Below are positions 1 through 64,000 of a DNA stretch of 64,000 nucleotides, one piece after another. A program made the translations under genes and the position numbers. This DNA comes from Vallitalea guaymasensis (GTDB taxonomy: Bacteria > Bacillota > Clostridia > Lachnospirales > Vallitaleaceae): positions 3,720,001-3,784,000 of the forward strand of contig NZ_CP058561.1 of assembly GCF_018141425.1 (NCBI RefSeq). Reading direction: 5' to 3'. Each line of letters opens with the position of its first letter. Position 1 is the first letter of the stretch. Under the pieces are notes generated by a model that saw only the letters and a list, made by a program, of their open reading frames with translations, was not told the DNA's origin and made no database searches.

Positions 1-13
1 ATATTCCATCATA

Positions 14-832
14 TTAGTTAGAAGAATCTGGTGATGGTGAAAAACTATAATTATCGCCAAAGTTATTATCCCAATAAGTTACACCATCAACAGTATAACC
101 GATAGCATATTCTCCACTAGAATTAACAGGGAAAGGACTATTATCATGCATAGTATCAAATGACCATAATTCTATATCATTATCATATTTCCAGTTATAA
201 TGAGCGTTAAGATCATGATAAGTCGCCCAATTATCTGTAGTATAACGTACTATAACTTTCTTGTCGTAAGCTAAATTTTTTAAGAAAATGAAGCCCCATA
301 AAGAATGTGGAGTAGATATATCCTTGTCTAACATAACAACACTTTTGGATAATACAAAAGGAGCATCGTAAATCATAGTAGTATCTTGAAGAAAATAATT
401 GTCTCCATTATTATTATCCCAGTATGTATTACCATCAACCTCATATTTTACAGCAAATTTACAATTATATTCAACTTGATGTGTTGGTGTATAAGATTGT
501 TCAGGTGTTTTGAAAGTCCATACTTCAGATCCGTCCTCTAATGTTTTTTGATAAGAAGCAGGCTGATCCAACCAGTTGGTATCGTCATATGTATAGTGTA
601 TTGTCACATTTTTGTTAGCGCCTAAATCCTTGATATAGATTTTACCAGTTGAATAATAACCTACCATGTTACCGATATTACCGTATGTTGGTAATATTTT
701 TGCGGAATACAGTTGTACATTTGTTGTCTCAGCTAATGTTGTTTGAGCTGAAATACTAAAACAACTAATGTTAAGTGCTAAAACAAAACAAATCATAAAA
801 GTTACTAAATTTCTAAAATACTTTCTTTTCAT
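14..832 (-). CDS. secreted protein with two CBM21-like starch-binding domains (copy A)
   Basis: The 272-residue product begins with a Sec signal peptide (KRK followed by a hydrophobic run ending near SISAQ). It continues as two domains of roughly 105 residues each. Each domain ends in the CBM21 hallmark, YWDNNNGDNY in the first and YWDNNFGDNY in the second, and carries the VRYTTDNW-type strand typical of family 21 starch/glycogen-binding modules. No catalytic domain, sorting signal or SLH domain is present, so it is a free secreted binding protein. The start at 832 is chosen because a strong AGGAGG site precedes it and the signal peptide begins there; a longer frame reaches 895 but would run through the promoter. 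It is paralogous to the next gene, with a nearly identical signal peptide. Starch or glycogen as ligand is inferred from the family. Confidence 0.85.
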   Translation of the reverse strand: MKRKYFRNLVTFMICFVLALNISCFSISAQTTLAETTNVQLYSAKILPTYGNIGNMVGYYSTGKIYIKDLGANKNVTIHYTYDDTNWLDQPASYQKTLEDGSEVWTFKTPEQSYTPTHQVEYNCKFAVKYEVDGNTYWDNNNGDNYFLQDTTMIYDAPFVLSKSVVMLDKDISTPHSLWGFIFLKNLAYDKKVIVRYTTDNWATYHDLNAHYNWKYDNDIELWSFDTMHDNSPFPVNSSGEYAIGYTVDGVTYWDNNFGDNYSFSPSPDSSN

Positions 833-866
833 AATAATTCCTCCTTTATATTTTTTTGTAAAATAT

Positions 867-895
867 ATTATAATAGTATTATAAATCCATGTCAA
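867..895 (-). promoter_or_regulatory. sigma-A promoter of CBM21 copy A
   Basis: On the minus strand there is a consensus TTGACA (890-895), a 17-bp spacer and a perfect TATAAT (867-872). It lies just upstream of the copy A start at 832. Confidence 0.8.
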
Positions 896-945
896 ATAAT
901 GTATAGAATATTATTTAATAATAAAATATTATAATATTAAAGAAA

Positions 946-993
946 AGTAGTGAATAAATTATATGTCAATAACTTGATAATTTATTCACTACT
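946..993 (-). terminator. intrinsic terminator after CBM21 copy B
   Basis: A perfect 16-bp inverted repeat (946-961 with 978-993) is followed on the minus strand by a T-rich run. It separates the two CBM21 genes, so each is its own transcription unit. Confidence 0.7.
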
Positions 994-1089
994 AGTATTC
1001 CTATACATATAAATCAATGAAATGAGTATACAATTCATTTGATTTTAATAAATAATAATGTTATACAATATAAAAATAGTACATTAGAT

Positions 1090-1875
1090 TTAATTGATAT
1101 TATATAATCTATAATTTAGTTCGAAATTATTGTCCCAATAGGTAACACCATTAACAGCGTAACCAATACAGAATTCAAAATCTCCTTCTACATCAATTAT
1201 AGTTGTCCAATTTTCAATGCCATTAGCATTTGTATTTTTATAAGAAGCTAAACTCTCTTTATAACTTTGCCAGTTATCATTAGAATATCGTACTTTTACG
1301 GTTTTATCATAGCCTAGATTCTTTAAACATATGTTTAATGAATGTTTATTTCCACTAAGACACCAAATATTATCTAATGTTAAAACACTTTTAGATAATA
1401 CGATAGGTGAATAATATGAATCTTTACCTCTTTCAATAAAATAATCATTCCCATTATTATTATCCCAATATGTATTACCGCCTACTTCATATTTTACAGC
1501 AAACTTGCAGTTGCATTTAGTATATCTGCAACCCATAAAACGTTGGTTAGGTGTTCTGTATCTCCAGACTTCTGAGCCATCGGATAAGGTTTTAACATAT
1601 ACTGCTGGTTGATCATACCAATCATTACCGTTATAAGTATAGTGTACTGAAACATTTTTACTTACCCCTAAATCCTTGATATAAATGATTCCAGTTGAAT
1701 AATAGACATTACCAATCATCATATCACCGCTAACGGAACCTGTCTCTAATTTTGCTGAGTACAACTGTACATTATCATTGGTCGTTTGAGCTGAAATACT
1801 AAGGCTTCCAACATTAAATGCCAAAATAAAACAAATCATACAAGTTAATAAGTTTCTAAAATACTTTCTTTTCAT
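1090..1875 (-). CDS. secreted protein with two CBM21-like starch-binding domains (copy B)
   Basis: The 261-residue product is a paralogue of the gene at 14-832. The signal peptide is almost the same (MKRKYFRNLLTCMICF start, SISAQTT end) and is followed by two CBM21-like domains. The first domain ends in YWDNNNGNDY and the second in YWDNNFELNY. Three cysteines (in the GCRYTKCNCKF stretch) are clustered here where copy A has one. The start at 1875 follows a good AGGAGG site; an upstream in-frame ATG at 1920 would put the promoter inside the gene. No enzyme domain is seen. Function as a starch/glycogen-binding protein is inferred from the family. Confidence 0.83.
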   Translation of the reverse strand: MKRKYFRNLLTCMICFILAFNVGSLSISAQTTNDNVQLYSAKLETGSVSGDMMIGNVYYSTGIIYIKDLGVSKNVSVHYTYNGNDWYDQPAVYVKTLSDGSEVWRYRTPNQRFMGCRYTKCNCKFAVKYEVGGNTYWDNNNGNDYFIERGKDSYYSPIVLSKSVLTLDNIWCLSGNKHSLNICLKNLGYDKTVKVRYSNDNWQSYKESLASYKNTNANGIENWTTIIDVEGDFEFCIGYAVNGVTYWDNNFELNYRLYNIN

Positions 1876-1906
1876 ATTAATTCCTCCTATTATTCTTTGA
1901 TATATG

Positions 1907-1936
1907 ATAGTATACGCCAATATTTTTAAATGTCAA
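1907..1936 (-). promoter_or_regulatory. sigma-A promoter of CBM21 copy B
   Basis: Minus-strand TTGACA (1931-1936), an 18-bp spacer and TACTAT (1907-1912). The arrangement parallels the copy A promoter but with a weaker -10. Confidence 0.6.
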
Positions 1937-2123
1937 TAAACAATTTGAATATTTAATTAATTTATAAAATTAAAATTAATGGTTAAGATAATAAACAAAA
2001 TAGTTAGTGTTTAAAACTTAGTCCTGTATGTTATAATGAATAAATAGATATCGTAATAAATTGATTCTAATAGAAGATAGTATAATAAAATTATGATTAG
2101 TATAGATGACAGAGGAGATAGAT

Positions 2124-3449
2124 ATGGATTTATTTGATATGATGAGAGAGAAAACTCTAGAAACTGAATCCCCATTAGCGGCTAGACTACGACCAACGTC
2201 TATAGAAGAAGTAGTTGGGCAAGAGCATATAATAGGAAAAGGTAAATTATTATATAGAGCGATAAAAGCAGACAAACTAGGGTCACTTATTTTTTATGGA
2301 CCACCTGGAACAGGGAAAACCACCCTTGCAAAAGTTATAGCAAACACCACAAAAGCTGAATTCGTTCAATTGAACGCAACTATATCTGGAAAGAAAGACA
2401 TTGAAAAAGTAGTAAATGAAGCTAAGAACAGACTTGGTATGACGCTGGGAAGCACTATCCTGTTCATTGATGAGATTCATAGATTCAATAAAGCACAGCA
2501 GGACGCCCTTCTGCCATATGTTGAAGATGGTACCGTAACACTTATCGGTGCTACTACAGAGAATCCTTATTTTGAGGTAAACAGTGCGCTAGTATCCAGG
2601 TCTAGAGTCTTTGAACTAAAGCCTTTGGAAAACAAAGATATTCGAAAGCTCATAATGAGAGCCATTGAGGATAAAGAAAAAGGATTAGGCACTTTTAATG
2701 CCAAGATCAATGAAGAAGCCATAGAGTTCTTGTCCGATAGAGCCAATGGAGATGCAAGAGCCGCTCTTAATGCCATTGAACTAGGGGTTCTTACCACTGA
2801 ACCAGATGAAGATGGAATAATCAACATAGATATAGATGTAGCATCTGAATGTATACAAAAAAGAGTTATCAATTATGATAAAAACGGAGATAATCATTAT
2901 GATACCATATCAGCTTTCATAAAAAGTATGAGAGGTTCAGATCCAAATGCAGCAGTCTATTATCTTGCTAGAATGATTTATGCAGGAGAAGATCCCAAAT
3001 TCATAGCGCGAAGAATCGTTATATGTGCTGCCGAGGATGTAGGAAATGCTGATCCTATGGCGATACAAGTTGCAATGGCTGCCGCTGATGCAGTTAATTT
3101 CATAGGTATGCCTGAAGGTAGGATAATATTATCCCAGGCAGCTACTTATGTTGCATGCGCCCCAAAAAGCAATGCTGCCTACGTAGCTATTGATAAAGCA
3201 TTGGAAGATGTGAAAAGAATTCAGATTACCACAATACCATCTTATCTCAAAGACAGCCATTATAGTGGTGCAAAAAAACTAGGTCACGGAACAGGATATA
3301 AATATGCCCATGACTATGAAAATCACTACGTAGAACAACAATATTTACCAGATGAACTTGTTGATGAGATATATTATAACCCTACCGAACAAGGGTATGA
3401 AAAGAAAATTGTAGAGCATTTCAACAATATAAAGGGGAAGGTTAAATAG
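2124..3449 (+). CDS. rarA: replication-associated recombination protein A (AAA+ ATPase)
   Basis: The 441-residue protein has the RarA/MgsA/WRNIP1 layout: an N-terminal PLAARLRP segment, Walker A GPPGTGKTT, Walker B LFIDEIHRFNKAQQD, sensor 1 GATTENPYFEVN, and the C-terminal tetramerisation region with YLARM and the YKYAHDYENHYVEQQYLP signature. The family acts at stalled replication forks with SSB and RecA. The start at 2124 is preferred over the in-frame ATG at 2106 because an AGGAG sequence sits a few bases before 2124 and inside the longer frame. It stands alone, transcribed toward the structured repeat at 3508. Confidence 0.95.
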   Translation: MDLFDMMREKTLETESPLAARLRPTSIEEVVGQEHIIGKGKLLYRAIKADKLGSLIFYGPPGTGKTTLAKVIANTTKAEFVQLNATISGKKDIEKVVNEAKNRLGMTLGSTILFIDEIHRFNKAQQDALLPYVEDGTVTLIGATTENPYFEVNSALVSRSRVFELKPLENKDIRKLIMRAIEDKEKGLGTFNAKINEEAIEFLSDRANGDARAALNAIELGVLTTEPDEDGIINIDIDVASECIQKRVINYDKNGDNHYDTISAFIKSMRGSDPNAAVYYLARMIYAGEDPKFIARRIVICAAEDVGNADPMAIQVAMAAADAVNFIGMPEGRIILSQAATYVACAPKSNAAYVAIDKALEDVKRIQITTIPSYLKDSHYSGAKKLGHGTGYKYAHDYENHYVEQQYLPDELVDEIYYNPTEQGYEKKIVEHFNNIKGKVK

Positions 3450-3507
3450 TTTTAGTACATTTTTAAAAAAAACATTTATAGCCGTTAGTTATGTTAATTA
3501 GAAAAAA

Positions 3508-3760
3508 AGTGTTTTGTGATTATATTGTAGATGCTAGGAAGCAAAATAGTATATGTATATGTGGAGTTGTGAGGCAGGACGCCGAACCCAGCTTTAATCT
3601 GACAGCCCTACTGGACTGTCAGGAATAATAATGGACTCGATGTCCATTATTATTCGTTGAGCTCAGGACGAGCAAGTAGCTGGCGTAACATATACATATA
3701 CTATTTTGCAATAACCAAGTCAGAACAAAACACTATTTCTGACTTACTTGCAATATAATC
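3508..3760 (+). ncRNA. structured intergenic repeat, copy 1 (candidate pseudoknotted RNA)
   Basis: This non-coding element shares long identical blocks with 27524-27714. A perfect 22-bp stem pairs 3541-3562 with 3688-3709. Inside it are hairpin 3573-3583 and hairpin 3661-3673, both with loop AGGAC, and a CCAGCT/AGCTGG helix (3588-3593 with 3678-3683). A 9-bp hairpin follows (3717-3725 with 3737-3745). Its loop region (3725-3734) is the exact complement of 3508-3517, while 3518-3527 is the exact complement of 3751-3760. The order A-B-A'-B' is a pseudoknot. Two extra hairpins at 3599-3622 and 3624-3654 are absent from copy 2. I do not recognise the family. The strand is assumed plus from the flanking genes. 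A short mobile element is the alternative. Confidence 0.6.
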
Positions 3761-3803
3761 TAATCTAGATAAAAAATGGAAAACTTAAATAACTAGTTTT
3801 ATC

Positions 3804-3831
3804 TTGACATATTTATATTAAAGTATATAAT
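3804..3831 (+). promoter_or_regulatory. promoter of the cobalamin riboswitch/btu operon
   Basis: TTGACA (3804-3809), a 16-bp spacer and TATAAT (3826-3831) place the transcript start about 50 bases upstream of the riboswitch core. Confidence 0.7.
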
Positions 3832-3890
3832 AAAACTATCTTTGGATATATTTATATATAACATAAGATACTAAAATTTAATAGATGAAA

Positions 3891-4113
3891 AGGTACTCGT
3901 TGAGTTAAAAGGGAAAGTGGTTAAATGCCACTGCAGCCCCCGCTACTGTAAATGGTATGAAATCTAAAATGTCATTGGGAAACTGAGAAGACTAGAGAGT
4001 AAGTTAAGCCATAAGCCAGGAGACCTGCCTTTTTATAAGTTTTAAGCTTTCGGTGGGAGAGTGTAGATTCACATATTTATTTGTAATCTGACTGTGCCTT
4101 AGCACAGTTTTTT
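3891..4113 (+). promoter_or_regulatory. adenosylcobalamin riboswitch with intrinsic terminator
   Basis: The aptamer is recognised from its conserved blocks in order: the GTGGTTAAATGCCACTG segment, GCAGCCCCCGCTACTGTAA, then GCCAGGAGACCTGCCT (the B12 box, about 4014-4030). The downstream expression platform contains a clean terminator, ACTGTGC and GCACAGT (4091-4108) followed by six T. This layout implies transcription attenuation of the downstream uptake genes when the corrinoid is abundant. The transporter operon starts 87 bases after the terminator. Confidence 0.93.
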
Positions 4114-4199
4114 GTTGCTTATAAATGGAAAATGCTACATGAGTATACCGAGTGTCAATCACTTTTCTTATTAAAGAAGATATTATGGAGGTTTAAAGG

Positions 4200-5264
4200 A
4201 TGAAAAAATTATTAAAGCTGTTACTGACAACTATGTTAATTTCAGTACTCGTTTTTAGTTTAGCTGCTTGTGGCGGCAAGAAGACACCAAAGGATGATAC
4301 ATACAATCAAGAGAATCAAGTAGAAAAAGATGATACATCAAAGACTGATGAAGACAAAGATACTAATGAAGATAAGGATACTAATGATAAGAAAGATGAA
4401 ACCACTAGTAATGAAGAGGAAAAAGATACTAGTAGCGAATCAGATATATATCCATTAACAATAACAGATAAGTATGGTAAGGAAATAACAATTGAAAAAG
4501 AACCAAAAACTGTAGTTTCAATTTCACCAGAATTTACAGAAACAATATTTGCTCTAGGAGCAGGAGACAAAATAATTGGTAGAACAGATTTTTGTGACTA
4601 TCCAAGTGAAGTAGCGAATATAGAATCAATTGGTGGTTTACAAGAATTTAATATTGAGAAAATAGTAGACCTTAATCCTGATATTGTAGTTACATCTGCT
4701 CATGTAAAAGATGATGCTGTAGCTAAGTTACAAGAACAAGGTATCACTGTTTTATCACTTTCTTGGAATGAAAGCTTTGAAGGAATATACGGTTATATAA
4801 GTACACTTGGTGAAGTTATTAATAAAAAACAAGAAGCAAATGAATTAGTAACTAGTATGAAAGATAAAGTAGGAGAAATCCAAAAAGCAATAGAAGGAAA
4901 AGAAAAACCAACAACATATTTTGTAGTAGGATATGGAGAAGGTGGAGATTTTACAGCTACTGGAGATACCTTCTTAAGTGAAGCCATGGCTTTGGCTGGA
5001 GCTGACAATATAGCGAAAGATGCTACAGGTTGGGCATATAGTATTGAGCAGATAGTTGATAAAGACCCTGAGATTGTCATATGTTCAGATAAGTATGATT
5101 CTAAAACTACGTTAGAATCATTAGAAGGATATAAGGATTTAACTGCTGTCAAAGAAGGAAAATTATACGAAATTGATGAAAATCTATTCTTTAGACAAGG
5201 ACCTAGAATAGTTGATGGATTGACTAATTTAGTTAAGATAATTCATCCAGATGCTATTAAATAA
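4200..5264 (+). CDS. btuF: cobalamin ABC transporter substrate-binding lipoprotein (BtuF/FecB type)
   Basis: The 354-residue product has a lipoprotein signal (FSLAAC, Cys at residue 24). A highly acidic Asp/Glu/Lys/Thr-rich linker covers residues 27-80 and is followed by a periplasmic-binding-protein class III domain beginning at YPLTITDKYGKEITIEK. Motifs such as VVSISPEFTETIFALGAGDKI and PDIVVTSAHV are typical of FecB/BtuF proteins. The extracellular lipoprotein would deliver the corrinoid to the permease encoded next. The corrinoid assignment rests mainly on the riboswitch directly upstream; from protein sequence alone, a siderophore or haem ligand would be possible. The Shine-Dalgarno GGAGG precedes the ATG. 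Confidence 0.88.
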   Translation: MKKLLKLLLTTMLISVLVFSLAACGGKKTPKDDTYNQENQVEKDDTSKTDEDKDTNEDKDTNDKKDETTSNEEEKDTSSESDIYPLTITDKYGKEITIEKEPKTVVSISPEFTETIFALGAGDKIIGRTDFCDYPSEVANIESIGGLQEFNIEKIVDLNPDIVVTSAHVKDDAVAKLQEQGITVLSLSWNESFEGIYGYISTLGEVINKKQEANELVTSMKDKVGEIQKAIEGKEKPTTYFVVGYGEGGDFTATGDTFLSEAMALAGADNIAKDATGWAYSIEQIVDKDPEIVICSDKYDSKTTLESLEGYKDLTAVKEGKLYEIDENLFFRQGPRIVDGLTNLVKIIHPDAIK

Positions 5265-5295
5265 TGTAAATAGATTAGAATTATAGTATACTTTA

Positions 5296-5330
5296 AGTAA
5301 GTCTATGTTAAATATAAGCATAGACTTACT
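5296..5330 (+). other. intercistronic hairpin between btuF and btuC
   Basis: A perfect 12-bp inverted repeat (5296-5307 with 5319-5330) has no following T run. It probably acts as an mRNA stability or processing element, leaving the binding-protein message more abundant than the permease message. That function is inferred. Confidence 0.5.
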
Positions 5331-5376
5331 GTGTTATAAATAGAAATGACATACTAAAGTAAAGCAGGTTAAGACT

Positions 5377-6414
5377 ATGAAGATATTTAGAAAAAGTAAT
5401 ATTATAATAAGTTTATTAGTACTTATAGCAGTAATTATTATTGCATGTGGATTTGGTTCTGTCAGAATAGATTTTGTTGACAGCAGCAAAATATTATTAA
5501 GTAAAATTCCATTAATAAATGATTTGATTTCCCTTGATGGTATTAAGGAATCACATATAAAAATAATAGCTGACTTAAGGTTGCCTAGAATAATACTTGC
5601 ATTATTTACTGGAGGAGCATTAGCTGTAGTTGGATGTTCTTTTCAAGGAGTTTTCAAGAATCCTATGGCAGACCCTTTTGTACTAGGTATCTCCTCAGGT
5701 GCTGCACTAGGTGCAACAATTGGACTTATATTCAATTTTAATAAAACTATTTTTGGTTTTACTGGAGTGAGTATGTTCGCATTTATTGGTGCCATGCTTA
5801 CAGTTCTACTAGTACTGAGAATATCAGCGATTGGCAAAAAACTTCCTACTACAACATTATTGCTGGCAGGTATATCACTTAATTACTTATTATCAGCCCT
5901 TATGTCTTTGATGATGTTATTGAACAGGGATAAATTAGAAAGAGTATATCTATGGACCTTAGGAAGCTTCAGTACATCAAGCTGGAAAGAAGTAGCCATT
6001 ATAGCACCTTGTGTAATTATATGTTCTATTATCTTGATGGTGTTTTCAAAAGAGTTGAATCTTATGTTATTAGGGGATGAAACTGCTGGGAGTCTAGGAA
6101 TTGATGTAAACAGAACTAAGAAGATAATATTGGGGATATCATCAATAATGGTGGCTGTTGTTGTTTCGGCTAGTGGAATCATAGGATTTGTTGGACTTAT
6201 CATACCTCATATAATAAGAATGATTAATGGTCCTGACCATAAAAAACTGATACCGTTAGCAATGCTCATAGGAGCAATTTTCATGATAATATGTGATACC
6301 ATTGCTAGAACCATTATATCACCAGCTGAACTATCCGTAGGTATCATTACCTCATTATTCGGAGTTCCATTTTTCTTATTTTTATTATACCAAAACAAAA
6401 AAAGAATCATCTAA
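5377..6414 (+). CDS. btuC: cobalamin ABC transporter permease (FecCD/BtuC type)
   Basis: The 345-residue polytopic protein matches FecCD permeases in length and motifs: LRLPRIILALFTGGALAVVGCSFQGVFKNPMADPFVLGISSGAALGA, then LGDETAGSLGIDVNRTK (the ATPase-coupling loop), then GFVGLIIPHIIRMINGPDHKKLIP. About ten transmembrane segments are expected. It lies second in the riboswitch-led operon, between the binding protein and the ATPase. An AGCAGG sequence precedes the ATG. Confidence 0.92.
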   Translation: MKIFRKSNIIISLLVLIAVIIIACGFGSVRIDFVDSSKILLSKIPLINDLISLDGIKESHIKIIADLRLPRIILALFTGGALAVVGCSFQGVFKNPMADPFVLGISSGAALGATIGLIFNFNKTIFGFTGVSMFAFIGAMLTVLLVLRISAIGKKLPTTTLLLAGISLNYLLSALMSLMMLLNRDKLERVYLWTLGSFSTSSWKEVAIIAPCVIICSIILMVFSKELNLMLLGDETAGSLGIDVNRTKKIILGISSIMVAVVVSASGIIGFVGLIIPHIIRMINGPDHKKLIPLAMLIGAIFMIICDTIARTIISPAELSVGIITSLFGVPFFLFLLYQNKKRII

Positions 6415-6446
6415 ATCAGTAACATATTACAGAAGGAATGAACAAT

Positions 6447-7223
6447 ATGAATAGTATAGTTAGTACAAAAAAATTAAATTTCAACTATGGGGAAAAAACT
6501 ATTTTAAAAGATTTGTCTATCAACATGGAAAAAGGTCTGTTCTATAGTATTATCGGACCTAATGGTTCTGGAAAGACTACTTTGTTGAAGTTATTGGCAG
6601 GTATATTGCCCTCTAATAAAAATACAGTCTATATAAAAAATGATGATATCCATGTCATCAAACAAAAAGAAATGGCTAAAAGATTATCAGTGGTACCACA
6701 AATAACGGATATGCAGTATGAATTCTCTGTTTTTGATATTGTCATGATGGGTAGGACTCCATATACTTCCAGATTCCAGAAGAACACTGAAGAAGATATA
6801 AAAATAGTTAATGATGCAATGAAAGAAACTGGAGTCATAGAATTGAAAGATAAGAAAATCACTCAGCTTAGTGGTGGAGAATTGCAAAGAGTCATTCTTG
6901 CTAGAGCTATAGCCCAAGAAACAGATATCATGTTGTTAGATGAACCCATATCCCATTTGGATATCGGATACCAATATGAAATAAGTGAGTTGGTTCATAA
7001 TCTATGCAAGAAAAAAGGAATTACGGTTATAAATATTGTTCATGACTTAAATATAGCTATGAGGTATAGCGATAAGATATTGATGTTGAAAAATGGTCAA
7101 GTGTATAGATATGGTGATCCAGAGGATGTAATAACCAAGGAAACTGTTAAAGATGTATATTCTATAGATGTGGAGTTAATAAATCATCCCATTTTAACTG
7201 ATAAAAAAGTAATAATTAAGTAA
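6447..7223 (+). CDS. btuD: cobalamin ABC transporter ATP-binding protein (BtuD type)
   Basis: The 258-residue ATPase has Walker A GPNGSGKTT, Q-loop region SVVPQ, signature LSGGELQRV, Walker B IMLLDEPISHLD and switch His in VHDLN. This is the FecE/BtuD pattern that partners FecCD permeases. The second in-frame ATG (6447) is chosen because AGAAGGA lies about 9 bases before it; the ATG at 6438 directly abuts that site. It completes the riboswitch-led operon. Confidence 0.92.
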   Translation: MNSIVSTKKLNFNYGEKTILKDLSINMEKGLFYSIIGPNGSGKTTLLKLLAGILPSNKNTVYIKNDDIHVIKQKEMAKRLSVVPQITDMQYEFSVFDIVMMGRTPYTSRFQKNTEEDIKIVNDAMKETGVIELKDKKITQLSGGELQRVILARAIAQETDIMLLDEPISHLDIGYQYEISELVHNLCKKKGITVINIVHDLNIAMRYSDKILMLKNGQVYRYGDPEDVITKETVKDVYSIDVELINHPILTDKKVIIK

Positions 7224-7283
7224 TATTTTAATATGTACTTGCATATATATATTTATTGTGGCAATATAGTTATATAAGATAAG

Positions 7284-7308
7284 CTATCAATTAATTTGTA
7301 ATTGATAG
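7284..7308. other. intergenic hairpin after btuD
   Basis: A 10-bp inverted repeat (7284-7293 with 7299-7308) with a 5-base loop. The plus-strand side lacks a T run, so a role as the btu operon terminator is uncertain. Confidence 0.35.
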
Positions 7309-7357
7309 AAAATTATAATTAAATTTTTATATGTATATAAGAAAGGATATATGCAAG

Positions 7358-7945
7358 ATGTCAGATAGTAGATTTGAAAATGTTTTACGTCTAGAATACC
7401 CACTATTTGAAAAAGCACTGAATGATAATCTAACTAGAGATTACGTAGGAGAAATATTAAAACTATATGAAGATTTAAAAACAGAAGCCTGTAGATTCGA
7501 GACAAAAATCTATAAGGTATATTTAGATTTTGCTGTAGCTATTAACGCAGTCTATAAGTATCTTTTGGTGAATGAAGTAGAAAAAGATGAAGCACTTAGA
7601 ATAATGTCAGAATTTTGTATAAATACAATAAATAAGTCTTTGGATAGACTGAGTTTTATACAATTAGCATTTCACTATTCTACTAACAAAGCATATCTTA
7701 AACTTATTACAATAAGTTCAATTATAACGTTGGAAAGTCTTAAGTTGGCGAATGAATTAAAAGAACATGATATGGATGAAGAATTAAGTAAAAGCATGGA
7801 AGAATGCAGTGTAGCAGATTATTTCAACTATTATGGGGTAGAAGAATTAATGGAAACAGTTGAAGTAGTTGAAAATTCATTTGATATGTTCTTAGATAAA
7901 AATGTTAATCACAATAAAGGAAAAGAAGTAGTTATTAGAATATGA
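7358..7945 (+). CDS. hypothetical helical cytoplasmic protein
   Basis: The 195-residue soluble protein is rich in Leu, Glu and Lys and looks all-helical. It has no signal peptide or membrane segment, and I do not recognise the family. Two long amphipathic helical blocks (residues 10-50 and 55-105) are followed by a shorter C-terminal block rich in Glu and Met. The ATG at 7358 is chosen because AAAGGA ends 10 bases before it; an upstream in-frame ATG at 7331 would lie before that site. It has its own terminator. No context hints at function. Confidence 0.7.
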   Translation: MSDSRFENVLRLEYPLFEKALNDNLTRDYVGEILKLYEDLKTEACRFETKIYKVYLDFAVAINAVYKYLLVNEVEKDEALRIMSEFCINTINKSLDRLSFIQLAFHYSTNKAYLKLITISSIITLESLKLANELKEHDMDEELSKSMEECSVADYFNYYGVEELMETVEVVENSFDMFLDKNVNHNKGKEVVIRI

Positions 7946-7960
7946 TAAAAACAATTCTTA

Positions 7961-7990
7961 AGGGGCTGTTCGTTGAATGAAACAGCCCTT
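7961..7990. terminator. bidirectional terminator
   Basis: AGGGGCTGTT (7961-7970) pairs with AACAGCCCTT (7981-7990), followed by a T-containing tail. A-rich sequence on the other side allows it to serve the converging minus-strand gene at 8023-8211. Confidence 0.7.
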
Positions 7991-8022
7991 TCTTAATAAA
8001 GTTCTCTTATAGGTACATGATG

Positions 8023-8211
8023 TCACTTGTTTTTTCTTATCCTCAATATGATTCCAATAAAAACTGATAACACACAAGTAGAAGCTATACAGAAAACTAT
8101 TATTTCACCACTATTCTCTCCGTTGGTTAATGCATAATATATAGCGATACCATAGAAACCCAACAAGATGATTATTACTGCAAAAATGAGTACTCTTTTT
8201 AAATTAGTCAT
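8023..8211 (-). CDS. small two-helix membrane protein
   Basis: The 62-residue product has two predicted transmembrane helices (about residues 7-28 and 37-56) separated by a short polar loop (NGENSGE), and ends in the basic tail RIRKNK. A GAGGTG site lies 7 bases before the ATG. It is probably real despite its size. The function is unknown. Confidence 0.6.
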   Translation of the reverse strand: MTNLKRVLIFAVIIILLGFYGIAIYYALTNGENSGEIIVFCIASTCVLSVFIGIILRIRKNK

Positions 8212-8380
8212 ATGTTCACCTCTAACGACTTAACATTTGTATATGGATTAGTATATTTGAAATGATTCAGTATGTCAAATAATATCGAATCAGAAAAAAA
8301 TCTCAAAGAGCAAAAAAATATACAATAAATCTAGGTAACTGTCATAAATTAGAATAAGAGAGTTTTATTGGGGTGAGAGA

Positions 8381-11300
8381 ATGGATAATAATCAAAAAGT
8401 CGATGATAGATTGAATCTAGCTGTTGATCTGACAAGTGCAGAGAGACAATATACCACTAATCTGAATGTGGGCTACGACGAAGAGGCTAATACTTGGGAA
8501 CTAATTGTAAAATACAATGGTAATATTGGGGATATTCCTACAATAATAGCTTTGACAGAAGATATTGAACAGCTGACAATGGATTATGCTATAGTCACGA
8601 TCAAACAAGAAAATATAGATCAATTTGCTTCCTTTCCAGAGATTGAGTATGTAGAAAAACCTAGCAGTCTATATTTTAATCTTGATACCAGTCTTAGAGA
8701 TGCATGTATCACATCAGTCCAAAATGTTTTTCCACGTTTAAAAGGTAATGGCGTTTTATTAGGGATAATTGATTCTGGTATAGATTATTCCCATCCTGAT
8801 TTTAGAAATGAAGATGGAACAACTCGTATAGTAACCTTATGGGATCAATCTATACAAGGTAGCCCACCTGAAGGATTTAGTGCAGGGACTGAATATACTG
8901 CTGAGCAAATAAACGAGGCACTTAGTAAGAATAATAGATTTGAAATGCTTGAAGTAGTTCCTTCTGATGATTTCTTAGGTCATGGAACCCATGTAGCAGG
9001 TATAGCAGGAGGAAATGGCAGAGCAAGTAACGGACAATTCATTGGAGTAGCACCTGAAGCAGAATATATCATTGTCAAGTTGGGCAGGAGAGGTCAGGAA
9101 TCATTTCCAAGTACAACTGAAATTATGAGGGCATTGGTTTATGTAACAAGAAAAGCTGAAGAATTAGGAAAACCAATATCTATCAATCTGAGTTTTGGAA
9201 ATAATTATGGTCCTCATGATGGTAAATCCTTATTTGAAACTTTTATTGATAGTATAGCCAGTGAATGGAAAAATGTTATTTCTGTTGGCTCTGGAAATGA
9301 AGGTAGTACAGCACTTCATACTAGTGGTACACTTGATGAAGGTGACGAAGAAATTGTTGAAATAGCAGTATTCACTGGAGAGCCTAACATAACTATTCAA
9401 TTATGGAAAGCTTATTCGGATGCCATAAATGTTTCAATACAAGCACCTAATGGTGTGTCTTCAGGTTTCATTTCGCCTACTCTTGGTAAACAGCAATTTA
9501 ACTTGGATGGAACCAGAGTTTTGTTATACTATGGTGAACCATCACCTTTTAACTTGGATCAACAAACATACATTGAATTAATTCCACAAACTGGGGATTA
9601 TGTTACTGAAGGAGTATGGAAGATAACTCTTCAAGCTGACACTATAGTATCTGGTAATTATGATATGTGGTTACCTGGTTCAGTGGGAAAAGATACAAAA
9701 TTTCTTAGACCTACCATAGATACCACTCTTACTATGCCTTCAACAGCAACAAAAGTAATAACAGTTGGAGCATATGACTCATCAACAGGAAGTTTGGCAC
9801 CATTCTCTGGAAGAGGATATACTAGAAGGTCTAATACAATAACTGTAAAACCTGATTTAGTTGCACCAGGGGTCAATATAGTAGCAGCATATCCAGGCGG
9901 GGGTTATGATTCATTAAGTGGAACCAGTATGGCAACTCCATTTGTTACAGGGTCAGCAGCTTTGTTGATGGAATGGGGTATTGTAAAAGGTAATGACCCT
10001 TATCTGTATGGTGAAAAGGTAAAATCATATTTACAGAGATCTGCCAGGAGGAACGAAGAATTATTTGATTATCCTAATAATCTATGGGGGTATGGAACTC
10101 TTTGTTTAGCTAATGCTTTCAGAGGATTAGGGGGAGTTGAAATAGCTGAAAGTAAAGATAGGATAGAAGAGATTAGAGAAAGGATTCGTGAAGGGAGTGA
10201 CCCGGAAGTATGTAAACAAGCAGTAATATCTGAAGAGTATTTTGATTTACTGATTGAATATGAGAGCATAGAAGATATATATGAGAGATATAACCCAGAA
10301 TGTATACAGATATTGGATGACCAATATGCAGTAGTACATATATTTATTGGTGGTAATGATGGATGTAGAGGGATTATTGATAGAGTCAATCTAAGTGATA
10401 TTCCACACTGCTTTGGACCATATGCAATAAGTGCGTTAGAAGATGCAGGTATATTAACCTTCCACAATCAGCCATATGTACCTCTTAGAGGTGGGGGAGT
10501 TATGATTGGAATAATTGATTCGGGAGTTGATTATACTGACTCAATATTCAAATACGAAGATAATACTACTAAAATAAAAGCTATCTGGGATCAAACTATA
10601 CAAGGTTCACCACCAGAAGGATTCATATATGGAACAGAATTCACGGAAGAACAGATTAATGAGGCATTACAAGCAGAAGATCCATTAACTATTGTACCGT
10701 CTGTTGATGAAACCGGTCATGGAACTTTTCTAGCTGGTATGTCAGCTGGGCGTGAAGATAGAGCTAACAATTTTGTTGGAGCCGCTCCAGATGCATCAAT
10801 AGTTGTAGTAAAATTGAAGGAAGCTAAGAGATGTCTAAAAGATTTTTACTTGATTGGGGATAATCTTAATAGCGTTTATCAAAATACAGATGTGATATTT
10901 GCAGCTAAATATATTCGTGAATTATCTGTTAAATTACAAATGCCGCTTTCAATGATAATTGGGGTAGGAAGTAATCAGGGAGCACATGACGGAAGTTCAA
11001 TAACAGAGAGCTATTTACAGTCAATAGCTAGAAGGATAGGTAATACAGTAACGGTTGCTGTTGGAAATGAAAGTAATCTGGCACATCATTATAGAGGTCA
11101 ATTTGAAGAAGATGACGAATTCAAGAATGTAGAGATAAAAGTACCACCTAATGAACCAGGATTTACCTTTAACATTTGGAGCAATGCACCTGATAAGATC
11201 TCAATATCCATTACATCACCTACAGGTGAATTCATTGATAGAATACCAGCTACACTAGCCAAGAAGGAGGAAATAAAATTCCTATTGGAGAGAACAACTA

Positions 11301-11905
11301 TCTATATAGAGTATCAATTATCAGAAGGCAGAACTGGAGATGAAGTCATTTTTGTTAGGATGGAAGAGCCTACTGAGGGAATCTGGACCATTACTGTATA
11401 TGGTGACCTGATAGTGAATGGGAGAATTGATGTTTGGTTACCTAGAAAAGATTGGGTAAGAGACGAAACCCAATTCTTATTACCAGATCCATTTACAACA
11501 ATCACTGACCCATCATCAAGTATTGGACTTCTTTCAGTAGGAGCATATAATCATAGATCTGGAAGCTTATATCTTTCTTCAGGTAGGGGATTGACAAGAG
11601 ATGATGTATTGAAACCAGATTTAGTAGCTCCTGGTGTAGGGGTAGTAGGTCCAATGCCAGATGATACTTATGGACCAATGACAGGAACTAGTATAAGTGC
11701 AGCGATTACAGGTGGAGCAGCAGCATTATTATTGGAATGGGGGATAATAAAAGGTAATGATCCTACAATGGATACAGGTAAAGTTAGAAACTATTTAATT
11801 AGAGGAGCTAAGAGAAAAAGGTCAATCAAATATCCTAATAGTGAATGGGGATATGGAGAATTAGATCTGCTTGGTGCTTTTCAAGCTATAAGAGGAAGTA
11901 AATAG
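8381..11905 (+). CDS. tandem subtilisin-like (S8) protease, Csp-type twin
   Basis: The 1174-residue protein consists of two S8 units with no signal peptide. Unit 1 has a Csp-like N-terminal prodomain (about 1-110), catalytic Asp131 (DSGIDYSHPDF), His201 (GHGTHVAGIAGG) and Ser516 (GTSMATPFVTG), with a jelly-roll-like insertion between His and Ser. Unit 2 begins around residue 610 with a reduced prodomain-like segment and keeps Asp713, His780 (GHGTFLAGMSAG) and Ser1104 (GTSISAAITGG). Both also keep the oxyanion Asn (GSGNEGS and AVGNESN). Family knowledge: Csp subtilases of clostridia process the cortex hydrolase SleC during spore germination, and CspBA is a fused pair whose second half is catalytically dead. 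Here both triads look intact. A germination role is inferred; other cytoplasmic Lachnospirales subtilases share this look. Confidence 0.85.
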   Translation: MDNNQKVDDRLNLAVDLTSAERQYTTNLNVGYDEEANTWELIVKYNGNIGDIPTIIALTEDIEQLTMDYAIVTIKQENIDQFASFPEIEYVEKPSSLYFNLDTSLRDACITSVQNVFPRLKGNGVLLGIIDSGIDYSHPDFRNEDGTTRIVTLWDQSIQGSPPEGFSAGTEYTAEQINEALSKNNRFEMLEVVPSDDFLGHGTHVAGIAGGNGRASNGQFIGVAPEAEYIIVKLGRRGQESFPSTTEIMRALVYVTRKAEELGKPISINLSFGNNYGPHDGKSLFETFIDSIASEWKNVISVGSGNEGSTALHTSGTLDEGDEEIVEIAVFTGEPNITIQLWKAYSDAINVSIQAPNGVSSGFISPTLGKQQFNLDGTRVLLYYGEPSPFNLDQQTYIELIPQTGDYVTEGVWKITLQADTIVSGNYDMWLPGSVGKDTKFLRPTIDTTLTMPSTATKVITVGAYDSSTGSLAPFSGRGYTRRSNTITVKPDLVAPGVNIVAAYPGGGYDSLSGTSMATPFVTGSAALLMEWGIVKGNDPYLYGEKVKSYLQRSARRNEELFDYPNNLWGYGTLCLANAFRGLGGVEIAESKDRIEEIRERIREGSDPEVCKQAVISEEYFDLLIEYESIEDIYERYNPECIQILDDQYAVVHIFIGGNDGCRGIIDRVNLSDIPHCFGPYAISALEDAGILTFHNQPYVPLRGGGVMIGIIDSGVDYTDSIFKYEDNTTKIKAIWDQTIQGSPPEGFIYGTEFTEEQINEALQAEDPLTIVPSVDETGHGTFLAGMSAGREDRANNFVGAAPDASIVVVKLKEAKRCLKDFYLIGDNLNSVYQNTDVIFAAKYIRELSVKLQMPLSMIIGVGSNQGAHDGSSITESYLQSIARRIGNTVTVAVGNESNLAHHYRGQFEEDDEFKNVEIKVPPNEPGFTFNIWSNAPDKISISITSPTGEFIDRIPATLAKKEEIKFLLERTTIYIEYQLSEGRTGDEVIFVRMEEPTEGIWTITVYGDLIVNGRIDVWLPRKDWVRDETQFLLPDPFTTITDPSSSIGLLSVGAYNHRSGSLYLSSGRGLTRDDVLKPDLVAPGVGVVGPMPDDTYGPMTGTSISAAITGGAAALLLEWGIIKGNDPTMDTGKVRNYLIRGAKRKRSIKYPNSEWGYGELDLLGAFQAIRGSK

Positions 11906-11917
11906 GAAATAACCTTT

Positions 11918-11965
11918 AGGGCTGTGGGATAATACATTTTGGATATTATCCCACAGTCCCTTTAT
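11918..11965 (+). terminator. intrinsic terminator after the twin subtilase
   Basis: A long hairpin pairs about 11918-11934 with 11944-11960, with one bulge and a short T tail. It separates the subtilase from the regulator gene. Confidence 0.75.
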
Positions 11966-12043
11966 GAATATTTGATATTGCAATAATATATCTATAATAA
12001 TATACTAGAATAGTAGGAAAAATTAATATTTTGGAGGACATAG

Positions 12044-15000
12044 ATGAAGATGCTTAATGGTAAAAGTTTTATAGAAAATAAAATGTTAAAAACCATAATA
12101 GCCAGAAGGGATGAGCTTAAGTGTATTAAAGAAGAATTTGACTCTGTATTGGAAGGTGGAAGTGGAGTTGTATTAGTTAAAGGTTTGCCAGGGATAGGGA
12201 AAACATTTTTAGTAGAGTCTCTAGTAAGAGATTTAGTTAGTAATAATGTCACATATGTATATGGTAAATTTAGAAAAAATAATAAAAAGTCTTTCATAGC
12301 TATCACAGAAATCATAGAACGAATGGTAAAGCATATCCTAACCTTACCTCCTGAGCAGTTAAAAAATATTCAAAGGAATTTGAAAGAGACATTAGGTTCA
12401 GATATAGAGATAATAACATCTATCAGCCCTTATTCATCAAAATTACTAGGAAATTATAAAAGCATTAACATTGATAATTATAATAAATTAAAATATAGAA
12501 TAAAAAAAGCAGTACATAGATTCATTTCAATTGTTTCAGAATCCTTGTTTCCATTAATAATATTTATTGATGATTTACATTGGGCTGACAGTTCATCTTT
12601 AGAAATAATAGAATATTTGTGCAAAAAAAATGAATCACTGAATACGTTACTGATAGTTGCTTATAGGAATAATAAGACTGAAAATACTAGTAGAAGAGAT
12701 AATAAAAAAAAGATAATACAACTTGAAGATACATATATGACGATGGAGTTACAAGAGCTCACAGATGGAGACATTAGTGAATATCTACAATTGATTATGG
12801 GAGAAGAAACAGAAAATATTAATTATCTAGCTAGATTCATTTATGGATTAACATTGGGCAATCCATTTTATATGAATGAGATAATCAATGTTTTTATTCA
12901 AGAAGCTATACTTATATTTTCAGAACAGACAAATCAATGGGTAGTAGAATTGGATGGATTAAATAGATTAAGTTTACCTGTAGATATTGAAATGGTTATA
13001 ATACATAAGATAAATAAGTTGGATAAAGCTAAGAAGGAACTTCTAGATATTATAGCATGTCTTGATGGTAAAGTTGATTATCATATATTAAGAAAAATAG
13101 TAGATATTGATGATACTCTACTGAGTAATCAATTAGAGACTTTATGCCAAGATGCATTTCTCTTGAAGAAAATAGAAAATGAGCAAATAACAGAAATAGT
13201 AACTTATGATTTTGTACATGATATAATCTTGGAATTAGTTTATAAAAGTATAGAACCTGTAAATAGAAAAAATATTCATTATAGAATTGCTGAAACACTA
13301 TTAAATAATACAGAAGATATATTTGTTGAAAAAAACAGGCTCTTCATAGTATCACAGTTATTACGTTCGGACAAAAGTATATTATCCTATGAAAATACGG
13401 AAAGATGGATTTATGAACTATACCACGCAGGTATTGAGGCAAAACGGACAACTTCTGTAAAACAAGCCATAAAAATATTCCTATTATCTTTACAGCTAAT
13501 CTCAGATTATGACTTTAATGAAAAAGATGATATGGAAATGAAAATAAATCTAGAATTAGGTGAATGCGAATTCATCTGTGAAAAATATGAAGAAGCTAAG
13601 GAAAGATTTGATTCTCTTATAACAAAGTATAATAAGAAAGAAAATTTGATAGCCATAAAAAGACGATATTTAAAACTTCATTCCCATGATGGTGATTGTG
13701 AAAAGGTAATAGAAATAGGTCTTGAATTATTAAAACTATTGGATCTTGATTTTAATATAAAACATCTTAAGATGGATTTGTTAAAGGGGAAAAAGTTATT
13801 CTCAAATAAAGCTATAGAACAAATTAAAGATAAACCTATAATTACTGATAAAAGATTGTTATATATCTTGGAAACCTTGACAACAATGATTCCAGCGGCT
13901 AATTGTATTGATGGTAATATATTTCACCTTATCATTATTAAAATAGGTATTCTATCGGTCAAATATGGAAATTCCTCTTACTCACCAATAGGATATGGAG
14001 CCTATAGTTATATTCTTTATAATGTATGGAATGATTACGAAAAGGGTAAGAAACTAGAAAATATAACATTGGAATTATTAGAGAGTAATGATAATCTGTT
14101 AACAAAATCAATTGTGTACTCATTTATAGGTGCTTTTGTTCATCATTGGTCGAATCCATTAGAGCAAGGTATAGAGTATCTGGAGAAATCTACCCAAGAA
14201 GGCGCTAGAATAGGTGAATTAATATACAGTGGTTATGCTATCATATCCATTATCTATACAAAATATGTTTGTGGGATATCTTTGAGAGAAATAACACATT
14301 ATATTAATTCCCTAGAGAAAGATTTACATATGAAAGGATATGATGTGGTAAAATTCATAGATTATGTTTTTAGTCCCCATGTTGATTATCTGGAAAAAGG
14401 CAAGGTCACAAAAAAATATGGTCAAATCAAAGAAGAGGCAGCATTACTTAATAATACAAAAGGCTTGGCATATAATGCTTTTATGATTCAAAGATTATTT
14501 ATGGAATGTAAAATACAAGAAGCTTATGAACTAGTAAAGAAAATTACCCCAACCATACGTTCTTTGAAAGGACACATTATATATGTGGATCTAATATTTT
14601 ATAGTACACTTATAAGATTAGCAGAACATGACAAGTTATTTGAACATGAGAAAAAAGAAAATAAACGGTTAATAAAAGAATGTCTAAGAGAGTTGAACTA
14701 TTGGGTAAATATATATAAAGAAAATCATTATGCGAGATATTTACTTGCTAAGGTGGAATACACTAAGCTTTTTGATAATAACCATTTCATTGATAAACTA
14801 TACAATAAAGCAATAAACTATGCTGAAAAACAAGACAATCTTCAAATAGGAGCTGTTGCCAATTATCTGACAGCAAAATATCATCATGAATCTAATAGAA
14901 AACTTGCTGAATTCTATGCCAGAGAAGCGGTGATTCTATATGAAGAATGGGGAGCCAAATATATAGCAGATTTGATTGAAAAGGAATTCAATCTAGAAGA

Positions 15001-15799
15001 TGATATCCATGAAAATAGTAAAGCAAAATTACATAATACCATAGTAGAGGAAAAAGCAGAGACTAACGAAAATATAAGCGAAATTATATATAATCTCATA
15101 AACAAAATTGAACCACTGGAGGAAAATGAGGGAATCAAGTATATATTGGGATTTCTAATTGACAATCATTATGCTGATTACGGTGCTGTACTTTTTGAGA
15201 AAAAAGATGAAATGTATCTTCAATATGAAAAGTTGAATAACAGAAAAGTGAATATACATAGAGAACCAGTCAATATGAAATATGTTAACCATATGTCTCA
15301 TAAAATAATCAGATATGTTGCAAGAACTGGAGAAGAAATAATTCTTAACAAGAAGCCAGAAAAAGGATTGTATGTAAGAGACTTATATATAATGAATAAA
15401 GATGAAGTATCCATACTATGTATACCAATCAATTATCTAGGTGTACTTATAGGAATTGTATATCTAGAAAAAGCACGTACTCAATGTTTTAACGGTAATA
15501 TCATAAAAATTATCAAAAGTGTTATTCCCACATTAATATCAAAAAGAACTACTATAAAACATGTTAATCTCTATAATTTACTTAATCCTCAAAATATTAT
15601 ATCAGAATTGACCAATAGAGAAATAGAGGTTCTAAAATTAGTAGCAGAGGGAATGTCAAATGCGTCTATCAGCAAAGAATTATATATTACATTAGGAACA
15701 GTAAAAAATCATTTAAGTAATATATACAGTAAATTAGAAGTTGACAGTAGAATAAAAGCAGTTATAAGAGCAAAAGACCTCAATATAATCAATATATAA
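12044..15799 (+). CDS. giant STAND-type AAA ATPase / GAF / LuxR-HTH transcriptional regulator
   Basis: The 1251-residue regulator starts with an AAA_16/STAND NTPase: Walker A GLPGIGKTF with Lys53, and Walker B FIDDLHWADSSS with Asp176-Asp177. A long helical, TPR-like middle runs from about residue 380 to 1000. A GAF-like sensor lies near 1035-1175 and the LuxR/GerE helix-turn-helix at about 1187-1248 (LTNREIEVLKLVAEGMSNASISKELYI, then TVKNHLSNIYSKL). The family resembles MalT-like activators: ligand and ATP binding drive oligomerisation and activation at class II promoters. A GGAGG site precedes the ATG. It lies directly upstream of the collar/S-layer island, whose two operons share an upstream 19-bp element that it could recognise. 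The ligand is unknown. Confidence 0.88.
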   Translation: MKMLNGKSFIENKMLKTIIARRDELKCIKEEFDSVLEGGSGVVLVKGLPGIGKTFLVESLVRDLVSNNVTYVYGKFRKNNKKSFIAITEIIERMVKHILTLPPEQLKNIQRNLKETLGSDIEIITSISPYSSKLLGNYKSINIDNYNKLKYRIKKAVHRFISIVSESLFPLIIFIDDLHWADSSSLEIIEYLCKKNESLNTLLIVAYRNNKTENTSRRDNKKKIIQLEDTYMTMELQELTDGDISEYLQLIMGEETENINYLARFIYGLTLGNPFYMNEIINVFIQEAILIFSEQTNQWVVELDGLNRLSLPVDIEMVIIHKINKLDKAKKELLDIIACLDGKVDYHILRKIVDIDDTLLSNQLETLCQDAFLLKKIENEQITEIVTYDFVHDIILELVYKSIEPVNRKNIHYRIAETLLNNTEDIFVEKNRLFIVSQLLRSDKSILSYENTERWIYELYHAGIEAKRTTSVKQAIKIFLLSLQLISDYDFNEKDDMEMKINLELGECEFICEKYEEAKERFDSLITKYNKKENLIAIKRRYLKLHSHDGDCEKVIEIGLELLKLLDLDFNIKHLKMDLLKGKKLFSNKAIEQIKDKPIITDKRLLYILETLTTMIPAANCIDGNIFHLIIIKIGILSVKYGNSSYSPIGYGAYSYILYNVWNDYEKGKKLENITLELLESNDNLLTKSIVYSFIGAFVHHWSNPLEQGIEYLEKSTQEGARIGELIYSGYAIISIIYTKYVCGISLREITHYINSLEKDLHMKGYDVVKFIDYVFSPHVDYLEKGKVTKKYGQIKEEAALLNNTKGLAYNAFMIQRLFMECKIQEAYELVKKITPTIRSLKGHIIYVDLIFYSTLIRLAEHDKLFEHEKKENKRLIKECLRELNYWVNIYKENHYARYLLAKVEYTKLFDNNHFIDKLYNKAINYAEKQDNLQIGAVANYLTAKYHHESNRKLAEFYAREAVILYEEWGAKYIADLIEKEFNLEDDIHENSKAKLHNTIVEEKAETNENISEIIYNLINKIEPLEENEGIKYILGFLIDNHYADYGAVLFEKKDEMYLQYEKLNNRKVNIHREPVNMKYVNHMSHKIIRYVARTGEEIILNKKPEKGLYVRDLYIMNKDEVSILCIPINYLGVLIGIVYLEKARTQCFNGNIIKIIKSVIPTLISKRTTIKHVNLYNLLNPQNIISELTNREIEVLKLVAEGMSNASISKELYITLGTVKNHLSNIYSKLEVDSRIKAVIRAKDLNIINI

Positions 15800-15808
15800 C
15801 AAAGTACT

Positions 15809-15841
15809 ATAAACCTTCTTAAACAGGGGGTTTTATTTTTT
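15809..15841 (+). terminator. probable terminator after the LuxR-type regulator
   Basis: AAACC and GGTTT arms flank a loop and are followed by a T-rich stretch (TTTTATTTTTTT). The stem is short, so the call is tentative. Confidence 0.4.
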
Positions 15842-15847
15842 TGCTAA

Positions 15848-15891
15848 ATATAACTTTTGGCACATGTAAAATTTTAGATGATTTATATAAT
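15848..15891 (+). promoter_or_regulatory. shared 19-bp element plus -10 box upstream of the collar/SLH operon
   Basis: ATATAACTTTTGGCACATG (15848-15866) is followed after 19 bp by TATAAT (15886-15891). The same 19-mer with the same 19-bp spacing to TATAAT occurs on the minus strand at 21802-21845 before the facing operon. A -35 box at normal spacing would be CATGTA (15863-15868), which is poor, so the element looks like an activator site overlapping -35. Confidence 0.65.
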
Positions 15892-15934
15892 TATAATAAG
15901 TAAATATGTTTATTAGTAGAAGGAGGTAAAATAT

Positions 15935-16192
15935 ATGATTCAGATGTTGGGAGAAATCAAGCTCTTCCCCTATGATGATATACCAGAAGATTGGATAAAA
16001 TGTGATGGCAGGTCTTTGCATATTAATAAGTATCCTAAGCTTTATATGTTGATTGGTATGAAATTCGGAAAAGATGGCAGTTTACAATTTAAGTTACCTG
16101 ATTTAACTGCATTCACACCAAAAGATTTAACATATTGTATTTCAGTAGAAGGGGAACTACCTAAAATTCATGGAAAAAGGAGTATGTTATGA
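15935..16192 (+). CDS. short tail-collar-domain protein (MdpB-like, truncated)
   Basis: The 85-residue protein has the collar-domain opening seen in the three minus-strand paralogues: LGEIKLFPYDDIPEDWIKCDGRSL, then YPKLYMLIG, then FKLPDL. It stops where the longer paralogues continue into their C-terminal region. A strong AGGAGG precedes the ATG. Its stop codon overlaps the start of the S-layer gene (ATGA), so the two are translationally coupled. Phage tail collar domains are named for phage fibres, but MdpB-type proteins occur in bacterial chromosomes without phage structural genes, as here. The exact role is unknown. Confidence 0.8.
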   Translation: MIQMLGEIKLFPYDDIPEDWIKCDGRSLHINKYPKLYMLIGMKFGKDGSLQFKLPDLTAFTPKDLTYCISVEGELPKIHGKRSML

Positions 16193-19100
16193 GGAAATTC
16201 TTTAAAAGTAGTGTAGTAATGAAATATTTATCAGGAATGATAATAGTTTTGATGATATTTACTATGATACCAAATTATGTTATAGCTACAGTAGAAGAAG
16301 ATGACATAACAGGGCATTGGGCAGAAGAAACTATAACAAAATGGAAACAGAAGGGTCTGATGACAGGGTATCTAGATGGAACTTTCAAACCTGATAATAA
16401 TATAACCAAAGCAGAATTCATATCAATTATTAACAGGATATATGGTTATTATGAAAAAGCTGATAAAAACTACAGAGATATAAAAGATGAAGATTGGTAT
16501 TACAAGGAAACAATGATAGCTAAGGCTAATAAATATATGGATTGGTATAAGAAAGAAGAACTAAAGCCAAATGAAGAAATAACAAGACAAGAAGTTCATG
16601 CAGTACTATCAACGATACAACAACAAGAAGCAACAGAACAACTAGAAGAAAAGATGACGAGAGCAGAAGTAGTGACCATGTTAGATAGGATAGTTGGAGA
16701 ACTTATAAACATTAGTGGAATATATGGTCTAGAAAAAGAAGAAAAAGTTATTGAAGGTAACTTAACAATAAATACAGAAGGTGTAATACTTAAGAATACA
16801 ATAATAAATGGAAACTTAATTCTAGCAGCTGGTATAAAACAAGGAGATATAACTCTTGAAAATGTAACAGTAAAAGGAAAAACAATAGTGAATGGAGGAG
16901 GAGAAAATTCTATAACAGTAAAAAACTGCAGCTTACATGAACTAATTGTATTCAAACAAGATGGAAAAATAAGAATTGTTTCTATAGATAGTGAAATAGG
17001 GAAAACAATACTATTGAATGGAGGGAAACTACAAGGAGATTTCAAGTTAATTACAATAATAGATAAGGGAGAGAATAAAGAGCTAAATAATATTGAACTG
17101 AAAGGTAAAATTGAACACATTATAGTAGAGTCTCAAGTTGATATAAAGATTAGTAAAAGTACCAAGATAAAGAAAATTGAAGTAAATAATAAATCAAAAG
17201 GGACTAAGATTGATATACAGAGAAGTTCAGTTATTGAAGAAATGATTTTTTATGCCCCTACAGAAGTGACAGGTAAAGGAAAAATAAATAAGATATCAAT
17301 AAAATCAAAAGGTGTAAAAGTAGAACAAAAAGAAGCAACTGATGAAAGCGATACAGAAGAAATACATGATGTACCTCATTATACACCAGACCAGAATCCA
17401 CCCACAGGATATAGTGTTATGATAGATCAATCAGAGATAATTCCAAATAATATGACTGCACTGTCTTTTACTTTTAGTGGGGCAGAAATAGGAGCATTAT
17501 ATAATTACACTATTTTTGATGATTCAGGAGCTGATATTAAAGGTAGTGGAACTATAGAAACAGCTTTAGATCAGATAACAGGAATAGATGTAAGTGGATT
17601 AAATGATGGAACATTAACTTTAGAGGTCTATTTAACAGATATAGCAGGAAATCCTGGAAATAAAGTAACTGCGACAGTCAGGAAAAATGTAAATCCACCT
17701 TGTGGATATGATGTAAATATTAATCAGAGTTACATTAATAATGACAACCAGAACCAACTATCTTTTACATTTGCTGGAGCAGAGATAAATGATATTTATT
17801 ATTGTTCTATAGATGATAAAAATGACAGTACACCTTCAATAACAGGCTCAGGACCAATAACAGTATTGAATCAGACAATATCGGGTATTGATGTTTCATC
17901 TCTTGATGATGGACTATTGATTTTAACCGTATATCTAGTGGATTCTTCAGGCAATCAAGGTAGTAATATAATAAAAACAGTAAAAAAAGATATTATGATA
18001 CCTAATGGATATGATATAAATATTAATCAAAATAATATAAATGCTAATCAAAAGGAAATGGATTTTACATTTGATACAGCAGAATTGGGAACAATTTATA
18101 ATTACATCATTTCCAGTAATGGGGGTGGAGAAAATGTTATAGGTAGTGGTACCATCACATTAGATTCACAGCAGATAACAGGAATAGATGTAAGTGGATT
18201 AAATGATGGAATATTGACGTTAACAGTGACCTTAACAGATGAAGCAGGAAATGAAGGTATCAATGTAACAAAAACAATAAAAAAAGATACAATGAAACCA
18301 AGTAATTATGAAATTAATATTAATGAGGACTATATAAATAATAGTAATCAGACTATAATGTCTTTTACAATTAGTAAAGCAGAAGTAGGAACAATCTATA
18401 ATTATTCAATAGATGATACAGATGTAGATACACCAGCAGTGACAGGTAGTGGTAATATGATATCACTAAATGAGACTATATCAGGAATTGATGTATCTTC
18501 ACTAAATGATGATAACTTAACTTTAACTGTGTATATAACTGATACTGTAGGAAATCAAGGTGAAGACGTAATAGCTTACGTTAGTAAGGATACTATAGAA
18601 CCTAGTGGTTATAGTGTTTCAATAGATCAGTCTACGATAGATTCTTATCACAATACCCCATTATCTTTTAAGATAACTGGAGGTGAAATAGGAGGTACAT
18701 TCAATTATACTATCACAAGTGATGGTGGAGGAAATGGTGTATCAGGTGATGGAAATATCACTGCAAATGTAGAACAGATAACGGGAATAGATGTAAGTAG
18801 CTTAAGTGATGGTTTGTTAACTCTATCCGTTATTATTATAGATGAAGCATCTAATCAAGGTACAGCTGCAATAAGTACTGTTCCAAAAATTAATTCTCAA
18901 CCAAACCTAATGGTTACGGAATGTGACATAACAGGTATAAATGGAACTTATACATTTGATGGGATAAAATGTGATTTACATGGATTCAATGTGGAAGAAC
19001 AAAACAGAGAATCATATATAAAGGGTGACTACTTAATTATATGGGCATATTATGAAGGTGATGGATGGGCATGGGAAATACAGAAACAAGATGATATAAT

Positions 19101-19212
19101 ATACTATAATGTCAACACAAATCCATCTAATTCAATTAGACCACCAATTGATGGATGGGTATATATCGTTACTGATAATGTAGATAATGATATGAGAGTA
19201 ATTGAAAATTAA
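16189..19212 (+). CDS. S-layer homology protein with beta-helix region and five ~100-residue repeats
   Basis: The 1007-residue protein has an N-terminal signal anchor (about 10-33). SLH motifs follow (GHWAEETITKWKQKGLMTGYLDGTFKPDNNITKAEF and a second, then a partial third, to about residue 175). A polar, short-period region (about 190-385) looks like a right-handed beta-helix. Five repeats of about 100 residues (404-900) begin with variants of GYDVNINQ and contain ITGIDVSGLNDGTLTLTVYLTD. A C-terminal domain of about 105 residues is Trp- and Tyr-rich. SLH domains bind secondary cell-wall polymers, so this is a surface protein. It is coupled to the short collar protein upstream (ATGA overlap). 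Confidence 0.88.
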   Translation: MRKFFKSSVVMKYLSGMIIVLMIFTMIPNYVIATVEEDDITGHWAEETITKWKQKGLMTGYLDGTFKPDNNITKAEFISIINRIYGYYEKADKNYRDIKDEDWYYKETMIAKANKYMDWYKKEELKPNEEITRQEVHAVLSTIQQQEATEQLEEKMTRAEVVTMLDRIVGELINISGIYGLEKEEKVIEGNLTINTEGVILKNTIINGNLILAAGIKQGDITLENVTVKGKTIVNGGGENSITVKNCSLHELIVFKQDGKIRIVSIDSEIGKTILLNGGKLQGDFKLITIIDKGENKELNNIELKGKIEHIIVESQVDIKISKSTKIKKIEVNNKSKGTKIDIQRSSVIEEMIFYAPTEVTGKGKINKISIKSKGVKVEQKEATDESDTEEIHDVPHYTPDQNPPTGYSVMIDQSEIIPNNMTALSFTFSGAEIGALYNYTIFDDSGADIKGSGTIETALDQITGIDVSGLNDGTLTLEVYLTDIAGNPGNKVTATVRKNVNPPCGYDVNINQSYINNDNQNQLSFTFAGAEINDIYYCSIDDKNDSTPSITGSGPITVLNQTISGIDVSSLDDGLLILTVYLVDSSGNQGSNIIKTVKKDIMIPNGYDININQNNINANQKEMDFTFDTAELGTIYNYIISSNGGGENVIGSGTITLDSQQITGIDVSGLNDGILTLTVTLTDEAGNEGINVTKTIKKDTMKPSNYEININEDYINNSNQTIMSFTISKAEVGTIYNYSIDDTDVDTPAVTGSGNMISLNETISGIDVSSLNDDNLTLTVYITDTVGNQGEDVIAYVSKDTIEPSGYSVSIDQSTIDSYHNTPLSFKITGGEIGGTFNYTITSDGGGNGVSGDGNITANVEQITGIDVSSLSDGLLTLSVIIIDEASNQGTAAISTVPKINSQPNLMVTECDITGINGTYTFDGIKCDLHGFNVEEQNRESYIKGDYLIIWAYYEGDGWAWEIQKQDDIIYYNVNTNPSNSIRPPIDGWVYIVTDNVDNDMRVIEN
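17399..18890 (+). repeat. five tandem ~300-bp coding repeats in the S-layer protein
   Basis: Repeat units begin near 17399, 17695, 17998, 18296 and 18599. Each encodes a beta-rich domain ending in a KxxKKDT-type linker. They are divergent at nucleotide level but share ACAGGAATAGATGTAAGT-like blocks. They read as Ig-like or cadherin-like surface modules. Confidence 0.8.
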
Positions 19213-19240
19213 TAGAAATTATACAATTACCTATTATACT

Positions 19241-19274
19241 AAAATGGGACTGTCGGATAATACAGCCCCATTTT
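19241..19274. terminator. bidirectional terminator between the facing collar operons
   Basis: AAAATGGG-ACTGT pairs with ACAG-CCCCATTTT, with T runs available on both strands. It serves the S-layer gene (plus) and the collar operon (minus). Confidence 0.8.
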
Positions 19275-19277
19275 ATT

Positions 19278-19820
19278 TTATTCTCTACTAGGATACAGAC
19301 CTTTTAGTGCAATACAAAAATTGAATGTGAGTGAAGGTTGGCGATTTTCATGGGCTGCGTATTCTCCAACAGCACTTAAAGAGTTAGAATGCATCTGAAT
19401 TTTAGTTGGATTTTCAGGAACATTAGCATAAACATCAATTCCGCTACCTCTTTTAAGTTCAGTTTTAGCTAACATACTTGGATTATCCATTGTTTTTTTA
19501 TCAGCTATATCTGTTGTAGCTAATAATCTGTGTGAATGTCTTGGCGTCTGAAATTCATCAAGTACAATTGAATCAGTTCCACTAGAATAACCTATTGTGT
19601 AGGTTTTTGTTTCGGTTTGACCTCTATTCATAGGAGCTCTACCCCTAAAGTCTGGTAATTGAAAATATCTAACTCCATCTCCACCATAAATTGTTTCTAT
19701 GATAGAAAATAAAACAGGTGATTGATTTCTTTCTAACATATTGCCGTTACAAAGAGCCCAGCCTCGTGGTGCATAGGTATAAGGAAAGATCTTTATTTCG
19801 CCAATAAAAGGGTCAGCCAT
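19278..19820 (-). CDS. tail-collar-domain protein (MdpB-like) 3
   Basis: The 180-residue protein is of the MdpB type: MADPFIGEIKIFPYTYAPRGWALCNG, then QLPDFRGRAPMNRG, then the SVVL/IVLDEFQTPRHSHRL block and a C-terminal NRQPSLTFNFCIALKGLYP motif. A strong AAGGAGG precedes the ATG. It is the last gene of the minus-strand operon. No phage head, tail or lysis genes are nearby, which supports the chromosomal MdpB-type class rather than a prophage. It is probably a secreted or surface trimer, but no signal peptide is visible. Confidence 0.88.
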   Translation of the reverse strand: MADPFIGEIKIFPYTYAPRGWALCNGNMLERNQSPVLFSIIETIYGGDGVRYFQLPDFRGRAPMNRGQTETKTYTIGYSSGTDSIVLDEFQTPRHSHRLLATTDIADKKTMDNPSMLAKTELKRGSGIDVYANVPENPTKIQMHSNSLSAVGEYAAHENRQPSLTFNFCIALKGLYPSRE

Positions 19821-19857
19821 ATATTAACCTCCTTTGTTTATATTTTTTTGTTTCACT

Positions 19858-20367
19858 TTATATAGATATACATATGATAAATGTGATACATAAATATGGT
19901 TGCATATTATAATGTGAAAATATGCTGGATTCCCCAGATGGTGTAATTGAGTCTTCCCACAGTTCTACTAGATTAGTAGCTTTATCACTATACAGATTAA
20001 AATCCGTATTAGAAACTATTTTATTTTCAGGATTTTCTGATAGATTTTTCTTCATATTAGAAACCTTAAAAGGATGACTATGTTTTGGTAATTCATCTAG
20101 TTCAAGGGTAACATATTCACTTCCACAATGTTGACCAAGTGTATAATTACTTAATCCTTTTCCTTTCCCATGATGAATAGGTACCTTTCCTCTTAGGTTG
20201 GGTAAGCAAAAAGAAATACTAGGTGTACCACCATATGTATAGCCAATCAATTTGAAAAGCTTTGGAAATTGATTTATAGGTAATTCTTGTCCACTACATA
20301 CTGCCCAGTTTTTTGGTGCATAATTACCTGCAAACATTCTTATCTCGCCAATATAAGTATTAGACAT
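19858..20367 (-). CDS. tail-collar-domain protein (MdpB-like) 2
   Basis: The 169-residue protein shows the same architecture: MSNTYIGEIRMFAGNYAPKNWAVCSG, then FCLPNLRGKVPIHHG, then VTLELDELPKHSHPFKV, and C-terminal NMQPYLCITFIICISI. The start at 20367 is chosen because AGGAG lies 8-9 bases upstream; the frame extends to 20439 but that would overlap the upstream gene. It is the most divergent of the three long paralogues in its C-terminal third. Confidence 0.86.
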   Translation of the reverse strand: MSNTYIGEIRMFAGNYAPKNWAVCSGQELPINQFPKLFKLIGYTYGGTPSISFCLPNLRGKVPIHHGKGKGLSNYTLGQHCGSEYVTLELDELPKHSHPFKVSNMKKNLSENPENKIVSNTDFNLYSDKATNLVELWEDSITPSGESSIFSHYNMQPYLCITFIICISI

Positions 20368-20404
20368 TTCTTTACTCCTTTCCGTGTTAGAAATAGGTAT
20401 ATAG

Positions 20405-20917
20405 TTAACTTCTTGGTGGATAATCGCCTTGAAGTGCAATACAAAAATTTAAAACAAGACTAGGTTGTAGGTTGTTATGTCCTTTACCACCAATAGATGA
20501 AATGGTGGATGAATTAATAGGTGTAGTATTCACATAATCATCATATATTTTTTGTGGAGTATTTGAATGCGTTGGTTTACATAAAGCTCTATTAGTGGGG
20601 GCATAATTATCGCCCTTTTTATCAATAGCATATAATAAATGACTATGTTTGGGTATTTGGGATGGGTGAAGTACTACTGATTCTACACCAAATTTTGCAC
20701 CAAGTTTATAAGTAGAGCCAGCATCTACAGGTATCCGACTTCTTAGATCAGGAAGTCCGAAGGTTGTAAACCCATCTCCTCCATAGTTTAATCCTAATAA
20801 ACTATATAGAGTATAATGTTGAGTGACAGGTAATAACTGTCCGTTACAATATGCCCAGCCTTTTGGAACAAAATTAAAACTAAAGATTTTTATTTCTCCA
20901 AGAAAAGGATCAGCCAT
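20405..20917 (-). CDS. tail-collar-domain protein (MdpB-like) 1
   Basis: The 170-residue protein begins MADPFLGEIKIFSFNFVPKGWAYCNG. It carries FGLPDLRSRIPVDAG, the VVLHPSQIPKHSHLL block and a C-terminal NLQPSLVLNFCIALQGDYPPR motif. AAGGAGG precedes the ATG. It is closest in sequence to the protein encoded at 19278-19820. The three paralogues in a row suggest hetero-oligomeric assembly, as has been noted for MdpB-like gene triplets elsewhere (recalled, not checked). Confidence 0.88.
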   Translation of the reverse strand: MADPFLGEIKIFSFNFVPKGWAYCNGQLLPVTQHYTLYSLLGLNYGGDGFTTFGLPDLRSRIPVDAGSTYKLGAKFGVESVVLHPSQIPKHSHLLYAIDKKGDNYAPTNRALCKPTHSNTPQKIYDDYVNTTPINSSTISSIGGKGHNNLQPSLVLNFCIALQGDYPPRS

Positions 20918-20931
20918 AATATACCTCCTTG

Positions 20932-21231
20932 TTATTTTTTAAAACGAGTGAAGATTGCTTCATAATAGATACCTTTTTCATTTTTATCAACTGGAACTAT
21001 AAGAATATTAAGCTCACCCATTTTTTCGTGGTCAAGTGAATAGGTGTCTTGTGGGTATAGAGTATCTACAGGACCCTTGAATAATAAACTGAATGATTCG
21101 ATTTTACTTGTGGAACAATCTCTAGTTTCAATTAATTCCAAATCAACAAGAGTATCTTCTTTAGATAGATTGAATGTGGTATTTATGTGAGTATCAAAAT
21201 CTATCTTACTTAATGTACTTAGATCTACCAT
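20932..21231 (-). CDS. DUF6916-like small protein
   Basis: The 99-residue protein has the pattern I associate with DUF6916: an acidic beta-rich chain with FSLLFKGPVDTLYPQDTYSLDHEKMGELNILIVPV in the middle and YYEAIFTRFKK at the end. The ATG at 21231 lies 7 bases after GGAGG; a TTG one codon earlier is too close to it. It overlaps the stop of the GNAT gene by one base. Family knowledge: DUF6916 genes often accompany MdpB-type collar genes. The function is unknown; a small adaptor or chaperone for the collar proteins is an inference. Confidence 0.75.
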   Translation of the reverse strand: MVDLSTLSKIDFDTHINTTFNLSKEDTLVDLELIETRDCSTSKIESFSLLFKGPVDTLYPQDTYSLDHEKMGELNILIVPVDKNEKGIYYEAIFTRFKK

Positions 21232-21749
21232 CAATATACCTCCTTTCCTGTTTTTTTAGGAAATCGTTTCATTAAAATGTAAACACCCAAATTATTTTCA
21301 AGTGTAAAATCAAAACGTCTATAAAAGTCTATAGCAGTATTGTTATATTCCACATGAAGGCTTATGGGTATTTTTTTGATTTCTGATTCACCTATAATGG
21401 ATTTTATAATTTTACTTCCAATACCCTTATTTCTGTATTCTGGCAGTATAGCAATATCAATAATACGGATTTCATCATCAAATCTATTGATATATAAGCG
21501 ACCTATAGGTATTTCGTTATGTACTATGATAGTAAAAGAAGGACAATCATAATTTCCCATATACTGAATATGTTGTAGATAGAATTGCATTTGTAGGAAA
21601 CGTTCTATTTCATCATTACTCCAATTAGTGATTTGCATTTCTTGAATACGAGTGGAACGATATACCTTATATAAGAATGGCAGATCCATATCTGATATCG
21701 GTTTGTATTCAAGAAGTACATTTTCTTGTTTAATAGAATTTACAGTCAT
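21231..21749 (-). CDS. GNAT-family N-acetyltransferase
   Basis: The 172-residue protein has the GNAT core: IRIIDIAILPEYRNKGIGSKII is motif A for acetyl-CoA binding, and ISLHVEYNNTAIDFYRRFDFTLENN is motif B. It is the first gene of the collar operon (AGGAGG before the ATG). It could acetylate the collar or DUF6916 products, or a small molecule; the substrate is not evident. Co-transcription with DUF6916 and the collar proteins is supported by the one-base overlap and short gaps. Confidence 0.85.
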   Translation of the reverse strand: MTVNSIKQENVLLEYKPISDMDLPFLYKVYRSTRIQEMQITNWSNDEIERFLQMQFYLQHIQYMGNYDCPSFTIIVHNEIPIGRLYINRFDDEIRIIDIAILPEYRNKGIGSKIIKSIIGESEIKKIPISLHVEYNNTAIDFYRRFDFTLENNLGVYILMKRFPKKTGKEVY

Positions 21750-21801
21750 ACAATCCTCCTTAGAAATAATAATGGTATTAAAAAGAATAATTACAATCTA
21801 G

Positions 21802-21845
21802 ATTATATAGAATACATATAATTTCGCATGTGCCAAAAGTTATAT
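21802..21845 (-). promoter_or_regulatory. shared 19-bp element plus -10 box upstream of the GNAT/collar operon
   Basis: The minus strand carries the identical 19-mer seen at 15848 (here 21827-21845) and TATAAT (complement of 21802-21807), separated again by 19 bp. The expected -35 hexamer (CATGCG) is poor. The remainder of 21846-22052 shows only A+T-rich sequence leading to the next gene. Confidence 0.65.
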
Positions 21846-22052
21846 CTTTTACATAGAATGTATATATGTCTTGTAAACCTTGATATTATAAAGATTTTAT
21901 GATTTAATAAATAGCTGGAATAATAAAAATTTCAATGAAATAAATCAAAGGTTAATATTTTACATTTAATATGGTATAATATGAAATGATACTATTAAGA
22001 GGAGTAATTCCTATAAAAGAAATTACATGATTACTGGAATGGAGTAATACCA

Positions 22053-23306
22053 ATGAAAAGATTGTTAAGTATATTGATTATAGTAACCATATTTATTGTA
22101 GGATGTGGTTCTGGTAAAGAAGTAATTAAGATTAATGAAGAAGGTTTCGAGCTTTTTTCACAAGGAAAATATCAAGAAGCACTTGAAAAATATAATCAGG
22201 CAATAGAAGAATATCCAGATTTTTCTACTTCATATGCTAACCGAGGTATGATATATTTTGAACTTGGCAGTTATGATGAAGCATTGAAGGATGTGGATAA
22301 AGCAATAAGCTTGAATAGTAAAGATGCAGTAGCCTATAGTAATAGGGGATATATGAAGCTTGCTCTAGGAGAAGTTCAAAAAGCTATAGAAGACCTGGAT
22401 AAAGCAATTAGCCTAAGAAATTATTTTCAAGAAAAAGAGTCATTAGGAATAACTTATACTACTAGAGGTACAGCATATGGATTATTAGGTGAATATGAAA
22501 AAGGTATTGAGTCATTTGATAAAGCCCTTAAAATAAATAAGAATGACAAAACAATATATAATGCAAAAGGTATTTTGTACAAGGATTGGGGTAAATATGA
22601 AGAGGCTTTGGAAAGTTATAACAAAGCATTAACAATAGACCAATCATATGCTTATGCATATGCCAATAGAGCATTTGTTTTCTTTATCACAAAAGAATAT
22701 GATAAAGCACTTGCTGATGCAAATACAGCTATAGAACTTAATCCAATAATACCTCAGGTCTATAACACAAAGGCACTTATATATAGTGAAAAAGGTGAAA
22801 CTGATAAGGCAATAGAAATCTATGATTTTATTATAGACAAATGGAAAAACTATGCTGATGCATATATCGGCAGGGGTAATGAATATTTTAAGAAAAAGGA
22901 CTATGGGCAAGCATTGATCAACTATTCAATGGCTGCTGATTATGGAAACAACGATGCTTTAGCTCAAAAGGGATACCTACATGAATATCTAGAACAGGAC
23001 GAAGAAGCAATAGCAGCTTTTGAAAAGTATCTAGAAGCTGTTCCAAATAATTATGATATAACAATAGAGATTGGTGATTTATATCAAAAACAAGAAAAAT
23101 ACGAGAAATCAATTGAGTATTATGACCAAGCTATAAAGATAAATCCTGACATATACAATAGTTATTTTAAGAAAGGATTATCTTTAGAATACCAAGAAAA
23201 ATATGAGGAGGCGCTTAAAATGTTCAATAAAGTATTAGAAATCAACGAAAATCAGGTAGATGCAAAAAATGAAATTAAATTTATTGAAGAGAAACTAAAA
23301 AGGTAG
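22053..23306 (+). CDS. TPR-repeat lipoprotein
   Basis: The 417-residue protein has a lipobox (FIVGC, Cys at residue 18) and then about eleven tetratricopeptide repeats of the form EALEKYNQAIEEYPDFSTSYANRGMIYFELGSYDEAL. It would be anchored on the outer face of the membrane and act as a protein-protein scaffold. It sits 39 bases upstream of hflX, with a possible RNA structure bridging the two. No binding partner is evident. Confidence 0.85.
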   Translation: MKRLLSILIIVTIFIVGCGSGKEVIKINEEGFELFSQGKYQEALEKYNQAIEEYPDFSTSYANRGMIYFELGSYDEALKDVDKAISLNSKDAVAYSNRGYMKLALGEVQKAIEDLDKAISLRNYFQEKESLGITYTTRGTAYGLLGEYEKGIESFDKALKINKNDKTIYNAKGILYKDWGKYEEALESYNKALTIDQSYAYAYANRAFVFFITKEYDKALADANTAIELNPIIPQVYNTKALIYSEKGETDKAIEIYDFIIDKWKNYADAYIGRGNEYFKKKDYGQALINYSMAADYGNNDALAQKGYLHEYLEQDEEAIAAFEKYLEAVPNNYDITIEIGDLYQKQEKYEKSIEYYDQAIKINPDIYNSYFKKGLSLEYQEKYEEALKMFNKVLEINENQVDAKNEIKFIEEKLKR

Positions 23307-23338
23307 AGTTAAAACCTCCCCTTAGTTTCTATAGGAGG
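23291..23338 (+). promoter_or_regulatory. possible alternative RNA structures around the hflX ribosome-binding site
   Basis: GAAACTAA (23291-23298) can pair with TTAGTTTC (23322-23329), extended by AGGT/ACCT. Alternatively CCTCC (23315-23319) can pair with the hflX Shine-Dalgarno GGAGG (23334-23338). The two pairings share bases and exclude each other. The first lies across the TPR gene's stop codon. Confidence 0.35.
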
Positions 23339-23345
23339 AATTTAT

Positions 23346-24626
23346 ATGCCAGAAAAACACTTTGAAATAGAAAGAGATTATGTTGATAGAGTTATACTTG
23401 TCTGTGTAGCTACTAGGGAGAATGAATCTTATTGTGAAGAATCCCTTGATGAATTAGAAGAATTAGCTAATACAGCAGGAGCTATAACTTTAGAGAAAGT
23501 TATACAAAATAGAGAAAGTGTTCATCCGGGAACTTACTTGGGAAAAGGTAAAATAGCTGAAATAAAAGAGTTGATATATGAACTAGATGCAACAGGAATA
23601 ATATGTGACGATGAATTATCACCAGCTCAGCTTAAGAATCTGGAAGATGTATTGGAATGTAAGATTATGGATAGGACAATGTTGATTCTAGATATCTTTG
23701 CAAAAAGAGCTCATACTAGAGAAGGGATAATTCAAGTTGAACTAGCACAACTTCAATATAGATTATCAAGATTAGCTGGTATAGGAACATCTTTATCCAG
23801 ACTTGGTGGTGGTATTGGTACAAGAGGACCTGGTGAAAAGAAACTGGAGACTGATAGAAGACATATCAGAAATAGGATATCACAACTTAAGAAAGAGTTA
23901 TTGGATGTTAAGAACCACAGAGACCTTATTAGAGAAAGAAGAAAAAAACAAGGTAAGGTAAAAATAGCTATAGTTGGTTATACCAACGCTGGAAAATCAA
24001 CATTGCTTAATAAATTAACTGATGCAGAAGTTCTTGAAGAGGATAAATTATTTGCAACACTGGATCCAACTACTAGACAATTGATATTGCCAAATGGTAC
24101 AGAAGTTTTATTAACTGATACAGTTGGATTCATTAGAAAATTACCTCATCATCTTATAAAAGCTTTCCATTCTACACTTGAAGAAGCTGTTGTAGCAGAT
24201 ATTTTAATCCATGTAGTAGATAGTGCTAATGAACAAGCCAATAGCCATATAAGGGTTGTATATGAAACTCTAGAAGAATTAGGTGCAACAGGTAAAACAG
24301 TCATAACTGTTTTTAATAAGATTGACAAAGAAGGAAGCAACAAACATCTTGAGGATTATAATGCATACAAGACTTTAATGGTTTCAGTCAAAGAAGGAAC
24401 AGGATTAGAAGAGTTGTTGGATATAATAGAGAAAAAGATTCAACAAGACAAAATATTAATTAAAGAAGTTATTTCTTATGACAATGGTAATCTACTAAAT
24501 CAGATTCGTATAAATGGACAGATAATCAAAGAAGAGTATAGAAATGAAGGAACTTATATAGAAGCATATGTAGATGACAAGACTTACGGGGAACTAAATA
24601 AAATAAAGACTAAAGTACTAATTTAG
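23346..24626 (+). CDS. hflX: ribosome-associated GTPase HflX
   Basis: The 426-residue protein matches HflX. The N-terminal HflX domain contains HPGTYLGKGKIAEIKE and the linker GGGIGTRGPGEKKLETDRR. The G domain has G1 GYTNAGKST (about residues 211-219), G3 DTVGFIRKLP and G4 NKID. The family binds the 50S subunit and splits or rescues stalled ribosomes under stress. A perfect AGGAGG site precedes the ATG. It ends at a strong terminator. Confidence 0.95.
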   Translation: MPEKHFEIERDYVDRVILVCVATRENESYCEESLDELEELANTAGAITLEKVIQNRESVHPGTYLGKGKIAEIKELIYELDATGIICDDELSPAQLKNLEDVLECKIMDRTMLILDIFAKRAHTREGIIQVELAQLQYRLSRLAGIGTSLSRLGGGIGTRGPGEKKLETDRRHIRNRISQLKKELLDVKNHRDLIRERRKKQGKVKIAIVGYTNAGKSTLLNKLTDAEVLEEDKLFATLDPTTRQLILPNGTEVLLTDTVGFIRKLPHHLIKAFHSTLEEAVVADILIHVVDSANEQANSHIRVVYETLEELGATGKTVITVFNKIDKEGSNKHLEDYNAYKTLMVSVKEGTGLEELLDIIEKKIQQDKILIKEVISYDNGNLLNQIRINGQIIKEEYRNEGTYIEAYVDDKTYGELNKIKTKVLI

Positions 24627-24646
24627 GATCATAGCATATAAAAATG

Positions 24647-24695
24647 ACCACCAAATATTGTGACAATATATAATTAAATTCACAATATTGGTGGT
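24647..24695. terminator. terminator after hflX
   Basis: ACCACCAAATATTGTGA-type arms (24647-24663 and about 24680-24695) form a stem of about 16 bp followed by TTTT. Confidence 0.8.
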
Positions 24696-24790
24696 TTTAA
24701 TTGGCAAAAGGGACTTCGAATATAATATCTAATACCTAAAAATAAAACATAAAACAACATATATACTAGTATTAATAGCCTATTCCACAT

Positions 24791-24837
24791 ATACCACATA
24801 TAGTGTGTTTGTGTGTTGGGGATACATTATATAGTGT
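24791..24837 (+). promoter_or_regulatory. pair of NrdR boxes
   Basis: ATACCACATATAGTGT (24791-24806) and ATACATTATATAGTGT (24822-24837) each match the NrdR consensus ACACWATATATWGTGT at 13 of 16 positions. They start 31 bp apart, about three helical turns, which is the usual spacing for NrdR box pairs. Repression of nrdD by NrdR when dATP is high is inferred from the family. Confidence 0.8.
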
Positions 24838-24845
24838 TTTTTATA

Positions 24846-24874
24846 TTGACTAGTCTGGGTATATATGGTATATT
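24846..24874 (+). promoter_or_regulatory. nrdD promoter
   Basis: TTGACT (24846-24851), a 17-bp spacer and TATATT (24869-24874), directly downstream of the NrdR boxes. Confidence 0.7.
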
Positions 24875-24906
24875 ATTATTAATTCGGTTGAGAGAGGAGA
24901 CTATCA

Positions 24907-27285
24907 ATGTTTGACGTTGTTAAAAGAGATGGAAAAATAAGCAAATTTGATTTTGTTAAGATTAAGGAAGCAATCACAAAAGCATTTATTGCGACAGATA
25001 AGAATTACACGGAAGAGATACTAGATATTTTAGTGCTAAGAGTTACATCTGATTTTCAAGATAAGATTAAGGATGGCAAGATCACTGTTGAAGATGTACA
25101 GGATAGTGTAGAAAAAGTTTTAGAGCAGACAGGTTACACAGATGTAGCAAAAGCATATATTCTATATAGAAAACAAAGAGAAAAAATAAGAAATATGAAA
25201 TCCACAATACTTGACTATAAAGAGATAGTCAATAGTTATGTAAAGGAAGAAGATTGGAGAGTTAAAGAAAACTCTACAGTCACATATTCAGTGGGAGGAC
25301 TTATTTTACATAATTCAGGAGCTATAACTGCTAACTACTGGTTATCAGAAATATATGATGAAGATGTAGCAAAAGCTCATAGAAGTGGTGATATACATAT
25401 TCATGACCTTTCAATGTTAACAGGATATTGTGCAGGATGGTCATTGAAACAATTGATAGAAGAAGGTCTTGGTGGTGTTCCAGGAAAGATTACATCATCA
25501 CCAGCGAGCCATTTATCTACTCTTTGTAATCAAATGGTTAATTTCCTTGGAATAATGCAAAATGAATGGGCAGGAGCACAGGCATTCTCTTCTTTTGATA
25601 CATATTTAGCACCTTTTGTCAAAATTGATAATCTTACATATAAAGAAACAAAACAATGTATTCAATCATTCGTATTTGGTGTCAATACACCTAGCAGATG
25701 GGGAACACAATCTCCATTCTCTAATATTACACTAGATTGGATGGTTCCAAACGACCTTGGAGGATTACCTGCTATAGTGTCAGGTAAAGAACAAGATTTT
25801 ACATATGGTGACTGCCAAAAAGAAATGGATATGATTAATAAGGCATTCATTGAAATCATGATTGAAGGAGACGCAAACGGTAGAGGTTTCCAATATCCAA
25901 TTCCAACATATTCAATAACAAAAGATTTTAATTGGGATGAAACAGAAAACAATAAATTATTATTTGAAATGACTGCAAAATACGGAACTCCATATTTCAG
26001 TAATTATGTTAACAGCGATATGGAACCTAGTGATATAAGAAGTATGTGTTGTAGATTACGTCTTGACCTAAGAGAGCTTAGAAAGAAACAAGGTGGTTAC
26101 TTTGGTTCTGGTGAAAGCACTGGTTCAGTTGGTGTTGTTACTATTAACATGCCAAGAATAGCGTATCTAGCTAACAATGAACAAGAATTTTATCAAAGAC
26201 TAGATAAAATGATGGATATATCTGCACGTTCACTTAAGATAAAAAGACAAGTAATAACTAAATTATTACAAGAAGGATTATATCCATATACTAAAAAATA
26301 TTTGGGTAACTTCAATAGCCATTTCTCAACTATTGGGTTAGTTGGTATGAATGAAGCTACATTAAATGCTAAATGGATCAAATCAGATATAACTGAAGAA
26401 GGTGCTAGAAAATTTGCTCTAGACGTTCTTGATCATATGAGAAATAGACTCTCCGATTATCAAGAGGAATATGGAGATCTCTATAACTTAGAAGCTACAC
26501 CAGCAGAATCTACTAGTTATAGATTAGCAAAACATGATAAAAAACAATATGGTGATATATTATCAGCAGGAAAAGAAGGAGAAACACCTTATTATACTAA
26601 TAGTACACATTTACCTGTTAACTATACAACAGATGTATTTGATGCGCTTGACATGCAGGATGAATTCCAAAACAAATATACATCAGGAACAGTATTCCAT
26701 GCATTCCTTGGAGAAAAACTTCCAGATTGGAAGGCTGCTGCTAATCTAGTTAAAACAATAGCGGACAATTATACATTACCATACTATACAATTTCACCTA
26801 CATATTCTGTATGTAAGACTCATGGTTATATACCAGGTGAAGAATACACATGTCCTCATTGTGGAGCTTCTACTGAAGTATACAGCAGAATTACTGGATA
26901 TTACAGACCAGTACAACATTGGAATGATGGTAAGGCTCAAGAATTCAAACATAGAAAAGAATACGAACCTGCTAAATCAACCATAAAATCAATACATACA
27001 AGTTTCAAAGCAGAAGAAGAAATTGCAGCAACATCAGAAGTTGCAAATACTGCTGAAAAATTATTATTCACTACAAAGACATGTCCTAACTGTCATATAG
27101 CAAAACAATATCTTGAAAACAAGAGTGTTAAAATAATTGATGCTGAAGAACATGCTGAACTAGCAACAAAATATAAAATAAGAACAGCACCAACACTTAT
27201 TGTTATTGATGATGAGAATTTTAATATATACATGGGACTTTCTGATATTAAGAAGTATGCTGAAAGTGAAAAATTAGAGGCTTAA
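24907..27285 (+). CDS. nrdD: anaerobic (class III) ribonucleoside-triphosphate reductase with fused C-terminal redoxin domain
   Basis: The 792-residue enzyme reduces NTPs to dNTPs by glycyl-radical chemistry. An ATP-cone spans about residues 1-95. The catalytic barrel follows, including SMCCRL (Cys381-Cys382). The C-terminal zinc/radical region has YTCPHCG and RITGYYRPVQHW with the likely glycyl radical at Gly664. Residues about 718-792 form an extra thioredoxin/glutaredoxin-like module: LLFTTKTCPNC with Cys726/Cys729 and a cis-Pro motif RTAPTLIVI. The fusion suggests thiol-dependent rather than formate-dependent turnover. NrdR boxes lie upstream. The activase gene nrdG is not adjacent. The gene after it is thyA, beyond a structured intergenic region. 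Confidence 0.95.
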   Translation: MFDVVKRDGKISKFDFVKIKEAITKAFIATDKNYTEEILDILVLRVTSDFQDKIKDGKITVEDVQDSVEKVLEQTGYTDVAKAYILYRKQREKIRNMKSTILDYKEIVNSYVKEEDWRVKENSTVTYSVGGLILHNSGAITANYWLSEIYDEDVAKAHRSGDIHIHDLSMLTGYCAGWSLKQLIEEGLGGVPGKITSSPASHLSTLCNQMVNFLGIMQNEWAGAQAFSSFDTYLAPFVKIDNLTYKETKQCIQSFVFGVNTPSRWGTQSPFSNITLDWMVPNDLGGLPAIVSGKEQDFTYGDCQKEMDMINKAFIEIMIEGDANGRGFQYPIPTYSITKDFNWDETENNKLLFEMTAKYGTPYFSNYVNSDMEPSDIRSMCCRLRLDLRELRKKQGGYFGSGESTGSVGVVTINMPRIAYLANNEQEFYQRLDKMMDISARSLKIKRQVITKLLQEGLYPYTKKYLGNFNSHFSTIGLVGMNEATLNAKWIKSDITEEGARKFALDVLDHMRNRLSDYQEEYGDLYNLEATPAESTSYRLAKHDKKQYGDILSAGKEGETPYYTNSTHLPVNYTTDVFDALDMQDEFQNKYTSGTVFHAFLGEKLPDWKAAANLVKTIADNYTLPYYTISPTYSVCKTHGYIPGEEYTCPHCGASTEVYSRITGYYRPVQHWNDGKAQEFKHRKEYEPAKSTIKSIHTSFKAEEEIAATSEVANTAEKLLFTTKTCPNCHIAKQYLENKSVKIIDAEEHAELATKYKIRTAPTLIVIDDENFNIYMGLSDIKKYAESEKLEA

Positions 27286-27340
27286 TCTATATATATAATT
27301 ATATAGGTATTAAATTAAAGAGACAACGGTTGTATATTGA

Positions 27341-27442
27341 AACCATATATAGTGATAATACTCTCGTTACGTTTGTTGCTTCTATCTGTTTTTAAGGTAT
27401 GGCAACAAGCCGTAAAAATCGTTATTATCATTATATATGGTT
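27341..27442 (+). other. compound hairpin in the nrdD-thyA intergenic region
   Basis: A 20-bp A+T-rich stem (27341-27360 with 27423-27442, one G-U) encloses a second stem made of TTACG/CGTAA and TTGTTGC/GCAACAA. There is no coding potential and no T tail. The downstream stretch to 27520 holds a further weak inverted repeat (TATTTACCA with TGGTAAATA). It is a candidate structured RNA or mRNA 3-prime element; the family is not recognised. Confidence 0.45.
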
Positions 27443-27523
27443 ATTTCTATATTTACCACTCTTGAGCCAGTAAAAAAAATGTGACGATGGTAATAGCCAA
27501 TAGTTATGGTAAATAGAAGAAAA

Positions 27524-27714
27524 AGTGTTTTGTGATTACATTGAAGATTACTCAAAGCAAAATAGTATATGTATATGTGGAGTAGTGAGGCAGGACGCCG
27601 AACCCAGCTTTTTGCTCAGGACGAGCAAGTAGCTGGCGTAACATATACATATACTATTTTGCAATAACCAAGTCAGAACAAAACAATATTTCTGACTTAC
27701 TTACAATATAAATC
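27524..27714 (+). ncRNA. structured intergenic repeat, copy 2 (candidate pseudoknotted RNA)
   Basis: This copy shares long identical blocks with 3508-3760. The 22-bp stem is identical (27557-27578 with 27641-27662). The twin AGGAC-loop hairpins, the CCAGCT/AGCTGG helix and the AAGTCAGAA/TTCTGACTT hairpin (27670-27678 with 27690-27698) are all kept. The A pairing (27524-27533 with the loop at 27678-27687) keeps 9 of 10 pairs. The B pairing (27534-27543 with 27704-27714) keeps most pairs with one mismatch and one bulge. The two extra hairpins of copy 1 are missing. It lies between nrdD and thyA in the same orientation as copy 1. Confidence 0.6.
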
Positions 27715-27824
27715 AAAAAAAATTACACGACTTAATATAAGTTTTTATAGACAAGTTTTCATTTATACTGTAATATTATACAAGGTTAAATTAAGTTATT
27801 ACCATAGAGAAAGGAATGTGAGTT

Positions 27825-28655
27825 ATGAGTAGAGCAGATAAGATATTTATTGATATGTGTAGAGACATTATTGACAATGGTTATAGTTCAGAAGGACAAG
27901 AAGTACGACCTAGATGGCAGGACGGAACACCAGCACATACAATCAAGAAGTTTGGTGTTGTCAACCGCTATAATTTAGCTGAAGAATTCCCAATTCTCAC
28001 GTTAAGACCTACATACCTAAAATCAGCAATTGATGAAATTCTATGGATATGGCAGAAAAAATCAAATAACATAAAAGATTTAAAGAGTAAGATATGGGAT
28101 AGCTGGGCTGATGAAACAGGTTCAATAGGAAAAGCTTATGGCTATCAATTAGGAATAAAACACAAATATAATGAAGGCGAATTCGATCAAGTAGATCGTG
28201 TATTATATGACCTCAAACATAATCCAAGCAGTAGACGAATTATGACTAATATTTATAATCATCAGGACTTACATGAGATGAATTTATATCCATGTGCATA
28301 TAGTGTTACTTTTAATGTGACTGGTAATAAACTAAACGCTATACTTAATCAGCGTTCCAATGATGTATTAGTTGCTAACAATTGGAATGTAGTCCAGTAT
28401 GCTGCTTTAGTCCATATGTTTGCGAGAGTATCAGGACTAGAGGTGGGAGAGTTGGTACATGTTATTGCTGATGCTCATATTTACGATAGACATATACCAC
28501 TAGTTGAAGAGCTTATATCTCGTAAAAGTTATGATGCTCCAAAACTTATTGTTAATCCAGAGATAAAGGATTTTTACGATTTTACAGTAAATGACTTTGT
28601 ACTAGAGAATTATCAAAAAGGTGATCAGATCAAAGGAATACCTGTAGCTGTGTAA
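27825..28655 (+). CDS. thyA: thymidylate synthase (ThyA)
   Basis: The 276-residue enzyme converts dUMP to dTMP with methylene-tetrahydrofolate. The catalytic Cys is Cys157 in LYPCAYSVTF, followed by NQRSNDVLVANNWNVVQYAALVHMFARV and VHVIADAHIYDRH. It belongs to a divergent ThyA subclass. The usual PPCH is PCA here and the usual QRSxDxxLGLPFN is altered, a pattern I recall for the Bacillus subtilis ThyA/phage phi3T type. GGAATG-type Shine-Dalgarno precedes the ATG. It forms an operon with folA 59 bases downstream, which regenerates the folate cofactor. Confidence 0.93.
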   Translation: MSRADKIFIDMCRDIIDNGYSSEGQEVRPRWQDGTPAHTIKKFGVVNRYNLAEEFPILTLRPTYLKSAIDEILWIWQKKSNNIKDLKSKIWDSWADETGSIGKAYGYQLGIKHKYNEGEFDQVDRVLYDLKHNPSSRRIMTNIYNHQDLHEMNLYPCAYSVTFNVTGNKLNAILNQRSNDVLVANNWNVVQYAALVHMFARVSGLEVGELVHVIADAHIYDRHIPLVEELISRKSYDAPKLIVNPEIKDFYDFTVNDFVLENYQKGDQIKGIPVAV

Positions 28656-28714
28656 GATGTTAACAAAGATTAATTATATGTGGATAACATATAAACTAAA
28701 AGGGTGATTTGTGG

Positions 28715-29212
28715 ATGAACTTAATAGTTGCTGTGGATAATAATTGGGCAGTAGGTTATAACGGTGGATTACTTACCTATTTACCAGGAGATTTACCTTA
28801 TTTCAAAGAAAAGACAATGAACAAAGTTGTTGTCATGGGAAGAAAAACTCTAGAGTCCTTACCAAAAGGAAAACCTTTAAAAGGAAGAAAAAATATAATT
28901 TTAACTAGAGATAAAGATTTTACTTGTGAAGATACTGTAGTCTGTCACAGTAAAGATGAAGTTTTAGATTATATCACAAGGTACGAATCTGATGAAGTAT
29001 TTATTATTGGTGGTGCAGAAATTTACAATTTATTCTTAGATAATTGTGAGAAAGCCTATGTTACTAAGATATATGGTAAGCTACCTGCTGATAAGTACAT
29101 CAATAACTTGGATGAACTTGATAACTGGAACATAACTTGGAAAAGCGAAATGAAAGAACATGAAGGGCTTAAGTTTCAGTGGACAATATATGAAAACAAT
29201 AAATTAAAATAA
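28715..29212 (+). CDS. folA: dihydrofolate reductase
   Basis: The 165-residue enzyme reduces dihydrofolate, which thymidylate synthase produces. Family motifs are MNLIVAVDNNWAVGYNGGLLTYLPGDLPYFKEKT at the N-terminus, VVMGRKTLESLP and VFIIGGAEIYNLFL. The ATG at 28715 is preferred over a TTG two codons earlier because GGGTG lies 8 bases upstream of it. A strong terminator follows. Confidence 0.95.
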   Translation: MNLIVAVDNNWAVGYNGGLLTYLPGDLPYFKEKTMNKVVVMGRKTLESLPKGKPLKGRKNIILTRDKDFTCEDTVVCHSKDEVLDYITRYESDEVFIIGGAEIYNLFLDNCEKAYVTKIYGKLPADKYINNLDELDNWNITWKSEMKEHEGLKFQWTIYENNKLK

Positions 29213-29220
29213 AAATAATA

Positions 29221-29278
29221 TAGCTATCAATTTAGAAAGGTAAACTGCTAAATTACCTTATAAATTGATAGCTTTTTA
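29221..29278 (+). terminator. terminator after folA
   Basis: TAGCTATCAATTTA pairs with TAAATTGATAGCT across a 26-base loop that itself holds AAGGTAA/TTACCTT, and a T run follows. Confidence 0.8.
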
Positions 29279-29365
29279 TTATATCTAATAAAAATATCAT
29301 TGAACTATAGAAAATAAAATTAATTTACTAATTTCGCTTTCTTTCTTTAATTTAATCCAAGTAAA

Positions 29366-30562
29366 TCAAGGATTATACGTTTGATTTACCTTTGGTTTCT
29401 TATTGAATATGAATAAAGTCGCAATTAGGATACCACCACCAATAACAACAAAAGTATAATTAGCAAGTATAGAAGAAACATATCCAAATATAATATCTCC
29501 TAGAGGCATTAAAACACCAGCCATTGTAAATATAACCGAAAATACCCTTCCCAAATAACTCTCATCACAATTAGATTGTATATAAGTAAAGAACAACACA
29601 TTGAATCTTGAAAGAAAATAACCAAATAAAAAGACTGATATAAATAGAGCATAGGAATGTGGGTATGCCCCAATAATCAAGGATAATCCTTGAGGAATAG
29701 TCGCCTTGACAATATCATTCAAATCAACCTCTTTTTTCTTGGAGAGATAAATAAAAAATGATGCAATAATAGCACCAGCAGCTTCAAAACTTAGTGCAAT
29801 GCCATAGATCTTGGAATCTCTCAAAATAACTTCACCATAATAAGGTAGTAGAACATTATATCCAGATAAAAACAAATTGGTTATCATAGCAAAAATAATT
29901 AGTTTAAATAAAACAGTATGTGATTTAAGATAATAAAAACCATCCTTGATATTATAAAATAAATCTTTTACTGATGATTTTGAATTACCATTTTTATAAC
30001 GGTAATCTATAAACATCTCACTAATTGACGAAAGTAAAAAACTGACACCATTAATTACGAATAGAGTTTTTATAGATATTGAATCAATAGTTAATAAATA
30101 AGCAGTTAAAGCAGGAGATACAATCTTCACCAACTCAGTAAGATTGGATAAAACAGCATTGGTCTTTTTTATTGTCTCCTTGGATATAATAGCAGGAACC
30201 AACGCTCTTAATGATGGAGAAAACAGAGAATGACAAATCGCCAACGTAATATTAACCACCAATATAAGAGGTACATATATCTTATTAATATTAACCAATA
30301 AAGCAAACAATAAACATACAATCCCACTAACAAAATCCGTAACAACAATTATTCGTTTTTTATTCTTAGTATCTGCCAAATACCCTGATACAAAATTAAA
30401 TAACAACATAGGAATAGTAGTCAAAGCACTTATCCACCCTAACAAAGCAGCGTTATGACTTATAGAGATCAACCAACTTTTCAAAGCAATGTTATGTAAA
30501 GTACTACCCATCTTAGATACTATATTACCACTAACCAAAAGAACATTATTCTTATATTTCAT
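29366..30562 (-). CDS. MFS efflux transporter
   Basis: The 398-residue protein has about twelve membrane helices. It shows the MFS pattern of the macrolide-efflux/EntS-like group: an N-terminal LLVSGNIVSKMGSTLHNIALKSWL helix, the loop SGYLADTKNKKRIIVVTD (motif A-like), and symmetric halves separated by a basic cytoplasmic loop. A GGAG site precedes the ATG. It is divergent from the XRE/TPR regulator at 30808, which may control it. The substrate is unknown. Confidence 0.85.
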   Translation of the reverse strand: MKYKNNVLLVSGNIVSKMGSTLHNIALKSWLISISHNAALLGWISALTTIPMLLFNFVSGYLADTKNKKRIIVVTDFVSGIVCLLFALLVNINKIYVPLILVVNITLAICHSLFSPSLRALVPAIISKETIKKTNAVLSNLTELVKIVSPALTAYLLTIDSISIKTLFVINGVSFLLSSISEMFIDYRYKNGNSKSSVKDLFYNIKDGFYYLKSHTVLFKLIIFAMITNLFLSGYNVLLPYYGEVILRDSKIYGIALSFEAAGAIIASFFIYLSKKKEVDLNDIVKATIPQGLSLIIGAYPHSYALFISVFLFGYFLSRFNVLFFTYIQSNCDESYLGRVFSVIFTMAGVLMPLGDIIFGYVSSILANYTFVVIGGGILIATLFIFNKKPKVNQTYNP

Positions 30563-30722
30563 AAATTATCACTCCAAACATTATTTTATTCCCCTATACT
30601 ATCTTAACGACTGTTTAGCGAAGAATCTAATTAATATTAAACTCTCAACCAACATATATAAATTATAAAAGCTGACTATACAAATAACAACCAAAACAAG
30701 TTGAATAATACTATAATAATAC

Positions 30723-30751
30723 TTGCATTAAGTTATAATATTAGTTATAAT
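30723..30751 (+). promoter_or_regulatory. promoter of the XRE/TPR regulator
   Basis: TTGCAT (30723-30728), 17 bp, then TATAAT (30746-30751) in the divergent intergenic region. The rest of 30563-30807 is A+T-rich without a clear operator. Confidence 0.55.
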
Positions 30752-30807
30752 TTGACCATAATATGTGAACAAAACTATATAACATACATTTAAAGTGAGG
30801 GATAATA

Positions 30808-32073
30808 TTGAAAGGTTATGTAAAAGTATTTAACAAAGAAGTAGAATATGATTTCCTATCAGGCTGGATCAAGTATAACAGACTACAAAACGAATATTCC
30901 CAAGAGGCTCTAGCATATGGTATATGCTCAAAAAGCCATCTTAGTTATTTTGAAAACGGTAAGAAAACTCTAAGAGGAGATATTATAGAAGAGTTATTGA
31001 AAAAATTAGGTATTGATGAAATAACTGAAATAGAAAGTATAGGAAAGCTAAGGCAGAAGTTCTATACAATGATGCTTATGATAGAGATACTAAATTATGA
31101 AGAAGCCACTAATATATACAGTGAAATTCAAGAGATTGAAGAGGTTATAAAATTATCACCATACAATATAGAGTATAAAATATATCAATTGCTTTACAAA
31201 GTCTTTGTACTAAAAGAGGATTATAATACTCTTGAACATGACATTAAAAATATAGATAAAATATATTCTACATTACCTAAAAAGTTAAAATATATATTTC
31301 TAATGGTATCAGGTAAAGTAATTTATAAATTCAATAGTCACATGGAAGGTATTAATAAGATTGAAGAGGCTATAAACATAAAAGAAACCCCATGGGCTAA
31401 TTACTTGCTTGGATGTAACTATTGCTTTAACAATCGTACCATAGAAGGTATTTATCATCTTGAGAAAGCATTAGCCAGCTACGAGAAAAATGGATACTAT
31501 AAAAATGCAATGTGGTGTCATAATTATCTTGGAATATGTCATTGTTATCTAAAGAACTACACAAAAGCGGAAAAATATTTATTGTCTGCATTAAATGGAG
31601 CAAATTATTTTGATATCAAAAAAATCTATTGGCATGTTTACACTAATCTATCTTATCTATATTTCAATACAAATGAATACGATAAAAGTATGGAATATTG
31701 TAAAAAAGCAATGGATATCCAAACAAACCCTTTATTGCCTGCTTACAACTATGCAGAAATATGCTATTATCTGAAGAAAATGGATGAAGTGGATAGGATA
31801 TTTGATAAATACCTTAGGGAAGAATATAAAGACTCTAGCTACTATCCCTTATTAGAGTTTTTACAATTAAAGATCTACCATTTCAACGAAGATATTTTTT
31901 ACAAAAGAACAAAAGAGATATTAGCATATTATGAGAAGGATAAGATAGATGTGGCAATAGACATAAAATTAGGTCTTATTGAATATCTAGAAAATAAAAG
32001 AAAATATAAAGAAGCCAATAAGATTTATAAAGAACTGTTGAATCTAAACAACAAAGTCACTTTTTGTAAATAG
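30808..32073 (+). CDS. XRE-family regulator with TPR-like sensor domain
   Basis: The 421-residue protein has an N-terminal helix-turn-helix (about residues 17-70: IKYNRLQNEYSQEALAYGICSKSHLSYFENGKKTLRGDIIEELLKKLGI). About 340 residues of TPR-like helical repeats follow (for example NAMWCHNYLGICHCYLKNYTKAEKYLLSAL). This is the RRNPP-like/Rgg layout in which a peptide can bind the repeats. The start is TTG at 30808, 7 bases after GAGGG; no in-frame ATG fits. It is divergent from the MFS gene and probably regulates it. No peptide gene is recognised nearby. Confidence 0.82.
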   Translation: MKGYVKVFNKEVEYDFLSGWIKYNRLQNEYSQEALAYGICSKSHLSYFENGKKTLRGDIIEELLKKLGIDEITEIESIGKLRQKFYTMMLMIEILNYEEATNIYSEIQEIEEVIKLSPYNIEYKIYQLLYKVFVLKEDYNTLEHDIKNIDKIYSTLPKKLKYIFLMVSGKVIYKFNSHMEGINKIEEAINIKETPWANYLLGCNYCFNNRTIEGIYHLEKALASYEKNGYYKNAMWCHNYLGICHCYLKNYTKAEKYLLSALNGANYFDIKKIYWHVYTNLSYLYFNTNEYDKSMEYCKKAMDIQTNPLLPAYNYAEICYYLKKMDEVDRIFDKYLREEYKDSSYYPLLEFLQLKIYHFNEDIFYKRTKEILAYYEKDKIDVAIDIKLGLIEYLENKRKYKEANKIYKELLNLNNKVTFCK

Positions 32074-32120
32074 TATTAATTAATTACAAATTGATCCAAA
32101 TTTAATGTCAATGTCAAAGA

Positions 32121-32150
32121 AGATAGGCTAGCTAAAACTAGTCTATCTTT
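32121..32150. terminator. bidirectional terminator between convergent genes
   Basis: AGATAGGCTAG pairs with CTAGTCTATCT (one G-T wobble) around loop CTAAAA, with T and A runs on either side. It serves the regulator (plus) and the MFS gene at 32194 (minus). Confidence 0.8.
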
Positions 32151-32193
32151 AAAATCTGTAGTCAAACTTCTAATGTAATAACAACATACCTTC

Positions 32194-33447
32194 TTATGTA
32201 CTGCATTTATTAAGCTTTAAATTCCTAATGAAGAAAGCTATACTTCCTATAAGTCTTAGTATTGCTACAAGTATCAAAGTGAAATATATTGAAGTCATAT
32301 CTTTCAGCCATACTGAAAAAAGTGGTGCGATGGTAGCTGATATGTTTATTAATATACTATAAATAGCTATGTATATAGTTCTATTCTTATCTGGTGTTAC
32401 CTCCAGTAAAAGGTTAAATAATATAAGTATGGTTCCAGCTGTTGCTATTCCAACTAAAATATTAAATATTACCAATTGCAAAAGACTTTTTGATAAAACA
32501 TACAGTAAAGGGGTAACTGCCATTCCCATGGTTGCTAAAGCTAGTGCAAGACTATTACCTTTTTTATCAGCAAATTTTGCCCATCTAGTAGATGCGATAA
32601 TTGAACAACCACCATTTACGATTGTCATTATACTTAACCAAGATTCATTAGCGTGTAGAATCTTAATGGAGTATATACTGAATAGGGGCCAGCCCATTTG
32701 CCAACCGAAGTGAAACATAAGTGAGCATATGATGAACGTAATCAATTTCTTTTGCTTAGGTATATCCTTAACTGTCTCAAGGAATAAGGCAAAATATTTT
32801 TCTTTTACCACTTCTTCCTTATCCTGTCTGTTCTTGAATCTAAGTAACATGATGAATTCAATAATACCAAATACAAAGGCAATAAAGAAGAAAATCTGAT
32901 AAAGAATAATGGTTTGTTGTGGTGTCTTAGGTATTAGTGTAAGAGCTTGACCTGATATAAAAGATATAATCAGCCTAGAAAAATCTGAGTACCTATTTCT
33001 TAGACTCATAGCTCTACCTCTATTACGAGGGATGAAAATATCTCCCATTGAAGATTGATAACCCATGATTGCAATTGAACCTGGGAAATTCATTAGACCT
33101 ATTAATAAAACAAATAAAAAAGGCTTGTTAACACTGCCTAGAAAAGGGACAGTAACTATTAACAAGTATATCAGTTTCTGTGCTAATAAGAATTTACTAG
33201 TAATCTTTGTTTTGCTTTTGGCTGATTCTATCATAAGAGCACCAGGTAGAAAAGCAAAAACACTTAATAATGCAGGTAAAGAATTGAGTAATGCAAAATG
33301 ATAATCATTACCCCCTAGTCTTTCAGCAAATTTTGCGAAATACGGTTTGACCAGGTTAATGGATATAGAGAATGCGATACCGTTATATATATTAACTTTA
33401 ATGTTATAATCAGTGATACCTTGTTTTTTAGACTTATTAAAAATCAT
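32194..33447 (-). CDS. MFS transporter
   Basis: The 417-residue protein has about twelve hydrophobic helices, MFS-like. The motif A-equivalent loop between helices 2 and 3 (MIESAKSKTKITSK) and the repeated SRWAKFADKKGNSLALA loop in the second half support the fold. The ATG at 33447 is chosen because AAGGAC lies 7-8 bases upstream; a longer frame to 33489 lacks a ribosome site. It is transcribed alone. The substrate is unknown, and no similarity in detail to the transporter at 29366 is evident beyond the fold. Confidence 0.82.
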   Translation of the reverse strand: MIFNKSKKQGITDYNIKVNIYNGIAFSISINLVKPYFAKFAERLGGNDYHFALLNSLPALLSVFAFLPGALMIESAKSKTKITSKFLLAQKLIYLLIVTVPFLGSVNKPFLFVLLIGLMNFPGSIAIMGYQSSMGDIFIPRNRGRAMSLRNRYSDFSRLIISFISGQALTLIPKTPQQTIILYQIFFFIAFVFGIIEFIMLLRFKNRQDKEEVVKEKYFALFLETVKDIPKQKKLITFIICSLMFHFGWQMGWPLFSIYSIKILHANESWLSIMTIVNGGCSIIASTRWAKFADKKGNSLALALATMGMAVTPLLYVLSKSLLQLVIFNILVGIATAGTILILFNLLLEVTPDKNRTIYIAIYSILINISATIAPLFSVWLKDMTSIYFTLILVAILRLIGSIAFFIRNLKLNKCST

Positions 33448-33668
33448 AATATACGTCCTTTTTATTTGGCATAAAAATGAATAGTGCAACTAAACGTTCA
33501 AGTCTGATTGTAAATCCAATATAATAAAAAGTCAATAGAATAGGAAAATACTTTATAAAAATTAATGGATCAGGAAAAATTTATAAATAAATATTTTTTT
33601 ACTATGTATGTATTTATTATAAATACAAATAATAAAAGAAAATATGATTACTAAAATGAGGTGTTATT

Positions 33669-34199
33669 ATGAGTAAGAAGGTATTTCTTTGGGAGTTTGT
33701 AGGTCTGATCGGTGTAGTTATATTGTGGTACATTCTTCATATATCTTATAAGAATACTGGGATAATGAGTTTAACCTTATTCTCAGCTGTTAATGAAAGC
33801 ATATGGGAGCATGTGAAAATAGCATTTTTTTCTCTTTTTGCATTATATGTTGTAGAAGCATTTTTTATATCTAGATACTGCAAGAACTTCTGGTATGGTA
33901 AGATGATAGGATTGTTAGCTGTAATTATTACTTCACTTTTAATATTCTATGCTTTATCAGGTGTCAATTTACCATTCTATGTAGTTGATATAATTGCAGG
34001 TATAGCAGGTTTCATTGTAGCTCAGATTATAAGCTATAGAGTATTGATATCCGAAGTTAATCATTCCCAATATGAAAGAGTATATATTTCTATGGTAATA
34101 TTATTGATTATACCATTTTTTGTGTTTACCTTTTACCCAATAAAAACTGATTTATTTAAGGATATATCCGCCAATGCTTATGGAATATTTTTTAAATGA
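33669..34199 (+). CDS. small integral membrane protein (DUF6512-like)
   Basis: The 176-residue protein has about five membrane helices, with the conserved-looking segment LFSAVNESIWEHVKIAFF after helix 1. That segment I associate with DUF6512 proteins of clostridia. A GAGGTG site precedes the ATG. No function is known. It stands alone. Confidence 0.65.
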   Translation: MSKKVFLWEFVGLIGVVILWYILHISYKNTGIMSLTLFSAVNESIWEHVKIAFFSLFALYVVEAFFISRYCKNFWYGKMIGLLAVIITSLLIFYALSGVNLPFYVVDIIAGIAGFIVAQIISYRVLISEVNHSQYERVYISMVILLIIPFFVFTFYPIKTDLFKDISANAYGIFFK

Positions 34200-34334
34200 T
34201 TATATGGGTGTTTGTAGTGGGAAAGTTAAATGAATAATATTCATTTTGATATAATTGTAACCAAAATAAAAATATTAGCATTCAACATAAATCGCCTATT
34301 TATTTTATATTATTACAAAAAATATAAAATATTG

Positions 34335-34363
34335 TAGACAAATACTTAAAATTAATTTATAAT
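34335..34363 (+). promoter_or_regulatory. candidate promoter of the Tad-like operon
   Basis: TAGACA (34335-34340), 17 bp and TATAAT (34358-34363). The gene starts at 34548, giving a leader of about 180 bases. The rest of 34200-34547 holds only A+T-rich sequence and the hairpin listed next. Confidence 0.55.
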
Positions 34364-34499
34364 AATTCTAGGTGTGCTGAAAATATATTTTGTTAAAATA
34401 TAATTTATTAATTATGAAATTATGTTTTCTGCATATTAGGGGGGATATTAATTAGTTTGTAATGCTATTTTTACTTTGAATATAAATTGTTAATTATAG

Positions 34500-34524
34500 A
34501 TAAGCTTGCAAAGGCTTATTTTTT
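34500..34524 (+). terminator. leader hairpin with T run before the DUF5702 gene
   Basis: ATAAGC (34500-34505) and GCTTAT (34514-34519) are followed by TTTTTT, about 24 bases before the gene. It resembles a weak terminator, possibly an attenuator of the Tad-like operon. Confidence 0.4.
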
Positions 34525-34547
34525 ATGTTTAAATGGGGTGAATTTGG

Positions 34548-37500
34548 ATGAACAAAAAAACAGATGGAGCAGTAACAGTGTTCTTGAGCTGTATATTACT
34601 AATAATAATTGTATTCACTTGTACCGTTATCGATTCTACTAGAATCAGGGTAGCGAGGTTACAATCCCTAAGAGCTCTTAGAAACGCTACCAATTCAATT
34701 CTAGCCAGCTATGATTCACAAATATCTGATGAATATGGGATGTTCATGTTAGAGAAACAAGACTATATCAATAAGATTGAAGAATATGCTAATGCCTCTC
34801 TTGAACCTAATGAAGATCTACCAGAAATGAACCGTATATATAAAAGATTATATTCTGATGATAGCCAGAGGAACTTTAATTTATATGACTACAAGCTTAA
34901 GGTAACTAGTGTCATGCCTACAGATACTATAGTTAAACCTGATACTGATTATATCAGATTAGAAATTCTGGAGTATATGAAATATCGAGCTCCATTATTA
35001 GTCATTGAACCTATTCTCGAAAAACTCAACCTTATAACAAAAGCCTCAAAAACCACTGATTACGTAAAAAAGAAAATGGAGATAACTCATAAAGTTTCCA
35101 AAATAGATGATGAATACAGGGAGCTTGAAAGATTGATAGATGGTCTAGACATAAGTAAAAAAGGTAAAATAAGTTATGAAGACTTCTATGTAAAAGGAAT
35201 AATTCAAGATAAAGGTATAACTAGGGACAGGTGTTTCAAAGATATACCTGATGAGTATATAAGAAGCAGATTACGAGGAACCATATTTGATATTTATGGT
35301 GATATCAATAATCTAAGAGATGATATTTATGATTTCAACAGTTGTAAGACTACAATGATAAATACATATAAACAACTATATTATATAAGACAAGAAATAA
35401 ATGAGCTATCTGATACTGATTTAGGAGATCAAGATGAACTCGATCATATATCTGAATGCATTGAAAGAAGCAACGAACTTCATGATTCATTTATTAATCA
35501 GTTAGATACTGTAATGGTCTACAAGGATAACATAGAAAGAGGCATTGCCAATCTTTCTAATCTACCAGCATATCTAGAGAGCAACATATCTGCCATTGAA
35601 GTAATTGAGAAAATACAAGTAGAAGGTAATAGAATAAAAGAATCCATTGATGAACTTGAAAATAATATTAACAATGATAAAGAAGATATAATTGAACAGA
35701 CCTCTAATGCAATAGAAAATGAACTAAAAGATTTAAAAGGTAAATTAGCAATAGAAGAAGGTGAGGATAAAACATATACTCTAGTAAATAATCTATTAGC
35801 AATTAAAGATGAACTGCAAAATAATGTTAGGGTATTATCAAATAATGTACTCCATGTAAACGATTTGAATAACATGAAAAACGATCTATTTAATCATATG
35901 TTATATGGAGAATTCGGCACAGAAGAAAAAGATATATTATATGCTTTTATGGATGAAATAAAAACAACAAGTAACCTATTATCCAATCAGAATAGCTATA
36001 TGAATACCTATGATGATAATAATTATACAGAGAAATTTAGCAGTTTATTATACCAATTAGAGAATGGTTTACATAATCATTATTCAACAAAAAACATGGT
36101 TTTCAATTATGGGAATATGAAATCATTATCAGATGAAGAGAAAGATAAGAAAGATCCTAGAAATGAAGTAACAGATGCTACCAAAAATATTAAGTTCAAC
36201 GAGGAAGACCAAAATGTCAGTGATGAGATAGATAAGGATAACATACCTTCTGTTCTTAGTTCCAATAATGAGTATATTAACTTAATTAATGAAGAAGATG
36301 CAGACTTTGAGAATGAGGAAAATGATAATTTTACTAACAAGTCACTAGATGTTTTTGGAAACATAGCTGATAAATTAAAAGATATCACTTATAACCTTAG
36401 AGATGAAATATATATAGGTGAATATATATTAGGGAATTTTAAATCAGCTACGGATAACTTACCTGATGCTCTTCCATTAACTTTAAGTAATTATTCTAAA
36501 AATGACCATTATCTTAATAATGAAGTAGAATATATTCTTGGAGGGAGTTTAGACGAAAATATTAACCTGAAACATGTATCCAATACTATTTTAGGTATAA
36601 GATTCGTCATGAATTATATACATATACTCACTAACTCTAGCAAGAGGACCTTAGTCATGAGTATTGCTACTTCCATAGCAGGATGGTGGACTTTTGGATT
36701 GGGTACATATATCGTTGCAGCGCTTATCATGGCAGCTTGGAGTTATGCTGAATCATGTGTTGATGTAAGGTATTTGTTACAAGGTCGAAAAGTTGCATTT
36801 ATTAAAACCAGTGGTGACTGGTATACCAGTTTACAAGGAATTGCAAATGGTATTATTGATGAAGCAACTGATTATGTTACAGATAAATCTTTGCAAGTGA
36901 TAGATGCAGCTTCAAAGACTGTACAGAGCAATATATCTTTTATAACTAAAAGATTAGAAGGTAGTGTTTCAGAGTATGCAGAAGATAAATTATCACAAGT
37001 GCTGGATGAAGCTGAGAGGTCACTTAACTACACCATTGATGAAGTTGATAATACTATTGATACCATTATAAATGATTCATTCAATAATCTTAGGGAAGGA
37101 ATAGATAATCGTCCGCTACCTGATGATTATGGTAATATTGGTTGCAATGATTTAATAAAAGAAATAATTGATACCATATATAATGAATATGTTGACCGAA
37201 TAGTTGATGCATCATATTCTCAGGTTATTTCAATTAAAAAAGAGATACTTGAAAAGTTCAAGGAAAAGATAGAACAAGCTAAACAAAAGATTATTAACGA
37301 AGTTCTAGGAGGAATAGGACAGATATCTAATAGATTTGAATCAGAAATCAACGAAGTAGTTGAAAAAACATCTTGTAAATATAAAGATATCACTAAAAAA
37401 CATATTAACAGTATTGCTGATAAAGTAAGAAAGTCTACAGTACAAAAGGTGAATGTGGATATAGATAATAGCTTGAAAACTAAAGGAAAAGGCTCTAAGA

Positions 37501-37793
37501 TAACTTCACTGATGCCATCATTCTCTTACAATGATTATCTTCGTTTAATGTTATTAATAGGAGTAGATGATGATGTTAAATTATATAGAGTACTAGATTT
37601 AATCCAATTCAACTTGCAAAAAAGCAGGAATGAGAGTGAATTCAATCTTAAGGATTATGCAGCTGGGTTGGATGTTACTGCAGAAGTAACAGTCAATTTC
37701 TTGTTCTTTGATTTGCCTTTTATGCCAGACGAAGCAAAGGGCTTAGCTGATAAAGGTTATAGTTTTGAGATTAATACATCCATGGTTTACTAA
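34548..37793 (+). CDS. giant DUF5702-type Tad-associated protein
   Basis: The 1081-residue protein opens with the DUF5702/TadE-like anchor GAVTVFLSCILLIIIVFTCTVIDSTRIRVARLQSLRALRNATNSILASYD. Long helical coiled-coil stretches (about 170-420 and 740-960) follow. Around residues 700-730 lies a second hydrophobic segment (SIATSIAGWWTFGLGTYIVAALIMAAW). The C-terminus (LRLMLLIGVDDDVKLYRVLDLIQFNLQ) resembles the conserved end of such proteins in Lachnospirales Tad clusters. It is a membrane-anchored extracellular component of a Tad-type secretion/pilus system and heads an operon with the TadE and peptidase genes. Confidence 0.75.
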   Translation: MNKKTDGAVTVFLSCILLIIIVFTCTVIDSTRIRVARLQSLRALRNATNSILASYDSQISDEYGMFMLEKQDYINKIEEYANASLEPNEDLPEMNRIYKRLYSDDSQRNFNLYDYKLKVTSVMPTDTIVKPDTDYIRLEILEYMKYRAPLLVIEPILEKLNLITKASKTTDYVKKKMEITHKVSKIDDEYRELERLIDGLDISKKGKISYEDFYVKGIIQDKGITRDRCFKDIPDEYIRSRLRGTIFDIYGDINNLRDDIYDFNSCKTTMINTYKQLYYIRQEINELSDTDLGDQDELDHISECIERSNELHDSFINQLDTVMVYKDNIERGIANLSNLPAYLESNISAIEVIEKIQVEGNRIKESIDELENNINNDKEDIIEQTSNAIENELKDLKGKLAIEEGEDKTYTLVNNLLAIKDELQNNVRVLSNNVLHVNDLNNMKNDLFNHMLYGEFGTEEKDILYAFMDEIKTTSNLLSNQNSYMNTYDDNNYTEKFSSLLYQLENGLHNHYSTKNMVFNYGNMKSLSDEEKDKKDPRNEVTDATKNIKFNEEDQNVSDEIDKDNIPSVLSSNNEYINLINEEDADFENEENDNFTNKSLDVFGNIADKLKDITYNLRDEIYIGEYILGNFKSATDNLPDALPLTLSNYSKNDHYLNNEVEYILGGSLDENINLKHVSNTILGIRFVMNYIHILTNSSKRTLVMSIATSIAGWWTFGLGTYIVAALIMAAWSYAESCVDVRYLLQGRKVAFIKTSGDWYTSLQGIANGIIDEATDYVTDKSLQVIDAASKTVQSNISFITKRLEGSVSEYAEDKLSQVLDEAERSLNYTIDEVDNTIDTIINDSFNNLREGIDNRPLPDDYGNIGCNDLIKEIIDTIYNEYVDRIVDASYSQVISIKKEILEKFKEKIEQAKQKIINEVLGGIGQISNRFESEINEVVEKTSCKYKDITKKHINSIADKVRKSTVQKVNVDIDNSLKTKGKGSKITSLMPSFSYNDYLRLMLLIGVDDDVKLYRVLDLIQFNLQKSRNESEFNLKDYAAGLDVTAEVTVNFLFFDLPFMPDEAKGLADKGYSFEINTSMVY

Positions 37794-37816
37794 TTATGAA
37801 AAGAGGCATGTATAAC

Positions 37817-38998
37817 ATGAAAAAACTAAAAGGTTCATTGACAGTTGAAGCAGCCATAGTGTTACCTATTTTTCTAATGGCAATATTGTCTATTGTTTAT
37901 ATAATTAAAATTATGTATATACATGAAAGCATTCAACATGGCTTATCAGAAACAGCAAATGAATTAGCTGCTTATTCTTATATAATGGATAAATCAGAGA
38001 TATTAGATGCACAGCAAGAAATATATAAAACATCTAGCGAAAATCTAAATGATACTAATGAAAATATAGATACTTTCAATGAAAACTTAGAAAATCTATT
38101 TAATATTATTGAGGGAGGGAATTCTTATATAGGTATTAGTGATATAAATAAGGATTCTACATTCAAGGATATGTATGGCAGCGGTAATATGAATGAGTAT
38201 ATAAATGATTGTGTAAGTACAATATCTAAGATCAAAGAGGAAGTAATAGGGAATGCTAGTGAAGCTTATAAAAACCTTAATGATATTATAAATTCGGTAG
38301 ATAAAACATTACATGGTATCAAAGGAACATTAATCAGCAGATGCATACATGATGGTTTAGCTGTCACCAATAATTTTGTTGGTACTAAGATGGCTAAGAA
38401 TATATTTAATGATTATATAAGTGATGAGCAATATAAAAAGTGGTATATAGTCAACGGTAGGGATGGAATGAATTTCAGATTTTCAAGGTTTATGTTAGAT
38501 GATGAGGATATAGATTTAATTGTTAAATATAAGCTGGACATTTCTATACCTTTTCCAGGAATAAAAGACATATCTATGACACAGAGAGTCAAGGTGAGGG
38601 GATGGACAGGTAACAGTGATGGATTCAATTCTTGCTTAGAAGATGATAATAGTGAGGCAGACGAAGCTAGTGAAGATGATATCATTGTGTATTGTGTAGA
38701 AAATAGTGAAGTATATCACACTTATATCACTTGCCTCAACAATATAACCATGCCTGAAACCTATGACTCCGATACGCATAGTTCAAAATTATGTGAAACA
38801 TGTGCTAAGAGTATGGATAAAAATCATATTAAGATTGTATATCACACCCCGGAAGGTAAAGTTTATCATGTTAATCCCTTATGTTCCCAGATACATTCTG
38901 ATAATATAATGGAGTTGACATTAAAACAAGCTAAAGATATGGGGAGAAGAATATGTGAAAATTGTAAAAAGAAAAAGCAAAGGATTGATTCAAAATGA
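37817..38998 (+). CDS. TadE-like pseudopilin with C-terminal twin Cys/His motifs
   Basis: The 393-residue protein starts with a type IV pilin-like signal, GSLTVEAAIVLPIFLMAILSIVYI, with the conserved Glu five residues after the expected Gly cleavage site. An extracellular helical region follows. Near the C-terminus two similar modules occur: VYHTYITCLNNI...LCETCAKS and VYHVNPLCSQI...ICENCKKK. Each has a Cys plus a CxxC pair and could bind a metal. The start is ATG 37817 after AGAGG; earlier ATGs at 37796 and 37808 are possible. The stop overlaps the next gene (ATGA). Confidence 0.75.
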   Translation: MKKLKGSLTVEAAIVLPIFLMAILSIVYIIKIMYIHESIQHGLSETANELAAYSYIMDKSEILDAQQEIYKTSSENLNDTNENIDTFNENLENLFNIIEGGNSYIGISDINKDSTFKDMYGSGNMNEYINDCVSTISKIKEEVIGNASEAYKNLNDIINSVDKTLHGIKGTLISRCIHDGLAVTNNFVGTKMAKNIFNDYISDEQYKKWYIVNGRDGMNFRFSRFMLDDEDIDLIVKYKLDISIPFPGIKDISMTQRVKVRGWTGNSDGFNSCLEDDNSEADEASEDDIIVYCVENSEVYHTYITCLNNITMPETYDSDTHSSKLCETCAKSMDKNHIKIVYHTPEGKVYHVNPLCSQIHSDNIMELTLKQAKDMGRRICENCKKKKQRIDSK

Positions 38999-39600
38999 GT
39001 ATTGTAATTATTCTAATAGGTTTAGCGCTAGGAATACTAACTTATAGTTATTCTTTTGATACTAATCTCAAAAATATTTTTTCAAGTAATAATAAAAATA
39101 GAATCAAAGGACTAGTGGTTGTAATAGGAGTAACTACCGTAACGTATTTATTATACTATCAATACCAACTGACCAATTATTTTATTGCTATGGAATTGAC
39201 TACTTGGTTTCTGATAATCACTACAATAAGGGATTGCAAAGATAAACAGATACCTATGAATGTTGTAATAATCACATTCATAATAGGAGTGATATTAGTA
39301 TTTTTTAATCCTAATGTCATATGGACTCATTCTCTTATAGGATTTGTGGGGATAGGTGGAATTATAGCACTAATTTCAGTCCTGACAAAGGGAGCTATAG
39401 GTATAGGAGATGCTCTTGTTATTGGAACTATTGGTCTTATACTAGGATATAAAATGGCATTAGCAGTTTTGTTATATTCATTAGTGTTAAGTGGATTGAT
39501 AGGGTTGGGGTTGATGGCATTTGGTAAGGTGAATAGAAAAACCAAGCTGCCTATGGTCCCTTTTATGCTATGTGCTTTTTTAATAATAATTATTTTATAA
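38995..39600 (+). CDS. prepilin peptidase (A24, TadV/CpaA-like)
   Basis: The 201-residue polytopic membrane protein has the two aspartates of the A24 family. The first is in TTIRDCKDKQIPMNVV and the second in the GxGD motif AIGIGDALVIGTIGLILG. It would cleave the class III leader of the TadE-like proteins encoded on either side. It overlaps the upstream gene by four bases (ATGA), implying translational coupling. Confidence 0.82.
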   Translation: MSIVIILIGLALGILTYSYSFDTNLKNIFSSNNKNRIKGLVVVIGVTTVTYLLYYQYQLTNYFIAMELTTWFLIITTIRDCKDKQIPMNVVIITFIIGVILVFFNPNVIWTHSLIGFVGIGGIIALISVLTKGAIGIGDALVIGTIGLILGYKMALAVLLYSLVLSGLIGLGLMAFGKVNRKTKLPMVPFMLCAFLIIIIL

Positions 39601-39640
39601 TCAATAAATTATCTTTTTTGGAATCAGGTGATATATAAGT

Positions 39641-40261
39641 ATGAATAATAAAATAGATGGAAGTTTAACTGTGGAAGCAGCTTTAGTCTTTCCTATAGTT
39701 TTTTTTGCTGTGTTATGTTTAATATACATAGGTATCTATCTTCATGATGTAACGTGCATGAAAGCAATAGTTAATGAAACGGCTGATCGTTATGAATTGG
39801 CTTATGTGGGCAAAATAGATTTTGACACAGGAAAAGTATTATCAAATGATAGTAGATTGAATAGAGGTTTGTATTGGAGGTTCACATCAGGCAATATCCT
39901 AAGGGATAATGTTAAGACTTACGTAACAAATCAAATGAAAAAACAGCTAATATTGAAAGATGATAAAATTAATGTAAATACTGAGGTAACAAATTCTATA
40001 ATAAAAAAGAAGGTTACTATAACTGTAAACAAGGACTTCAATACTCCTATCAATGTGATTAATAAGATACTGAGTATCAATAATAGACAACTTACTATGT
40101 GTGTAAGTTCAAAAGCGGTAATAAATGACCAGGCAGAATTAATAAGAAATGTAGATTTACTTGATGATATGTCAGATTATATTCCTTCAATAAATAAAGC
40201 AAAGAATAAATATAAGGATAAAGTGAATGGAATTGTAGATTTTTTTAGAAAATTACAATAG
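39641..40261 (+). CDS. TadE-like pseudopilin 2
   Basis: The 206-residue protein begins with GSLTVEAALVFPIVFFAVLCLIYIGIYLHDV, a TadE pilin-like leader with Glu at +5 after the cleavage Gly. A soluble extracellular part of about 165 residues follows, with no recognised domain. It should be a substrate of the peptidase encoded just upstream. Confidence 0.8.
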   Translation: MNNKIDGSLTVEAALVFPIVFFAVLCLIYIGIYLHDVTCMKAIVNETADRYELAYVGKIDFDTGKVLSNDSRLNRGLYWRFTSGNILRDNVKTYVTNQMKKQLILKDDKINVNTEVTNSIIKKKVTITVNKDFNTPINVINKILSINNRQLTMCVSSKAVINDQAELIRNVDLLDDMSDYIPSINKAKNKYKDKVNGIVDFFRKLQ

Positions 40262-40319
40262 AAGGATTAATTGTTATATGATATAATTGTTTAGTAACTA
40301 TTAATAGGCGGGGGAAAAT

Positions 40320-41261
40320 ATGGAGTCTCTACAAAAGAAAATAAAAGATTTAGAAAATAAAGTTATAGAACAACAGAAGTTAAATGAACATTATAATTCT
40401 ATTCTTGATGAACGACATAATTTAATTAATAAATGTGATAGGCAGAAAATAATATTAGAGATGGAAATAAACGATGTCAAAAGATTGAACGGTTTCACTT
40501 TCAAAAATTTTGTTCATACAGTATCTTTTAGTAAAGAACGAAAATTAGAGAAAGAAGAAAAAGAGGCTGTAGTTGCTAGATTAAAGTATGATGAGTATCT
40601 AAAAGCTATAGAAGATATTAATGTCAAAATAAAATCAATCAGAAAAGAACTTGATAAATATGAGGAAATAGCTAAAGAATATCTAGAGGTAGTAAATAAA
40701 AAAGAAAAGCTCATAATATCTCAAGATAATAAAAGGTCAAGTTTATTAATAAATGCAAATAAAAAAATAAAGGAACTAGAAGAAAAAAATAATAAAATCA
40801 AAAAAGCATATGTAGCAGGAGAAAATCTAAGATTTACCCTGAAAAAAACAGAAAAAATACTTGAAAAAGCGGATAGATTAGATGTAGTACAGATTAGAAA
40901 TGGTGGATTACTGGATGATAAATCAAAAGTAGATATGGATGAAACACTTAGTTACTTATATAAGATACAATGTTGTTTGAAAAAATATTACAAATATCTT
41001 AATAATATCAGTATAGAGTTCTCAGAGAATATAAAGACCAATAATCTTTTGAAATACGTCAACTATTGGTTGGAAGGTATGTTCGAGAATATGATGGAGA
41101 ACAAAAAGTTTCAAGGGACGTTAACTAGGGTTGCAGAAACTAAATGGGATGTAATTGATATTAACAGTAGACTTCATCAGCAGAGCTTAGTAGTAGAAGA
41201 AGAGCTTATAAATGTAATAAAAGAAAAGGAAACCATTTTAGGATATAGTAAGATAATCTAG
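40320..41261 (+). CDS. coiled-coil cytoplasmic protein, unknown
   Basis: The 313-residue protein is highly charged with two coiled-coil stretches (about 1-70 and 80-195) and a mixed C-terminal part. No signal peptide or membrane segment is seen. I do not recognise the family. It lies 58 bases after the TadE-like gene and 38 before recQ on the same strand and may belong to the Tad-like operon. A GGCGGGGGA site precedes the ATG. Confidence 0.65.
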   Translation: MESLQKKIKDLENKVIEQQKLNEHYNSILDERHNLINKCDRQKIILEMEINDVKRLNGFTFKNFVHTVSFSKERKLEKEEKEAVVARLKYDEYLKAIEDINVKIKSIRKELDKYEEIAKEYLEVVNKKEKLIISQDNKRSSLLINANKKIKELEEKNNKIKKAYVAGENLRFTLKKTEKILEKADRLDVVQIRNGGLLDDKSKVDMDETLSYLYKIQCCLKKYYKYLNNISIEFSENIKTNNLLKYVNYWLEGMFENMMENKKFQGTLTRVAETKWDVIDINSRLHQQSLVVEEELINVIKEKETILGYSKII

Positions 41262-41299
41262 TTATTACTTAATAATTGTACAGAAGGAATGAGTATCTT

Positions 41300-43426
41300 A
41301 TGAATATGAAGGCAAAAGAAATATTAAAGAAGTTATATGGATATGATGATTACAAGAAAGGTCAAGAAGAGGCCATAGACAGTATTCTTAATAATAAGGA
41401 TACTGTAATTATTATGCCAACAGGTGGTGGAAAATCAATATGCTATCAGATACCAGCACTTATTTTTGATGGTATAACCATAGTAATATCTCCTCTTATA
41501 TCTTTGATGAAAGATCAGGTTGATAGTCTTAAGGCAACAGGAATAGATTCTACATATATCAATAGCACTCTATCCTATGAAGATATTGAATATAGATTAC
41601 AAGCTATAGAAGAGGGAAAATACAAGATTGTTTATATTGCGCCAGAAAGATTGGAAACTGAAACTATATACAGGATAACAAGAAGAAATAAGATATCTTT
41701 TATTGCTGTAGATGAAGCTCATTGTATTTCACAATGGGGACATGATTTTAGACCTAGTTACATGATGATAAACAAATTTATAGACAATCTTGAAGAAAGG
41801 CCCATTATTGCAGCTTTAACAGCCACTGCCACCAAAAAAGTTGAGGAAGATATAATTAGCGGATTAGGGTTAAATAATGTTAATGTATTTAAGACTGGAT
41901 ATGATAGAGAAAATCTTACATTCACTGTGTTGAAAGGTGCTAACAAAAATAATTTTATCATTGATTATGCTAAGAAACATAAAGGTGAAGCAGGGATTAT
42001 CTATGTAGGAACAAGAAAAGATACTGAAAATCTATGTAGATTATTAATTAAGCAGGGAATCAACTCTGGTATGTACCACGGGGGCATGAATCCACAACAA
42101 AGAAAAGAAAACCAAGAGAAATTTTTATTTGATGATATTGACGTAATGGTAGCCACTAATGCATTCGGAATGGGTATAGACAAGTCTAATGTTAGATATG
42201 TAATCCATTATAATATGCCTGAAAATATTGAGGCTTATTATCAGGAAGCAGGACGTGCTGGCAGGGACTCATTAAAATCTCAATGTATACTGCTGTTCAG
42301 TGCTGGTGATGTACAGCTAAGAAGATTTCTAATTGATAGAGCAGATGAATTGGATGATACAAGAAAAAGATATAGATATGAAAAACTTCAGAAAATGACT
42401 AAATACTGTCATGTAACCACGTGCCTAAGAAAATATATACTAGAGTATTTTGGAGAGGAAAATGTTAACGATACATGTGGTAATTGCAGTAATTGTAATG
42501 AAGACATTAAAAAAGAAGATATGACCATAGAAGCCCAGAAGATTCTATCCTGTGTCATAAGAATGAAAGAACGTTTCGGTACTAAATTAATTGCAGAGGT
42601 ATTAAGAGGCTCTAAAAATAAAAGGGTTCTTAGTCTAGGATTCAACAATCTGTCAACCTATGGGCTTATGTCAGAATATACCATTGATGGTATAAAGGAT
42701 ATGATAAATCTACTGATCGCAGAAGGTTATCTTAGAATGACAACTGACGAATATCCTGTTGTCAAGATAGATAAAAAAGCAATTTCTGTACTTAAAGATA
42801 ACGAAAAAGTATTTAGAAATGTGATGAAAACAGAAAAAATACAAGTAAAACAAGAGTTATTTGAGAAGCTAAGAGTACTTAGACGTAAAATTGCTAGTGA
42901 GCAGAATCTTCCACCTTATGTAATATTCAGCGATGAAACACTAAAAGAGTTAAGCACAAAATATCCTACTAGCAAATATGAAATGTTGAACATTAAAGGC
43001 GTTGGCGAGAAAAAGTACGAGCAGTATGGTGAAATGTTCATGGAAATCATAAGACAATACATAGAAGATAATAATATACAAGTAGATACAATAAATTACT
43101 CTGAACCAAATACTAAAAAAGCTAAGAAAAAAAGTGATGAACCTTCATATGTTATATCAGCAAAACTATATAATGAATTGAATGATATTAATGAAGTAGC
43201 CAAAGAAAGAGGCTTAACAATAAGAACCATAGAAAATCATATCTTTGAAGCATATACTAATGGAGTAGATGTTGATATTGAAGGATTCATACCAGAAGGA
43301 GAAGAAGATACAATCAAAAGTGCCATTGATGCTATTGGTTTAGACAAGTTAAGACCTATCAAAGATGCACTACCTGAGAATATTACTTATAATGCCATCA
43401 AAGCAGTAATAGCCAAATGGTATTAA
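41300..43426 (+). CDS. recQ: ATP-dependent DNA helicase RecQ
   Basis: The 708-residue protein shows RecQ order. The helicase core has Walker A PTGGGKSICYQIPAL, VDEAHCISQWGHDFRP and the QEAGRAGRD motif VI. The zinc-binding region follows (CHVTTCLRKYILEYFGEENVNDTCGNCSNC). A winged-helix segment comes next, then an HRDC domain (LRVLRRKIASEQNLPPYVIFSD) and a C-terminal helix-turn-helix-like tail. The family unwinds recombination intermediates. The start is ATG 41300, 10 bases after AGAAGGA; a TTG at 41276 would precede that site. Confidence 0.93.
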   Translation: MNMKAKEILKKLYGYDDYKKGQEEAIDSILNNKDTVIIMPTGGGKSICYQIPALIFDGITIVISPLISLMKDQVDSLKATGIDSTYINSTLSYEDIEYRLQAIEEGKYKIVYIAPERLETETIYRITRRNKISFIAVDEAHCISQWGHDFRPSYMMINKFIDNLEERPIIAALTATATKKVEEDIISGLGLNNVNVFKTGYDRENLTFTVLKGANKNNFIIDYAKKHKGEAGIIYVGTRKDTENLCRLLIKQGINSGMYHGGMNPQQRKENQEKFLFDDIDVMVATNAFGMGIDKSNVRYVIHYNMPENIEAYYQEAGRAGRDSLKSQCILLFSAGDVQLRRFLIDRADELDDTRKRYRYEKLQKMTKYCHVTTCLRKYILEYFGEENVNDTCGNCSNCNEDIKKEDMTIEAQKILSCVIRMKERFGTKLIAEVLRGSKNKRVLSLGFNNLSTYGLMSEYTIDGIKDMINLLIAEGYLRMTTDEYPVVKIDKKAISVLKDNEKVFRNVMKTEKIQVKQELFEKLRVLRRKIASEQNLPPYVIFSDETLKELSTKYPTSKYEMLNIKGVGEKKYEQYGEMFMEIIRQYIEDNNIQVDTINYSEPNTKKAKKKSDEPSYVISAKLYNELNDINEVAKERGLTIRTIENHIFEAYTNGVDVDIEGFIPEGEEDTIKSAIDAIGLDKLRPIKDALPENITYNAIKAVIAKWY

Positions 43427-43468
43427 ATAAAGCTCTGAGAAAATTTGACAAAAAATATATTTAATGGT

Positions 43469-43514
43469 AAAATACCTAGCATAACAAAGCATTGTTATGC
43501 TAGGTATTTTATTT
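43469..43514 (+). terminator. terminator after recQ
   Basis: A perfect 18-bp stem (43469-43486 with 43493-43510) closes a 6-base loop and is followed by a T-rich tail. Confidence 0.85.
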
Positions 43515-43605
43515 CTATGAATAATAAAAAACCAGTGGCATATAGAGGTATATCTCTATTGTAATGACCCTTAACAATACTTTAATAATATAGGTGGTGT
43601 TACAT

Positions 43606-43929
43606 ATGAATAAAGAGTTATTAAAGGGAACTACAGATATAATGATATTGAATCTGTTAAAGAAAGAGCCTATGTATGGATACGGAATGATAAAAGAGTT
43701 TGCAATCTTATCAAAAGGAACTTTTAAATTCAAAGAAGGAACCTTATATCCCATATTACATAATTTAGAAAAAAAAGAGCTTATTGAGTCTCTATGGAAA
43801 CAAAACCCTGGAGAAAGAAAAAGAAAGTATTATCAGATTACGAAAAAGGGTATAAGTACTTTAGAAGAAAGAAGTACTGAATGGGAGATATTCCAACAAG
43901 CCATTAATGATGTGTTGAGTTATGAATAG
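43606..43929 (+). CDS. PadR-family transcriptional regulator
   Basis: The 107-residue winged-helix protein has typical PadR motifs: NKELLKGTTDIMILNLLKKEPMYGYGMIKEF, then KFKEGTLYPILHNLEKKELIES and RKYYQITKKG. The ATG at 43606 is preferred over the GTG at 43594 because GGTGG sits between them. Family knowledge: PadR regulators repress the operon they head. It overlaps the downstream membrane gene by 8 bases. Confidence 0.9.
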   Translation: MNKELLKGTTDIMILNLLKKEPMYGYGMIKEFAILSKGTFKFKEGTLYPILHNLEKKELIESLWKQNPGERKRKYYQITKKGISTLEERSTEWEIFQQAINDVLSYE

Positions 43930-44797
43930 CGAGGTACAAGAAGTGGATAAAAGAATCAAATTATTTTTAGATAAGGTTGGTAATCAAATCAACACAGAAG
44001 AGGAAGCAATAAAAATCAAAGATGAATTGGTAGATCATATTGATTGTTTAACAGAAGAATTCATAGATATGGGTTATAGTAATGATGAAGCTATATCCAA
44101 AGCTCTAATGCAAATGGGTGACCCTAATGAGATAGGTTATTCTTTTACTAATAGAGATGTAGTTAGAAAAAGGAATCAGCTTATTAGGATGCTTAGAATG
44201 CTTAGTATTGGCTTACTGATTATTGGATGTGTAATACTATTTGTATTCACTGAATATTCTACAGAAAGTTTAGGTTCAGTAATATATTTTTTTAATATAT
44301 TAAATATAGTTGGGTTCTCTTCCTTGACATCTCATACAAATTCAAAGTATTTGATGAATAGCGAAGATATACCTATACTCATTATATGGCCAGTGAAAAA
44401 ACATATATATGTAGAATATATAATCATTGGAATCATATTTTCACCAATATTGATTTTATTTGGTACTGGATTGGTACTTGGAGCCATTGAAGATAATACT
44501 TTGTGGAAATTAATATTATTAATAATACTATTCACATCTGCTATTATATCAACTTTTCTAATAAATAAGTTGAGAATACCTAAGTACATAGTAACTAATG
44601 AAGGATTGATTGTTCTTGGAAAATTTATTTCATGGACAGCTATAAATAATGTAAGATGGTTGAATTCTTACTATAAAAATGAAAATACCTATATGCTTCA
44701 AATTTTAGATAATAGAGGTTTCCCTATTACAAGAAAAATAAAAGTTAGTAATAATCAATATGAAATGGTTTCAGGTATTATTTCCGAAAGGGTGTGA
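43922..44797 (+). CDS. HAAS-domain (DUF1700-like) membrane protein
   Basis: The 291-residue protein has an N-terminal cytoplasmic helical domain (VDKRIKLFLDKVGNQI ... IKDELVDHIDCLTEEFIDMGYSNDEAISKALMQMGDPNEIG) typical of the HAAS/DUF1700 partners of PadR regulators. Four or more membrane helices and a C-terminal PH-like beta segment follow. It is translationally linked to the PadR gene. The function is unknown; envelope stress sensing has been suggested for similar pairs. Confidence 0.75.
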   Translation: MNSEVQEVDKRIKLFLDKVGNQINTEEEAIKIKDELVDHIDCLTEEFIDMGYSNDEAISKALMQMGDPNEIGYSFTNRDVVRKRNQLIRMLRMLSIGLLIIGCVILFVFTEYSTESLGSVIYFFNILNIVGFSSLTSHTNSKYLMNSEDIPILIIWPVKKHIYVEYIIIGIIFSPILILFGTGLVLGAIEDNTLWKLILLIILFTSAIISTFLINKLRIPKYIVTNEGLIVLGKFISWTAINNVRWLNSYYKNENTYMLQILDNRGFPITRKIKVSNNQYEMVSGIISERV

Positions 44798-44801
44798 GTA
44801 G

Positions 44802-45428
44802 GTGTTACAATTAAAAAATAATATAGCTAAAAAAAGATTGATTATAAATATATTGAATATATGTTTTTTTGCTCTTTTACTGTTATTAGTCATTACTACT
44901 CCTTCCTTTGAAAGTATTTATTTTGGGATATTAAGTACAATAAGCATATTTGGTATGCAACAATTGACTAGAAAATTAGATAAGAACATTGGTCAACGAG
45001 AAGATAAAATAATATTTTCATGTTTGAATAAAGACTTTAACCAAAGGAATAATGGGTTAATGGTTTATTTAATAGTAATAGCATTTTCATTTACATTTAT
45101 TTCGGGTATATCAGAATCTTATTTTAAGAAATATTATTCTAATATATTATTTATACTACTCATAACAATAATAGTTCTATTGCTTTTAATGATGATAATG
45201 GTACTAGGGTTCTACGGTATGAGATGTTATGTATTTGATAATAGAATTATAACTGTACAAGGAGAATTGAATTTTTCTGACATAAAAAAATATCAGTTAA
45301 TACCTTTAAATAATGGTAAAGTTCAATTTGAAGCTAATACAGGTGAGCAATATGTTAAGGTGAAAATTAGCAATAAACAATCAAAAATTGTTGAAAGCAT
45401 AATCAAAAGTAATTGTGTCAAACAATAG
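44802..45428 (+). CDS. integral membrane protein, PadR operon
   Basis: The 208-residue protein has four hydrophobic helices (about 13-30, 35-52, 88-108 and 118-142) and a C-terminal beta-rich tail (FDNRIITVQGELNFSDIKKYQLIPL) like that of the preceding protein. The start is GTG at 44802, four bases after the upstream stop. It is not recognised beyond that similarity. Confidence 0.65.
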   Translation: MLQLKNNIAKKRLIINILNICFFALLLLLVITTPSFESIYFGILSTISIFGMQQLTRKLDKNIGQREDKIIFSCLNKDFNQRNNGLMVYLIVIAFSFTFISGISESYFKKYYSNILFILLITIIVLLLLMMIMVLGFYGMRCYVFDNRIITVQGELNFSDIKKYQLIPLNNGKVQFEANTGEQYVKVKISNKQSKIVESIIKSNCVKQ

Positions 45429-45441
45429 AAAGGAAAAATAT

Positions 45442-45481
45442 CTATCTTATAAAGGTTATAATTTTATAGGATAGGTTTTTT
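45442..45481 (+). terminator. terminator of the PadR operon
   Basis: CTATCTTATAAA pairs with TTTATAGGATAG with one G-U pair, followed by GTTTTTT. Confidence 0.75.
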
Positions 45482-45499
45482 ATATTTATAAAATTATCA

Positions 45500-45580
45500 T
45501 TGACATCTATATTTTTTTAATATAAAATAGTTATACATTACAACTATTTAACTGTACAACTATTGTATTGTATAACTATT
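45500..45580 (+). promoter_or_regulatory. promoter and multi-site operator of the MarR/ABC operon
   Basis: TTGACA (45500-45505), 17 bp and TAAAAT (45523-45528) form the promoter. AATAGTTATA (45526-45535) is inverted relative to three direct copies, TACAACTATT (45539), TACAACTATT (45555) and TATAACTATT (45571), which start exactly 16 bp apart. The sites overlap the -10 and the start of transcription, as expected for repression, probably by the MarR protein encoded first in the operon. Confidence 0.7.
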
Positions 45581-45671
45581 ATAATTTGCAATAATTATAA
45601 AGTATAACAATTTTATTATATTTACGTATAATAACTATGTAGGTTGTAGAATAATTGAAAGGAAGGTAGAT

Positions 45672-46094
45672 ATGACAGAAAGAGAAAGATTGATACAATG
45701 CATATTGAAATTTTTCCCTCTGATTAATAAAAAATTGTTTAAAGACATAAAGTACAAAAATTCCTTGCATCAAATGAGATTGATTGGTATGGTAGAGCAT
45801 GAAAATGGAAAGCCTATGAAATATTTTTGTGAAAGGCTCATGATCCCAAAATCAAATTTGACAAAGGTAGCTAACAGGTTAATTGAAGAAGGGCTAATTG
45901 AAAGAAAGACAGATGAAAAAGATAGACGAATAATTAACTTGTTTATAACTGAAAAAGGAAAAGAGGCATTAGATAAACATAAAAAAGTTATGAAAGAAAA
46001 TATAAGAATAAAACTAGAAAAGCTAGATGATGAAGACATCCAAAAGCTTATTTCAAATTTTGAAGAAATGGAAGCAATATTAGATAAGCTATAG
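45672..46094 (+). CDS. MarR-family transcriptional regulator
   Basis: The 140-residue winged-helix protein has MKYFCERLMIPKSNLTKVANRLIEEGLIERKTDEKDRRIINLFITEKGKEAL, the MarR recognition helix and DxRxxR wing. It is first in an operon with two ABC exporter subunits, a common drug-efflux arrangement. It probably autoregulates through the repeats at 45526-45580. The effector is unknown. Confidence 0.9.
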   Translation: MTERERLIQCILKFFPLINKKLFKDIKYKNSLHQMRLIGMVEHENGKPMKYFCERLMIPKSNLTKVANRLIEEGLIERKTDEKDRRIINLFITEKGKEALDKHKKVMKENIRIKLEKLDDEDIQKLISNFEEMEAILDKL

Positions 46095-46124
46095 AAGATT
46101 ACATCATGAAGGGAGAGATAAGAT

Positions 46125-47852
46125 ATGATTAAATTACTTAAAGGTTTAAAGCCTTTTAGTTTATCAATTATTATTATACTTATATTTACATTCTTAAGAA
46201 CATTAACCGAGTTATTCTTGCCAACATTAATGTCTGATATAGTTGATATAGGTATTGTTAAGCAGGACATAGGATATATAGCAAAAACAGGAGCATTCAT
46301 GTTACTTATTGCTGCTCTAGGCGGACTATGTTCTATATTAACAAGTATGCTGTCAGCTAAGACTGGTAGTGCATTTGCGAGAAATCTAAGAAATAAGGTT
46401 TTTGAAAAGATTGAAAATTATTCTTTAAAAGAATTTGATGAAAAAGGTACTGCTTCATTAATAACTAGAACAACCAATGATATTACACAGATACAGAATC
46501 TTGTTGTTATGTTATTAAGAATGTTCATCAGAGCTCCTCTAATGGCTATAGGTGGTATTATCATGGCTATCAACAAAAACCCTAATCTATCATTAATTAT
46601 TATAGTGGTTGTTGTTATACTAGGAATTGTAATAGGTTTGGTGGCTAGTAAAAGTATACCTATGTTCAAATCAATGCAAGTCAAGGTAGATAAGCTTAAT
46701 CTAGTGCTAAGAGAAAGATTAACTGGCATAAGGGTTATTAGAGCTTTCAATAAGATTAATCATGAAAAGAAAAGATTTAATGATGCTAATAAAGATTTAA
46801 CTAATACAGCTATAAAAGTTAATAAGTTAATGGCATGTTTGACTCCAATACTAATGCTGTTATTTAACTTTACTACTATATTCATTATATGGTTCGGTTC
46901 TTTTAAAATTAATAATGGTGCTATGCAGGTTGGAGATTTAATGGCGTTTATCCAATATGTATCTCAGATAATGTTCTCATTAATCATGTTGACCATGATT
47001 TTTATCTTGATACCACGTGCATCTGCATCTGCTATCAGAATTAATGAAGTTCTGAATGTAGAACCAGAAATCAATGATCCTAATGATCCAGCGGATAAAA
47101 CTGAAAAAAGAGGATATATTGAATTTAAAAATGTATCTTTTAGATATAATAATGCTGAAGGTGAAGCCTTGGAAGATATATCATTTCAAGCTGAACCTGG
47201 AGAGGTTACTGCTATTATAGGTGGAACTGGTTCAGGAAAGTCTACACTAGTTAATTTGATATCTAGATTTTATGATGTATCAAGAGGTAGCATATTAATT
47301 GATGATGTTGATATTAGAAAAATGTCTCAGGAATATTTACGAAGTAAGATTGGTTTAGTTCCTCAAAAAGCAGTATTATTCAGTGGAACCATAACCCAAA
47401 ACATCAGATTTGGAAAAGAGGATGCAAATAAAGAAGAAATAGTTCATGCTTGTGAGATAGCTCAAGCAACTGAATTCATAAATGATATGAAAGATGGATA
47501 TGATTCTGAGATATCTCAAGGCGGTACTAATATATCAGGAGGACAAAAACAGCGTTTGTCAATTGCAAGAGCTTTAGTCAGAAAACCTGAAATATATATT
47601 TTTGATGATAGTTTTTCAGCTTTGGATTTCAAGACTGATGCGAGACTTCGTCAAGCTCTAAAGAAAGAAACACTAAATGATACTGTAATAATTGTTGCAC
47701 AGCGTGTGACTACTGTAATGAATGCAGATAGAATAATTGTTCTAGACGAAGGACGTATTGTAGGAATGGGAACACATAAAGAATTGCTAAGCTCAAGTGA
47801 TGTATATAGACAGATTGTATCTTCACAGCTTTCAGAGGAGGAATTAGCATGA
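46125..47852 (+). CDS. heterodimeric ABC exporter subunit, degenerate-site half
   Basis: The 575-residue protein has six membrane helices then an ATPase: Walker A GGTGSGKST, signature ISGGQKQR and Walker B IYIFDDSFSALD. The usual catalytic Glu after Walker B is Asp, which marks the degenerate nucleotide site of heterodimeric exporters (BmrCD, LmrCD and TM287/288 type). Its partner follows with an ATGA overlap. Multidrug or lipid export is inferred from the family and the MarR context. Confidence 0.9.
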   Translation: MIKLLKGLKPFSLSIIIILIFTFLRTLTELFLPTLMSDIVDIGIVKQDIGYIAKTGAFMLLIAALGGLCSILTSMLSAKTGSAFARNLRNKVFEKIENYSLKEFDEKGTASLITRTTNDITQIQNLVVMLLRMFIRAPLMAIGGIIMAINKNPNLSLIIIVVVVILGIVIGLVASKSIPMFKSMQVKVDKLNLVLRERLTGIRVIRAFNKINHEKKRFNDANKDLTNTAIKVNKLMACLTPILMLLFNFTTIFIIWFGSFKINNGAMQVGDLMAFIQYVSQIMFSLIMLTMIFILIPRASASAIRINEVLNVEPEINDPNDPADKTEKRGYIEFKNVSFRYNNAEGEALEDISFQAEPGEVTAIIGGTGSGKSTLVNLISRFYDVSRGSILIDDVDIRKMSQEYLRSKIGLVPQKAVLFSGTITQNIRFGKEDANKEEIVHACEIAQATEFINDMKDGYDSEISQGGTNISGGQKQRLSIARALVRKPEIYIFDDSFSALDFKTDARLRQALKKETLNDTVIIVAQRVTTVMNADRIIVLDEGRIVGMGTHKELLSSSDVYRQIVSSQLSEEELA

Positions 47853-49699
47853 GTAAAGGTAAAGTAGGAAGAGGACCGGGTAGAGGTCATGCCATGAGTA
47901 TGCCTGTAGAGAAAGCAAAAGATTTCAAAGGAACACTAAAAAGATTATTAGGGTATCTAAAACCTAGAAGAGTAAGTCTTATTTTTGTAGTTATAATGGC
48001 TATTTGCAGTACAATATTCACTATTCTGGCACCAAAGATAATGGGAAAGGCTACAACAAGACTTTTTAATGATTTTATGGAAATCATTAAAGGCGTGCCT
48101 AACGCATCAGTTGACTTTGATGCTATATTGAATATTCTAATCGTGCTTGGTGTTTTGTATATTTTAAGTTCTTTATTCAGCTTTATTATGCAATTCACTA
48201 TGGCAAGTGTTGTTCAGAAAACAGTTTTTACAATGCGTGAAGATGTTAGCAGGAAGCTTACCAAGTTACCACTTAAATATTATGATTCCCGTACTCATGG
48301 TGAAATACTAAGCCGTGTTACTAATGATATTGATAATATAAGTAATACTTTGCAACAAAGCGTTATACAGTTAATAACTTCTATAATAACTATAGTAGGT
48401 GTTATCGTCATGATGTTGACAATAAGCCCTTTGTTGACACTTATTACTATTACCACATTACCATTAAGTATTATAATCACTAAGAATATAGCCAAGAAGT
48501 CACAAAAATATTTTAAGAGTCAGCAAGAAATAATCGGTAATCTTAACGGTCATGTTGAAGAAATGTATACAGGGCATAAGATTGTAAAAGCTTATGGACA
48601 TGAGAAAAAATCAATAAAAGAGTTTAAAGAAATCAATAACAAATTATATGAGGCTGGCTGGAAAGCGCAATTTATATCAGGTATCATAATGCCTATGATG
48701 AGTTTTGTTAATAACTTAGGATATGTATTTGTTTGTATCGCTGGTGGTATATTGATGATAAAGAAATCTATTCAGTTAGGTGATATTCAAGCTTTTATTC
48801 AATATTCAAGATCATTTGGTCAGCCAATTGTTCAAACAGCTAATATTGCTAATATTATTCAGTCAACTATTGCATCTGCTGAGCGTGTTTTTGAAGTATT
48901 AGATGAAGAAGAAGAGATACCAGATAAAAATAATCCAGTGCAAATTGATAATCTAAAGGGAAATGTTAGATTTGACCATGTTGATTTTGGTTATAAAGAG
49001 GATGTTACTCTTATCAATAATATGAATATTGATGTTAAGAAAGGTCAAACAGTGGCTATAGTGGGTCCTACTGGTGCTGGAAAGACAACGTTGGTTAATT
49101 TACTTATGAGGTTCTATGAACTTAAGGATGGTACTATTAGCATTGATGGTGTTAACATTAATGATTTGAGAAGAAGTGATCTTAGAAATCTCTTTGGTAT
49201 GGTTCTTCAAGATACGTGGTTGTTCAAAGGAACCATAAGAGATAATATCGCTTATGGAAAAGAAGGGGTTAGTGAGGAAGAAATCATCAGGGCTACAAAA
49301 GCTGCACATGCGGATCATTTTATTAGAACCCTTCCAGAGGGGTATGATACTGTACTTAATGAAGAAGCTAATAATATATCCCAAGGACAGAAACAGCTTT
49401 TGACTATTGCTAGGGCGATACTTGCTAATCCATCAATTCTAATACTCGATGAAGCAACAAGTAGTGTTGATACTAGGACGGAGATATATATTCAAAAAGC
49501 TATGGAGTCACTTATGAAGGGAAGAACAAGTTTTGTTATTGCCCATCGTTTGTCTACTATTAAGGATGCGGATATGATTCTTGTAATGAATAATGGTGAT
49601 ATTATAGAGAAAGGAAATCATCAGGAATTGCTTGAATTCAATGGCTTTTATGCTGAGCTTTATAATAGTCAGTTTGTTGGAAGTGAAGAAGCGGTTTAG
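47849..49699 (+). CDS. heterodimeric ABC exporter subunit, canonical Walker B half
   Basis: The 616-residue protein has an N-terminal basic extension (KGKVGRGPGRGHAMSMP), six membrane helices and an ATPase with Walker A GPTGAGKTT, signature ISQGQKQLL and Walker B LILDEATSSVD. Its signature has Gln where Gly is usual. It keeps the catalytic Glu. This complements the first subunit, whose Walker B is altered but whose signature is intact, so one composite site is consensus and one is degenerate. Confidence 0.9.
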   Translation: MSKGKVGRGPGRGHAMSMPVEKAKDFKGTLKRLLGYLKPRRVSLIFVVIMAICSTIFTILAPKIMGKATTRLFNDFMEIIKGVPNASVDFDAILNILIVLGVLYILSSLFSFIMQFTMASVVQKTVFTMREDVSRKLTKLPLKYYDSRTHGEILSRVTNDIDNISNTLQQSVIQLITSIITIVGVIVMMLTISPLLTLITITTLPLSIIITKNIAKKSQKYFKSQQEIIGNLNGHVEEMYTGHKIVKAYGHEKKSIKEFKEINNKLYEAGWKAQFISGIIMPMMSFVNNLGYVFVCIAGGILMIKKSIQLGDIQAFIQYSRSFGQPIVQTANIANIIQSTIASAERVFEVLDEEEEIPDKNNPVQIDNLKGNVRFDHVDFGYKEDVTLINNMNIDVKKGQTVAIVGPTGAGKTTLVNLLMRFYELKDGTISIDGVNINDLRRSDLRNLFGMVLQDTWLFKGTIRDNIAYGKEGVSEEEIIRATKAAHADHFIRTLPEGYDTVLNEEANNISQGQKQLLTIARAILANPSILILDEATSSVDTRTEIYIQKAMESLMKGRTSFVIAHRLSTIKDADMILVMNNGDIIEKGNHQELLEFNGFYAELYNSQFVGSEEAV

Positions 49700-49756
49700 A
49701 GATTTATTTAAAGGCTTGAGATTTTATTTTTGAGGTAGAATCAATATGGCTAGTGC

Positions 49757-49836
49757 AAGGTGTATATAGTAGGTTTAACTTGCCTTACCCTGAGAAGCGG
49801 TCGGTCTGCGTTAAACCAACTATATACACCTTTTTT
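49757..49836 (+). terminator. large-loop hairpin and T run after the ABC exporter operon
   Basis: A 22-bp stem with one A-A mismatch (49757-49779 with 49810-49832) encloses a GC-richer 30-base loop and is followed by TTTTTT. It should end the ABC transcript. The loop is far larger than normal for a terminator. Confidence 0.65.
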
Positions 49837-49967
49837 ATGGCTAGGGTAGTGGGGGTGGTAAAAAATTATAATTAGGGATGTAATTTGATGGAATTATTGA
49901 CAAGATTTTGGTGGATAGATATACTTGTTATAAGAATATACTGCGTGTGAGAGGATTGATTGTAAGT

Positions 49968-50594
49968 ATGGATTTGATTTATGGGACATATAATCCTTCA
50001 AAGTTTTTGAGTATGGTTAAGATGTTAGAGGGGCTTGATATTAATTTAATGCATCTTGATTCATTTGATATAGAGATTGTAGAAGCAGAGGAGAATGGTA
50101 AAGAACCGTTGGATAATGCATTTGCTAAAGCAATGAGTTATTATAAGCAATTAAAGAGACCAGTATTCTCATGTGATTCAGGGTTGTTTTTTGATGATGT
50201 TGATGAGGAAGATCAACCTGGGGTTTATATTAAACGAGTGAATGGGAAGGTTTTAACAGATTTGGAGATGCAAGCTTATTATAGTGATTTAGCTAGGAAA
50301 TATGGGGGACGTTTAAGGGCATATTATAAGAATTCAATTTGTTTGGTTATGAATGAAAATACTGTTTATAGATATGATGGTGAGGATTTGAATTCGGAGA
50401 AGTTTTATATGGTAGATAGACCTCATGATGTTTTTCGTAAAGGGTTTCCACTTGATTCCTTGTCTGTTGATATGAAAAGTATGAAGTATTATTATGATTT
50501 GCAGGAAGGAGAGGATGATAATCTAGGGGTTATAAGTGGATTTCGGAGATTTTTTATTAAGGTTTTTAATTTATCAGAGTCAAATAAGGTATAA
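49968..50594 (+). CDS. RdgB/HAM1-like non-canonical purine NTP pyrophosphatase
   Basis: The 208-residue protein has the family's signature points: LIYGTYNPSKF at the N-terminus, NGKEPLDNAFAKAMSYY, then RPVFSCDSGLFFDD. The C-terminal half is divergent from bacterial RdgB (no clear FGYDPIF motif), so the substrate may differ from ITP/XTP. The ATG at 49968 is taken although its ribosome site is weak; the frame upstream is open to 49908. Confidence 0.7.
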   Translation: MDLIYGTYNPSKFLSMVKMLEGLDINLMHLDSFDIEIVEAEENGKEPLDNAFAKAMSYYKQLKRPVFSCDSGLFFDDVDEEDQPGVYIKRVNGKVLTDLEMQAYYSDLARKYGGRLRAYYKNSICLVMNENTVYRYDGEDLNSEKFYMVDRPHDVFRKGFPLDSLSVDMKSMKYYYDLQEGEDDNLGVISGFRRFFIKVFNLSESNKV

Positions 50595-50693
50595 AATATA
50601 ATGATACATAAAGTGAAATAAGGAAAGTTATTGAACTTATTATAATAGAGGTAATAGTTGTTTAAGTAAATATAGATATAAGGTGGGGTATGA

Positions 50694-51008
50694 ATGGAAA
50701 ATCAAGAATTAAGAGAAGTGAAAAGAGAATTATATAAGGAGATAGATGAATTAAAAAGGGAATATAAATGGTTCAAGGGTAGAGTAAGCACTATTGCTAA
50801 TCTTTTTATACCAGGTATAGGATTTTTTATTTATGGTAGTTCATATTTGAAGGGACTTATAAGTTTTATCTTATTTGGTGGGTATAATTTAATCTTTTTC
50901 AAATGGATATTACCTGATCTGGATTTTGCTGTTGGAATGATATATTATACTCCAGCAATTATTATATGGTTAGTAAGTACTGTTATGGTGGCGAATCTGG
51001 ATGAATGA
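50694..51008 (+). CDS. small membrane protein with N-terminal coiled coil
   Basis: The 104-residue protein has a charged helix (1-30) and then three hydrophobic stretches (about 36-52, 54-72 and 80-99), including IPGIGFFIYGSSYLKGLISFILFGGYNL. That stretch recalls small TM2-like membrane proteins. GGTGGGG precedes the ATG. The function is unknown. Confidence 0.65.
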   Translation: MENQELREVKRELYKEIDELKREYKWFKGRVSTIANLFIPGIGFFIYGSSYLKGLISFILFGGYNLIFFKWILPDLDFAVGMIYYTPAIIIWLVSTVMVANLDE

Positions 51009-51088
51009 GTATAAGTTGAAAATTTTGAGTCACAGTAGATTAGAGAAAGTGGAAGTTGATTTATTAAAGATAATGGAGGAGGAATAAT

Positions 51089-51629
51089 ATGCCTTTTGCA
51101 ATGACGCATTTGTATATTGCATATAACATAATACAACAGACACCTCAAATTAAGAAACCCAATGATTTTTTGTTAGGAGCTATTGCTCCAGATTCAGTGC
51201 ATTTTCGAAATAATTACGATAGTGATATGAAATTCAATAGTCATCTGTGTATTGGTAATGAAAAATGGGGAAGAGTAACTAACAATGATGAGTGGATAGA
51301 TATGGACACCATTTAGAGAGAAAAATAACTTAGGAAAAGGGGTTTGTAGTATATATCATCAAGAATCTTATGCTATTGATTATGAATTATATTTACTTCC
51401 ACAAAGAAAGGTAATATGGACTATGTTGGAGGATGCTACAGCATTTGATATACCGGATATTGTAAGAGCAGTAGAAATAAATCAGATGAAACAATCTTTG
51501 ATTAAGGAACAATTTGAGAATAGGGAGTCTATTGATATATCAACGAATGAATATGTAACACTTTCTGGAATGCAAAAATTTATAGATGAGGAATCTAAGT
51601 ACATAAAAAATATGTTGTATGGCGAATAG
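51089..51629 (+). pseudogene. decayed zinc-dependent phospholipase-C-like gene (internal deletion, frameshift)
   Basis: The 5-prime part (51089-51316) encodes MPFAMTHLYIAYNII...FLLGAIAPDSVHFR, a pattern of clostridial zinc-dependent phospholipase-like proteins, and stops after WIDMDTI. Reading continues in another frame from about 51303 (WTPFRE...IYHQESYAIDYELYLLPQRK) to 51629 without stops. The two parts join within one family sequence, but the middle, which should hold further His ligands, is missing. A frame-changing deletion near 51303-51316 explains this. The strong GGAGGAGG site and start survive, so the decay is recent. Confidence 0.72.
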
Positions 51630-51663
51630 TGATATACTAAGACGAAAATAAAACTAGAAGGGA

Positions 51664-52368
51664 TTGATACATATAAATAAACTTAAAGTTAATAAGCTTG
51701 AGAATGTTTATGTTTATACAGAACTTATATCAGGATTTTTTAATAATGTTTCAGTTATTGATGATGAAGAATTAATATTAATTGATACATTTAAGACAAG
51801 AGAGCTGATGGAAGAGTTAATGGAAAATATATCAGATACGTTTAACAGGTCAGTAAGCAAGATAATATATACTCATTGGCATATAGATCATACTCTAGGT
51901 TCACATTTCATATCTAATGCTAGTATAATATCAACTAATTACACTAATAAGTATCTAGAAAAATTTATATCTAATGATTTGGAAAGGTTAGTAAATAGAG
52001 GTATTATAGAAAATGGAGCAAAACCAAAATTATCAGATGTTGAATTTGAAGAGATATATAATATTGAACTATTTAAGGGGAAAAAGTTAGTAATTAAACA
52101 TTTACCTGGACATACATATGATAGTTTAGTAGTATTTTATGAAGATATATTAATTGTTGGTGATACATTATTAGGGAATGAAGTAGATGTTTTTAAGCCC
52201 CCAGTTATACCTCCAGATGCTCCATTGTCAAAAGAAGAACATTTGGAAACTGCTATAGAATTTATTAATAATTCAAATGTTGTACATATAATAACTGGTC
52301 ATGGATATATGCTTCCAAAGATAGAGCTTATCCAATCCAATCTCAATAGATTAAAGAATATTATATAG
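51664..52368 (+). CDS. MBL-fold metallo-hydrolase
   Basis: The 234-residue protein has the metallo-beta-lactamase fold core: YTHWHIDHTLGSHF is the HxHxDH motif, LPGHTYDSLVVFY provides the third His, and the DILIVGDTLLG Asp and final GHGYMLP His are present. The start is doubtful. The only recognised codon after an in-frame stop at 51655 is TTG at 51664, which nearly abuts the AGAAGGG site. The hydrolytic substrate is unknown. Confidence 0.82.
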   Translation: MIHINKLKVNKLENVYVYTELISGFFNNVSVIDDEELILIDTFKTRELMEELMENISDTFNRSVSKIIYTHWHIDHTLGSHFISNASIISTNYTNKYLEKFISNDLERLVNRGIIENGAKPKLSDVEFEEIYNIELFKGKKLVIKHLPGHTYDSLVVFYEDILIVGDTLLGNEVDVFKPPVIPPDAPLSKEEHLETAIEFINNSNVVHIITGHGYMLPKIELIQSNLNRLKNII

Positions 52369-52437
52369 AGTTTAATTGGATGTTTATTAGGTAATTATTG
52401 ATGTATAGATGTTGTTAAAAAGATAAAGGAGGATATT

Positions 52438-52977
52438 ATGGGATATGCAATCGAAGTTAATTTTGATAAAAAGAGTGAAGATAAGTTAATAGAATATTGG
52501 AGACTATTATGTCAGAATAATATTAGCTCATACATGTATAAAAATGGGGCACACCCACATATAGCGTTTGCTGTTTTTGATGAAAAGACTAAAGATATTA
52601 GTGGGCTTAGAAATATTATGAATGATTATTTTAGTAGAATAGAACCATTTGAGGTGATTTTTTCTTATCTGGGTCTATTTCCTACCAATGAAGGAGTTGG
52701 TTTTATAGCACCAAAGGTATCTCAACAGTTATTGGAGTATCATGAGGGATTCTATAATGAAATATGTGATAATGGATATGATGCATGGTTTAATGATTAT
52801 TATAAACCAGATGTTTGGATACCTCATTGTACCATGACTATTAATACTACTAACAATAATCAAATGAAGGGAATAGAATTATTAAGAAATACATTCAAGC
52901 CATTTAAAGCAAAAATCACAAGGGTTTCATTAGTGGAATTTTTTCCGAGTAAATATTTAGAAGTGATAGAGTTATAG
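52438..52977 (+). CDS. 2H phosphoesterase (2-prime,5-prime RNA ligase-like)
   Basis: The 179-residue protein has the two HxT/S-like motifs of the 2H superfamily: HPHIAFAVF in the first half and PHCTMTINTT in the second. These would line a catalytic cleft for cyclic phosphodiester hydrolysis. The first motif has Ala in place of Thr/Ser. AAAGGAGG precedes the ATG. The substrate is unknown. Confidence 0.8.
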   Translation: MGYAIEVNFDKKSEDKLIEYWRLLCQNNISSYMYKNGAHPHIAFAVFDEKTKDISGLRNIMNDYFSRIEPFEVIFSYLGLFPTNEGVGFIAPKVSQQLLEYHEGFYNEICDNGYDAWFNDYYKPDVWIPHCTMTINTTNNNQMKGIELLRNTFKPFKAKITRVSLVEFFPSKYLEVIEL

Positions 52978-52987
52978 TAATAAATAT

Positions 52988-53034
52988 TTGACAAAACAAA
53001 TAGATATATGTAAAATTAATTTCAGAGTGAAATA
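52988..53034 (+). promoter_or_regulatory. promoter and operator of the ROK regulator gene
   Basis: TTGACA (52988-52993), 17 bp and TAAAAT (53011-53016) are followed by AATTTCAGAGTGAAATA (53018-53034). That is a one-mismatch version of the palindrome found twice before the isomerase gene. Autoregulation is inferred. Confidence 0.75.
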
Positions 53035-53072
53035 ATTGAGCTATGCTTATATAGTAGTAAAGGATTGATACA

Positions 53073-54281
53073 ATGATAAATAAAAATATAAAAGGCACAT
53101 CAGCTCTTAGACAAAAAAATAGGATACAGATTATTGACTATATTAGAAAGAATGCTCCTGTTACTCGTATAGATATTTTTAATGGTACAAACATTTCAAG
53201 ACCTACAATAACAAGAATAGTTAAGCAGCTGGTAGAGGAAAAAATAGTTGAAGAAAGTGGTATGGTTGAAACTCATGCAGGGCGAAAACCTATTTATCTT
53301 AAGCTAAGAAAATCTGCTTTATGTTGTATGGGAATGAATATATATAGAAATAATATTAGAGCATCAATAATAGACTTGGATAAAAATATATTAATCAGTA
53401 AAAAGGTTTCTATTAATAATGTGAAAAAAGAAAAAGAGTTCTTAGAAACTGTACTTGATATGATTCATAGTCTAATTGATGAATCAAAAATATCAATAAA
53501 GCATGTAATTGGTATAGGTATAGGTTCTTCAGGAGTTGTTGACTATGATAAGGGTATACTCCATAATTTTAATCCACATCTTAATATTAGAAATATCCCT
53601 TTGAAGACTTTTTTAGAAAAAGAGCTTAATATTCAAACTTTTGTTGATAATAATCCAAACACAAGAGCTTTAGGTGAATATTGGTATGGCTATGGTAGAG
53701 GGTATAAAGACATAGCCTATATTGTCTGTGGCGAAGGTATTGGAAGTGGAATTATTGTTGATGGTAATATCCTAAGAGGAAAAAATAATATTACTGGTGA
53801 ATTTGGACATATGACTGTAGCTGTTAATGGTAGAGAATGTAATTGTGGAAGATATGGTTGTGTAGAAGCATATTGTTCAACTGAAGGGATAGAAAAGATT
53901 TTAAATGAGAAAATATCACAAGTTGACACATCACCTATAAAAGACTTCATAAAAGGAAATAGAAGTAAACTGAATTATAGTCTAATATGTGAATTCTATA
54001 ATGAAGATAGATATTGTAAAGAAGTATTGGACCAAGCCACAACCATACTTAGTATTGGTTTGTCTAATCTTATGGGAATACTTAACCCAGAAATTATAGT
54101 TTTATCTGGTGAATTATTTGATAATGATTTTATGTTTGACCAAGTGATAGATAAGACTAAGCAGGAAGTATTCACTGATCTCATTGGAGATATCAAGTTC
54201 AAAAAAAGAGAGCAAATGGATTATGTATATGAAATTGGAGCGGCGGCATTAGTATATAAAGCTTATTTTAAGAATGTATAG
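53073..54281 (+). CDS. ROK-family transcriptional repressor
   Basis: The 402-residue protein has an N-terminal winged helix (INKNIKGTSALRQKNRIQIIDYIRKNAPVTRIDIFNGTNISRPTITRIVKQLVEEKIV) followed by a ROK sugar-binding domain. The ROK domain contains GIGIGSSGVVDYDKG, GEGIGSGIIVDGNILRG and the zinc motif GRECNCGRYGCVEAYCS. It probably binds the AATTTCAGACTGAAATT palindromes and releases on a sugar or sugar phosphate. It precedes the isomerase/aldolase pair it should control. Confidence 0.92.
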   Translation: MINKNIKGTSALRQKNRIQIIDYIRKNAPVTRIDIFNGTNISRPTITRIVKQLVEEKIVEESGMVETHAGRKPIYLKLRKSALCCMGMNIYRNNIRASIIDLDKNILISKKVSINNVKKEKEFLETVLDMIHSLIDESKISIKHVIGIGIGSSGVVDYDKGILHNFNPHLNIRNIPLKTFLEKELNIQTFVDNNPNTRALGEYWYGYGRGYKDIAYIVCGEGIGSGIIVDGNILRGKNNITGEFGHMTVAVNGRECNCGRYGCVEAYCSTEGIEKILNEKISQVDTSPIKDFIKGNRSKLNYSLICEFYNEDRYCKEVLDQATTILSIGLSNLMGILNPEIIVLSGELFDNDFMFDQVIDKTKQEVFTDLIGDIKFKKREQMDYVYEIGAAALVYKAYFKNV

Positions 54282-54323
54282 AAATGAATAAAATGATTTA
54301 AGATATATATATGATACATCATC

Positions 54324-54380
54324 TTGACAAAACTTTAATAAGGATATAAAATAAAAATAGGTTAATTTCAGACTGAAATT
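54324..54380 (+). promoter_or_regulatory. promoter and operator O1 of the isomerase/aldolase operon
   Basis: TTGACA (54324-54329), 17 bp and TAAAAT (54347-54352) form the promoter. The palindrome AATTTCAGACTGAAATT (54364-54380) covers the initial transcribed region. The layout copies that of the ROK gene. Confidence 0.8.
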
Positions 54381-54404
54381 TAATTGGGAAAAGATGTATT
54401 ATAT

Positions 54405-54439
54405 AATAATAAAAAGTGATTTACTCACTTTTTATTATT
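54405..54439 (+). other. leader hairpin between operators O1 and O2
   Basis: A perfect 15-bp stem (54405-54419 with 54425-54439) and 5-base loop lie in the transcript leader. There are five T in the descending arm but no T run after it. It may be an attenuator or an mRNA-stabilising element. Confidence 0.5.
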
Positions 54440-54445
54440 GGGTAA

Positions 54446-54466
54446 ATAATTTCAGACTGAAATTAT
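54446..54466 (+). promoter_or_regulatory. operator O2 of the isomerase/aldolase operon
   Basis: A 21-bp perfect palindrome centred on TTTCAGACTGAAA lies 22 bases before the ATG. It shares the 17-bp core with O1 at 54364-54380; their centres are 84 bp apart, exactly eight helical turns at 10.5 bp per turn, compatible with looping. Confidence 0.75.
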
Positions 54467-54488
54467 GAAAAAAGAAAGAAGGTATGAT

Positions 54489-55913
54489 ATGAAAAGATTA
54501 AAAATTGGTCTTGTAGGATTAATGCACAAGAATTTCACAGGCGATAAATTAGGTATTTATAATCGTTCAAAGCAGGAAATGAAAAAACTAAGCGAAGAAA
54601 TGAATTTTGATTTTATATGTGTAGAAGATGGAATATATACTGACCAAGAAGCTGAAGCAGCATACACTTTTTTAGATAAGGAAAAAATCGATTTTATCAT
54701 GATTCAAAGTAGTGCGTTTAATTCAGGAACAATCATTCCAATCTTAACAAAATTAAATATACCTATTGGTTTGTGGGCAGTCAAGGAACCAACTGCATCT
54801 GGTCCATTACCAATTAACTCTTTCTGTGCAATGAACATGAATGCAAGTATCATAGGGCAGTATCTTAAAGAATATGATTTACCATTCAAGTGGTTCTACG
54901 GTTACATGAATGATGAATTATTCCAAAGAAGATTTGCAATAACAATAAAGGCTCTTACAGCCATAAAAAATATAAAAAACGCAAAGATTGCTTTAATTGG
55001 TGGTATTGCTAATGGATTTGACAACCAATATTTTGATGAAAGAAAACTTCAAAAAAGATTTGGAGTAAAACTATATAGAAATCATGAATTTTCAGAGATA
55101 AAACATAAAATGCTATCTTATGAAGATGAAGATGTACAAGATATCATGGAACAAATATTAAAAGATAGCTGCAGCTGCAATGCTTTAGCAAAAGAGAAAA
55201 TAAATAAAAACGCACGTCTGATTAAAGCCGTTGTAGATTTCAAAGAAGAAAATGGATATGATGGCATTGCTCTTAGCTGCTGGCCAAAATTCAGAATAGA
55301 ACTTGATATGGTTTCATGTGCAGCAATAGGAAGACTTAATCAACTGTATTTTACCACAGCTTGTGAAGGTGATGTATATGGACTTATTACCATGATGATG
55401 ATGAGATATATGAATGATAAACCTTCATTACTTATGGATTTATCTGATTTTGACGAGAAGGATGAAAGTGTATTATTCTGGCATTGTGGACTGGGATGTA
55501 ATAATGTAGCTTTTAATGGAGAAGTAAAATTAGCCTCACACTGTAATCCTGGACCTTGGTCTGGAGAAGGGCTGAAAGAAAATGCTCCTGTTGCAGATAT
55601 GATTTTTGCCAAACAAAAAGGGACTGCTGCAAGATTTACCAAAGATGGTGAAGAAATGTTTCTTCTCACAGGTGAATTTATTCATCCTGAAAAACCAAGT
55701 TTTGATGGTTCAAGAGGATGGATGTCCAACTTGAAACTTAACACAAAACCAATTGAAGTCAGAGATTTGGTAGAAACCATTCTTGTAAAGCATCAACCAC
55801 ATCATTACGCCTTGGCATTTAATGATTTAGGTGAGGAAATGATGGAAGTAGCCGCATGGCTTGGTATTAAACCAATGGAAAAAGTAGCTTATGAACATTT
55901 TTTACAAAGATAA
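54489..55913 (+). CDS. L-fucose/L-arabinose isomerase-like sugar isomerase
   Basis: The 474-residue protein resembles the FucI/AraA-like superfamily. It has N-terminal KIGLVGLMHKNFTGDKLGIYN, then MIQSSAFNSGTIIPILTKLNIPIGLWAVKEP, DGIALSCWPKFR, a metal-site-like TTACEGDVYGLITMMMMRYMNDKP and FWHCGLGCNNVAF. The C-terminal FNDLGEEMMEVAAWLGI is less familiar. The ATG at 54489 follows AAGAAGG by 7 bases; an upstream in-frame ATG (54465) overlaps operator O2. It probably converts an aldose to a ketose. The sugar cannot be read from sequence. Confidence 0.78.
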   Translation: MKRLKIGLVGLMHKNFTGDKLGIYNRSKQEMKKLSEEMNFDFICVEDGIYTDQEAEAAYTFLDKEKIDFIMIQSSAFNSGTIIPILTKLNIPIGLWAVKEPTASGPLPINSFCAMNMNASIIGQYLKEYDLPFKWFYGYMNDELFQRRFAITIKALTAIKNIKNAKIALIGGIANGFDNQYFDERKLQKRFGVKLYRNHEFSEIKHKMLSYEDEDVQDIMEQILKDSCSCNALAKEKINKNARLIKAVVDFKEENGYDGIALSCWPKFRIELDMVSCAAIGRLNQLYFTTACEGDVYGLITMMMMRYMNDKPSLLMDLSDFDEKDESVLFWHCGLGCNNVAFNGEVKLASHCNPGPWSGEGLKENAPVADMIFAKQKGTAARFTKDGEEMFLLTGEFIHPEKPSFDGSRGWMSNLKLNTKPIEVRDLVETILVKHQPHHYALAFNDLGEEMMEVAAWLGIKPMEKVAYEHFLQR

Positions 55914-55959
55914 TATAAGAAACATAATATAAGAAAGATAATATAAGGAGGAAGAAATA

Positions 55960-57066
55960 ATGTCATTAGTACCTATGAAATTATTACTTGATAAAGCTTT
56001 AGAAGGAAAATTTGCGTATGGAGCATTTAATGTACATACTACCAATGAAGTGAAAGCGGCTATAGAAATTCATGAAACATTCAGATCACCTGTTATATTG
56101 CAGATAATAGAATTCGCAACTGGTTTTATAGCTGGTAGAGAAGATTTTCTTAATGCTACATTAAAAGAAAAGATTGAAGGTATTAAGATTATTACTGAAA
56201 AAGTAAAAGAAGCTGCTAAAAAAACTGATATACCTGTAGTTTTACACTTGGATCATGGTCATGATAAAGAACTTGTAAAAGCTTGTATTGACGAAGGTTT
56301 TACGTCAGTAATGATTGATGGTTCTTATCTTCCATTTGAAGAGAACATTGCTCTTACAAAAGAAATAGTTGACTATGCACATAAAAAAGGAGTCACTGTT
56401 GAAGGAGAACTGGGAGTATTAGCTGGTAGAGAAGATAATGCTAACCATAGTGGTTCATTATATACTGACCCTAATAAAGTCTGTGAATTTTTTGAGAAAA
56501 CAGGTGTTGACTGTTTAGCAATATCTTATGGTACAAGTCATGGAGCGGCAAAAGGAAAAGATGTTGTAATCAGTAAAGAGATTGCTATAGCATCATATGA
56601 AAATATGAAATTCAAAAATATCAAAGGGTCACTAGTTTCCCACGGTTCTTCAACTGTTCCTAAATATTTAGTAGAAGGAATTAATAAATTAGGCGGGAAA
56701 TTAGAAAATGCACATGGTATTCCTATTGAGCAAGTGCTTGAAGTAGTTCCTTATGGTATAGCTAAAGTAAATGTGGGAACAGATATCAGATTAGCGATTA
56801 CTAGATATATTAGAGAGTATTTTAAAGATAATAATAATATAGATGATAATTCTAGAGTTGGACAAATCAAGAAAATTATAGAAGATAGACCAGAATTAAT
56901 TGACGAGAGAGTTTATTTATATCCAATGTATGATAGCGTAATTTCTGGAACAGGTAAAACTACTGAAGAGAATGATATATTGGAATGTGTTGAAAAAGGT
57001 GTTAAAGAGATAGTAGGACAATTGATTGTTAAATATGGTCAAGTTGGTACTGCTGAATTATTTTAA
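55960..57066 (+). CDS. class II ketose-(bis)phosphate aldolase
   Basis: The 368-residue enzyme has class II aldolase motifs: GAFNVHTTNEVKAAIE, the zinc His pair VVLHLDHGHD, VMIDGSYLPFEENI, VEGELGVLAGRED, SYGTSHGAAKG and VSHGSSTVP, then KVNVGTDIRLAITRYIREY. It cleaves a ketose-1-phosphate or 1,6-bisphosphate to DHAP and an aldehyde. At 368 residues it is longer than GatY/KbaY (about 285) and close to the long FbaA type. No kinase lies between it and the isomerase. AAGGAGG precedes the ATG. Confidence 0.88.
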   Translation: MSLVPMKLLLDKALEGKFAYGAFNVHTTNEVKAAIEIHETFRSPVILQIIEFATGFIAGREDFLNATLKEKIEGIKIITEKVKEAAKKTDIPVVLHLDHGHDKELVKACIDEGFTSVMIDGSYLPFEENIALTKEIVDYAHKKGVTVEGELGVLAGREDNANHSGSLYTDPNKVCEFFEKTGVDCLAISYGTSHGAAKGKDVVISKEIAIASYENMKFKNIKGSLVSHGSSTVPKYLVEGINKLGGKLENAHGIPIEQVLEVVPYGIAKVNVGTDIRLAITRYIREYFKDNNNIDDNSRVGQIKKIIEDRPELIDERVYLYPMYDSVISGTGKTTEENDILECVEKGVKEIVGQLIVKYGQVGTAELF

Positions 57067-57136
57067 CAAAACTGTTTCACATAATTTCACATATTTTTAT
57101 GATAATTCTTCTACATTCTATGGCTATACTAATCAC

Positions 57137-57162
57137 ATAGTTAAAACAAACCTTTTAACTAT
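57137..57162 (+). terminator. probable terminator of the isomerase/aldolase operon
   Basis: ATAGTTAAAA (57137-57146) pairs with TTTTAACTAT (57153-57162). A second inverted repeat, CCAAAATTAA with TTAATTTGG, follows at about 57167-57194. Confidence 0.5.
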
Positions 57163-57224
57163 AGACCAAAATTAAATTCGATCGATTAATTTGGGGTTAA
57201 AATAATTATTAGGAGGTCATAGAA

Positions 57225-58052
57225 ATGATAAAGAAAATAGTGACATTAGGATTAGGAGTTATATTATCAGCAAATTTGATGGTGCCGACTATGGCAAGTG
57301 AAACAGACCAAGATACAAAAACTTCAGTGGAGGCTACACAAACTATTGAAAAAGAGAATTTCCAGTTTAAGGATAAGATTGCTAAGTTTAGAATTGATAA
57401 ACAGGCTAAACCACTTACAAAAGAAGAACACTTAGCCAAGATGAACGAAGCATTAGCCCAATTAGAACAAAAATATGAAGACGGAAATATTGAAGAAGAA
57501 AAATATAATGAAATAAAGGAAAAGTATACAAAAATAATTGAAGCTATTGAAAATGATGAAATGCCAGAATTGGGTAAAGGAAAATTTTTAGGACATGTAA
57601 AAGCTTTATCCCAAGAAGAGCTTCTAGAGAAGTTGAATGAACAATTAGCAGGGCTAGAAACAAAATTAAATGATGGCAAGATTGAACAAGATGAATATGA
57701 GAAGATAAAAGAAAAGATTACAAAGACAATTGAAGCTGTTGAAAATGGTGAAATGCCTAAGATGGGTAAAGGAAAAGGATTTATGAAACATGGAAAAGCT
57801 TTATCCCAAGAAGAAATGCTGGAAAAATTAAATGAAAAACTAGCAGGACTTGAACAAAAAATGAATAACGAAGAAATAACTGAAGAACAATATAACTCTG
57901 CTAAAGAAAGAATACAAGAAATTATTGAAAAAGTTGAAGATGGTGAAGCATTTGATTTGAAAGTAAGAAGAGCAAGAAAAGATAAAAGTATCATAGAAGA
58001 TAAAGAACTTATTATTAATGATTCTTCAGCACAAGAAGAAAAAAGTTTATAA
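57225..58052 (+). CDS. secreted protein with three SHOCT-like helical repeats
   Basis: The 275-residue protein has a signal peptide (IKKIVTLGLGVILSANLMVPTMAS). Three repeats of about 65 residues follow, each with a pattern like EELLEKLNEQLAGLETKLNDGKIEQDEYEKIKEKITKTIEAVENGEMP. The LxxKxxxGxIxxxEY core recalls SHOCT-type helical hairpins. The C-terminal tail is basic then acidic, with no anchor. GGAGG precedes the ATG. It lies 126 bases upstream of a two-component system on the same strand. The role is unknown; a secreted helper or sensed substrate is possible. Confidence 0.75.
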   Translation: MIKKIVTLGLGVILSANLMVPTMASETDQDTKTSVEATQTIEKENFQFKDKIAKFRIDKQAKPLTKEEHLAKMNEALAQLEQKYEDGNIEEEKYNEIKEKYTKIIEAIENDEMPELGKGKFLGHVKALSQEELLEKLNEQLAGLETKLNDGKIEQDEYEKIKEKITKTIEAVENGEMPKMGKGKGFMKHGKALSQEEMLEKLNEKLAGLEQKMNNEEITEEQYNSAKERIQEIIEKVEDGEAFDLKVRRARKDKSIIEDKELIINDSSAQEEKSL

Positions 58053-58095
58053 ATTTCCCTTTAATATAAAATAATTTTTATATATAATATAAATT

Positions 58096-58128
58096 AAGGA
58101 TGAATAATTATCAATTATTCATCCTTTC
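58096..58128 (+). terminator. terminator after the SHOCT-repeat gene
   Basis: A perfect 14-bp stem (58096-58109 with 58113-58126) around a 3-base loop, ending in CCTTTC. The T tail is weak. Confidence 0.6.
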
Positions 58129-58178
58129 AATAAGTGAATAAAAATAAGTGATTAAAATTATGAAAGGGAGAATTCATA

Positions 58179-58850
58179 ATGTTTAAGATATATTTAGTTG
58201 AAGATGAACAGAATCTGAATGATATTTTAGTATTTTATTTAAAAAATGAAGGTTATGAAGTAAAAAGCTTTACCTGTGGTTTGGATGCAGAAAAATGTAT
58301 AGAAGAAGATATGCATCTGTGGATTCTTGATATAATGCTTCCTGATCTTGATGGATATGAGCTTATTAAAAGAATAAAAAAACATAATGAAAATATTCCC
58401 GTTATCTTTATATCTGCTAGAGATACAGATTTAGATATAATCACTGGTTTACAAATGGGTAGCGATGATTACATATCCAAGCCATTTCTGCCAATGGAAC
58501 TTGTTATCAGGACAAGAAAACTTTTGAAAAGAGTTTATAAACAAGAAGGAAACAATAATATACTAATCAATAATAAATATAAAATAGATTTTAACAAAAG
58601 AATGGTTTACAGTGGAGATAAAGTCATTGAACTTACTTCAAGAGAATTTGATTTTTTATGTACTATAATTGAAAATAAAAATAATGCTATGTCCAGGGAT
58701 TGCCTTCTCAATAAAGTATGGGGAGAAGACTATTATGGAAGTGACAGAGTAGTTGATGACCTTGTTAGAAGAGTAAGGAAAAAATTACCTGATATAAGAA
58801 TAGAGACTATTTATGGTTATGGTTATAGGTGGTGTGAAATTGAAAATTAA
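58179..58850 (+). CDS. OmpR-family response regulator
   Basis: The 223-residue regulator has a receiver domain (phospho-acceptor Asp51 in LDIMLPDLDGYEL, with acidic pocket VEDEQN and Lys in YISKPF). A winged-helix DNA-binding domain follows (ELTSREFDFLCTI ... VDDLVRRVRKKLPDIRIETIYGYGYRW). It is paired with the kinase gene that overlaps its end. Targets are unknown. Confidence 0.93.
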   Translation: MFKIYLVEDEQNLNDILVFYLKNEGYEVKSFTCGLDAEKCIEEDMHLWILDIMLPDLDGYELIKRIKKHNENIPVIFISARDTDLDIITGLQMGSDDYISKPFLPMELVIRTRKLLKRVYKQEGNNNILINNKYKIDFNKRMVYSGDKVIELTSREFDFLCTIIENKNNAMSRDCLLNKVWGEDYYGSDRVVDDLVRRVRKKLPDIRIETIYGYGYRWCEIEN

Positions 58851-60240
58851 ATCAATTAACTCAAAATTAATGTTAGCTTTTTTGGGAGTGATAATATTTT
58901 TTGCAGTAATCACCTATTTTCTATTGGTAGGAGCTTTTAATAATTATTACCATGAAGATATATATAGAGTTCTTGAAGATAATATAGATAATAATGAAAA
59001 GATTACAGATATAGAGAAATTCATTAATGACAGCGAAGATAATAGAAGCATAGAACAGCTTTTTTGGATAAAGATAAATGGTCAATTAACACGGAAAGAA
59101 GCTAGAAGAACTAATTTGATTAAAAGTGAATTGACAGAAGATATTATAAAAAATATTGAGGATAATATTAATAATCAACAAGACGAGTCTAGAAGATATT
59201 ATATTGATGTTAACGGTAGAAAATTATTTTATGTTATTACTAAATATGAATTGAGCTATTCAAATAAAGTATATGTAGTACCTAAACTTTTTGACAAACC
59301 TCAAATTACTAGAATAAACAATACATTGTATAGAGTTGCCCTTAGGTGGGAACCCCTGGATGATTCCCTTGAAAAGAATTTATTTAATCAAATGGGGATT
59401 GGTCTATTGTTAACGATTATAGCTATACTAATTATTTTCTTTTTCTTGTCTAGACATTTAACTAGGCCAATAATTAACCTAAGTAACTCAGTAAAAGAAA
59501 TTTCTAAAAGGAAATTTGATTCACCTATTACCATTAAAAGAAACGATGAAATAGGTTTTTTGGCAAGTACGGTTGAAGAAATGAGAAAAGAGTTATTAAA
59601 ATACGATGAAGAACAGAAAATGAAACTTCATTCTATTTCACATGAATTGAAAACTCCAATAATGATTATCCAGAGTTATGTAGATGCATTAAAAAAGGGC
59701 TTGTATCCCAAAGGAACGCCAGAATCATCATTAGAAATAATTGATGACGAGTGTTGCAGATTACAAAAACTGGTTTATAACTTATTATATATTCAGAGAT
59801 TAGATTATTTTGAAAGTGAGATAAAGAATAAAGTAAAGATAAATCTAAAAGAAGTTGCTGAAGAAGTTATCAATAACATGACTATGAAACTTGAAAAGTT
59901 CCAGACAGAGATTAAGATGGATAATGTATATATTAATGCTGATTTCAATCAGATGAAAATAGTGGTTGAGAATATTCTTAGTAATCAGATTAGGTATGCT
60001 GACTCAATAATTAAGATATCTCTTGAAAAGAAGAAAGATGAAGTTAGTCTTAGCTTCTATAATGATGGTGAGCATATACAAGATAGCAATGATATATTTA
60101 TAATGTTCAAAAAAGGTAAAAATGGACAAAGCGGTCTAGGGCTATATATCGTCAAAAGGTTGTTGGATATCAATGGTGCGAGTATAGTGGCTTATAATGA
60201 AAAAAAGGGTGTTACATTCAAGATTCAATGGAAATTGTAG
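58840..60240 (+). CDS. sensor histidine kinase
   Basis: The 466-residue kinase has TM1 at about residues 10-30, an extracytoplasmic domain of about 150 residues and TM2 (GLLLTIIAILIIFFFL). A HAMP region follows (SRHLTRPIINLSNSVKEISKRKFD), then HisKA with His268 (SISHELKTPIMIIQSY) and an ATPase domain (NILSNQIRYA, GQSGLGLYIVKRLL). The start is uncertain. TTG at 58840 fits the AGGTGG spacing best and GTG at 58834 is possible. Either way it overlaps the regulator gene, implying coupling. Confidence 0.9.
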   Translation: MKIKSINSKLMLAFLGVIIFFAVITYFLLVGAFNNYYHEDIYRVLEDNIDNNEKITDIEKFINDSEDNRSIEQLFWIKINGQLTRKEARRTNLIKSELTEDIIKNIEDNINNQQDESRRYYIDVNGRKLFYVITKYELSYSNKVYVVPKLFDKPQITRINNTLYRVALRWEPLDDSLEKNLFNQMGIGLLLTIIAILIIFFFLSRHLTRPIINLSNSVKEISKRKFDSPITIKRNDEIGFLASTVEEMRKELLKYDEEQKMKLHSISHELKTPIMIIQSYVDALKKGLYPKGTPESSLEIIDDECCRLQKLVYNLLYIQRLDYFESEIKNKVKINLKEVAEEVINNMTMKLEKFQTEIKMDNVYINADFNQMKIVVENILSNQIRYADSIIKISLEKKKDEVSLSFYNDGEHIQDSNDIFIMFKKGKNGQSGLGLYIVKRLLDINGASIVAYNEKKGVTFKIQWKL

Positions 60241-60313
60241 ACAAATTTAAGATTTTACTTGAAAAAAAAACAAATTCGTATATAATATATATAATAATAT
60301 ATAAATACTTAGG

Positions 60314-60344
60314 AAGCTTCTTTCAAAATTGAAGGAAGCTTTTA
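60314..60344 (+). terminator. terminator of the two-component operon
   Basis: AAGCTTCTTTCAA pairs with TTGAAGGAAGCTT (one G-T) and a short T tail follows. Confidence 0.7.
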
Positions 60345-60394
60345 AGTTTAATATCATATAAATATATTAATATATATTGGAAAAGGGTGGACAG

Positions 60395-61120
60395 ATGGAA
60401 GAATATGAAGTGATTATTAGGATAGTTATTGCTATTCTAGTAGGTGGATTAATAGGCTATGAAAGGCAGATTACCAATAGACCAGCTGGTTTTAGAACTC
60501 ACATACTAGTTTGTGTTGGTGCTGCAGTAGTATCTATTATTCAAATCGAATCGGTTGAAAGAACAATAGCTCTAATTCAGGAAAAACCAGAGTTGGCTAA
60601 TGCTCTAAAAGCTGATATTGGTAGGATGGGAGCACAAGTTATAACCGGTGTAGGTTTTCTTGGTGCTGGAACAATAATCCGTGAAAAAGGATTAGTAAAA
60701 GGATTAACAACTGCTGCTTCTATATGGGTAGTTGCTTGTATAGGTCTTGCAATAGGACTTGGGATGTATGTAATAACAGCTGCATCTACTATTGGAGTAT
60801 TTATTTCACTAGTTATACTTAAGAAAGTGGAAGACAAATTCATTGACAAAGTATCAACTATTTCCTTGGATATACAATATACAGGGGATAAGGAATTTAT
60901 GAAAGGTATTCAAAAATACTTTAATATGAAGAATATAAAAGTAAGAAAAATTAAGTTCCTAAGTGAAGAATCCGATTTAGATGAAACAGCAGCTACTAGT
61001 GAAGGAGAAATCATTAGACATTCAATTTACAGCATTGATGTACCTAAATATGTTAATTGCACTAAGATAGTTCAAGATCTATGCAGGAAAAAGAATATTA
61101 AACAGGTAAAGATTTTATAA
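60395..61120 (+). CDS. MgtC/SapB-family membrane protein
   Basis: The 241-residue protein has the MgtC N-terminal membrane domain: RIVIAILVGGLIGYERQITNRPAGFRTHILVCVGAAVVSI, then RMGAQVITGVGFLGAGTIIREKGLVKGLTTAASIWVVACIGLAIGLGMY. A C-terminal cytoplasmic ACT-like part (about 150-241) follows. The ATG at 60395 is preferred because GGGTGG precedes it; a TTG at 60377 lies before that site. Family members affect magnesium and phosphate homeostasis. It has its own terminator. Confidence 0.9.
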   Translation: MEEYEVIIRIVIAILVGGLIGYERQITNRPAGFRTHILVCVGAAVVSIIQIESVERTIALIQEKPELANALKADIGRMGAQVITGVGFLGAGTIIREKGLVKGLTTAASIWVVACIGLAIGLGMYVITAASTIGVFISLVILKKVEDKFIDKVSTISLDIQYTGDKEFMKGIQKYFNMKNIKVRKIKFLSEESDLDETAATSEGEIIRHSIYSIDVPKYVNCTKIVQDLCRKKNIKQVKIL

Positions 61121-61196
61121 TCTGCATGGTATTTTGGTTAGTAGCTACTAAAGTTTAACTGAAATACATAAATAAAATAATTGATCAATACTTATT

Positions 61197-61229
61197 GATA
61201 GGCTCATAAATTTGGGTCTATCTTTTTTT
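61197..61229 (+). terminator. terminator after the MgtC-like gene
   Basis: GATAGGCTCA pairs imperfectly with TGGGTCTATC and is followed by seven T. Confidence 0.75.
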
Positions 61230-61241
61230 ATTTATATGATT

Positions 61242-61342
61242 ATGACTAGGGGACGTTTCCTTTGTCATCTTAAAAATGTCCCCATGCCATAGAAAATAAG
61301 TCGATTTCACCAACATGACAAAGGAAACGTCCCTAAGTCATA
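61242..61342. repeat. REPIN-like inverted repeat
   Basis: A 27-base sequence containing GGGACGTTTCCTTTGTCAT (61242-61268) recurs inverted at 61315-61341 with only one or two mismatches. The spacer is 46 bases and contains GTCCCC, which can pair with the left GGGGAC. This GGGACG-type unit resembles REP sequences linked to RAYT (TnpA-REP) transposases in Firmicutes; no transposase is in the window. The rest of 61343-61591 shows only A+T-rich sequence. Confidence 0.6.
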
Positions 61343-61591
61343 TATGAGTAAAATTGATATAAATGCCTGTTTTTAGGGGGTATATATTAATATAATACAA
61401 CAATATTAATATTTTTTAATATGAAAAAAACGCAAAGAATACAAATAATACTATAAAATTAAAAATATATTATTGAAAGTTGGGCAAAATTAATGTATCG
61501 TGAAATCATCCAATAAGCAATGCGCGCAATAAATGTTGGTTGTAAAATTTAACCATTATTCTTATGAAAACAACAGGGAGGGTTACATCAA

Positions 61592-63124
61592 ATGAAAAAA
61601 TTTACAGTAATTTTATTAATTATTGCAATGTGTTTAGCTAGTTTTACTGGTTGTGGTAAAAAAGATAATGAAAAGGATACAAATAAGGATACTAATGTAA
61701 CGTCGAATGAAAATAATGATGCAAATGATGAATCAAACAAAACAAGTGATAAACCTGCTAAGTTAAAATTATTTTTACATAGTAGAGATATCCAGGATAA
61801 ATCATTTTCAAAAGATTATATAGAAGAAAAAACAAACACTGAATTAGAAATAACTCAAGTAACAACAAAAGAACTTGAAAACAAATTAAACATTATCTTA
61901 GCTTCTGGTAAAAGACCAGACATCATGAATTTCTATACAGATGCTATGGAAGATAAGTTAGCAAAAGGTGGAGCATTACTACCACTTAATGAATACTTTG
62001 ATAAGTATCCAGAATTAAAAGCTTCAAGAACAGAAGAAGTATGGAATACTATGAGACATGATGACGGAAATATATATGCGATAGGTTATAGTACAGCTAG
62101 ACCACTTAGTATTATCGCTTATAGAAAAGATTGGTTAGACAAATTTGGAATGGAAGTTCCAACTACTCTTGATGAATACTATGAATTTGCAAAAAAAGTT
62201 GCACTAGAAGATCCAGATGGAAATGGTAAAAATGATACTTTTGCTATGGGTGGTTATAGTAGAGTAGATAAATTCATGGATCATATATTTGGTGCTTATG
62301 GAGTACTTCCTAACTATTGGATGGAAAAAGATGGTCAAATAGTAAATGGTTCAGTACAACCAGAGATAAAAGAAGCTCTTAAATATCTAAAGAAATTATA
62401 TGATGAAAAAATAATTGACCCAGAGTTTGTTACTGATAATAGTAGCAGATGGAAAACTAAAGTAAAAGCTGGAACATTTGGTGCTGGTGAGACTAAGATT
62501 CACTTATTTGATAAAAACAATTTCCAAAACTATTATGCACCATTCATTCAAAAGAATCCAGAAGGTGAATTTGTATACGGACCAGTTTTACAAGGTGGTA
62601 GTGACAGTCCTATCGGTGTTAGAACAGAATCTGCAAAAGGTTGGGTTAGAACAGGTATCAGCAGCGAATGTAAAGATGTAGATGCAGCATTAAGACTATT
62701 GGCTTGGGCAGCTTCTGAAGAAGGAAATAAATTCGTCAACTACGGAGTAGAAGGTGAACATTACAAAGAAGAAGACGGTCATGTAACAAGACTTATCGAT
62801 AATGCAAAAGGAAAAGAGTTGGATATTGACAAATTTTATATTGCTAAAACTGCATTAATAGACCATTCATCACCAGAATTCCAAGATGCTATTGATTATT
62901 CTAAGAAGAGTGCAGCAAGTAATCCAGCAGATGGAATAATGGTAGACGAATCCAGTAAATATGAAGCTGATTTAGTTGATTTTACAAACAGAGAATTCAT
63001 TGGAATGATCGTAGGAGCAACCGATATTGAATCAGGATTCGATTCATTTGTTCAAGAATGGAATCAAAGAGGTGGAGAAGCTTTAACTAAAGCTGTTAAT
63101 GATAAATATCAAGCGAGAAAATAA
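61592..63124 (+). CDS. sugar ABC transporter substrate-binding lipoprotein (LplA-like)
   Basis: The 510-residue protein has a lipobox (FTGC, Cys at residue 21), an acidic Asn/Asp-rich linker (23-52) and a large extracellular solute-binding domain of the family 1 LplA type: PAKLKLFLHSRDIQDKSF, then MNFYTDAMEDKLAKGGALLPLNEYFDKYPEL and the MRHDDGNIYAIGY block. Size and the LplB-type permease that follows suggest an oligosaccharide or polysaccharide fragment as ligand. GGGAGG precedes the ATG. Confidence 0.9.
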   Translation: MKKFTVILLIIAMCLASFTGCGKKDNEKDTNKDTNVTSNENNDANDESNKTSDKPAKLKLFLHSRDIQDKSFSKDYIEEKTNTELEITQVTTKELENKLNIILASGKRPDIMNFYTDAMEDKLAKGGALLPLNEYFDKYPELKASRTEEVWNTMRHDDGNIYAIGYSTARPLSIIAYRKDWLDKFGMEVPTTLDEYYEFAKKVALEDPDGNGKNDTFAMGGYSRVDKFMDHIFGAYGVLPNYWMEKDGQIVNGSVQPEIKEALKYLKKLYDEKIIDPEFVTDNSSRWKTKVKAGTFGAGETKIHLFDKNNFQNYYAPFIQKNPEGEFVYGPVLQGGSDSPIGVRTESAKGWVRTGISSECKDVDAALRLLAWAASEEGNKFVNYGVEGEHYKEEDGHVTRLIDNAKGKELDIDKFYIAKTALIDHSSPEFQDAIDYSKKSAASNPADGIMVDESSKYEADLVDFTNREFIGMIVGATDIESGFDSFVQEWNQRGGEALTKAVNDKYQARK

Positions 63125-63135
63125 ATGACTGATAG

Positions 63136-63181
63136 ATATAGTGTGTTTTAAGATGAAATAGCATTTTGAAACACACTATAT
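63136..63181 (+). other. intercistronic hairpin between binding protein and permease
   Basis: A perfect 13-bp stem (63136-63148 with 63169-63181) without a T run. It probably protects the abundant binding-protein message from decay, as seen in other ABC operons. Confidence 0.5.
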
Positions 63182-63201
63182 ACTTAAGAAAGGAATATAA
63201 T

Positions 63202-64000
63202 ATGCAGGCAATAGCAAAAAGAAAAACTAAAAATAAGACATCTAGCGATACAATGAGATATTTGAAGAAAAATAAATGGCTGTATATATTATTGATTCCA
63301 GGCCTATTATATTTTGTATTATTTAGATATCTACCAATGTTTGGTTTAGTTATAGCTTTCAAGGATTACGATATATTTAAGGGTATTTTTGATAGTGCTT
63401 GGGTTGGATTAGACAATTTCAGAACAGTATTTGGTTCCACAGATTTCAAACAGGTATTTTCTAATACAATAGTAATTAGTTTGTTGAAAATATTAATTGG
63501 TTTTCCAGTACCTATTATTTTAGCATTAATGTTAAATGAAATGAGATGTATCAAGTTCAGTAGAATCAGTCAAACAGTACTTTATCTACCTCACTTCCTT
63601 TCATGGGTTGTTATTGGTGGTATTATGTTAAACATTTTTTCACCTACATATGGAATCGTTGGTGAGATATATAGATTATTTGGACATGACCCAGTTAATC
63701 TATTAGCAAGTAAAGAACATTTTAGAGGTATCTTGATTTTATCTGATATTTGGAAAGAATCCGGTTGGGGAACTATCGTATATCTTGCAGCATTAACTCA
63801 AATTGACCCTAATCTATATGAAGCAGCTAGTATTGATGGAGCTAGTAAATGGAAACAGACATTACATATAACATTACCAGCTATTTCAGGAATTATTGTT
63901 ATGCTATTAATATTAAGGATTGGAAAGGTAATGAATGCAGGTTTCCAACAGATTATGGTATTACAGACTCCATTGGTTCAAAGTATAAGTGATATATTTG
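63202..64000 (+). CDS. sugar ABC transporter permease (LplB-like), cut by window end
   Basis: The frame is open from ATG 63202 (AGAAAGGA before it) to the last base, giving at least 266 residues. The product starts with a basic cytoplasmic segment and then LLIPGLLYFVLFRYLPMFGLVIAFKDYDIFKGIF, typical of LplB/YtcP-like permeases. The EAA loop appears as YEAASIDGASKWKQTLHITLPAI. The stop and probably a second permease gene lie beyond the window. Confidence 0.9.
   Translation, partial: MQAIAKRKTKNKTSSDTMRYLKKNKWLYILLIPGLLYFVLFRYLPMFGLVIAFKDYDIFKGIFDSAWVGLDNFRTVFGSTDFKQVFSNTIVISLLKILIGFPVPIILALMLNEMRCIKFSRISQTVLYLPHFLSWVVIGGIMLNIFSPTYGIVGEIYRLFGHDPVNLLASKEHFRGILILSDIWKESGWGTIVYLAALTQIDPNLYEAASIDGASKWKQTLHITLPAISGIIVMLLILRIGKVMNAGFQQIMVLQTPLVQSISDIF

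Follow-up and report, generated by a model that had tools for sequence, protein, structure and literature searches.

Two kinds of described RNA stand closest to the element analysed here. TwoAYGGAY (RF01731) was first listed in 2010 (PMC2864571) and has been proposed to be a CsrA-binding small RNA of Clostridia, in a paper according to which CsrA-sequestering small RNAs had at that time been identified in Gammaproteobacteria only (PMC4333381); a passage in another source still terms its function unexplored (PMC11661157). Rfam unites TwoAYGGAY with CsrB in clan CL00106. The CsrB repeat is given as CAGGA(U/A/C)G, with a SELEX consensus of RUACARGGAUGU (PMC7652899), and the core recognised in RsmE structures is A(N)GGAX (PMC4005645). 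E. coli CsrB has ten CA(N)GGANG motifs, one of which (CAGGACG) is the same 7-mer as in the element described below. A third point of comparison is provided by miniature mobile repeats (MITEs); the literature searched, as far as its text was accessible, contained nothing tying TwoAYGGAY or CsrA sites to MITEs, and co-mentions of CsrA and MITEs were unrelated.

The window, a 64,000-nucleotide stretch of the Vallitalea guaymasensis genome (G000; one contig, 5.63 Mb), contains two copies of this element (Table 1). An initial annotation had described a two-copy intergenic element folding as a pseudoknotted RNA. The blocks it placed at 3508-3760 and 27524-27714 are present there, with a 22-bp stem (P1) that is identical in both, although conservation reaches about 30 nt further upstream than the start it gave. 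Both copies fold far better than shuffled sequence (z -10.5 for copy 1 and -8.5 for copy 2; none of 200 shuffles was as good). The same type is carried by the MAG Vallitalea sp. McD1.25 (G005), and a BLAST search over 96 genomes gave matches in these two genomes only. Copy 1 is a long form, with about 64 nt containing two hairpins inside its apical stem; its orthologue in McD1.25 lacks them. On one side of copy 1 is a gene for an MgsA-type AAA ATPase, and on the other a promoter-like site leads to a cobalamin riboswitch (112 bits, 3874-4046) and on to an operon of periplasmic-binding, FecCD and ABC transporter genes. Copy 2 is flanked by genes for anaerobic ribonucleotide reductase and thymidylate synthase. 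Directly 5' of copy 2 lies another palindromic repeat (27310-27475), and similar sequence is found near three further copies in the genome (L010, L018, L024) and at one McD1.25 locus (L081).

Table 1. Positions of the two copies, their parts and a nearby promoter-like site in the window.
Feature	Position	Strand	Remark
Copy 1, long form	3479-3760	+	282 nt from TAGCC
Helix A 5' side, copy 1	3508-3517	+	Covariation and re-pairing test
Helix A 3' side, copy 1, within 3' hairpin loop	3725-3734	+	
Proposed helix B 5' side, copy 1	3518-3527	+	Partner 3751-3760; unsupported across copies
P1 5' arm, 22 bp, copy 1	3541-3562	+	
P1 3' arm, copy 1	3688-3709	+	
P2 hairpin GGC-AGGAC-GCC, first CsrA-type GGA loop, copy 1	3573-3583	+	
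P3a 5' side (CCAGCT), copy 1	3588-3593	+	Partner 3678-3683
Two extra hairpins of the optional insert, copy 1	3599-3655	+	In 25/53 copies; differs between orthologues
P3b hairpin GCTC-AGGAC-GAGC, second CsrA-type GGA loop, copy 1	3661-3673	+	
3' hairpin P4, copy 1	3717-3745	+	Mostly paired; no two-sided change (44 copies)
Sigma-A-like promoter TTGACA-16-TATAAT	3804-3831	+	Between copy 1 and the cobalamin riboswitch/transporter genes
Copy 2, short form	27494-27714	+	
Helix A 5' side, copy 2	27524-27533	+	Partner 27678-27687, 9/10
P1 5' arm, copy 2	27557-27578	+	Partner 27641-27662
P2 hairpin with GGA loop, copy 2	27589-27599	+	
P3b hairpin with GGA loop, copy 2	27614-27626	+	
3' hairpin P4, copy 2	27670-27698	+	

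The count of two holds inside the window only. Searching the genome with copy 2 by BLAST returned at least about 40 places (the best 40 of 106 candidates), and a covariance model (R1), built from 31 window-type copies (27 from V. guaymasensis and four from McD1.25), found at least 53 copies with both P1 arms among the best 150 of 5280 candidates, antisense echoes of palindromic copies being left out of the count. These comprise 28 short copies and 25 with the 64-nt insert, and fragments occur besides. The full core is absent from three more loci (L061, L064, L269); L027 looked incomplete in BLAST, yet has both P1 arms. R1 also matches 16 places in the genome at 73-88 bits, 14 of them within examined loci of other subtypes, and a few weaker ones. 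Only one of the 53 copies overlaps an ORF of at least 150 codons. The element is a dispersed, high-copy, short intergenic repeat, a nature beyond what one window could show. Three loci (L168, L175, L176) hold two family members each, at most about 300 bases apart and on opposite strands, and a further subtype (GGGAGTAAAGGGGTATGTG...GCCATGGACGGC) occurs at L168 and L176 as well as at L099 of the related genome G003.

The structure is strongly maintained. Over the 53 copies, 1163 of 1166 P1 cells are paired, and the 24 departures from the commonest pair consist of 14 two-sided changes, seven wobbles and three broken pairs. We also used a 44-copy set (37 copies from V. guaymasensis and seven from McD1.25; 31 short and 13 long), which leaves out incomplete copies and 15 long copies obtained later. 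In this set, the 500 shuffles fell short on all five measures of pairing and covariation, an outcome that is no probability because the copies are related. The second hairpin of the insert shows covariation at four pairs. Very probably, selection or some active process maintains the structure.

The outer parts of the proposed fold fared less evenly. Helix A pairs at ten of ten positions in copy 1 and nine of ten in copy 2, as the initial annotation had stated. Among the 44 copies both sides have changed at three pairs, and over nine of the ten positions 367 of 396 pairs form, compared with 360.2 ± 2.3 when partners are re-dealt (p 0.0085); covariation of helix A is modestly supported. Helix B pairs at ten of ten positions in copy 1 and eight of ten in copy 2, in the same register. 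Across the 44 copies, however, 240 of 440 positions are paired (at least eight pairs in eight copies), the level expected with re-dealt partners (235.7 ± 6.2, p 0.27), and helix B was therefore rejected. The 3' hairpin P4 is 86% paired in the same set with no two-sided change, and no U-run follows it in the sequence. Thus, of the A-B-A'-B' pseudoknot first proposed, helix A is what holds up, since helix B fails and the 3' hairpin has no two-sided change. That compensatory change maintains a structure has good support, and helix A has modest support. An outer pseudoknot is plausible in the window type, but it is not what the family conserves. The conserved heart is instead a long stem leading into a three-way junction with two GGA hairpins. 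CA(N)GGA(C/T)G occurs twice, once per arm, in all 53 V. guaymasensis copies. In 49 of these both arms have pentaloops (A-GGA-C/T), one nucleotide short of AYGGAY; four, among them L017, L022 and L028, have a single AUGGAC hexaloop and none has two.

Under strict filters, R1 matches six of 392 genomes: V. guaymasensis, McD1.25, three of the same genus (G001, G002, G003) and one from another family of the order (G035). A deeper search gave 13, 30, 1 and 13 matches in G001, G002, G003 and G035, respectively, and none in G004. Divergent relatives in four more genomes keep the three-way junction and both GGA loops while their stem sequences change. For the cross-species alignment we used 64 sense rows of 73, having dropped eight antisense echoes and one partial neighbour; eight rows are of the window type, the alignment is fitted to the structure of R1, and the copies are related rather than independent. 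Although the P1 sequences differ, 1316 of 1338 P1 cells are paired, and 21 of the 22 pairs have changed on both sides. For P2 the paired count is 190 of 192 cells and for P3 it is 753 of 830; 12 of the 13 P3 pairs show two-sided change. When the alignment is shifted by one column, 27-50% are paired. The P3b stem takes many forms (AAAC/GTTT, AATC/GATT, AGAC/GTCT, GCTC/GAGC and others). The loop it encloses is nearly constant, and CA(N)GGANG loops are found in 61 of 64 rows in P2 and 62 of 64 in P3b. The 3' hairpin is 84% paired here versus 46-47% when slid by one, in a part where the alignment is loosely fitted.

A link to a described family was not apparent from the window itself. At gathering thresholds, Rfam finds nothing in it but the cobalamin riboswitch, and RF01731 (gathering score 43 bits) has no match to either copy up to E 10. 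Matches of the copies to mir-335, mir-297, snoMe18S-Gm1358, P14 and the OppA thermometer, up to the same limit, were at chance level and were rejected. That Rfam offers no match of note even at E 10 explains why no known RNA family was recognised initially, a statement that is right for the two copies as Rfam sees them but wrong as to ancestry. RF01731 matches ten of 22 loci of relatives at 31.6-41.0 bits, below its cutoff, and two V. guaymasensis copies of another subtype exceed it (46.1 and 43.5 bits; 67.2 and 83.7 with R1). A copy in G009 scores 50.1 bits with RF01731 and 44.0 with R1. Conversely, R1 finds 17 of 20 RF01731 loci at 41-85 bits, with best E-values per locus of 2e-7 to 2.5e-17, missing two in G004 and one in G021, and it finds all 19 RF01731 loci of V. 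guaymasensis. Because R1 recovers these loci, above-cutoff copies included, the window type and TwoAYGGAY are almost certainly homologous. The window copies are not filed as members of RF01731, as they fail its score and its hexaloops; we class the window type as a divergent, high-copy sister subfamily. Across the class, a sample of 391 genomes yielded RF01731 matches at E 0.001 in 36, of which 27 exceed the cutoff; none of 14 control genomes matched. Since eight sampled genomes hold at least seven RF01731 places each, V. guaymasensis is not alone in its high copy number.

All 53 copies have at least two hairpin loops with A(N)GGA, the CsrA-binding consensus (PMC7652899; PMC4005645). V. guaymasensis encodes one CsrA (P0001) with L4 and R44, residues marked as critical (PMC7652899). 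Solved CsrA/RsmE chains that it matches include 2jpp, which has been shown bound to hcnA RNA (PMC7652899). CsrA is present in 33 of 40 relatives and in all ten of those with an RF01731 match at E≤1, an outcome with a chance expectation of about one in nine, and this co-occurrence is not discriminating. Two CsrA matches each were found in G001, G004, G035 and G039, and G001, G004 and G035 have 13 to 16 RF01731 matches each at E≤1.

Signs of mobility come from another genome (G427), where seven TwoAYGGAY copies share 93-99% identity along some 280-300 nt and end in an inverted repeat (TIR CTKYRATTCGTAATAT), with target duplications of 8-10 bp in five of the seven. This repeat occurs 64 times, against once for a reversed control pattern. 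Among these 64 listed matches, facing pairs span at most about 620 bp, and an autonomous transposon with this TIR was discarded as a candidate. The repeat encloses stretches between about 110 and 620 bp long as well (L208-L214), so a single TIR family seems to hold more than one kind of interior. Self-complementary flanks are present in all 20 copies from six other genomes (z 5.9 to 30). Each of two related copies in G060 (L222, L223) sits between long self-complementary arms (z 19 and 30). The arms of one locus are unlike those of the other, and the likeness of the loci is confined to 166 bp; the puzzle here is how unique arms turn palindromic. In 40 window-type copies, outer inverted repeats are absent on average (mean z 0.05, maximum 2.8), and across 37 copies the longest flanking direct repeat averages 6.86, identical to re-paired flanks (6.86, p 0.55).

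Comparing V. guaymasensis with McD1.25, both flanks were found at 13 loci. Four copies are intact in both genomes (L007, L023, L066, L072), seven are intact in V. guaymasensis and broken in McD1.25 (L002, L008, L011, L013, L018, L020, L062), and one is incomplete in both (L064). L014 has left no trace in McD1.25, which a deletion may also account for. Single copies are thus dispensable in McD1.25, given the seven broken there. In three of the four pairs intact in both genomes, one member has the 64-nt insert and the other does not, a difference suggestive of gene conversion between copies. Of 14 loci queried for McD1.25 flanks, five had no match on either side. At six loci (L003, L005, L016, L019, L021, L025), homology between the genomes starts at most about 120 bp from the right end of the element, with no left-side match in the stretch compared; these copies may mark rearrangement breakpoints. 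The 5'-truncated copies L061 and L064 brought retrotransposition to mind, an idea we dropped because McD1.25 has 3' losses too, with one junction at a short repeat. A phage or plasmid origin was set aside, since searches of phage and plasmid collections (blastn, E 0.01) gave no match in either; a generic core pattern matches exactly in three viral contigs (L249-L251). Overall, the repeat was probably mobile, at least formerly.

Several explanations other than a mobile CsrA platform have to be weighed. The reading first offered, a pseudoknotted RNA forming a class of its own with no known relatives, could draw on the modest covariation of helix A and on Rfam having no noteworthy match to either window copy. 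It is already contradicted by the chain of homology through R1 (17 of 20 RF01731 loci, E 2e-7 to 2.5e-17), and with helix B failing as well we consider it the least probable of all. Position relative to genes bears on two further possibilities. With genes called by longest ORF, the flanking orientations of the 53 copies are 25 ++, 14 --, 10 -+ and 4 +-; the bias in co-directional intergenes (25 vs 14) is not significant (binomial p about 0.11) and was discarded as evidence of a cis role. Of the 35 copies that face a gene, 23 have a promoter-like site after the element, compared with two of the 18 whose gene is reversed; in 22 of the 23, the -35 box starts 57-95 nt past P1. The left end mirrors this pattern, with such sites in 12 of 24 copies where a gene leads away leftward and in one of 29 otherwise. 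Sigma-A-type sites on the left that point into the element occur in three of 53 copies at p<0.05, which is chance level. This pattern is consistent with insertion being tolerated just outside promoters, and it speaks against both a leader element and a dedicated small RNA gene. A cis-regulatory leader or riboswitch of the downstream gene would fit the 35 co-directional copies and the Cis-reg type that Rfam gives TwoAYGGAY, although the table in the discovery paper has 'n' for cis-regulatory (PMC2864571). Such a role is highly unlikely given promoter-like sites beyond the element at either end, and the genes downstream of the two window copies, a FecCD-type transporter and thymidylate synthase, are unrelated. 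Dedicated small RNA genes with their own promoters, similar to CsrB/RsmZ, would agree with the paired GGA hairpins, the clan of TwoAYGGAY and the earlier proposal for Clostridia (PMC4333381). The chance-level upstream sites, counted for sigma-A type only, and the unfixed orientation to genes leave this only slightly less improbable than a leader.

The most serious competitor is a MITE-like mobile hairpin that acts at the DNA level and has no RNA function. Its structure would serve a transposase or be maintained by arm-to-arm correction during replication, with the GGA loops being part of the DNA hairpin tip. This would account for 53 dispersed intergenic copies, the missing L014, the TIRs and target duplications of the G427 copies, the self-complementary flanks in six other genomes, and the siting of elements immediately outside promoter-like sites at both ends, which tolerated insertion would produce. 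However, arm correction alone is insufficient, because P2, with its 3 bp, and the short stem of P3b change in a compensatory manner while the loop letters stay fixed. The window type, with its random-level outer repeats (40 copies) and target duplications (37 copies), also fits such a hairpin poorly. We therefore regard a purely DNA-level element as a possibility of about one in three.

The explanation we favour, at a probability of roughly 0.5, is a TwoAYGGAY-sister RNA carried on a dispersed, once or still mobile repeat and acting as a two-site CsrA platform. The computed basis consists of homology, compensated structure, near-invariant GGA loops, dispersal and a CsrA gene. P1 would close a three-way junction whose two arms display C-A(N)GGA-N-G loops; homodimeric CsrA recognises this core. 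When a neighbouring transcript reads through a copy, which is presumably how copies are transcribed, the hairpin could offer both sites to one CsrA dimer. Many copies might then jointly soak up CsrA, or tether it to their host mRNAs. Judging from the sequence, binding of CsrA by the element is about an even bet, while physiologically meaningful titration is rather doubtful. Several observations sit uneasily with the platform: the window copies escape RF01731 at E 10 and R1 misses three of its loci, 49 of 53 copies have the shortened loops in both arms, promoter-like sites into the element are at chance level with no U-run at the other end, the co-occurrence with CsrA could be chance, and seven of 13 comparable loci are broken in McD1.25. 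The structured high-copy repeat is real; a CsrA-binding platform it possibly is.

If the platform exists, what would surprise specialists is that a CsrA-type module is joined to a mobile repeat dispersed through a genome. Perhaps TwoAYGGAY and its relatives are mobile CsrA decoys of Clostridia, transposable hairpins that spread two-site modules into the transcripts of many genes, with copy number setting a CsrA buffer tuned by loop length (hexaloop to pentaloop) and gene conversion, though we would not bet on so general a role. A view from dispersed repeats, which in one genome lie within MITEs that have target duplications, asks whether a mobile repeat sets free CsrA, not which gene is regulated.

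Compared with MITEs, the window type is likewise short, intergenic and dispersed, but it has no detectable TIRs or target duplications, and its structure is kept by compensation in copies with differing flanks. With CsrB/RsmZ (RF00018 and relatives), which belong to the clan of TwoAYGGAY, it shares CAGGACG-type motifs and sites in pairs. Whereas CsrB/RsmZ is one RNA with many sites, the window type has two sites per copy in many dispersed copies, no own promoter detected, and putative CsrA binding. TwoAYGGAY is the closest: both have a three-way junction, two GGA hairpins with C-G closing pairs, a long variable closing stem and a high copy number. The window type differs in its pentaloops (both arms in 49/53 copies) in place of AYGGAY hexaloops, in lacking palindromic flanks, and in having an outer helix A and an optional 64-nt insert.
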